A stretch of 31,509 bases of DNA from a virus. Shown piece after piece: positions 1 through 31,509 of the stretch (within the stretch, counting starts at the first letter, position 1; every line of letters starts with the position of its first letter). The stretch is taken from the IMG/VR virus record IMGVR_UViG_3300037493_003209, positions 1 through 31,509 of that record. One strand, 5' to 3'. A model generated the notes under the pieces. That model was not told the origin of the DNA. It made no database searches and saw only the letters and a program-made list of their open reading frames with translations. A program made the translations under genes and the position numbers.

Positions 1-287
1 ATAAAAAAGTGTTGTTTGTTAAGTTTGAAGATTTCACTTCCAATCCGGCAAGTGAGATGAGAAGAATATATGAATATTTGGAACTTCCTTATTTTGATCA
101 CGACTTTAATAATGTTGAACAGATGACTAAAGAAGATGATAGTGTTTATGGAATCTATGGTGATCACAAGATAAAAAACAAAATAGAACCATTAAGAAAT
201 GATTTTAACGATGTTTTGGGTATTAATGCTAGTAACTGGATTAAAACAAACTATAAATGGTATTACGATCAATTTTTATATTTTTAA
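1..287 (+). CDS. Sulfotransferase, C-terminal part (5' end outside window)
   Basis: The open frame runs in from before the window, so the GTG at 9 is probably an internal Val codon and not the start. The visible 92-odd residues begin LFVKFEDFTSNPASEMRRI. This matches the C-terminal motif of PAPS-dependent sulfotransferases (hydrophobic strand, then R/K-Y/F-E-D-L/F and a Pro, then a helix leading to the last catalytic-domain segment). The family transfers a sulfuryl group from PAPS to a hydroxyl or amine of a glycan, lipid or protein. The P-loop-like PAPS-binding N-terminus is not visible, so activity cannot be judged. The stop lies 3 bases before an APS kinase gene, which supplies PAPS, and this context strongly supports the call. 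The acceptor is unknown; a sugar on the host surface or on phage fibres is a guess. Confidence 0.72.
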   Translation, partial: KKVLFVKFEDFTSNPASEMRRIYEYLELPYFDHDFNNVEQMTKEDDSVYGIYGDHKIKNKIEPLRNDFNDVLGINASNWIKTNYKWYYDQFLYF

Positions 288-290
288 ATT

Positions 291-746
291 ATGAGAGAAA
301 ATAAAATATATTGGTTTACTGGCCAACCTGGAGCAGGAAAGACAGTTTTGTCTTTAATGTTAAAAACAGTTTTAGAAACAGAACACAACGGTAAAATATT
401 TCATATTGATGGGGACGAACTCAGACGGTTATTTAATAACCAAAAATATGGTAGAGAAGGTCGTGAAGAGAACATAAAAAGAGCTCAAGACATTGCTAAG
501 TTTATTTTGGTTCAGGGTAATAGTGTTATTGTTAGTTTAGTTGCTCCATATAAAGAACTTAGAGAAAGTTTTAAAGAAGAGTTAGGTAACTTACTTGTGG
601 AGTTTTATGTTCATACAACAGACATTAGAGGTAGAGAACATTTCCATACTGACGAATATGAACAACCAACAGATAATTATGTGGATATTGATACAACAAA
701 CGTTAATCCTCAAATATCATTAAACAAAGTAATTGAAAATATATGA
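291..746 (+). CDS. cysC: Adenylylsulfate (APS) kinase, short phage form
   Basis: This 151-residue cytosolic kinase should phosphorylate APS with ATP to make PAPS. It has a P-loop GQPGAGKT (residues 11-18) after the typical WFTG strand. Further family motifs are DGDELR (40-45), the GREENIKRAQDIAKF helix (about 57-71) and VSLVAPYKELR (81-91), equivalent to the family's S-P-Y-R segment. It is shorter than the roughly 200-residue bacterial CysC. The lid region, usually containing a Lys/Arg-rich stretch and an F-T-G-I-D motif, is reduced. The start ATG follows the sulfotransferase stop by 3 bases, and the TGA stop overlaps the next ATG (ATGA), so the genes are probably one translationally coupled unit. 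Family assignment is secure; the specificity of the shortened lid is inferred. Confidence 0.87.
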   Translation: MRENKIYWFTGQPGAGKTVLSLMLKTVLETEHNGKIFHIDGDELRRLFNNQKYGREGREENIKRAQDIAKFILVQGNSVIVSLVAPYKELRESFKEELGNLLVEFYVHTTDIRGREHFHTDEYEQPTDNYVDIDTTNVNPQISLNKVIENI

Positions 747-1207
747 ATTGGGAAGTAAAAAATCACGGTGGGGAACCAACAAATAATTCGGATAAGAAAT
801 ATGCGATCTTTATTGGGAGATATCAACCACCACATTTTGGGCATTTAAATCTTATAGACCAAAAATTAAATGAAGGTGTTCCGGCACTTATAATGGTTAG
901 AGATATTGCTCCTGACGATAAAAATCCTTTTACTACAGAACAAACAGTTTCTATGTTAGAGAAATATTATCATTCAAAGAATAAAGATGTTAAGGTTATG
1001 GTTATTCCTGATATTGAGTCCGTTAATTATGGAAGAGGTGTTGGTTATGAAATAAATGAATTTACACCACCAGACAATATCGGATTTATTTCTGCAACAA
1101 AGGTAAGAGAATCAATAAAAAATGGTGAAGATGGGTGGAGAACTATGATTGATGATTCCATTCAAGACGATGTGATTAAATATTTATCTTATGAAATTAA
1201 CAATTAA
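743..1207 (+). CDS. HxGH-type nucleotidyltransferase (NMNAT / cytidylyltransferase-like)
   Basis: This 154-residue protein belongs to the HxGH nucleotidyltransferase superfamily. It shows GRYQPPHFGH (residues 25-34, HxGH motif in the NadM-like G-R-F-Q-P context) and ISATKVR (116-122), the second nucleotide-binding signature. A conserved-looking VNYGRGVGYEINE (94-106) sits between them. The family joins AMP or CMP to a small phosphate- or sulfate-type acceptor; ATP sulfurylase uses a related fold. Its ATGA overlap with APS kinase and closeness to a sulfotransferase suggest it could make APS. However, NMN adenylyltransferase activity fits the motifs at least as well. The first 17 residues are polar and precede the fold. 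The substrate cannot be decided from sequence alone. Confidence 0.72.
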   Translation: MNWEVKNHGGEPTNNSDKKYAIFIGRYQPPHFGHLNLIDQKLNEGVPALIMVRDIAPDDKNPFTTEQTVSMLEKYYHSKNKDVKVMVIPDIESVNYGRGVGYEINEFTPPDNIGFISATKVRESIKNGEDGWRTMIDDSIQDDVIKYLSYEINN

Positions 1208-1412
1208 AGAAAAGTCGGTATTATTAAGACATATTCTAAAAACAATTAGTTATAGGTTGTTAGGGACATTAACTACTGTTATTGTTGCGTTAAGTTTGGG
1301 TGCGACCACAGAAGTATCTACATTATTAGGTGTTGGTGAATTGTTGATCAAACCTATCATTTATTTCTTTCACGAAAGACTATGGTATAAGTTTATTAAG
1401 ATTAAAAAATGA
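1191..1412 (+). CDS. DUF2061 small membrane protein
   Basis: This 73-residue protein has two hydrophobic segments, roughly residues 21-38 (ISYRLLGTLTTVIVALSLG) and 43-60. It also has the characteristic R-H-x-x-K-T-x-S-Y-R start and a basic C-terminal tail (HERLWYKFIKIKK). This matches DUF2061, a family of small inner-membrane proteins of unknown function. From memory, such proteins occur beside or fused to APS kinase in some bacteria, which agrees with the neighbours here. The ATG lies inside the nucleotidyltransferase gene (17-base overlap, different frame), so it is probably translated by coupling. Its role might be membrane anchoring of the sulfation machinery or sulfate movement; both are speculation. 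Confidence 0.72.
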   Translation: MKLTIKEKSVLLRHILKTISYRLLGTLTTVIVALSLGATTEVSTLLGVGELLIKPIIYFFHERLWYKFIKIKK

Positions 1413-1422
1413 TTTGAGGTTG

Positions 1423-1430
1423 TATTTATA
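1423..1430 (+). promoter_or_regulatory. TATTTATA box upstream of the first fibre gene
   Basis: The octamer TATTTATA ends 11 bases before the ATG at 1442, in a short gap between the sulfation cassette and the fibre genes. Identical boxes precede 19059 and 19665 on the plus strand, and 25574 and 18960 on the minus strand. It may be a phage promoter element. No -35-like partner is evident, and AT-rich DNA makes chance matches likely. Confidence 0.3.
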
Positions 1431-1441
1431 GTCTAAGAACT

Positions 1442-2221
1442 ATGGATCAAACAATTACAATTAACAGTATAAATTATGATGGTGAAATTGCCGAAATAAT
1501 TTTTAATCCCGATAATGAAACTATTGTCATCAATCTAAGTGCTCATACGTTGCCTTACACTTTTGATTCTTCATTATTAAACCCACCAAGAGAAATTTAT
1601 GGAACATATACTCTATTGGTTGATAATTGCCCATACTTCCTTAATGTTCCGAGGTTAACACCAACACCAACACCAACGAGAACTCCAACGAGAACTCCAA
1701 CGCCAACAGTTACACCAACACCAACGGTAACACCGACGTATGATCCGTGTTTAGTGACTCAAACACCATCGGTTACACCTACGAGAACACCTACGAGAAC
1801 ACCTACAAGAACTCCGACACCAACACCAACAATAACGTGTTATGCAACGCCAACACCAACACCAACGGTGACACCATCATCGTTACCGGCATTACCTGGG
1901 ATTTATTATGGTAAATTTAATAGTACATTAATAACTTCGGCAGATACGGCATCATTAACATTTGTAACGACAAATGATATAACAAATACGTATGTAACGT
2001 TCTCAGCAGGAACTGGTTTTGGGTATGTGTTAATACCACCATCTTTACCTCAACCTATTAACTTTAAAGATAGTGATACGGGATGTACGGGTAATGATGT
2101 TCCTGTTAATAACATCGGGACAGTTATTGTGTTAGACACAAATGGATTTGCAATAACATATAATATATATAGAACATTCTTCCCATTCAACGGACAATTA
2201 TTCTGTTGGTTGTGTAGTTAA
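1442..2221 (+). CDS. Tail-fibre/adhesin protein with Thr-Pro linker
   Basis: This 259-residue protein has three parts. Residues 1-71 form a small beta-rich domain (I-x-F-N-P...N-L...T-L-P-Y...Y-G-T-Y-x-L-x-V) that recurs at the N-terminus of the gene at 19665, suggesting a shared virion attachment domain. Residues about 72-150 are a low-complexity linker of TP, TRTP and TVTP units broken by Cys-containing islets (YDPCLV, ITCYA). Residues about 150-259 start GIYYGKFNSTLIT and contain YVLIPPSLPQPINFKD and ITYNIYRTFFP. This resembles C-terminal receptor-binding domains of many phage fibres, where the YYG...IP...F.D...VYR pattern is common. It is a virion surface protein by inference. It starts the fibre array and is followed 15 bases later by the giant fibre gene. 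Confidence 0.65.
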   Translation: MDQTITINSINYDGEIAEIIFNPDNETIVINLSAHTLPYTFDSSLLNPPREIYGTYTLLVDNCPYFLNVPRLTPTPTPTRTPTRTPTPTVTPTPTVTPTYDPCLVTQTPSVTPTRTPTRTPTRTPTPTPTITCYATPTPTPTVTPSSLPALPGIYYGKFNSTLITSADTASLTFVTTNDITNTYVTFSAGTGFGYVLIPPSLPQPINFKDSDTGCTGNDVPVNNIGTVIVLDTNGFAITYNIYRTFFPFNGQLFCWLCS

Positions 2222-2236
2222 AAAAAATTAATAATT

Positions 2237-5200
2237 ATGATGAGTTTTAGTCTTTCAGGGGGAGTTGAGGTTTTCGGGTTTATATCACCATCGGAACCAA
2301 CGGATACTTATCCCGTTATAGATCCAATTTATGGTATTGATGGTTTAAGAAACGTAGATACAATTTCAGATTTAGATAATATCCCTGAACTACGAAGACG
2401 TGCAGGTATGGTTGTTGGGGTTAGTGGTGGAACCGAATATTATAAGTTAAACCCTTCACCTTGGAATCTTAATTTTACCGACTGGTCAATTTTTATCCCT
2501 GGTAGTGGTGGTTTATCATCATATACCTATAATGATAATACTTTTACAATTTTAGATCTTACAGGTGGAACATATAGTGCAACGATTAATGAAGTAACAG
2601 GATTAACCGTTAATGGGGTTTTATCTGCAACAACATATGAGAATTTACCTATTGATGTTTTTGTTACAGGTGGGACTTATTCTGCAGGAACAAGTACTTT
2701 TGTTAATAACACCGGAGGAACATTTGATGTTACGGGATTCTATACAGGTGATACCGATGATAACACATATATCACAGGTTTTACATATTCTGCAAATACA
2801 TTTACCATATCCGACAATTCAGGGACTACGTTTAGTTCAACGATTAATGAAGTTACCGGACTAACGGTTAATGGAGTTTTATCTGCAACAACATATGAAA
2901 ACTTACCTATTGATGTTTTTGTTACCGGAGGAACTTATAGTGATGGAACAAGTACTTTTACAAACAACACCGGAGGAACTTTTAATGTTAATGGGTTCTA
3001 TACGGGAGAAACTGATGATAATCAATATGTTACAGGTTTTACATATTCGGCAAATACATTTACCATATCTGACAATTCGGGTAATACATTTAATTCAACG
3101 ATTAATGATGTGACAGGTTTAACTGTTAATGGGATTTTATCGGCAACAACAATAAGTGGTGGGACATTCTACGGTAATGGACTTAATTTAACAAGTGTTA
3201 AAAATTTAATTACAGTTGGGTTAAACGGTACTAATTGTGATTTTGTCTCAATTAAAGATGCCGTTGATAGTATTACGGGGTCGTCATCAACTAATAGATA
3301 TGTTATTTCTATTGGTCCTGGGGAGTTTACGGAAAACGAAATTGATTTAACACAAACACCTTATGTTAGTATTGTTGGTAGTAATATCCAATCAACACTA
3401 ATTAAACCAAATACTAACACTCAAAACATTATTAATCTTGGTATTAATAATGAAATTTCATTTTTAACCTTAAGTGGAGCATCATCCGGTTATGCTGGGA
3501 TTTATTGTTATGATATTGGTGATTTTGGTCAAGCACATAAAGTATCTTTTTATGATTGTGATACCGGAATATGGGTGGAATCAAACACTCAAGATACCAA
3601 GTTTTATGGCGAATATGTTGAGTATAATGGTACATATACTTACGGAACAAAAATTATAGGAAATAATGGTTATGAGGCATTAGCCAGTATGGAAAACTAC
3701 TTTAACTTTCCAACGGGAGGAAATATAACTTATTGTAACTATGCGTCAGGTAGTGGAGCAACATTAAGTGTTTTTGTTGGTGATAACCAAAGTAATGGTG
3801 TTTCAGGTAGTACTGCATACTTTGCACAAGATGGTGCTGGTTTATATTGTAGTACAATCACAATGGATGGTTTTACATATGGTATTAGAAATCCAAATAT
3901 CGGAGATCCGATTAGGTTTGATATTGATAATGCAAGTATTATTGGTGGGGAATGGGATTTATATGTTGAACGAATTGGTACATTTGGTACATTTGGTGGA
4001 AGTTCAAATCACCAAAAAGTTTATACTGTTTCGGAAGACATATATTGGGCATTTTTGGATATTAATGATGGGGAATTTGATATAACAAGAAAAGCGTCTG
4101 TTACATTTACCGATGGTTCCCACACTGACTTTACAACACTTATATTTGAAGGATCCTCTATGGGGTTAATGAGTGGGGGGAGTTTGACTATCGTAAGTGG
4201 TTTCACAGTTCAGGTTGATGGGGGTTTTGGTTATTTAGGGAAAAATAATAATAGTGGTATTGTTAGAAGGTTAGATTGGTTGAATAATCAAATTGTTTTA
4301 TCGGCAAACACAAACAATTATGTTTTTATAAATGAAAATAATAATTTAGGGGTTTCAGGGACAAGACCTGATAGTCGTTATAATATCATACTTGGTAGAG
4401 TCGTCACCGATTCCACAGGTGTTAATTTTATTGATTTAACACCCTTTAATGGTGATCACACATCAAATAGGTATGATGATTTGTTTAGTGAGGCATTAGG
4501 CCCAATATATGCAAATGGATCAATTGTTACTGAAGGAACCACACCATTCACATTAGATATAACCGAAGGTGAATATTATTATTCAACAAATGGAATTTTA
4601 CCATCAGGAGGAACAGGATCCACTTTTACACAATACTATAGAAATGGTTCAGGTGGATGGATAACATCGGCAACAACTCAAGTAGTTGTTGGTTATGATG
4701 ATGATAGTGGGACAATATCACCATTAACTTTAAGTGCTTACACTAAACATACTCTATATGTTGTAGGTGATGGGTCATACGAAAAATATTTCTTGGTATT
4801 AGGTCAAGATGAATATGCAACATTAGTTGAAACCGAAGGTGCGCTACTCCCTGTCCCACCTTCGTATTTTTCGGATTCAGTAACACAAATTGCAAACATA
4901 TATATTCAACAGGGAATAACAGGAATAACCCAAATTGAGGATGTTAGACCTGTGATTGGGTTTAAGGCTGGTGGAGTAAACGCTTCTTCAGTTCACGGTA
5001 ATCTTCTTGGATTATCTGCCGATGATCATATCCAATACTTGTTGGTAAATGGTGGTAGACCTATGAGTGGAAACCTTGATATGGGAACTAACAACATTAC
5101 GAATGTTGGAACTGTTGATGGTGTTACGGTATCCGCTCACGCAACAAGACATCAATTTGGTGGTTTAGATCCTGTTGGATCAACAACTCCGGGACCTAAC

Positions 5201-6265
5201 TATATTCCATATGCCGATGTTAGTGGAACATTAAATGATTGGGTATCAACCGCATCAACCACAACATTTGGTAAAGTAAAAACATCAAGTTCAAGCACTA
5301 CAGTTGTTAGTGATAATGACTCAAGATTTTTAAATTCATTTACGGGTGGAACATATTCGGGAGGTACTTTATCTTTAAATAATAATAGTGGAGGGACTTA
5401 TAACATATCAGGACTATACACAGGAGCGACTGATGTATTTGTTACCGGAGGAACCTATAGTAACGGAACAAGTACATTCACAAATAATACCGGAGGAACA
5501 TTTAATGTTTCGGGATTCTTATCTAACGCAACAACCGCAGTTACATTATCATCAAACGTATTGAGTGTAACTTCAAGTGGGGGAACACCAACAACAACCA
5601 CCATTAATGCAGCAACAGGTGGGACATATTCAAACGGTACAATAACACTCGAAGGTACGGGAACTTTATCAACAATAACCGGATTATATACGGGAGCAAC
5701 CGATGTATTCGTAACTGGAGGAACCTATAGTAATGGTACGACCACATTTACAAATAACACAGGAGGAACATTTAATGTTAATGGGTTCTATACGGGAGCA
5801 ACCGATGTATTCGTAACGGGTGGAACATACTTAAATGGAACGGCAACATTCACAAATAACACAGGGGACACATTTACCGTAACAGGATTTACATCAACAG
5901 GGGTAACTCTTGGGTCTTTTGGTATAACCATAGATGGTGGAGGATCCGTATTAACACCGGGATTAAAGAACTATTTATCTTTACCATACAATGGATATAT
6001 TACTGGATATGTCATAATTGGGGATCAGTCAGGATCCACATCTATTGATATATGGAAAGATAATTATGGTAGTTTTCCTCCCACTTCAGGTGACTCAATA
6101 ACTGGGGGTAATTATCCTTCTTTGAGTTCGCAACAAATTAATCAAGACACCACGTTAAGTGGGTGGACAACTAATTTTTCGGTTGGGGATATAATCGCAT
6201 TTAATGTCTTATCTGCATCAACCATAACAAAAATAAATTTAACAATTAATGTTATAAAAACATAA
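2237..6265 (+). CDS. Giant tail-fibre protein with beta-helix-like centre
   Basis: This 1342-residue protein is rich in Gly, Thr, Ser and Asn and lacks a signal peptide. The N-terminus (residues 1-100) is a probable baseplate-attachment region. Residues about 100-310 carry a tandem 86-residue repeat (G-L-T-V-N-G-x-L-S-A-T-T, then VFVTGGTYS, NNTGGTF, FTYSANTFTISDNSG). From about 323 a segment starting LITVGLNGTNCDF with SIKDAVDSI and VISIGPGEFTE looks like a right-handed beta-helix (pectin-lyase fold). Around 918-975 are fibre signatures LLGLSADDHIQYLLVNGG and HATRHQFGGLDPVGS, then more GGTYSNGTSTF repeats. Residues about 1238-1342 (GYITGYVIIGDQSGSTSIDI, IAFNVLSAST) match a widespread phage fibre tip domain. 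It is likely the main host-recognition fibre. It has two possible start ATGs (2237, 2240). Confidence 0.8.
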   Translation: MMSFSLSGGVEVFGFISPSEPTDTYPVIDPIYGIDGLRNVDTISDLDNIPELRRRAGMVVGVSGGTEYYKLNPSPWNLNFTDWSIFIPGSGGLSSYTYNDNTFTILDLTGGTYSATINEVTGLTVNGVLSATTYENLPIDVFVTGGTYSAGTSTFVNNTGGTFDVTGFYTGDTDDNTYITGFTYSANTFTISDNSGTTFSSTINEVTGLTVNGVLSATTYENLPIDVFVTGGTYSDGTSTFTNNTGGTFNVNGFYTGETDDNQYVTGFTYSANTFTISDNSGNTFNSTINDVTGLTVNGILSATTISGGTFYGNGLNLTSVKNLITVGLNGTNCDFVSIKDAVDSITGSSSTNRYVISIGPGEFTENEIDLTQTPYVSIVGSNIQSTLIKPNTNTQNIINLGINNEISFLTLSGASSGYAGIYCYDIGDFGQAHKVSFYDCDTGIWVESNTQDTKFYGEYVEYNGTYTYGTKIIGNNGYEALASMENYFNFPTGGNITYCNYASGSGATLSVFVGDNQSNGVSGSTAYFAQDGAGLYCSTITMDGFTYGIRNPNIGDPIRFDIDNASIIGGEWDLYVERIGTFGTFGGSSNHQKVYTVSEDIYWAFLDINDGEFDITRKASVTFTDGSHTDFTTLIFEGSSMGLMSGGSLTIVSGFTVQVDGGFGYLGKNNNSGIVRRLDWLNNQIVLSANTNNYVFINENNNLGVSGTRPDSRYNIILGRVVTDSTGVNFIDLTPFNGDHTSNRYDDLFSEALGPIYANGSIVTEGTTPFTLDITEGEYYYSTNGILPSGGTGSTFTQYYRNGSGGWITSATTQVVVGYDDDSGTISPLTLSAYTKHTLYVVGDGSYEKYFLVLGQDEYATLVETEGALLPVPPSYFSDSVTQIANIYIQQGITGITQIEDVRPVIGFKAGGVNASSVHGNLLGLSADDHIQYLLVNGGRPMSGNLDMGTNNITNVGTVDGVTVSAHATRHQFGGLDPVGSTTPGPNYIPYADVSGTLNDWVSTASTTTFGKVKTSSSSTTVVSDNDSRFLNSFTGGTYSGGTLSLNNNSGGTYNISGLYTGATDVFVTGGTYSNGTSTFTNNTGGTFNVSGFLSNATTAVTLSSNVLSVTSSGGTPTTTTINAATGGTYSNGTITLEGTGTLSTITGLYTGATDVFVTGGTYSNGTTTFTNNTGGTFNVNGFYTGATDVFVTGGTYLNGTATFTNNTGDTFTVTGFTSTGVTLGSFGITIDGGGSVLTPGLKNYLSLPYNGYITGYVIIGDQSGSTSIDIWKDNYGSFPPTSGDSITGGNYPSLSSQQINQDTTLSGWTTNFSVGDIIAFNVLSASTITKINLTINVIKT
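2530..3160 (+). repeat. 258-bp in-frame tandem repeat in the fibre gene
   Basis: Two full units and a partial third repeat with a period of 258 bp (86 codons). The phrase encoding VNGxLSATT recurs at about 2611, 2869 and 3127. The shorter GGTYSxGTxTFxNNTGG element reappears at about 5340-5880 within the same gene. Units differ by scattered, partly synonymous changes, so the duplication is not brand new. Confidence 0.8.
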
Positions 6266-6268
6266 GAG

Positions 6269-9200
6269 ATGGCAAAAAACTTAATAGAATATAATGCATA
6301 CACCGCAGATATAGTTTCATATGATAATTACGACTCATTAAAAACTGTGTTAGGTCCTGAGATATACAAAATTTCAGGTTCAACACCGATTGATTATTAT
6401 ATAGGTCCAAAAGAAACAGTATTTAGAGATATAACACAAGACACTGGTGTGTCCAATTGGGGAGATCTTGACGCAATCACATATAAAGGTAATAAACAAT
6501 GGTTATTTTGTTTAAAAGGGTTTGCCGTACCTAATACAACAACAGATATTGCAATGTATGAATTTGATAAAACGGATTATACATACACATACAAGGGTGA
6601 AATTAGAACCGCTAACGCATCTGACAATCCTGTAACTCAACAAGGAATATCAGCAAATTTAGATTATTATTCCGCAGGAACAGTTAGTGTAAATGGTACT
6701 TCAGTTAGTGGTACTGGGACAAATTGGATTGAGGGAAGAATTCCAATTGGGGCAAGAATAGGTTTTGGATCAACAAACCCAGAAGATATAACAACATGGT
6801 ATAGAATTACTAACTATCCTTTAATGAATAGTACACCAACAAAAACAAATGGTGCAGTTTACTGCACCACTGTTGACCCAACTACTGGAAAAATTTATAT
6901 TGGTGGTAATTTTACCACATGGGATGGTGTTGCTATAAATAGAATTGCTAGATTAAACACAGATGGTACTTTAGACACATCATTTAACCCAGGATCTGGT
7001 TTTAATGATGTGGTAAGGGTAATAACATTAGATTCATCCGGTAAACTTTATGTTGGTGGTCAATTTACAACATATAACGGTGTTGCTAATAATCGTATAA
7101 TTAAACTTGATGGTAATGGTACAAAAGATGCAACATTTGTTAATACAACAGGATTTAATGCTGTTTCGGTATATGTAATAACGTTAGATTCATCAGGTAA
7201 CCTTTATGTTGGCGGTCAATTTACAACATGGAAGGGAGTTGCCAGTAGTGCCCCGTACATAATTAAATTAACACCAACTGGAGATAAAGATGCTACGTTT
7301 GTTAATACTACAGGTTTTGATACTGGAGTATATGTAATAACGTTAGATTCATCAGGTAACCTTTATGTTGGCGGTCATTTTACAACATGGAAGGGAGTTG
7401 CCAGTAGTGCCCCGTACATAATTAAATTAACACCAACTGGAGATAAAGATGCTACGTTTGTTAATACTGTAGGGCCTAACGCTCAAGTATATTCGATACA
7501 CCATAAAACCTCAACCAATACAATAATAGTTGGGGGTTCTTTTACACAATGGAAGGGTGTGAATAACTTTTATTTAACCGAACTTTCATCTACTGGTGAT
7601 GCATTAATTTCATCGGCAAGCTCAATTAATGTTTATGGATTGTCACCAGACTCATTAGGTAACATATATTGTTATGCTGGTTCTCAATTAATAACTAAAC
7701 GAAATATTAACACCTTAACTGCCGACCCAACATTTACCCCAAATATAATTTATGTAACAAACACCCAAACCTATAACAAAGGAACAATGGCGGTGAATTT
7801 AACTAACGATAGACTTTACGTATGTAGTGGTAGTTTTACTGTTGATAGTGGTATTGTATGTGTTGAGACGACTGGTGGTACGAGAGATATGAATTTTTTA
7901 ACTTCACAAGATTATACAAGTCAATCTATTACAATAAATGTCTCTGCTGGCATATTACCACCGGGTACCCCATATGTTATTGAAGATTTAAAAATCTATG
8001 TCCAAAGAGGTGGTTCAGGTGTCAATATGATACAAGGAATTTCTGTTGAGGATTTTTCATTAGTTCCAACAAACATATTAGCACCAAGTTTTAATTTTAT
8101 GGGGTTATCTAAAGGTAGGTACGTTTTGCAAGATGGGGCTTACAATACTTCCAATGGATTTCAAGGTGGTACGAGTAACTCAACAAGTTGTAAAGATTTA
8201 AGGATTATTGAAAAAGAAAATTCTAACACACATTATTTATATGGTATATCAAATAGTGGTCGTATTTCTATATTTAATGTTAAATCACCTTATATAACAC
8301 AATTAGGTACGGGAATACAAGGTACGTTAAGGTATAACACTACCAACCAATTATTAGTAACTGGTAATGGTGTTAATCAATTTGGTGCCGGTATTGGTGG
8401 ATCCGTATCGGGTAAATTTACAATAGGTACAATGCAGAGTGGTTCTGCGGTGGGTGAAAAATCAATATTTTTAGATTCCTCGGGAGTTGTACAAATACCA
8501 TTAAGTAAATTAGAAAACCAAATACAACCAGTCTACAATTATATGCTCGAAGTACCTCCAGGTTCAACAACAACATATGTTGCCGCTGGTAACGTAGGTA
8601 GGGTATATTATATATCTGAAATTGATAAATTAATAATTTTAAATTCTTCAATAACTGCAAAAAGTTACATAACAGGGTTTAACGTAAACTTACAACAACC
8701 AACTCTTAGTGGTACATTATATGGGAGAGATACGTATAATGAGTTAGCAATTAAAAATTCTTATGATTTAGCTTTTTTAGTTAATGGTCAACAATTACAA
8801 GGTAATACTTCAAATAGTTACTCTCCAAAATACCCTGATACGTTAGGGACCGGATTTTTTGGTTCTGGACAAAAAGGTGTTTTTCATATGTGTAGACCAT
8901 TGGCAACAATACAAAATAATCTATATGCGGTATCGTTAGAATGTGAATCGGAATATGTGGATTTTAGTAATAACGCATTTATTACGCCAAAACTTAATTT
9001 ACCAAACACAATAAATATAAGTGGTGTTTATTTAAATTCACAAAAAGAATATGGTACATTTCCATTTAATATTCCACCAGAGCCTATAATTATTGATTAT
9101 AGAACAGATGGTATTGATGACAATAGTGGTTCTTGGAAACGTTTTAATGATATAAATTCATTAAACAATGATATTATTTGTGAGGGAGTTTTAAATAATA

Positions 9201-9607
9201 TTACAATACAGTTCAGATTTTCTTATAAAATTGCCGGAAATACTTGTTTAACAAATAAAATATATGGGTTTAGTTTAATATATGAGGATGATAGGACAGA
9301 TTCAAACTACTCACCATCTGTATCAAATTCTAGTTTAAATAATAGAACATTTGCTTGGAGACAAGATAAATCGTGGTTTGGTAACATACCTGATTTAAAA
9401 ATAAGGTTATACAATTCTTCAAATAATACAATAGTTTATTATGATACAGTAACGACTTCTGGTTCGGGTACTTGGGAATATTCAACAGATGGTATAAATT
9501 GGTTACCTTGGAATTCAACTGCAGATAATATTGGTAATTATATTAGGTATGTTGCCGATTTCATACCAAATGGAATAAAATTAAGAGTTGGATTAAATAG
9601 AATATAA
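6269..9607 (+). CDS. Large fibre/adhesin protein with inserted delta-60 beta-propeller
   Basis: This 1112-residue protein is a paralogue of the next gene. Shared landmarks are the N-terminal LIEY opening, GFGSTNPxDITTWYRI (about residues 169-184), YVIED (about 570), FxWRQ...GNIP and GxWEYSxD near the C-terminus, and IGNYIRY. Between GFGSTNP...YRI and the YVIED strand it carries about 365 extra residues (about 182-549). These are built of 53-residue repeats with I-T-L-D-S-S-G-x-L-Y-V-G-G-x-F-T-T-W-x-G-V, the signature of delta-60 repeats that form beta-propellers. It has no signal peptide and is probably assembled into the virion. The propeller could bind a surface glycan or protein. It starts 3 bases after the giant fibre gene, with no Shine-Dalgarno. 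It lacks the C-terminal lectin-like domain present in the next gene. Confidence 0.7.
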   Translation: MAKNLIEYNAYTADIVSYDNYDSLKTVLGPEIYKISGSTPIDYYIGPKETVFRDITQDTGVSNWGDLDAITYKGNKQWLFCLKGFAVPNTTTDIAMYEFDKTDYTYTYKGEIRTANASDNPVTQQGISANLDYYSAGTVSVNGTSVSGTGTNWIEGRIPIGARIGFGSTNPEDITTWYRITNYPLMNSTPTKTNGAVYCTTVDPTTGKIYIGGNFTTWDGVAINRIARLNTDGTLDTSFNPGSGFNDVVRVITLDSSGKLYVGGQFTTYNGVANNRIIKLDGNGTKDATFVNTTGFNAVSVYVITLDSSGNLYVGGQFTTWKGVASSAPYIIKLTPTGDKDATFVNTTGFDTGVYVITLDSSGNLYVGGHFTTWKGVASSAPYIIKLTPTGDKDATFVNTVGPNAQVYSIHHKTSTNTIIVGGSFTQWKGVNNFYLTELSSTGDALISSASSINVYGLSPDSLGNIYCYAGSQLITKRNINTLTADPTFTPNIIYVTNTQTYNKGTMAVNLTNDRLYVCSGSFTVDSGIVCVETTGGTRDMNFLTSQDYTSQSITINVSAGILPPGTPYVIEDLKIYVQRGGSGVNMIQGISVEDFSLVPTNILAPSFNFMGLSKGRYVLQDGAYNTSNGFQGGTSNSTSCKDLRIIEKENSNTHYLYGISNSGRISIFNVKSPYITQLGTGIQGTLRYNTTNQLLVTGNGVNQFGAGIGGSVSGKFTIGTMQSGSAVGEKSIFLDSSGVVQIPLSKLENQIQPVYNYMLEVPPGSTTTYVAAGNVGRVYYISEIDKLIILNSSITAKSYITGFNVNLQQPTLSGTLYGRDTYNELAIKNSYDLAFLVNGQQLQGNTSNSYSPKYPDTLGTGFFGSGQKGVFHMCRPLATIQNNLYAVSLECESEYVDFSNNAFITPKLNLPNTINISGVYLNSQKEYGTFPFNIPPEPIIIDYRTDGIDDNSGSWKRFNDINSLNNDIICEGVLNNITIQFRFSYKIAGNTCLTNKIYGFSLIYEDDRTDSNYSPSVSNSSLNNRTFAWRQDKSWFGNIPDLKIRLYNSSNNTIVYYDTVTTSGSGTWEYSTDGINWLPWNSTADNIGNYIRYVADFIPNGIKLRVGLNRI
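7169..7470 (+). repeat. 159-bp near-identical tandem duplication in the propeller
   Basis: Two tandem units start at 7169 and 7328. About 142 bp of each unit are the same except for one base, changing CAATTT to CATTTT (Gln to His). The period equals 53 codons, one propeller repeat. Neighbouring units in the same gene are far more divergent, so this copy is recent. Confidence 0.88.
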
Positions 9608-9610
9608 TAT

Positions 9611-12520
9611 ATGTTTAAAGATTTTATAGAATACGATTTTAGTGGTGATATTAATAACTATTTAACGAGTTACGATTCGTCTAAACTAAATATGGGTCAT
9701 TTAATGTGTAGATTAAATGATAAGAATGGTGAAATCTATGTTACACCAACTGAAACGAAATTTTTAAGGGGACTTGAAATTGGTGGTTCTCAAATTTACC
9801 AAATAAATTCATTAGGGTTTTTAAAATATACCGATAATATCAGTTGGATATTCTATACTTATTATGATACATTAGGTACGACGGCTAAAAGAATATTTTT
9901 AGCGACATATGATAAGGTTTTAAATGAAATAAAAGAAGTGGGTAGTATCAATGTAAATTACAATCCTAATGATACACATGCGTGTATTTCTTTAATACCA
10001 TCTATGGAAAACCATACAGGTGGTACCGTTAGTGTTAGTGGTGGTACGGTCTATGGGTCAGGAACTACTTGGTTGACTGATGGTGTGTGTAGTGGTAATA
10101 GAATAGGATTTGGTTCTACAAATCCAAACGATATAACAACTTGGTATAGAATTGCTAGTGTTGTTAATAACACAACTTTAATAATAAGTAGAGAATACCC
10201 TAAAGATGGTGTTGTAGAAAACTTAATTATACCATCAGGAACATCATATGTTATTGAAGATTTTAGATTAATTTATGTTAATAGAGTTTCGTCGACATCC
10301 ATAATAGCGAGAGGTATCGGGTTAATTAAAGGTTTGAGGTTTGATAACTTTGTAACTACACCAACTACAATACCGGCAGCAACCACAATAGATAATTTAC
10401 GAGCGTGTTATAGAATATTAGATAGTGCGACAACATCTGCAACATTTATACCAACGGGTATAATATTAGAAGATAAAGTCTCCTTAACACAACAATATTT
10501 ATTTGTACAATCAAACCCACTCATAACATCAATCAATATACAACGATTTAACATTAGATCCGTATTAACAGTTACGGCAGGGCGGTCTGATTCGGCGTTT
10601 AATTTTACGACAGGTACCGTTAATCATAATGGTGGAAATATAAATTTAGTGAATTCATTTATAAAGGGTACAAATGGTGATTATTATGTGAATTTATATA
10701 CAAGAATAAGTAGGATAATACCAGCAAATATAACAAGTGGTTCTACAAATTTTATTGGTAATACAATGATAGAGGTTCCATTAGGTAATATTGGAACATT
10801 CCCTTTAAGTTCACAACTACAAGGTTTTCATTATTTACAAAAATCTGATAATTTTTACATATCACATTTACAAGGAACTATTAGAAATTATGTTACGCCA
10901 TACTCATCAGTTGGTGGTCAATTTGAAAGAGTTGTTAATCTTAACAATGTAATTGAATCAAATACTTATGTTGTTACCGAATTAGACACACTTACCAGTA
11001 ATTTTATGAGTTTACCATTAAGAACTTTTTACCATGATGGATTATCATATATTGTTAGAGATGTACCAACTAATCGTAATGTTTTATATACACTACCAAT
11101 TGAAGCTGATAAGGAGTATCATACAACAACTAAAGCTTGTATAATTACGCCCGAATTTACTACAAATGATACTCTATCATATGATAAAGTTTATTTAAGA
11201 ACAAAATCAACTTACAATAATAATAGATTTATTTCACCATCTGAAAATGTTGATGTCTATTTTAGGGTGTCTGGGATAACAGATGATAGTGGTTCATGGG
11301 ATTTAGTTGGAGATAACGGGGATATTTCATACGTAACAGGATCCACAATACAATTTAAGATTGCCTTTAGTACGATAGGGTTAACTTGTATACCTGATAA
11401 GGTTTATGGTGTTGCTATGAGTTATTTTAGTAATGGGGTTCCATTGTCAATACCATTTTACGAACCTTCTTTAAAACAAAGTAACATTACTTCTCAAATA
11501 TTTTCTTGGAGACAAATACAAGAATTTGTTGGTAATATACCAACACTAAATATTGATATATATAACCTTAGTGGTAATACATTGCTTTTAACCGATAATA
11601 CCACAACCCCAATAAATGGTATTTGGGAATATTCATCAGATAGTGGTGATAATTGGAGTGGGTTTACTTCATCAGCAAATACAATTGGTAATTATATAAG
11701 ATATACACCTACTAGTAGTTTAGGTGGTGGTATTGGTGTAAAATCAATATTATACGAGACATCAACTCAGACATATGTTAGTCCAACACCACCACCACCA
11801 TCACCACCAATGGACTTAGATGCTCAATTATTTTTATCGGTAAGTAAAATAACAAATACCACAATAACATCAGCAATAAATCAATTAGTTATTGATTTAA
11901 AAAATCTTGATATTTGGAGAAAAATGTTAGGGCTATACCCATTTGTTGGTGGTACCGCATTTACACACCAATGGAATTTAAAAAACCCAAATGAAAATCT
12001 GTTAGGGTTTAGTGGAGGTTGGATTCACAATAGTTTAGGTGCTTTAATGAATAATTTAAACACTCTTGCAATTTCTCCAGTTAATATAGGAGGACTTTAT
12101 CGTTCAATGTCGGCATATTTAACTCAAAGAATTAATGGTACTCAAGGTGTGATAATGGGTACGTACAGTACAGGTATATTGGCTTTAAGGGCAACTGTGA
12201 CACAAGATATATTCCATAACGAATTTGGTACCATTGGGAAAACTATAACGCCAGCCGTGGTACACCCATATTTAGGAAACTCAAGAGTTGGTGCAACTGA
12301 GTGGTACGCACAAGATGGTAATAATGTGTTTACAACATATACAGATACCGCACCATCAGTTGGTTCAAGTGTTTATATAGGTAACGTTCAAAGTACTACA
12401 TGGTATGGTGCTCACCAAATAGGGTTTGCACATATTGGTGAATCATTAACACAATTAGAAATGACTGGTCTTAGAACGGCAGTAATAAACTTTCAAACAA
12501 CATTAGGAAGAAACGTATAA
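9611..12520 (+). CDS. Large fibre/adhesin protein, paralogue without propeller, with C-terminal lectin-like domain
   Basis: This 969-residue protein is collinear with the preceding paralogue through GFGSTNPNDITTWYRI, YVIED, FSWRQ...GNIP, GIWEYSSD and IGNYIRY, but without the inserted propeller. At about residues 726-735 a proline linker (SPTPPPPSPP) leads to a further domain of about 235 residues. That domain begins DLDAQLFLS and contains IWRKMLGLYPFVGGTAFTHQ, FSGGWIHNSLGAL and SVYIGNV. This arrangement is typical of concanavalin/LamG-like receptor-binding tips found at the end of many phage tail proteins. It is inferred to be a virion adhesin. It lies 3 bases after the previous stop, with an AT-only leader, and is probably co-transcribed with it. 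Confidence 0.7.
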   Translation: MFKDFIEYDFSGDINNYLTSYDSSKLNMGHLMCRLNDKNGEIYVTPTETKFLRGLEIGGSQIYQINSLGFLKYTDNISWIFYTYYDTLGTTAKRIFLATYDKVLNEIKEVGSINVNYNPNDTHACISLIPSMENHTGGTVSVSGGTVYGSGTTWLTDGVCSGNRIGFGSTNPNDITTWYRIASVVNNTTLIISREYPKDGVVENLIIPSGTSYVIEDFRLIYVNRVSSTSIIARGIGLIKGLRFDNFVTTPTTIPAATTIDNLRACYRILDSATTSATFIPTGIILEDKVSLTQQYLFVQSNPLITSINIQRFNIRSVLTVTAGRSDSAFNFTTGTVNHNGGNINLVNSFIKGTNGDYYVNLYTRISRIIPANITSGSTNFIGNTMIEVPLGNIGTFPLSSQLQGFHYLQKSDNFYISHLQGTIRNYVTPYSSVGGQFERVVNLNNVIESNTYVVTELDTLTSNFMSLPLRTFYHDGLSYIVRDVPTNRNVLYTLPIEADKEYHTTTKACIITPEFTTNDTLSYDKVYLRTKSTYNNNRFISPSENVDVYFRVSGITDDSGSWDLVGDNGDISYVTGSTIQFKIAFSTIGLTCIPDKVYGVAMSYFSNGVPLSIPFYEPSLKQSNITSQIFSWRQIQEFVGNIPTLNIDIYNLSGNTLLLTDNTTTPINGIWEYSSDSGDNWSGFTSSANTIGNYIRYTPTSSLGGGIGVKSILYETSTQTYVSPTPPPPSPPMDLDAQLFLSVSKITNTTITSAINQLVIDLKNLDIWRKMLGLYPFVGGTAFTHQWNLKNPNENLLGFSGGWIHNSLGALMNNLNTLAISPVNIGGLYRSMSAYLTQRINGTQGVIMGTYSTGILALRATVTQDIFHNEFGTIGKTITPAVVHPYLGNSRVGATEWYAQDGNNVFTTYTDTAPSVGSSVYIGNVQSTTWYGAHQIGFAHIGESLTQLEMTGLRTAVINFQTTLGRNV

Positions 12521-12531
12521 AAAATAAAATT

Positions 12532-12747
12532 ATGAAAGTAGGGCTTTTAACGATAACACAAAAAGATGAATTGATTGGTCAATTGTTTGCACCTAGTTCA
12601 TATTTTAATCCGATACAGGATAATGACGATAATTGGGTAATATCACCACAAGAAATTGAGTATTGTACTAACGGTGAATTTCAATGGGTGAAAGATTTAC
12701 CATTAATAGATTTTAATCCAAAAATAACTTTAGAGGGTAATATTTAA
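12532..12747 (+). CDS. Small conserved-type phage protein downstream of a fibre gene
   Basis: This is a 71-residue acidic protein starting MKVGLLTITQKDELIGQLF, followed by YFNPIQDNDDNWVISPQEIE and FQWVKDLPLIDF. Proteins with this pattern (Q-K-x-x-L-x-G-Q, then YFNPIQD-x-x-x-N-W-x-I-S) are familiar downstream of tail-fibre genes in phages, but I know of no function. A fibre assembly helper or a small virion component would suit the position. It starts 11 bases after the adhesin stop, with an A-rich leader. Confidence 0.6.
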   Translation: MKVGLLTITQKDELIGQLFAPSSYFNPIQDNDDNWVISPQEIEYCTNGEFQWVKDLPLIDFNPKITLEGNI

Positions 12748-12751
12748 AATT

Positions 12752-12901
12752 ATGATAAACGAAATAACATATGATTCATTCTTCTTAACATTTGAAACCG
12801 ATAAAGAAGTTACAACTGATCCAATAACGGCATACAGTTATGATGGTAATGATTATGATTTTACTTCAGGTGGTGAGGTTAGTTTTGTTTTTATAAATTA
12901 A
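12752..12901 (+). CDS. Very small hypothetical protein (49 aa)
   Basis: An intact ATG frame of 49 codons plus TAA fills the gap between two fibre-associated genes, starting 4 bases after the previous stop. The product starts MINEITYDSFFLTFETD and ends VSFVFIN. It is acidic and aromatic-rich, with no membrane segment or known motif. The snug fit between neighbours and the shared codon style support a real gene. Function is unknown. Confidence 0.5.
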   Translation: MINEITYDSFFLTFETDKEVTTDPITAYSYDGNDYDFTSGGEVSFVFIN

Positions 12902-12924
12902 CATATAAAAAATATTTATTAATA

Positions 12925-14283
12925 ATGCCACATACAATAGAAATAACAGGATCAACCGGAACACCACCATATTCAGTATATGTATGTGATTCAACATTCA
13001 CGTATTGTTATCTTGTTACAGGATCAACAATAATACCCCCAACATTTATCTTTGATGTTCCATCACCGTTAGATGTTGCTTCTTCGGTTATTGTTAAGAT
13101 TGTTGATTCAAATGGTTGTGAAACGTTTGAACCATATTCTTGTCCTCCGACACCAACTCCAACACCAACAATTACGCCCACACCATCATCAACACCAACG
13201 GATCTATGTTATTGTTTAATGGCGGTTAATTCATCTATGGTTATTGGTTCGTTTGATTATATTGATTGTGATGGTGCGTTACAAACTAACATTCCGGTAC
13301 CTGTTGGTGTGACGTATTATGCGTGTGGTTGGGCACCTACCAATTTGGTTAATGTAAATGTTGGAATTGGGAACTTATGTTCTTTGAGTAGTTGTGTTCC
13401 CCCATTACCAAGTATGTCGGCAACACCTACACAAACACCAACACCTACACCGACACCATTACCGTTTGCCTTTGTTAGTCTTTGGAGAACAACAAATACG
13501 TCAGGAGGTTCAAGTACAAGTACTCAAGTTAAATTACCATTAGATTCGTCAGGAACATATAACTTTGTTGTTGATTGGGGTGATGGTGGTCCGACAGATA
13601 CTATTACCGTTTGGAACGACCCTTTAACAACACATACGTATGGAGTGTCAGGTGATTACACAATAACAATTACAGGGATAATAAATGGTTGGAGATTTGC
13701 TAATACTGGTGATAGATTAAAACTATTAAATGTAACGCAATGGGGACCACTTAATGTTGGTAATCTTGGAAATTACTTTAGAGGATGTTCTAATTTAGAT
13801 CTAAGTGGTGTTTCTGATGTTTTAGATATGGTTGGGACAACTAATTGTATTGAGTTCTTTAGAGGTTGTAGTTCATTAACATCTATAAATAATTTAGAGT
13901 TATGGGATACGTCATCAGTAACACTTATGAATGGTATGTTTAGTCAATGTCCTACGTTTAATCATAATATCTCAACTTGGGATGTATCGTCAGTAACAAA
14001 TATGAATAGTATGTTTGTTGTAAATACTTCATTTGATCAAGATCTAGGTTCGTGGGATGTTTCATCAGTAACCACTATGTTATTAATGTTTGGTTCGGCA
14101 ACATTATCAACACCAAATTACGATTCACTTTTAAATGGTTGGGCTTCACTTGGAGGTTCATTACAAAGTGGTGTATCATTTAACGGAGGAAATTCTGTTT
14201 ATACGATTGCAACATCTGGTGTTAGTAGATCATACCTTACTGGTACCAAATTATGGGTGATAAGTGATGGTGGAGGAATTTAA
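12925..14283 (+). CDS. Adhesin with SprB-like, PKD-like and BspA/DUF285 repeat modules joined by TP linkers
   Basis: This 452-residue protein has several visible modules. Residues about 1-77 (GSTGTPPYSVYV ... VKIVDSNGCETFEPY) resemble the SprB/gliding-adhesin repeat of Bacteroidota. A TP linker follows (about 78-98). A Cys-rich domain (about 99-170) comes next, then a second TP linker (about 170-185). Residues about 205-260 (FVVDWGDGG ... HTYGVSGDYTITITG) look like a PKD domain. From about 290 the repeats WDTSSVTLMNGMF, WDVSSVTNMNSMF and WDVSSVTTM mark DUF285/BspA-type surface repeats. The end (LTGTKLWVISDGGG) matches the tail usual after such repeats. There is no signal peptide. It is probably a fibre tip or accessory adhesin, with domains apparently acquired from the host group. 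Confidence 0.7.
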   Translation: MPHTIEITGSTGTPPYSVYVCDSTFTYCYLVTGSTIIPPTFIFDVPSPLDVASSVIVKIVDSNGCETFEPYSCPPTPTPTPTITPTPSSTPTDLCYCLMAVNSSMVIGSFDYIDCDGALQTNIPVPVGVTYYACGWAPTNLVNVNVGIGNLCSLSSCVPPLPSMSATPTQTPTPTPTPLPFAFVSLWRTTNTSGGSSTSTQVKLPLDSSGTYNFVVDWGDGGPTDTITVWNDPLTTHTYGVSGDYTITITGIINGWRFANTGDRLKLLNVTQWGPLNVGNLGNYFRGCSNLDLSGVSDVLDMVGTTNCIEFFRGCSSLTSINNLELWDTSSVTLMNGMFSQCPTFNHNISTWDVSSVTNMNSMFVVNTSFDQDLGSWDVSSVTTMLLMFGSATLSTPNYDSLLNGWASLGGSLQSGVSFNGGNSVYTIATSGVSRSYLTGTKLWVISDGGGI

Positions 14284-14300
14284 ATTTCTTATTTAGTTTT

Positions 14301-14336
14301 TTAATTAGTTTTTTATTTTTATATAAAACTAATTAA
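14301..14336 (+). promoter_or_regulatory. Perfect 12-bp inverted repeat ending at a start codon
   Basis: TTAATTAGTTTT (14301-14312) and AAAACTAATTAA (14325-14336) are perfect inverted repeats around a 12-base AT loop. The right arm ends on the A of the glycosyltransferase ATG. In RNA the hairpin would cover the ribosome-binding region. It could be a translational switch, a weak terminator after the adhesin gene, or an operator. Confidence 0.4.
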
Positions 14337-15583
14337 TGAAGATTTTTATTCAAATTGCGTCCTATCGTGACCCCCAACTTATACCAACAATCAAAGATTG
14401 TATTGAGAAATCAAAAAACCCTGAAAATTTAAGGTTTGGTATTTGCAGACAATATCACCCTGAAGATGGTTTTGATAATTTATCTGAATATGAAAACGAT
14501 AACCGTTTCCGCATATTAAATGTTCCTCACGAAGAATCAACGGGAGTATGTTGGGCAAGAAACCAAGTACAACAACTATATAAGGGGGAAAAATATACAC
14601 TCCAATTAGATTCCCATATGAGGTTTGAACAGGATTGGGATAAGACCTTAATTAAGATGATTAAGGACTTACAAAAGAAAGGACATAAGAAACCATTATT
14701 AACGGGTTATGTGTCGTCGTTTGATCCTGAAAATGACCCACAGGGAAGGGTTACAGATCCTTGGAGAATGTCCTTTGATAGATTTACACCCGAAGGTGTT
14801 GTTTTCTTCTTACCTGAAGTAATTCCAAATTGGAAAGACCTATCAGGACCAATCCCATCAAGATTTTATTCAGCACACTTTGCATTCACATTAGGAGAGT
14901 TTTCAAAAGAAGTCCAACATGATCCCGAATATTATTTCCATGGGGAAGAAATATCAATTGCGGTAAGAGCATATACTCACGGGTATGATTTATTTCACCC
15001 ACATAAAGTTGTTATTTGGCATGAATATACTCGTAAAGGGAGAACCAAACAATGGGATGACGACAAGGAGTGGTATAAGAGAAATGAGTCTTGTCATAAG
15101 AAGAATAGACAAATATTGGGTATTGATGGTGAAACATATGAGGGAGATCTTGGTAAATATGGTTTTGGAACTGAAAGAACATTAAAAGATTATGAACAAT
15201 ATTCCGGAGTTTTATTCTCAAAACGAGCAGTTCAACAATATACAATTGATAAACAATACCCCCCAAACCCATATACATACAACACAGAAGAAGAATGGTT
15301 AGATAGTTTTACATCGGTATTCAAACATTGTATTGACGTATCGTTTAGTAGTGTCCCAGAGATGGATTATGATTTTTGGGTTGTCGCATTTCACAACGAA
15401 AAGGATGAAACATTACATAGACAAGATGCTGACCAACATGAAATAAATAGAATGAAACAAGATCCTGATGGTTATTGTAAAGTATGGAGAGAGTTTAATA
15501 CAACCGAAAAACCAAAGTATTGGGTTGTTTGGCCACATAGTTTATCAAAGGGGTGGTGTGATAGAATAACAGGGAATCTATAA
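14336..15583 (+). CDS. GT60-type glycosyltransferase (GlcNAc-transferase family)
   Basis: This 415-residue enzyme opens with the family signature IQIASYRDPQLIPTI (residues 5-19). LRFGICRQY (32-40), a glycine- and Trp-containing region ESTGVCWARN (67-76) and the metal-site-like LDSHMRF (91-97) follow. This pattern is that of the PF11397 family, which includes eukaryotic Skp1 hydroxyproline GlcNAc-transferases (GT60). Members move GlcNAc from UDP-GlcNAc to protein hydroxyls or other acceptors. Fold and family are fairly clear; donor and acceptor are inferred. Being directly downstream of Thr-Pro-rich virion proteins makes fibre O-glycosylation attractive, and modification of host glycans is the alternative. 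It is first of three coupled glycosyltransferase genes, with only 3 bases to the next. Confidence 0.77.
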   Translation: MKIFIQIASYRDPQLIPTIKDCIEKSKNPENLRFGICRQYHPEDGFDNLSEYENDNRFRILNVPHEESTGVCWARNQVQQLYKGEKYTLQLDSHMRFEQDWDKTLIKMIKDLQKKGHKKPLLTGYVSSFDPENDPQGRVTDPWRMSFDRFTPEGVVFFLPEVIPNWKDLSGPIPSRFYSAHFAFTLGEFSKEVQHDPEYYFHGEEISIAVRAYTHGYDLFHPHKVVIWHEYTRKGRTKQWDDDKEWYKRNESCHKKNRQILGIDGETYEGDLGKYGFGTERTLKDYEQYSGVLFSKRAVQQYTIDKQYPPNPYTYNTEEEWLDSFTSVFKHCIDVSFSSVPEMDYDFWVVAFHNEKDETLHRQDADQHEINRMKQDPDGYCKVWREFNTTEKPKYWVVWPHSLSKGWCDRITGNL

Positions 15584-15586
15584 GAT

Positions 15587-16264
15587 ATGGAAATATTAGG
15601 AATTAAAATATCTAATAAAGGGTATTTCATTAATCTACCCGAAAGTATTGATAGATTAGAAAATGTTAACCAACAAATTGTTAAATATGATTTAAAAAAT
15701 TTAGAACGGGTTGAATCAGTTACAGATCCTTGGCATCAAACATCTTGTACCAAAAGTCATAAAAAAGTTTTTGAGATTGCAAAATTAAGAAATGAAGAAA
15801 TAATTGCAGTATTTGAGGACGACTTCCAAATTAATGATAAAATTAAATATTATAAAAATCAGGTTGATCTGTTACCAAAATTAGAAATGGTTTTTAATGA
15901 TTTAAAAATGGTTGAGTGGGATGTTCTTTTGTTGGGTTGTAATCCAAAATCGGACATCGTTCCAATAACAAAACATTTAGGTCTTGTTGATAAATGTTCT
16001 GGTGGGTGGGCATATATAATTAAAAAAAACGCATATGAATATATTCTAAATAACTTTGATTATAATAGAGATAGATTAGCAATTGATGATATTTTACCTT
16101 TATTAAACACTCGTGGTTTTAAAACATTAACAACGATACCCATGTTGGTTCATCACGCAATTGGTTTTGAATCCACATTAGAACGAAAAGGTCCTGTTAA
16201 TTATACCGTTTGGATTGAGGGTAGTTGGGATAAACATTATTATGGTATAACCAAAGAAATATGA
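15587..16264 (+). CDS. GT25-like glycosyltransferase
   Basis: This 225-residue protein has the GT25 (LPS galactosyltransferase / procollagen galactosyltransferase) layout. It has YFINLPESIDRLENV near residues 13-27, the SCTKSHKKVF segment (53-62) where the family usually has G-C-x-x-S-H, an acidic metal site FEDDF (76-80), then WDVLLLG and GGWAYIIKKNAYEYIL. The family transfers hexoses to lipopolysaccharide or to hydroxylysine in proteins. It is short but covers the whole fold. Its TGA overlaps the ATG of the next gene (ATGA), so the cluster is probably one operon. The acceptor is unknown. Confidence 0.77.
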   Translation: MEILGIKISNKGYFINLPESIDRLENVNQQIVKYDLKNLERVESVTDPWHQTSCTKSHKKVFEIAKLRNEEIIAVFEDDFQINDKIKYYKNQVDLLPKLEMVFNDLKMVEWDVLLLGCNPKSDIVPITKHLGLVDKCSGGWAYIIKKNAYEYILNNFDYNRDRLAIDDILPLLNTRGFKTLTTIPMLVHHAIGFESTLERKGPVNYTVWIEGSWDKHYYGITKEI

Positions 16265-17943
16265 TAACATTAGTAACAGGTTTATGGGATATAGGTAGAG
16301 GAGACCTTGATGAAGGTTGGTCAAGATCATACCAACACTATTTAGATAAATTCAAAGAGTTGTTAAGTGTTAACAATAACCTCATCATTTTTGGCGATCA
16401 AGAGTTAAAAACTTTTGTGTCTCAACACAGAGATGATAGTAATACCCAATTTATTTTGAGAGATTTAAGTTGGTTTAAAAATAATGAATACTATCCCATC
16501 ATACAATCAATACGAACAAATTCCGAATGGTTTAATCAAGTTGGTTGGTTAGGAGGATCAACACAATCAAAATTGGAAATGTATAATCCTTTAGTTATGT
16601 CTAAAGTATTCTTACTTAACGATGCAAAAATATTGGATAAGTTTAATTCTAACAAAATGTTTTGGATTGATGCTGGTTTAACAAATACCATTCATCCAGG
16701 TTATTTTACTCACGATAAAGTTTTGGATAAAATTGAGAAGTTATCAGATAAGTTTTTATTTGTCTGTTTTCCATATAAAGCAGAAACTGAAGTTCATGGG
16801 TTTAATTATGAGGAAATGAAACGACTAACAAACGCATCTCCCGATATTGTTTGTCGTGGAGGATTTTTTGGTGGAGATAAGGATACAATATCACAAATGA
16901 ATAGTTTGTATTATGGAATATTATTGGATACCCTTAAACGGGGATTTATGGGGACGGAAGAAAGTTTATTTACAATCCTTACTTATCAATATCCAAGTTT
17001 AATTGATTATTGTGAAATCAATTCAGATGGTTTAGTTTATAAGTTTTTTGAGGATGTTAAAGATAATACAACAAATGTTAAAAATTTTAATTCAAACCCC
17101 ATTGTTAATAAAACCAATAATAATAGGTTAGACACTTCAAAAGTTGGTCTTTATGTTCTAACTTTTAATTCCCCCAATCAGTTTGAAACTTTGATTAAAA
17201 GTATGTTAGAGTATGATTCTGATTTTATTAATAAACCAAAAAAATTCTTATTGGATAATTCGACAGATTTATCAACAACTCCGAAATATATTGAGTTATG
17301 TAAGGAACATAATTTTGAACACATTAAAAAAGACAATATTGGAATTATGGGTGGTAGGATATTCGTAGCTGAACATTTTAATGAAACTGATTTGGATTTT
17401 CAAATTTTTTTCGAAGAAGATATGACTTTATATCCAAAAAAAAGTGAGGTTTGTAGAAATGGATTTCCTCGTTATGTTGATAAATTATATCAAAAATCGT
17501 TAGAGATAATTACAAAAGAAAACTTTGATTTTTTAAAATATTCCTTCACCGAGTTCTACGGTTCGAATGATACACAGTTCTCGTGGTATAACACATCTCA
17601 GGATTTTAGACAATCACATTGGCCTAATAACCCTAAATTACCCGTTCAGGGATTAGACCCCAATACACCAAAAACAGAATTTAAAAATATTAAAACACAT
17701 AAAGGATTACCTTATGTTAATGGTGAAATCTATTTATGTAATTGGCCAATTATATTAACAAAACAGGGCAATTATAAGTGTTATTTAGAAACGAAATGGC
17801 AATTTAGTTACGAACAAACTAGTATGTCATACGTTTATCAAGAAACTGTGAAAGGGAATATAAACCCGGGTTTATTATTATTGTCACCAATAGAACACAT
17901 ACGTTACGAACATTACGATGGATCATTAAGAAAAGAAAGTTAA
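16261..17943 (+). CDS. Two-domain glycosyltransferase: HtrL/YibB-like plus GT-A domain
   Basis: This 560-residue protein looks like a natural fusion. The N-terminal half (about 1-265) starts MITLVTGLWDIGRGD and has FWIDAGLTNTIHPGYF and a GGFFGG loop, matching the HtrL/YibB (WlaTC-type) family of putative glycosyltransferases. After an Asn-rich linker (about 268-290), the C-terminal half begins VGLYVLTFNSPNQFETLIKS, typical of a GT-A (GT2-like) Rossmann start. It has an acidic FFEEDM metal site and a late region (VNGEIYLCNWPIILTK). Such two-domain enzymes can add successive sugars. The stop overlaps the convergent HNH gene stop within TTAA at 17940-17943. HtrL assignment is good; the second domain's specificity is unknown. 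Confidence 0.7.
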   Translation: MITLVTGLWDIGRGDLDEGWSRSYQHYLDKFKELLSVNNNLIIFGDQELKTFVSQHRDDSNTQFILRDLSWFKNNEYYPIIQSIRTNSEWFNQVGWLGGSTQSKLEMYNPLVMSKVFLLNDAKILDKFNSNKMFWIDAGLTNTIHPGYFTHDKVLDKIEKLSDKFLFVCFPYKAETEVHGFNYEEMKRLTNASPDIVCRGGFFGGDKDTISQMNSLYYGILLDTLKRGFMGTEESLFTILTYQYPSLIDYCEINSDGLVYKFFEDVKDNTTNVKNFNSNPIVNKTNNNRLDTSKVGLYVLTFNSPNQFETLIKSMLEYDSDFINKPKKFLLDNSTDLSTTPKYIELCKEHNFEHIKKDNIGIMGGRIFVAEHFNETDLDFQIFFEEDMTLYPKKSEVCRNGFPRYVDKLYQKSLEIITKENFDFLKYSFTEFYGSNDTQFSWYNTSQDFRQSHWPNNPKLPVQGLDPNTPKTEFKNIKTHKGLPYVNGEIYLCNWPIILTKQGNYKCYLETKWQFSYEQTSMSYVYQETVKGNINPGLLLLSPIEHIRYEHYDGSLRKES

Positions 17944-18824
17944 ATTAATAATTTACCACCTTTTTTTAAATTATCATCAGACCATAGAGGTTGAAGATTT
18001 GTGTAATGACAAAGTTTATATATTTCTTCTTCAGTTTTTGCTGACGATAATGGTATTATGTGGTCAATATGCCAACCATATTGACTGTGGTTAACCCAAG
18101 ACATTCCTTCGGTAAATTTGTTCTCAAGATATTCCTTTAGATATTGAGGGGTACAACCAACAATATCAAATGTCTTATTATTTTTTACAATGTTTTTAGA
18201 TTTTAGAAAATTATAAACTCTAGATCTAACGGTCGTTTTTAATCGAAAAATTGGGTCAATAAATAATTTATTTTTTCTATATTTTTTAGTTAATGTTTTT
18301 ATTTTTTCCGGATTATCAACCTTATATTGTTTATTATAAATTTTATAATACTCTTTATATTTTTCAATATTATTTTTTTTGTAATTTTTAGTATTTTCTT
18401 TTACTCTATCAATATTATTTTGATAATATTTTTTAGATAGTTCATTTAACTTATCTTTGTTATTGTCTCTAAATATTTTTGATTTATCGGATATTAGTTC
18501 TTTATTATTTTTATAATACTTTTTGTTTCTTTCTTTGACTTTATCGTTATTTTTTATAAAATAATCTTTGTGATAATTTTTAATTTTTTCTTTATTATCT
18601 TCTCTATATTTTTTAGTACGTTCAGTTATTTTATCAACATTTTTTTCATAATATTCTTTATGATAGTTTTGACTATTTTCAAAGTTATTACGATAATACT
18701 TTTTTCTATATTCCGTTAAACATATTTTACACCAAGATTGTAATGTGTTTTTAGAATTATTTCTCTTATTAAATTCGCAAACCCCCTTTTCTTCCTTACA
18801 TTTACTACATATCTTTGTTTCCAT
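17940..18824 (-). CDS. HNH homing endonuclease with zinc ribbon and 15-residue repeats
   Basis: This 294-residue protein has an N-terminal zinc-ribbon-like pair CSKC (6-9) and CKIC (32-35). Then comes a long Lys/Asn/Tyr-rich region of about eight 15-residue repeats of the form K-K-Y-x-x-x-N-x-x-K-x-K-x-x-x (about 40-165). The C-terminal HNH nuclease has WHIDHIIPLS (251-260), HYTNLQPLW (273-281) and a closing N-L-K-K-G. Such free-standing nucleases cut phage genomes lacking them and spread by repair. The repeats probably form an extended basic helix for DNA contacts. It sits opposite to the glycosyltransferase operon, its start overlaps the RHH gene by 20 bases, and its stop overlaps the convergent gene. 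Confidence 0.83.
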   Translation of the reverse strand: METKICSKCKEEKGVCEFNKRNNSKNTLQSWCKICLTEYRKKYYRNNFENSQNYHKEYYEKNVDKITERTKKYREDNKEKIKNYHKDYFIKNNDKVKERNKKYYKNNKELISDKSKIFRDNNKDKLNELSKKYYQNNIDRVKENTKNYKKNNIEKYKEYYKIYNKQYKVDNPEKIKTLTKKYRKNKLFIDPIFRLKTTVRSRVYNFLKSKNIVKNNKTFDIVGCTPQYLKEYLENKFTEGMSWVNHSQYGWHIDHIIPLSSAKTEEEIYKLCHYTNLQPLWSDDNLKKGGKLLI

Positions 18825-18960
18825 AGTACTCTTTTAATAATTTATTAAGTAATGTTGATTTTTTGATTTTTTCTTTAACCATTCTGTCAAATAAATCACG
18901 ATCTAAACTTATACCAAATTTAACTTTTCTGTCTTCCTCTAATTTTGTTGGTCTTGCCAT
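18805..18960 (-). CDS. Small ribbon-helix-helix DNA-binding protein (51 aa)
   Basis: This small gene was found by translating the gap upstream of the HNH gene. The protein starts MARPTKLEEDRKVKFGISLD and continues RDLFDRMVKEKIKKSTLLNK, ending with LLKEYYGNKDM. A short basic N-terminus, one beta strand (VKFGISLD) and two helices separated by a KKST turn are the ribbon-helix-helix (CopG/Arc/MetJ) plan, with the expected length. It should bind DNA as a dimer and could repress its own promoter and the overlapping HNH gene, which begins inside its last codons in another frame. It starts 4 bases after a TATTTATA box on the minus strand. Confidence 0.68.
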   Translation of the reverse strand: MARPTKLEEDRKVKFGISLDRDLFDRMVKEKIKKSTLLNKLLKEYYGNKDM

Positions 18961-19058
18961 ATTATATAAATATCTCGTTTATTGTTAAAGTTTCACCATA
19001 ACTAATAATAAATAAAAAATATTTTTGTTTTATCAAGTATTTATAGTAAAAAATATAA
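18961..19058. promoter_or_regulatory. Divergent promoter region between RHH-HNH pair and virion gene
   Basis: This 98-bp AT-rich gap separates divergent genes. It carries TATTTATA boxes facing each way: minus strand 18965-18972 before the RHH gene, and plus strand 19038-19045 before 19059. There is also an A-tract/T-tract inverted stretch near 19012-19028 (AAAAAATATTTTT). It is a natural place for RHH repressor binding. No recognised sigma-70 hexamers are evident. Confidence 0.35.
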
Positions 19059-19631
19059 ATGGAATTCTACCTTAAACGAAATGCTACGTTACCCGTTTTA
19101 AAACTCCAAGTAGCGAAAGACGGAAGAAGTGACTATAATAAATTTATGGATATGATCGAAACATCGGCGATTTTCTTTTCTATGGTGAATACTGAAACGG
19201 GAATACCTAAGATCACAACAAGGGCTGCAGGGTTTGTTGAAAAAACACAACTTGAACCAAATGCAACTCCCGAATATTATATCTATTATAAATTTACATC
19301 AAGGGATACAAATAAAGTTGGTAGATATGAAGGTCAATTTTTATTAAGAAATAATGATGGGACATTAATTTTACCAATCAGAGAACAATTATTTATCAAT
19401 ATTCAAGAAAGTTTTATTGCTGACGACCTACCTTACGAGAATTGTTATGTTGTTGATTTTCCTTGTTGTGGGGGGTCAAATATTATACCAACACCTCCGT
19501 GTCCCCCATGTTCGGCATGTCCATCACCTAGTCCAACACCAACACCAACCCCAACACCTAGTCCAACACCTAATGATTTTGTCGTTTTAGACATACCAGA
19601 AGATGATGTAAACTTTGGGTTAATATTTTAA
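19059..19631 (+). CDS. Baseplate/fibre-type virion protein with Thr-Pro linker
   Basis: This 190-residue protein has an N-terminal beta-rich domain (about 1-120). It includes FYLKRNATLPVLKLQVAKDG, a MVNTETG turn, YYIYYKF and GRYEGQFLLRNNDG, and closes IREQLFINIQESF. The overall plan (polymer-like strand, D-G-x, then G-x-Y-E-x-Q-F) resembles BppU-type baseplate N-terminal domains, though I hold this lightly. A Cys cluster follows (CCGG, CPPCSACP). Then comes a Thr/Ser-Pro linker (about 150-172) like those of the 1442 and 12925 genes, and a short acidic tail. It starts 13 bases after a TATTTATA box. Confidence 0.55.
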   Translation: MEFYLKRNATLPVLKLQVAKDGRSDYNKFMDMIETSAIFFSMVNTETGIPKITTRAAGFVEKTQLEPNATPEYYIYYKFTSRDTNKVGRYEGQFLLRNNDGTLILPIREQLFINIQESFIADDLPYENCYVVDFPCCGGSNIIPTPPCPPCSACPSPSPTPTPTPTPSPTPNDFVVLDIPEDDVNFGLIF

Positions 19632-19641
19632 AATTATAAGA

Positions 19642-19653
19642 TATTTATAAATA
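19642..19653 (+). promoter_or_regulatory. TATTTATA / TATAAATA double box before the LCIB-like gene
   Basis: TATTTATA (19642-19649) overlaps TATAAATA (19646-19653). The second is the exact T4 late-promoter octamer, 11 bases before the ATG at 19665. Because the motif is nearly palindromic, strand and type cannot be fixed by eye. It may drive the gene at 19665. Confidence 0.35.
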
Positions 19654-19664
19654 AAAAGAAAAAT

Positions 19665-20756
19665 ATGATACAAGGGATAAGAATTACAAGTCAAAATTTA
19701 TCGGGGGATACCGCTAATGTTACTTTTAACCCACAAACGGGTGGTACAATTGATTTAGGTACACAAACAATACCTTTTAATAATATCACAAATTATCCTT
19801 ATGGTACTTATGAATTATTTGTACCTGAATTTAATTACACGTATGATGTAATTGTTCCGGCACCACAAAACGGACAGGACGCATATACAACAACAGTTAG
19901 AGATGTTACCATAGATGGTGGGTTAAAACCATTCTCAGGATCGGTGTTATCTGAAGTATGGGGAACATATACAACTGAATATATAACAAATCAAGGAATA
20001 CCATCAACATCTATTGTATTGGCTGAAGGTATTTGTTCTGATGATGTTGACGCATCAAAAGTACCATCAAATATTGGTCAATGGCCAAATAGTATTAATT
20101 CGTTTTTAGGTCCATTTATGTCAGGTGGATTGGCGGGATATCCATTTGTGGGTAGTGTTGGTTTTGGGGCATTTGCGAGTCACGTAGCCGCAAGTGGTGT
20201 TACCGAAACAAATGCAACTTTATTTGTTACAAGTATGCCACACATTGGTGTTACCGAAGATGGTCGTTCAGGAAGAATGTTACGTAGAGGTAAATCTGAT
20301 AGTTTAACTGATAATACCTGTGGAGCAGTTTGGGGAGCAATTAACCAAGTTGTAAATGTTTTATCTGCACCTCCAAGTCAAAGTAATCCACCATTTGATA
20401 ATGGTAATTACTCTTTTTGGAAATTAACAGATATTTTATGGGACTTTAAATCTACTTTAAGTGGATTTACAGGAACTACTGAAGAGATTTATAATAAGCA
20501 AATGATATTTGCCACAGAAGTAATTAGAGATGCTGCATATGAATATATTATTGATGTTTTACCAAGTCAAGTAACGGGTAACACACAAAACGATGTGTAT
20601 TTTTTGAGTGGTATTTTTATCAATACTGATGTTATTCCTGACAGTACATTACAATTTGAATCTTATGTTGTTGTTGATAAAGTTATGAAATATGTATTTG
20701 GTATTGGTTGGAGTGATATTACTGGTAGTTATATGGCTGGATTACCAATAGATTAA
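19665..20756 (+). CDS. Virion-type protein with LCIB-like (beta-carbonic-anhydrase-like) domain
   Basis: This protein has 363 residues. Residues about 1-62 repeat the small beta domain of the 1442 gene (V-T-F-N-P-Q...T-I-P-F...Y-G-T-Y-E-L-F-V-P), suggesting a common attachment module. The rest resembles LCIB-type proteins, a group related to beta-carbonic anhydrases. It has GICSDDVD (122-129), with a Cys-x-Asp like the beta-CA zinc and Asp motif. GGLAGYPFVGSVGFGAFASH follows (154-173), then MPHIGVTEDGRSGRM (191-205) and NTCGAVWGAI (217-226). C124, H173 or H193, and C219 are candidate zinc ligands. The reaction would be CO2 hydration, but many family members are untested. The flanking genes are virion-like and the leader is AT-only. 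Resemblance is recognised from memory of the family. Confidence 0.6.
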   Translation: MIQGIRITSQNLSGDTANVTFNPQTGGTIDLGTQTIPFNNITNYPYGTYELFVPEFNYTYDVIVPAPQNGQDAYTTTVRDVTIDGGLKPFSGSVLSEVWGTYTTEYITNQGIPSTSIVLAEGICSDDVDASKVPSNIGQWPNSINSFLGPFMSGGLAGYPFVGSVGFGAFASHVAASGVTETNATLFVTSMPHIGVTEDGRSGRMLRRGKSDSLTDNTCGAVWGAINQVVNVLSAPPSQSNPPFDNGNYSFWKLTDILWDFKSTLSGFTGTTEEIYNKQMIFATEVIRDAAYEYIIDVLPSQVTGNTQNDVYFLSGIFINTDVIPDSTLQFESYVVVDKVMKYVFGIGWSDITGSYMAGLPID

Positions 20757-20764
20757 AATAAAAA

Positions 20765-20784
20765 TAAATAAATAAATAAATAAA
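20765..20784 (+). repeat. (TAAA)5 tetranucleotide tract in a gene leader
   Basis: Five perfect TAAA units sit 7 bases before the ATG at 20792. A period-4 TAAA tract places a TAA stop in all three frames, separating this gene from upstream translation. It also supplies the A-rich leader favoured for initiation in Bacteroidota. Slippage could change leader length. Confidence 0.7.
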
Positions 20785-20791
20785 AACAAAA

Positions 20792-21028
20792 ATGAAAGTA
20801 GAAATTGCAAACCCAAAAACTATGGTTGTTGTTGCTGAACAAACAAAAACATTTAACACATTAACAATCAGACGTATGGTTGATTTCCCAGGACAAAAAA
20901 AGGTTATCGTTCATATTGAGGAAGCAAACGAACCTGTTGTATTATGGGAAGGTGCTGCTTATGATGCTATTGGTGAATGGACAAACGCTGATGTTATTGC
21001 TAAATTAAACACACTTTACGCGGCATAA
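20792..21028 (+). CDS. Small phage protein of unknown function (78 aa)
   Basis: The product begins MKVEIANPKTMVVVAEQTKT and contains LTIRRMVDFPGQKKVIVHIE, then VVLWEGAAYDAIGEWTNADV and a short C-terminal helix. It is compact, alpha/beta, soluble, with no Cys and no membrane segment. I recognise the style from small proteins next to virion genes but no function. Its purine-rich leader, and the strong hairpin just after its stop, suggest a well-expressed last gene of a transcription unit. Confidence 0.6.
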   Translation: MKVEIANPKTMVVVAEQTKTFNTLTIRRMVDFPGQKKVIVHIEEANEPVVLWEGAAYDAIGEWTNADVIAKLNTLYAA

Positions 21029-21037
21029 GAAATATTT

Positions 21038-21092
21038 AATATCCCCCGATGTTATTTAATGTTGGGGGGATATTGATAACCAACCTTTTTTA
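21038..21092 (+). terminator. Rho-independent-type terminator
   Basis: AATATCCCCC (21038-21047) pairs perfectly with GGGGGATATT (21065-21074) around a 17-base loop. A run of T follows at 21086-21091. It lies 10 bases after the stop of the 20792 gene and before the polymerase gene, so it should end the virion-gene transcript. The T-run starts about 11 bases after the stem, a little further than usual. Confidence 0.65.
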
Positions 21093-21117
21093 TAATATAT
21101 TTAAGTGTATAAGGTAA

Positions 21118-21168
21118 ATGTCGGCAAGTACGACAGATAATGAACCAAACTTAAATATATTAAAATGA
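21118..21168 (+). CDS. Possible 16-codon leader peptide overlapping the polymerase start
   Basis: An ATG at 21118 opens a 16-residue frame (MSASTTDNEPNLNILK) whose TGA overlaps the polymerase ATG as ATGA. This is the same junction style as confirmed coupled genes at 743 and 16261. It could couple or tune polymerase translation. A chance frame this short is also plausible. Confidence 0.3.
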   Translation: MSASTTDNEPNLNILK

Positions 21169-24092
21169 TATCAGCAGAAGAAATTAAGGCCTTTCTTGAG
21201 GGGTCTGATCCCGAACAACACATTGTTTCGGTGGAATTTGATTACGCATCCAATTGTGTATATAAAATCAAAGAAGTTCCCGGTCAAGGGAAAACAATAC
21301 AAAAAGAAAGTTTCGTAGCATTTGCTTGGGTAGGAGATCTACGTGGGTTAAATTTTTATGGTTCATCAAAAGATAACCAAAAAGAGGCAATGACCAAATA
21401 TGGTATTGTGATTGAGAAATTACGAACCGATGGTAATGAACGATTAGAAAATGGTTTAACATTTATGGTTAAGTCATTAAAAGGATATAGAGAACTCATT
21501 CAGTTCTTTAAGGATGGTGGTTTAGATCCTTGGGGTGAGAAATGTAAGGATAAGATAACGGTTTTATCACCGGTGGAACAATACCTTGTTTCAAAAGAAA
21601 AAAGATTATTTAAGGGGTTTGAGGAATACAACGATATTACCAGATTTGGATTTGACCTTGAAACGACTTCTTTGGAACCAAAGGATGGTCGTATCTTTAT
21701 GATTGGAATGAAAACCAATAAAGGGTTCAAAAAAGTAATAGAATGTTCAAATGAAGATGAGGAGAGACGAGGTCTTGTAGAATTTTTCAGAACAATAGAT
21801 GAACTTAAACCATCAATTATTGGGGGTTATAACTCAGCAAACTTTGACTGGTTTTGGATATTTGAGAGATGTAAGGCTCTGAATTTAGATATTAAGAAAA
21901 TTGCAATATCGTTAAACCCAAAGAAAACAATATCCCAAAAGGAATCAATGCTAAAACTTGCAAATGAGGTTGAGAGATTTAATCAAGTTCAATTGTGGGG
22001 TTATAATGTAATTGATATTATTCACTCAGTCCGTAGATCACAAGCAATCAATTCCAACATTAAGGAGGCAGGTTTGAAATACATCACAAAGTTTATTGAT
22101 GCCGAAGCCAAAGATCGTATATATATTGACCACACAAAGATTGGTCCTATGTATGCCGATAAAGATGATTATTGGTTAAATGTGGAAAATGGTAACTATA
22201 AGAAAGTTGGTGATAGTGAAAAAATTGATGAGGTTTGTGGAAGGAGATCTGACATTTACATTAAGACAACAGGAGATGATATTGTTGAGAGATATCTTGA
22301 CGATGACCTTGAGGAGACGTTGATTGTTGATGATGAATTCAACCAAGCAACGTTTCTATTAGCATCATTGGTACCAACAACTTATGAACGAGTTTCAACC
22401 ATTGGAACTGCATCTCTTTGGAAGATGGTTATGTTAGCATGGTCATATAAACATGGGTTGGCAATTCCAAAGAAAGAAGAGAAAAGAAACTTTGTTGGTG
22501 GTTTATCACGATTGTTAAAGGTGGGTTATTCTAAAGATGTGTTAAAACTTGACTACTCTTCACTATATCCATCAATTCAGTTGGTTCATGATATATTTCC
22601 TGATTGTGATATTACAGGGGCAATGAAAGGATTTTTAACATACTTCCGTAATTCTCGTATTATGTTTAAAAATTTGGCGGCAGAATATAAAAACATAGAT
22701 AAAAAGAAATCAACGTCTTATGACCGTAAACAATTACCTATTAAGATCTTCATCAACGCATTCTTCGGATCATTATCGGCTCCCCACGTATTTCCTTGGG
22801 GGGATATAAATATGGGGGAAGAAATAACCTGTACGGGAAGACAATACCTACGACAAATGTTAAAGTTCTTTAGTAAAAGAGGATATAGTCCGCTAGTTTG
22901 TGACACTGATGGGATGAACTTTTCACTACCTGAAGGTGGTGTTGATGGTAGATATTATGTCGGAAAAGGTTTAAATTGGTTAGTTAAGGAGGGTAAAGAA
23001 TATACTGGTTATGATGCCGATGTTGCAGAATTTAATGATTTATTTATGAAAGGTGAGATGGGACTTGATTGTGATGGGACTTGGGATTCTTGTATTAATT
23101 TGGCTCGTAAGAACTATGCAACAATGGAACATAATGGTAAAGTTAAATTGACGGGTAATAGTATTAAGTCCAAAAAAATGCCAAAATATATTGAGAAATT
23201 TTTGGATAAGGGTGTTAAACAATTACTTAAAGGTGAGGGTAAGGAATTTATTGAGTGGTATTATGAGTATATCCAAAAGATTTTTGATCAAAGAGTTCCA
23301 TTAGCAGAAATCGCATCAAAGGCTAGAGTTAAAACAAGTGTTGATGATTATATTAAACGTAGTAAGCAAACAACAAAGGCGGGTAGTTTAATGTCCCGAC
23401 AAGCACATATGGAACTTGTGATTAGAGATCAAATACAATCAAATCTTGGTGATACAATTTTTTACGTGAATAACGGAACTAAAGCATCTCACGGAGATGT
23501 TCAAAAAGTTAATAAACCAAAGAAAGGTTGGACTCAAGAACAATTAGATTTATTTTTTAAGACTAATGATAATCAAAAGGAAAAGGTTAAATTTCTACTT
23601 AAAAATGGGTGGGAACAATCTTGGTCTGACGATAACTGGGTAAGAAGTGATTCGGATTATAAAGAAGCAAATACAGGTATAACAACAGAGGGAGCATATC
23701 AAAGAGCGATTTCCGACATTGTTGGTTCGGTTGTTCAATTAAATTGTTATCGGATTAACCCATCGGATTTGGAAAACAACCCTGAGATGTTAGGTGAATA
23801 CAATATCCAAAGAGCAATTGCAACTTTTAATAAACGAGTTGAACCATTATTAATTGTTTTTAGTAATGAAGTTAGAGATTCGTTATTAGTTAAAAATCCG
23901 GAAGATAGAAGTTTTTACACTTCGGGACAATGTGTATTAACAAATGGTAATCCATTTAAACCTGAAGACCAAGATGATTTGGTTGATCTATTAACTGTAA
24001 CACCAGAAGAATTGGATTTTTGGTCTAATGTTGGTATTAGCCCTGACCATATATATGACTTAGCAGAGCCTGGATGGGAAGAACATATATAA
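21165..24092 (+). CDS. Family B DNA polymerase, T4 gp43-type
   Basis: This is the 975-residue replicative polymerase with 3'-5' proofreading. The exonuclease site shows FDLETTSLEP (D164, E166) and NSANFDWFW (D228). Polymerase motif A is KLDYSSLYPS (D463). Motif B is KIFINAFFGSL (K527, N531, G535). Motif C is VCDTDGMNF (D580, D582), with Gly where most family B enzymes have Ser. Acidic catalytic residues are all present, so it should be active. It is somewhat longer than T4 gp43 (about 900 residues). It follows a terminator and a 16-codon frame overlapping its ATG. Its stop is one base from the convergent gene's stop, inside a short perfect inverted repeat (24091-24105). Confidence 0.94.
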   Translation: MISAEEIKAFLEGSDPEQHIVSVEFDYASNCVYKIKEVPGQGKTIQKESFVAFAWVGDLRGLNFYGSSKDNQKEAMTKYGIVIEKLRTDGNERLENGLTFMVKSLKGYRELIQFFKDGGLDPWGEKCKDKITVLSPVEQYLVSKEKRLFKGFEEYNDITRFGFDLETTSLEPKDGRIFMIGMKTNKGFKKVIECSNEDEERRGLVEFFRTIDELKPSIIGGYNSANFDWFWIFERCKALNLDIKKIAISLNPKKTISQKESMLKLANEVERFNQVQLWGYNVIDIIHSVRRSQAINSNIKEAGLKYITKFIDAEAKDRIYIDHTKIGPMYADKDDYWLNVENGNYKKVGDSEKIDEVCGRRSDIYIKTTGDDIVERYLDDDLEETLIVDDEFNQATFLLASLVPTTYERVSTIGTASLWKMVMLAWSYKHGLAIPKKEEKRNFVGGLSRLLKVGYSKDVLKLDYSSLYPSIQLVHDIFPDCDITGAMKGFLTYFRNSRIMFKNLAAEYKNIDKKKSTSYDRKQLPIKIFINAFFGSLSAPHVFPWGDINMGEEITCTGRQYLRQMLKFFSKRGYSPLVCDTDGMNFSLPEGGVDGRYYVGKGLNWLVKEGKEYTGYDADVAEFNDLFMKGEMGLDCDGTWDSCINLARKNYATMEHNGKVKLTGNSIKSKKMPKYIEKFLDKGVKQLLKGEGKEFIEWYYEYIQKIFDQRVPLAEIASKARVKTSVDDYIKRSKQTTKAGSLMSRQAHMELVIRDQIQSNLGDTIFYVNNGTKASHGDVQKVNKPKKGWTQEQLDLFFKTNDNQKEKVKFLLKNGWEQSWSDDNWVRSDSDYKEANTGITTEGAYQRAISDIVGSVVQLNCYRINPSDLENNPEMLGEYNIQRAIATFNKRVEPLLIVFSNEVRDSLLVKNPEDRSFYTSGQCVLTNGNPFKPEDQDDLVDLLTVTPEELDFWSNVGISPDHIYDLAEPGWEEHI

Positions 24093-24093
24093 G

Positions 24094-24450
24094 TTAATTT
24101 AACTTTAGACCATCTGAACTGATGATATACCAGTTTCCTTCAACAAAACTTAGATGGACACACGCACCTTTATCTAATTGTAGTTCGTCCCATTCTTCAT
24201 CAATTTTACCTAAATCGGGTTTTATCAGGGTGGTAGTTAAAGATTTAATTATCACCGACTGATTTAACTCAGAATTTAACATAATTTCTGAAGATTCAAT
24301 ATCTTTTACAATCACCAACATTTCTTCACCTGTTGTGTAATTTTCTTCTTTAACTACTTTTTCGGTAACCACTTTTTTAGATGGTATAACTACGTGGGTT
24401 TGATATCTTACCACATTTTTTCTTTGCGATATATTTTCTATTCTCATCAT
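24094..24450 (-). CDS. Unknown small protein coupled to the neck-like gene
   Basis: This 118-residue protein starts MMRIENISQRKNVVRYQTHV, with a Val/Lys/Glu-rich strand region (VVTEKVVKEENYTTG). It ends in WYIISSDGLKLN. There is no membrane segment or familiar motif; the predicted character is mostly beta. Its first ATG overlaps the stop of the upstream gene (ATGA), so it is probably translated by coupling with the neck-like protein. A second ATG follows at once. Co-expression suggests a virion or assembly role, which is inference only. Confidence 0.6.
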   Translation of the reverse strand: MMRIENISQRKNVVRYQTHVVIPSKKVVTEKVVKEENYTTGEEMLVIVKDIESSEIMLNSELNQSVIIKSLTTTLIKPDLGKIDEEWDELQLDKGACVHLSFVEGNWYIISSDGLKLN

Positions 24451-25574
24451 ATTACATAAATTTGTCTTGGCATTGCTCGGAATTTTAATGATTTATTTAA
24501 ATTCTCCGCAATTAATGCTTCTCGTTCCATTACTTTGTCGGGTCTTAATCTTGTTAATTTACCTTCTACTCCGATTAGTTCCTCAATTAATTTTGTTTTT
24601 TCATCTTTTCCTTCAGTTGCTAGTGATGCATAATCCATAGTTAATTCAGAGTCAGGTGTTTTTAAATTACCACTATATTTACCTCTAACTTTAGCAAGAG
24701 TTTCTTTACAATATGCGATAAACCAATTTCTAACCCAAACTTGTGCGGGATGATTTAGATCCGTCCAAGATATACTATCTAAAGGAACGTCAGATGGTAA
24801 TTTAATAATATCGGGATTGTCTTTTAAACATTTGTCTCTACCACCTTCTGTAGTGTCGTAATACCAATACCAAACTTTACCTCTTGTCATTGTTCCGTTA
24901 CCGAAATCAAATTTACCTCCGGGAGTATTCATTAAGTGAATTGCCTTTTTACCTCCGGGTAATGCGGTGATTCTGTATGTTAAATCTCCGGCAATAACTC
25001 TTCTTTGGATATTAATTTCTTGTGCTCTCAATAACATATCAAATACTGGCATCATAAAATAACTTCCACTACTACCACCCATTTGTGCAAGACCTCCACC
25101 TCCTCCGAGACCTCCACCATATCCTAATGATCCGAACGACCAAGGATCAAACATTGTATTATTTAATGTTGCTGGTGTAAACCATAAAAGTTCGTTAATT
25201 TCTCTACCTGCAGGTATTTCATAAATTTGTTGGTTATGAACTAATTGTATATAATCTTTTTTAAGTTCCCACTCACCACCGGCTTGTAGACCAACAATTT
25301 TTGAATATGCGTATGTGTATCTTGTTTCGTAATCTAAACTTTTAGTGACGAATGCTCTTGCAACTGATTGTGTTTCAATATTTAAATTATGAAGACTTGT
25401 CCATTGCGATTCTATTAACCAATCTTGAACATATTGTGAATATTGGTCAATAGAAAATTCTAACAACGTATCCATTTGTTCGTCTTCCAATTCTATTCCT
25501 CTTAATGGGGCACCAAGTACGTGTTTAACTTGTGTGTATAGTTTGGATCTTTCTGGTTCTGGTATGATTGACAT
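24447..25574 (-). CDS. Neck / head-completion-like structural protein
   Basis: This 375-residue soluble protein has an acidic N-terminal helical region (VKHVLGAPLRGIELEDEQMD then FSIDQYSQYVQDWL). It has a very glycine-rich loop at residues 148-170. A C-terminal helical part contains WVRNWFIAYCKETLAKVRGK and LATEGKDEKTKLIEELIGVE. The opening (short helix, L-G-x-P, then D-x-Q-x-x-x-x-x-x-x-A/S-x-x-x-Y) and the closing E-G-K-E-E-K-x-x-L pattern remind me of neck proteins of T4-like cyanophages. I cannot confirm this by alignment. A minus-strand TATTTATA box (25590-25597) lies 15 bases before the ATG. It overlaps the next gene as ATGA. Confidence 0.45.
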   Translation of the reverse strand: MSIIPEPERSKLYTQVKHVLGAPLRGIELEDEQMDTLLEFSIDQYSQYVQDWLIESQWTSLHNLNIETQSVARAFVTKSLDYETRYTYAYSKIVGLQAGGEWELKKDYIQLVHNQQIYEIPAGREINELLWFTPATLNNTMFDPWSFGSLGYGGGLGGGGGLAQMGGSSGSYFMMPVFDMLLRAQEINIQRRVIAGDLTYRITALPGGKKAIHLMNTPGGKFDFGNGTMTRGKVWYWYYDTTEGGRDKCLKDNPDIIKLPSDVPLDSISWTDLNHPAQVWVRNWFIAYCKETLAKVRGKYSGNLKTPDSELTMDYASLATEGKDEKTKLIEELIGVEGKLTRLRPDKVMEREALIAENLNKSLKFRAMPRQIYVI

Positions 25575-25589
25575 AGTGTTGGTTTTTAT

Positions 25590-25597
25590 TATAAATA
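25590..25597 (-). promoter_or_regulatory. TATTTATA box upstream of the neck-like gene
   Basis: The minus strand reads TATTTATA 15 bases before the ATG at 25574, matching the boxes before 1442, 19059 and 19665 in sequence and position. On the plus strand it reads TATAAATA. It is a candidate late-type promoter element. Confidence 0.35.
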
Positions 25598-25628
25598 TCC
25601 AACTAAATAAAAACTAATTATTTGTGGG

Positions 25629-25716
25629 TTAAATTATAGGTCTCTTCCAACTAATATCATATTTAGGGGTAAGCACGTCGGGTGTGAGTCCCCTTAAATT
25701 ATAGGTCTGTTCCAAC
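25629..25716 (-). repeat. CRISPR-like repeat-spacer unit D
   Basis: Minus strand: a 36-bp repeat (25681-25716) begins GTTGGAACAGACCTATAATT and ends GGGGACTCACACC. A 29-bp unique spacer (25652-25680) follows. Then comes a partial repeat (25629-25651: GTTGGAAGAGACCTATAATT and TAA) that ends with the gene's stop codon. The spacer is one base shorter than in the other three units. Confidence 0.6.
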
Positions 25717-25970
25717 CATATCGTTAGAATCTCCTCTGTTTGCAAGTCTTTCAGACCAAAAATGGATTCAAAAAATCCCCAAATTCTATGGTAATTTATA
25801 TAAACATACCCATTTTTTTCATCCTGGTAATAGTAAAATAATGGTTTTCTGTCCTTATCAACATAAAATGTCATATCACCTTTAACTATTTTAGTTAGAT
25901 TTCCAAACTCTTTGTTTAACCACTTTAATACCACTCTGTCTCTACTACTTTCAGTTATTATTATTTTCAT
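25629..25970 (-). CDS. Stand-alone WLNKEFG-domain protein, copy 1 (possible packaged protein)
   Basis: This 113-residue protein begins MKIIITES. It continues LKWLNKEFGNLTKIVKGD, TFYVDKDRKPLFYYYQD, YINYHRIWGFFESIFGL and WLEQTYNLRGLTP. The same roughly 90-residue domain occurs in the next gene and twice inside the 958-residue protein. No known family is recognised. The N-terminal I-T-E followed by Ser fits the I/L-x-E cleavage signal of T4-type prohead proteases on internal head proteins. The C-terminal residues DISWKRPII come from the repeat element at 25629-25651 read in a different frame. A one-base-shorter spacer (29 instead of 30) accounts for that. It is in the same frame as the upstream copy, separated by TAA AAA TAA. 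Confidence 0.7.
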   Translation of the reverse strand: MKIIITESSRDRVVLKWLNKEFGNLTKIVKGDMTFYVDKDRKPLFYYYQDEKNGYVYINYHRIWGFFESIFGLKDLQTEEILTIWLEQTYNLRGLTPDVLTPKYDISWKRPII

Positions 25971-26055
25971 ATTATAGGTTTCCTCCGACTGTTATTTTTA
26001 TATCATACGAGACACAACTGGCATGTGTCCCCTTAAATTATAGGTATCTTCCAAC
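25971..26055 (-). repeat. CRISPR-like repeat-spacer unit C
   Basis: Minus strand: a 36-bp repeat (26020-26055) begins GTTGGAAGATACCTATAATT and ends GGGGACACATGCC. A 30-bp unique spacer (25990-26019) follows, containing the gene's in-frame TAA AAA TAA. Then comes a truncated repeat (25971-25989: GTCGGAGGAAACCTATAAT) abutting the ATG of the next gene. Most of this unit after the stop is non-coding, yet the period stays at 66 bp. Confidence 0.6.
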
Positions 26056-26309
26056 CATATACTGAGTATATCCCTCGTTTGTGAGTCATCTAACCCAAAA
26101 ATGTTTTTAAAAAACGACCAAAGTCTTTCTCTATTTATAAACACAAACCCATTTTCAATATGCTGACGATAGAAAAATAACGGTCTTTGGTCTCTATCAA
26201 CATAAAATGTTTTATCACCTTTAACCTCCGGAGTTAAATCACCAAACTCTTTGTTTAACCAGTTTAAAACTAATTTATCTCTTTTACTTTCAGTTATTAT
26301 TATTTTCAT
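25998..26309 (-). CDS. Stand-alone WLNKEFG-domain protein, copy 2 (possible packaged protein)
   Basis: This 103-residue paralogue of the downstream gene begins MKIIITESKRDKLVLNWLNK. It continues with FGDLTPEVKGD, TFYVDRDQRPLFFYRQ, RLWSFFKNIFGLD and WLEDTYNLRG, ending VVSRMI. The domain is the same unrecognised module (see copy 1). The I-T-E-S at residues 5-8 aligns with the I-N-E-S that precedes each internal copy in the 958-residue protein, so the boundary motif is conserved whether or not it lies at a protein start. The final 18 residues are encoded by a repeat-spacer unit. The leader is a TATAT-rich stretch with no Shine-Dalgarno. Confidence 0.7.
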   Translation of the reverse strand: MKIIITESKRDKLVLNWLNKEFGDLTPEVKGDKTFYVDRDQRPLFFYRQHIENGFVFINRERLWSFFKNIFGLDDSQTRDILSIWLEDTYNLRGHMPVVSRMI

Positions 26310-26325
26310 ATTATATTATATTATA

Positions 26326-29202
26326 TTAATTAATAATTTGATATAACTTTTTATTGTAAAACTTAATCATTTCATTAATATATTCAGAATCACCAAGTTT
26401 TCCTAATTTATCTTTATAATATTGTATCCTTTCTTTATAATAATCTATTTCGTTTTCTTTATTCCTTGCAAGTTTTGGTTTGGCATCAATCTTTTCTGTT
26501 TCAATATGTACCTCAAACTCCATATTTGTATATATTGGATTTTCATAATAATATACAAAAAACTTAGGGAATGTCGTGGGGTTTGCCACAGTTTGTATTC
26601 TTGAGTAATCGTTTCTAAACATTATGTATTTATTCTTAGGTCTATCAACATAAAGAATAATATCAACATTAGATTCTTTATATTTATTATGATTATGCCA
26701 AGAAGGAACTTTATAATAATAACCCCTTTCGGATCCAAATTTTTCAATTAACGAATAATCAACCGGTTTAACTTGCACAAAATAAGAAGTCCCATCAATT
26801 ATCACATCAAAATCTTGACCTAATTTTCTATCCCTAACATCACCAGCACATCTTTCTATAATACTCCAAGTAAGACCTTCTTCATCAGGGTTTAATTTAA
26901 ATTTGTTTATTATAACCGTTTTTGCATAACTTTCATTTTCTCTACCAGTTAAAATAGTGTTTTTATTTATATCAACCAATCTTTCGGTAAATCTACCTTT
27001 GTCACCAACTAGTTCTCCAATGTTGTTTGTGATCCATTTTCTAAAATTTTCCGTAGAATTAGTCTCTTCAGACCAAATTTTTTGAATTTCTTTATGTACC
27101 GAACTATTTGTATCAAATCTGTTTATGATCGACCAATTACCATTACCACCATAATTTTGTTCTGAATATTTACCACCAATAATTCCCTCATCAGTTTTAC
27201 ATTGTTCTGTCTCAATTTTCCCTAAACAACCGTTTGTGTATTTTAAACCTTCACATTTAGGGTAAGCATTGTTTATTAAACTTCTAAAAGATTTTGAGGT
27301 TAATGGGAAGACTTCTTTATTTTCAGATAAAATAAAATGTTCGTTAATTGTTTCTGAATTATAGTTCTCATCCAACGGAGTGAACTGAAATCTTGAAAAA
27401 TTAACGGGTGTGAACCCCCCCAAATTATAGGTATCTTGCAACCATATACTCAGTATATCCTCAATTTGTGAGTGATCTAAACCAAAAATGTCTTCAAAAA
27501 ATACCCAAATTCTGTTGTAATTTATATAAACGAGATCATTTTCACTTTTAAACCAACCATGGTAATAGTAAAATAATGGTAATCTGTCTTTATTAACATA
27601 AAATGTTTTATCATCTTTAATTACCGGTGTAAGATCACCAAACTCCTTGTTTAACCATTTTAATGCCAATTTTGTTTTATGATCAACCGATTCATTAATT
27701 GATTCTGAATTATAGGTATCCTCCAACATATTGTCCTCCACAGAGCAAATAAGTCGCGGTGTGGTTCCCCTTAAATTATAGGTCTCATCCAACACAAACG
27801 ATGTGTTGGTAAAATTAAATGAGGGTGTGGTTCCCCTTAAATTATAGGTTTCATCCAACCATTTATTAATAATATCCTGTGTTTGATTGTATTCCATACC
27901 AAAAATGGATTCAAAAAATACCCACATTCTTTCGTAACTTATATAAACATTCCCTTTTTTTGAATCCTGAAAATATAAAAATAACGGTCTTCGGTCTTCA
28001 TCAACATAAAATGTTTTATCACCCTTAACCAACGGAGTTAAATTACCAAATTTCTTGTTTAACCATTTTAATGCCGATTTTTCTTTATGATTAACCGATT
28101 CATTAATTGTTTCTTTTTTACTTGTTCTCAAGTCATAAAGACTAGTAACGAAATCCCAATTAATATGGTTCCAAAATTTATTAATATATTGATCTCTTTT
28201 ATTTTTATATCTTAAATAATAAGCGTGTTCCCAAAGATCTAACCCAAGTATTGGATATCCACCATTAACAACATTCATTAATGGGTTATCTTGGTTTGGT
28301 GTGGTCATAATTTTTAATCTATTGGTTTTTGTTAAAACCAACCATGCCCAACCTGAACCAAAACTATCTAAAGAGGCTTTATTAAATTCTTCTTTAAATT
28401 TTTTAAATGATCCGTATTGATTTGTTATTTTATCTAAAAGATCTCCCTTTAAGTTTTGTTTGTTTGGTGATAACATCTTCCAAAACAATGCATGATTAAA
28501 TGCTCCACCGGCATTGTTTCTAACCTTTGTATTAAATTTACTTATGGTTTTAATAATATCCTCAAGTTCCATTTCACCCTTTCTACTTGATAGAGCATCA
28601 TTTAATTTTTTCACATAACCTTTATAATGTTTGTTATAATGAATATCCATAGTTTCAGGATCAACAAATTGTTTTAATGCCGAATATGTGTAAGGTAATT
28701 TCTCAATACCGATTTTTTTCATTTCGGTAATGAATTCTTTTTGAATATTAATTTTATCTGATAACACAATTTGTTCCGTTAAAACATCCAATCTATTTGA
28801 AATTGATTTTAATCCCTCATAAATCATCTCAGACATTTCGGGGTGATCCTTCTCAAAAATTTTAATTAATCTTCCCGCACCAGCATTTGCTTCATCCTCA
28901 TTTTTGCCACCAATATCTTGACCTACATCCCTTTTAAGGATGGTCATTTGGTATTCGTGAATCCATTCGTGAGCAAGGGTTCTTAAGATATCTCGGTTCA
29001 ACCGACCTTTAGTTAAGATTTTAATTCCAAATTCAACACTTCTACTACCAGTCGTCATTTGACCTGTACGTTCCCCCAAAAAAGAAACTAAAATATCATT
29101 CTTTAATGGGTATTTTTCATTTAAAAACTTAATAAATTTTTTGGCAAGATCCTTACTTTCTTGGGTCATTGAGCATTTAATATGTTTAATTGATATTTTC
29201 AT
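26326..29202 (-). CDS. Multidomain zincin - superoxide dismutase - WLNKEFG domain x2 - PD-(D/E)XK-like protein
   Basis: This 958-residue protein has five visible parts. (1) A zincin-like peptidase at about 1-150, with AHEWIHEY (H78, E79, H82) and NEDEAN (E102/E104, possible third ligand). (2) A complete Fe/Mn superoxide dismutase at about 165-357. Metal ligands H188, H237, D322 and H326 lie in MDIHYNKHYKGY, NNAGGAFNHALFW and LDLWEHAYYL; Y196 is the gateway Tyr. G233/Q304 (PNQDNPLM) look more Mn-like. (3) and (4) Two WLNKEFG domains (369-460, 505-600), paralogous to the two small downstream genes. (5) A C-terminal nuclease-like domain with ENESYAK, GQDFDVIIDG (D799) and VQVK (Q810-x-K812), like Mrr-type D...QxK sites. 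I-x-E motifs precede each domain (E160, E368, E504, E621). It may be processed and packaged in the head; this is unproven. Confidence 0.82.
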   Translation of the reverse strand: MKISIKHIKCSMTQESKDLAKKFIKFLNEKYPLKNDILVSFLGERTGQMTTGSRSVEFGIKILTKGRLNRDILRTLAHEWIHEYQMTILKRDVGQDIGGKNEDEANAGAGRLIKIFEKDHPEMSEMIYEGLKSISNRLDVLTEQIVLSDKINIQKEFITEMKKIGIEKLPYTYSALKQFVDPETMDIHYNKHYKGYVKKLNDALSSRKGEMELEDIIKTISKFNTKVRNNAGGAFNHALFWKMLSPNKQNLKGDLLDKITNQYGSFKKFKEEFNKASLDSFGSGWAWLVLTKTNRLKIMTTPNQDNPLMNVVNGGYPILGLDLWEHAYYLRYKNKRDQYINKFWNHINWDFVTSLYDLRTSKKETINESVNHKEKSALKWLNKKFGNLTPLVKGDKTFYVDEDRRPLFLYFQDSKKGNVYISYERMWVFFESIFGMEYNQTQDIINKWLDETYNLRGTTPSFNFTNTSFVLDETYNLRGTTPRLICSVEDNMLEDTYNSESINESVDHKTKLALKWLNKEFGDLTPVIKDDKTFYVNKDRLPLFYYYHGWFKSENDLVYINYNRIWVFFEDIFGLDHSQIEDILSIWLQDTYNLGGFTPVNFSRFQFTPLDENYNSETINEHFILSENKEVFPLTSKSFRSLINNAYPKCEGLKYTNGCLGKIETEQCKTDEGIIGGKYSEQNYGGNGNWSIINRFDTNSSVHKEIQKIWSEETNSTENFRKWITNNIGELVGDKGRFTERLVDINKNTILTGRENESYAKTVIINKFKLNPDEEGLTWSIIERCAGDVRDRKLGQDFDVIIDGTSYFVQVKPVDYSLIEKFGSERGYYYKVPSWHNHNKYKESNVDIILYVDRPKNKYIMFRNDYSRIQTVANPTTFPKFFVYYYENPIYTNMEFEVHIETEKIDAKPKLARNKENEIDYYKERIQYYKDKLGKLGDSEYINEMIKFYNKKLYQIIN
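27357..27442 (-). repeat. CRISPR-like repeat-spacer unit B
   Basis: Minus strand: a 36-bp repeat (27407-27442) begins GTTGCAAGATACCTATAATT and ends GGGGTTCACACC. A 30-bp unique spacer (27377-27406) follows. Then comes a truncated repeat (27357-27376: GTTGGATGAGAACTATAATT) running into the I-N-E boundary of the nuclease-like domain. It is in frame and translated as TYNLGGFTP, ten unrelated residues, then LDENYN. Confidence 0.6.
27708..27859 (-). CRISPR. CRISPR-like mini-array A: two full 36-bp repeats, two 30-bp spacers, one truncated repeat
   Basis: Minus strand: repeat 27824-27859, spacer 27794-27823, repeat 27758-27793, spacer 27728-27757, truncated repeat 27708-27727. The two full repeats differ at one base. 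They begin GTTGGATGA, share ACCTATAATTTAAGGGGAAC and end CACACC. The spacers are unrelated to each other. The period is exactly 66 bp. The last repeat loses its 3' half, as terminal CRISPR repeats often do. The array lies inside the 958-residue coding frame and is translated as LDETYNLRGTTP plus ten variable residues, so it may instead be a coding minisatellite. No cas gene is seen in the window, and the match to known CRISPR repeats could not be tested. Confidence 0.35.
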
Positions 29203-29231
29203 TATTAATAAATATCAATCAACCCAGTCTT

Positions 29232-30977
29232 TTACCTTCTCTTATTAATAGAATTTAAAATTTCCTCAACAATATCCCCACCATTCTCAAGTAAATCATC
29301 ACCCATAACGGTATTGATGATTTTTTTCTTGTGGTTTAGAATGTTATAAATGGCACCCTCAATAGTATTTTCAAACAGGGGGTAATAAACCAACACATTA
29401 TTTTTTTGACCATAACGATAAGCTCTATCCTCGGCTTGTGCGTGTTCTGCGGGAACAAAAGATAAGTCATTCATAATAACAACCTCAGCGGCAGTTAAAG
29501 TAATCCCCACACCAGCAGCCTTTAAATTTCCAACAAATACTTTTATTTTATCGTTGTCTTGGAATTCATCAATTGCGTGTTGTCGTTTTGGTTTTGAACA
29601 ACTTCCATCCAAATAAACGGATTGTTTCCCAAAATGATTATGTATTAATTGTAATGTTTCGGTAAAGTTTGTAAAAATAATTACTTTTTTACCCTGTTCA
29701 ATAATGTTCTCAACAATCTCAATAGTATGTTTAACTTTTTCGTTAGCAATGATTTTTCTAACCTTCATCAATTTACTAAATTGTATTGTAAGTGATGTGG
29801 ATTCTTCTGACTTCTTATCAAACCAATCATAATACTCACCCATCATCTCCTCATAATCTTTTGATTTTAAATTAAGATAAATTGGTGATATAATTTTTTC
29901 TGGTAGATCTAATACATCATCTTTTAATCGTCTCAACATTTGTTTTGATGTTCTATCTCTTAGTTCTTCCAAATTAGATGCCCCCTGAACATTCCATATC
30001 TTTCTCTTCCCGGCCATAAATTGATAACCCTGACAATATCTGATAGCATATGCCATCCAATTTTGGGCGGTAGGACTCTCAATAATATTTAATAAATTAT
30101 AATAATTCATCGGTCTATTGGTCATAGGTGTTCCCGTCAATAACCAAACTCGTTTAATTTGTTTAACAAATGAATTAATAATCTTTGTTCGTTGAGCTTG
30201 GGGATTTGATACCATATGAGCCTCATCCATAATAACCAAATCAAAACCATAATTTTCAATTAAAGATTTCTCCTTAACCTTTGGATCATAAAAGTTTTTA
30301 AGGATATCATAATTAATGATAACAAATTCTTGATCCGTTGGGAACTTCTTGCCCTCACATATGAAAACACTACGGTCAGTATAATTCTCAATCTCTCTTT
30401 GCCAATTAATCTTTAATGATGCAGGACAAATGATTAATATCTTCTTCACACCACATTCTAATGCGGCAATGATAGTTGCAGTTGTTTTACCCAACCCCAT
30501 ATCGTCAGCAAGAATAAATCTCCTTGAACCAACCAATTTCTCAATTGCCTCTTTTTGGTGATTAAGTGGGGGGCGATGATCGTATTTTGTATAATCAACA
30601 TCAACCTTCTCAATTGTGTGGGTTTTAATTAATGATGACTTAGGAACCCAAAATTCGGTTATTTCATCATTCTCAAAAAACTTACCCCAAATATGATATG
30701 ATTTCTCACGTTCTACTAAAAGTTTTTCAATATAGATTTTATCGGGAACTTGTAAAAGATATTTCTCTTCAGCAAATTTCTTTGCAAAGTAAGTATCCAA
30801 ATCAACCCACTTACGAGCAACCTTTGGTGTAACATCGTGATACGTATTGATATAGTCGGATTGACTTCTAGTTGGAAAGAATTTTTTATTTTTCTCTTTT
30901 TTAGTTTTTAAAGCAAGGATATAGTTATTTGCCCCTGAATATATATCAAGTATCTCTAATGCTTTATGTTCTATCAT
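29232..30977 (-). CDS. SNF2-family DNA helicase / translocase
   Basis: This is a superfamily 2 ATPase of the SNF2 group that moves along double-stranded DNA. Numbered from the ATG at 30977 (581 residues), the N-terminal 135 residues are a phage-specific region. Then come HQKEAIEKL, motif I DDMGLGKTT (159-165 for DMGLGKT), motif II DEAH (251-254) and motif III LTGTP (280-284). The second RecA lobe has VIIFTNFTETL, YLDGSCSK, NLKAAGVGITL and motif VI QAEDRAYRYGQ (514-524). All ATPase motifs are intact. A TTG at 30995 would add six residues, but the ATG is the more conventional start. Likely roles are fork remodelling, recombination or displacement of bound proteins during phage replication, analogous to T4 UvsW but from a different subfamily. 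Confidence 0.9.
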   Translation of the reverse strand: MIEHKALEILDIYSGANNYILALKTKKEKNKKFFPTRSQSDYINTYHDVTPKVARKWVDLDTYFAKKFAEEKYLLQVPDKIYIEKLLVEREKSYHIWGKFFENDEITEFWVPKSSLIKTHTIEKVDVDYTKYDHRPPLNHQKEAIEKLVGSRRFILADDMGLGKTTATIIAALECGVKKILIICPASLKINWQREIENYTDRSVFICEGKKFPTDQEFVIINYDILKNFYDPKVKEKSLIENYGFDLVIMDEAHMVSNPQAQRTKIINSFVKQIKRVWLLTGTPMTNRPMNYYNLLNIIESPTAQNWMAYAIRYCQGYQFMAGKRKIWNVQGASNLEELRDRTSKQMLRRLKDDVLDLPEKIISPIYLNLKSKDYEEMMGEYYDWFDKKSEESTSLTIQFSKLMKVRKIIANEKVKHTIEIVENIIEQGKKVIIFTNFTETLQLIHNHFGKQSVYLDGSCSKPKRQHAIDEFQDNDKIKVFVGNLKAAGVGITLTAAEVVIMNDLSFVPAEHAQAEDRAYRYGQKNNVLVYYPLFENTIEGAIYNILNHKKKIINTVMGDDLLENGGDIVEEILNSINKRR

Positions 30978-31079
30978 TATAGATGTGTTATCCAAAATAG
31001 TTAGTTTGTTTTAATAATAATCAATAAATAGATATTTATCAATAAAAACAATTAAGAACAACGATAGTTAGAAAAACTG
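30978..31079. promoter_or_regulatory. Divergent intergenic region between SNF2 helicase and GIY-YIG genes
   Basis: This 102-bp AT-rich gap holds AATAAATA (31023-31030; TATTTATT on the minus strand) and GATATTTATC (31031-31040). They are variants of the TATTTATA box, placed between divergent genes. They could serve the two genes separately. No hairpin terminator is seen. Confidence 0.3.
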
Positions 31080-31509
31080 ATGGTAATATACAAAATAACA
31101 AATATTATTAATAATAAAATTTATATAGGTCAAGACAAAAATAATAAACCAAATTATTTAGGTTCTGGTGATTTAATAAAACTTTCCGTAAAAAAATACG
31201 GTAAAGAAAATTTTAAAAAAGAAATTTTACAAATATGTAAATCTCAGGATGAGTTAAATTATTATGAAAAACATTATATATCATTATATGAATCCACTAA
31301 TAAAAGTGTTGGTTATAATATTTCTTTTGGTGGGACAAACGGAACAATGTTTAATAGACAACATAGTGAAGAAACTAAAAATAAAATAAGATTATCTCAT
31401 TTAGGTAAAGAAAAATCGGACGAACATAAGGAAAATATTCGTAAATCTCGTATAGGTAAAAAAATAAGTGATGAAACTAAACAAAAAATGAGCGATAATA
31501 ACCCTTATA
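31080..31509 (+). CDS. GIY-YIG homing endonuclease with NUMOD3-type repeats (3' end outside window)
   Basis: The frame opens at ATG 31080 and runs off the window after about 143 codons. It starts MVIYKITNIINNKIYIGQD, a GIY-YIG signature in which the family G-I-Y is Y-K-I and Y-I-G is intact. It goes on with YLGSGDLIKLSVKKYGKENF, E-x-x-Y-Y-E-K-H-Y-I (catalytic Glu region) and GYNISFGG. Then come NUMOD3-like DNA-binding motifs: HSEETKNKIRLSHLGK, SDEHKENIRKSRIGK, ISDETKQKMSDNNP. This is the layout of free-standing phage homing nucleases such as T4 Seg proteins. It lies divergently from the SNF2 helicase gene. Confidence 0.88.
   Translation, partial: MVIYKITNIINNKIYIGQDKNNKPNYLGSGDLIKLSVKKYGKENFKKEILQICKSQDELNYYEKHYISLYESTNKSVGYNISFGGTNGTMFNRQHSEETKNKIRLSHLGKEKSDEHKENIRKSRIGKKISDETKQKMSDNNPY

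Follow-up and report, generated by a model that had tools for sequence, protein, structure and literature searches.

Why do four copies of a viral protein domain each end in what looks like a short CRISPR array? The question is raised by the window analysed here, a stretch of 31,509 nucleotides from an IMG/VR virus record (IMGVR_UViG_3300037493_003209). A preliminary description of this DNA had placed repeat-spacer mini-arrays at four minus-strand sites (A–D) and had set a phage-borne array or a repeat mimic against a coding minisatellite.

The four sites were found where they had been described, with five full 36-nt repeats and four truncated copies, all on the minus strand (their starts are the higher coordinates in Table 1). 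The reported spacing between repeat starts (66, 66, 66, 66, and 65 nt) and the fixed spacer length (30 nt, once 29 nt in D1) were both reproduced. The ending CACACC, given for most of the repeats, is present in four of them, while the repeat starting at 26055 ends with CATGCC. The first repeat of an array encodes the C-terminus (W|LEETYNLRGxTP) of a ~77-aa phage domain, and the arrays grow from the 3′ end of this duplicated phage gene.

Table 1. Domain copies, repeats, and spacers in the window (SOD, superoxide dismutase).
Feature	Position	Strand	Remarks
Domain copy 1	27838..28068	-	domain HMM; within SOD-fusion ORF; ends in repeat A
Domain copy 2	27421..27660	-	domain HMM; within SOD-fusion ORF; ends in repeat B
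Domain copy 3	26034..26264	-	domain HMM; ORF 25998-26309; ends in repeat C
Domain copy 4	25695..25925	-	domain HMM; ORF 25629-25970; ends in repeat D
958-aa ORF	26326..29202	-	SOD-fusion ORF; carries arrays A and B
Array A, full repeat 1	27824..27859	-	GTTGGATGAAACCTATAATTTAAGGGGAACCACACC, encodes LDETYNLRGTTP
Spacer A1, 30 nt	27794..27823	-	
Array A, full repeat 2	27758..27793	-	
Spacer A2, 30 nt	27728..27757	-	
Array A, truncated terminal repeat	27708..27727	-	in frame into the next IxES motif (NSESINES)
Array B, full repeat	27407..27442	-	GTTGCAAGATACC...
Spacer B1, 30 nt	27377..27406	-	translated; G001 and G003 have a similar one in this position
Array B, truncated terminal repeat	27357..27376	-	
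Array C, full repeat	26020..26055	-	
Spacer C1, 30 nt	25990..26019	-	upstream ORF stops here; spacer conserved in G001, G003, G005, and G322
Array C, truncated terminal repeat	25971..25989	-	after the stop; next domain gene's ATG follows directly
Array D, full repeat	25681..25716	-	
Spacer D1, 29 nt	25652..25680	-	
Array D, truncated terminal repeat	25629..25651	-	other frame (SWKRPII-stop)

The 958-aa ORF consists of a HEWIHE-bearing N-terminal region, an Fe/Mn superoxide dismutase, two domain-array units, and a C-terminal region to which no known family was assigned. Searches of Pfam, PHROGs, and NCBIfam with the ~77-aa domain gave no match with a convincing E-value. Its AlphaFold2 model was fairly confident (mean pLDDT 85), yet its only good structural matches (best E 1e-7) were uncharacterised proteins from uncultured phages, and nothing convincing was found in PDB. 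A known protein family or fold was thus rejected for the domain. A known RNA family was rejected as well, since Rfam gave zero matches in the window region and a single sub-threshold one (CRISPR-DR8, E 0.73) in the related contig L071.

Among related viral contigs, more than 30 carry the same repeat (model GTTGGARGAGACCTATAATTTRAGGGGANTCACACC) with different spacers, and the pattern is therefore not due to chance. For the IMG/VR relatives and the window together we counted 41 non-redundant arrays of up to 7 spacers each, with 77 distinct spacers; the longest (L009/L071 at 3960-4428) hold 7 spacers and 8 repeat copies. A sequence model of the repeat run over 657 kb returned, at E <0.002, array copies and truncated ends only. 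Next below them was a decayed copy at the end of a domain gene (L139, E 0.0022), followed by weaker remnants.

As is typical of CRISPR arrays, near-identical direct repeats of 23–50 nt (here 36 nt) separate unrelated spacers of uniform length (28–33 nt, mode 30). Within an array, two repeats differ on average by 0.81 mismatches per 36 nt, and 58 of 89 pairs are identical, whereas the first repeats of different arrays differ by 5.9 of 36 nt on average. The spacers had been called mutually unrelated, and indeed their identity within an array (30%) is at the level seen between arrays (29%). Near-identical repeats next to unrelated spacers indicate that the repeat is copied with a new spacer each time. 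Duplication of spacers followed by divergence was rejected, as spacers of one array are as unlike as those of different arrays. One exception to the lack of relatedness was noted in G005, where three adjacent spacers at 69778 share ACTTGG near their start.

Could selection on the encoded protein alone produce such a pattern? A coding minisatellite with a 22-residue period, located at the end of the duplicated domain, would keep its unit a multiple of three and its repeats in a single frame. Units A and B do agree with this, as they are in frame and translated within ORF 26326-29202, and some paralogs lacking an array also end in loosely YNLxG-like residues. As had been claimed, however, unit C lies partly after a stop and the second repeat of D is read in another frame. 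The relatives extend this picture. Different copies of the repeat are read as LEETYNL, VGRDL-stop, or WKRPII-stop, that is, in three frames, and some copies are untranslated, with many units located after a stop. Spacer lengths (n = 74: one of 28 nt, 17 of 29, 30 of 30, 19 of 31, six of 32, and one of 33 nt) spread over 28–33 nt and are thus not locked to the frame, which is kept by 31 of the 74 spacers and lost in 58%, these not being multiples of three. Most units are not multiples of three, and identical repeats flank unrelated spacers. On the evidence of frames, stops, and unit lengths a coding minisatellite was rejected as the sole cause of the pattern, and we regard this explanation as highly improbable. 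What stands of it is the coding first unit of every array, and the protein may have a role.

Such a role is suggested by the spacers that are now untranslated. In the frame of the domain, 26 of 32 are open, as compared with 17.3 ± 2.6 expected (P ~0.001), hinting that each of them was once a protein tail. Other frames of the spacers, mainly on the reverse strand, were also more open than in shuffles; this signal disappeared when stops were ignored. Spacers that served plainly in crRNAs would have no need of an open frame matching that of the domain, and the excess of open spacers speaks against the array interpretation that we favour below. It fits diversification of the C-terminal tail, in which the protein would be what matters and an inserted 30-mer would take the place of the variable tail that follows LRGxTP. 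Older tails would stay in the array, either as a by-product or to serve recombination between repeats as a reservoir. The first repeat encoding the end of the domain, the translation of arrays A and B within one long ORF, and the depletion of stops even in untranslated spacers are consistent with this explanation, and hybrid repeats together with common terminal units suggest recombination between repeats. On the other hand, more than half of the spacers shift the frame, many units follow a stop, and the tails have no clear codon-position pattern in the domain's frame. Tail diversification by itself also leaves the fixed ~30-nt length and the agent of insertion unexplained, and we find this explanation doubtful.

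The arrays are polar with respect to the gene. Mismatches to the first repeat increase away from it, as in the series 0, 0, 0, 2, 4; 0, 0, 0, 0, 3; and 0, 0, 1, 0, 2. Comparison of spacer content among relatives, which had been proposed as a check, showed that far-end spacers are common to related loci and that gene-side ones differ (G006/G014/G017; G322 and the window). Gene-proximal repeats equal to the first repeat and a decayed far end look as if units were added at the gene side. Insertion of spacers into CRISPR arrays likewise adds units with copying of the repeat, and the mismatch gradient and the common far-end spacers match growth at the leader end with a degenerate far end. Recombination between arrays could be a partial source of this polarity.

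The preliminary description had compared the repeats with those of type VI-B and II-C arrays. Our comparison was with VI-B repeats, four of them, each taken from beside a Cas13b gene. The phage repeats are identical to them at 16–25 of 36 positions, and VI-B repeats are identical among themselves at 18–26; two of the phage comparisons, at 16/36, fall below this internal range and the others lie inside it. Identity reached 23–25 of 36 for one VI-B repeat that was located via its Cas13b gene, independently of the repeat pattern, and the match to the repeat of G443 was not attained by any of 20,000 dinucleotide shuffles. Like the VI-B arrays (Cas13b; Bacteroidota), those of the phages combine a 36-nt repeat with ~30-nt spacers in a period of ~66 nt. 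Three of the four VI-B repeats start with GTTG and end with ACAAC, and the phage repeat reads GTTG...ACACC. Unlike VI-B arrays, the phage arrays have no cas13b nearby, they start with a repeat that overlaps a conserved phage gene at its end, and a host array with this repeat was not found. The resemblance holds for sequence and geometry, but it extends only in part to the repeat hairpin. Of its pairs (1-5/32-36 and 11-15/22-26), 6 of 10 are kept, at positions 1, 3, 4, 12, 13, and 14, whereas nearly every phage copy has lost pairing at 2/35, 5/32, 11/26, and 15/22. Folding of the repeat RNA, also suggested earlier as a check, was no better than that of shuffles.

These results bear on the proposal that the arrays act as RNA mimics against type VI-B systems, in the manner of RNA anti-CRISPRs (Racrs). 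Putative gene-linked repeat transcripts would occupy host Cas13b or crRNA processing, with spacers that would be incidental or would target competitors. The likeness of sequence and geometry between the phage and VI-B repeats agrees with this, and Cas13b can be sequestered by an extraneous VI-B crRNA when this is overexpressed, which lowers phage defence (PMC13187072). Racrs of other types are known from phages, and in a survey of CRISPR-repeat look-alikes in phages type VI was the only CRISPR type missing (PMC10651486). Yet binding by Cas13b is about tenfold weaker once the repeat hairpin is blocked (PMC13187072), and the broken pairs listed above affect this very hairpin. We consider the RNA mimic an unlikely explanation of the arrays.

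Searches for a CRISPR-Cas context gave negative results. No Cas1, Cas2, or Cas13b was detected in 22 contigs, neither as cas genes in cis nor as a cas13b on the same replicon, the contigs being fragmentary. CRISPR arrays without cas genes are known. The spacer search proposed earlier returned no protospacer in INPHARED, in PLSDB (22 spacers searched), in ~1.1 Mb of DNA from the phages themselves, or in IMG/VR (four spacers searched). An origin of the spacers from the phage's own genome was rejected, as no full-length match occurred in contigs of 107–150 kb. An RNA anti-CRISPR or solitary repeat unit would be expected to have a near-identical counterpart in a host CRISPR locus. The phage repeat was absent from 296 sampled genomes and from 396 genomes sampled in a further search, the latter run without a positive control.

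Two kinds of phage element come close to these arrays. Virus-borne mini-CRISPR arrays (PMC6858448) are likewise short CRISPR-like arrays on viral genomes, and the phage contigs studied here carry no cas genes; unlike them, our phages have several arrays each, every one tied to a paralogous gene, and lack a match to a known host repeat or protospacer. Solitary repeat units, or RNA anti-CRISPRs (PMC10651486), are also look-alikes of CRISPR repeats in phages without cas genes, but they differ from the arrays described here, which have multiple repeats, spacers of set length, and a coding first repeat. A parallel for the acquisition of spacers may be the VI-B locus of Flavobacterium columnare, whose array has no cas1/cas2 of its own and obtains spacers via II-C machinery in trans (PMC8092290). 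A TTTA-N5 flanking motif is described for that locus (PMC8092290). In F. columnare spacer gain by a bacterial array was seen directly, whereas in the phages we infer it.

The explanation that we favour, at about even chances, is a CRISPR-like array anchored to a gene and extended by ~30-bp insertions with duplication of the repeat, with a putative function. The 36-nt end of the phage gene family would behave like a CRISPR repeat, and the 3′ part of the gene would occupy the position of the leader. Pieces of ~30 bp would be inserted repeatedly beside the gene, each duplicating the repeat, giving (repeat-spacer)n with a decayed last repeat. Insertion would be done by a Cas1-Cas2-type integrase, which we place in trans because no such gene is present on the contigs; most likely it would come from a host whose II-C or VI-B system accepts the look-alike repeat. 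The least certain part is the benefit to the phage, which may come from VI-B-like RNA decoys or guides, from a rewritten C-terminal tail on the domain protein, or from both. More tentatively, the 3′ ends of these genes may serve as leader and repeat at once, each 30-bp capture extending a VI-B-like array without cas genes and also rewriting the C-terminal tail, as a putative device that diversifies RNA and protein together. We know of no precedent for such a dual device. To our knowledge, the phage arrays would also be the first in which growth starts at a protein gene's coding end. They would fill the type VI gap in the survey of look-alikes (PMC10651486). They would offer a direct way to ask whether the adaptation machinery of the host writes into phage genomes, and would open the further question of whether phages use such writing for defence, counter-defence, or protein variation.

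In a phage gene family, we found CRISPR-like arrays that are anchored on the gene end. When the sequence was re-read, all repeats, truncated repeats and spacings of the preliminary description lay at the positions assigned to them, in a window that comes from an IMG/VR virus record and whose genes include those for a family B DNA polymerase, a GIY-YIG endonuclease and a protein with a match to a phage head-tail adaptor family. Relatives were collected by a domain scan of viral contigs (25 loci, confirmed by tblastn) and by the repeat DNA pattern (33 stretches, a few of them unrelated single chance matches). After joining of the fetched pieces, the set comprised 29 contigs (window counted) bearing 41 non-redundant arrays, with 77 different spacers in all.

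A conserved domain, about 77 residues long, has its final residues encoded by the first repeat, which follows a TGG codon of the domain. Across the contigs studied, about 60 domain copies stand alone or as C-terminal fusions to other proteins. For the fusion ORF of the window, Pfam E-values of 4e-40 and 3e-21 were obtained for the superoxide dismutase part and no family matched the long C-terminal region; the HEWIHE motif was judged by eye as zinc-protease-like. In G004 and other contigs the domain is fused to a protein read by eye as DHH-like, for which a Pfam search gave no hit. Array-less paralogs in G323 retain no more than a loose resemblance at their end, WLKVNYNLGELSP; a paralog in contig G007 carries a decayed repeat copy. 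G323 (L159-L165), a 123-kb phage contig, holds at least eight diverged domain paralogs, with arrays on only two. The domain structure was predicted fairly confidently, and a search with the model returned no relative of known function; the fold also occurs in several BFVD proteins of uncultured phages. Domain copies start with MKIIITES or INES, in the window at 25970 and 26309 (-) and at the inter-domain joints of the fusion ORF. The motifs resemble the IxE sites at which T4-type prohead proteases cleave, which suggests that the domain proteins could be either internal proteins of the virion or parts of a polyprotein that is cleaved.

Features of the window and of related viral contigs
Feature	Position	Strand	Content
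Window, 958-aa ORF	26326-29202	-	HEWIHE N-terminal region, Fe/Mn superoxide dismutase, two domain copies, long C-terminal region
G004 array (L071)	3960-4428		seven spacers, eight repeat copies; repeats 1-7 identical
G008 array			five repeats, all identical
G328 array			five repeats, four identical and one diverged
G005 array (in L115)	69778-70111	-	ACTTGG near start of three adjacent spacers, a sharing that sets it apart from other arrays; one hybrid repeat, combining two array types
Window, gene pair	291-1207	+	cytidylyltransferase-like gene beside APS-kinase-like gene, in a phage record
Window, gene	14336-15583		GlcNAc glycosyltransferase
L168 (fetched piece)	2-7019	+	intein-like inserts apparent in two long phage structural ORFs, which by eye look terminase- and portal-like

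The array pattern is one of DNA, not of protein. Spacers measure 28-33 nt (28, 1; 29, 17; 30, 30; 31, 19; 32, 6; 33, 1; n = 74), so that 43 of the 74 break the frame, and the same 36-nt repeat is read as LEETYNLRG, VGRDL* or WKRPII* in different copies. Repeats differ by a mean of 0.81 nt inside an array vs. 5.9 nt among first repeats of different arrays, while spacers inside an array are no more similar than across arrays; the repeat must therefore be copied along with a new, unrelated insert. Mismatch to the first repeat grows with distance from the gene. The far-end spacer TTAACCTTCCCAAATATG is common to the related loci G006, G014 and G017, and AGTTGTGTCTCGTATGATATAAAAATAACA or a near copy to the window, G001, G003, G005 and G322. 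The last repeat lacks about its final 13 nt in the main family and is full-length or almost so in distant families (G021, G022, G332, G333). We consider it very probable that these are genuine repeat-spacer arrays. The hybrid repeat in G005 points to recombination between arrays.

A profile search located Cas13b genes in three genomes out of 396, all of one order; the family was confirmed, and VI-B repeats were read near these genes. Phage and VI-B repeats agree at 16-25 of 36 positions, ungapped, and VI-B repeats of different genomes at 18-26. The repeat of bacterial genome G443, located via its Cas13b and with no repeat pattern, matched phage repeats at 23-25 positions, a value reached by none of 20,000 shuffles; those of G232 are less independent, because they were first found with a pattern modelled on VI-B repeats. 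The proposed VI-B likeness, as far as compared sequences indicate, thus holds in letters and spacing but not in predicted structure: pairs 1/36, 3/34, 4/33, 12/25, 13/24 and 14/23 of the VI-B hairpin are retained, whereas 2/35, 5/32, 11/26 and 15/22 are lost, and the repeat RNA folds no better than shuffles. Tight Cas13b binding requires a free repeat hairpin (PMC13187072), which makes it less likely that the phage repeat is bound strongly.

Among spacers outside the domain translation, 26 of 32 were open in the domain's frame, where dinucleotide shuffles gave 17.3 ± 2.6 (P about 0.001); the other two frames showed no excess. This bias fits every spacer having once adjoined the gene and been translated, a situation in which stops would be purged. 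Spacers were also less interrupted than shuffles in other frames, above all those of the reverse strand (z = 3.3 without the domain's frame), as expected of coding-DNA fragments; as the signal vanishes with stops ignored, it is suggestive only. Over the spacers of all arrays, A was underrepresented at positions 7 and 8 (8/71 and 14/71, where about 23 would be expected; P 0.001 and 0.0002 by chi-square, uncorrected, many positions tested). Repeat codons are unusual for these phages (ACC, 41/44; AGG, 33/33). Between domain pairs 30-50% identical, identical codons were kept at 0.71-0.75 in the repeat vs. 0.62-0.65 elsewhere; since the excess is gone in the closest and most distant pairs, we regard it as weakly supporting constraint at the DNA or RNA level.

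Cas13b, Cas1 and Cas2 were absent from the 22 contigs searched. The spacer search called for earlier gave no protospacers in INPHARED, in PLSDB (22 spacers), in the phages' own DNA or in IMG/VR (four spacers), and no genome with the phage repeat occurred among 296 + 396 sampled, the 396-genome search having no positive control. Solitary repeat units and RNA anti-CRISPRs have been surveyed, with every type represented but type VI (PMC10651486). In Flavobacterium columnare, a VI-B array acquires spacers in trans via II-C machinery (PMC8092290), a precedent for the route by which the phage arrays might have arisen; to CRISPR-type insertion in trans we give an even chance. The arrays may serve as RNA, as a protein tail, or as both.
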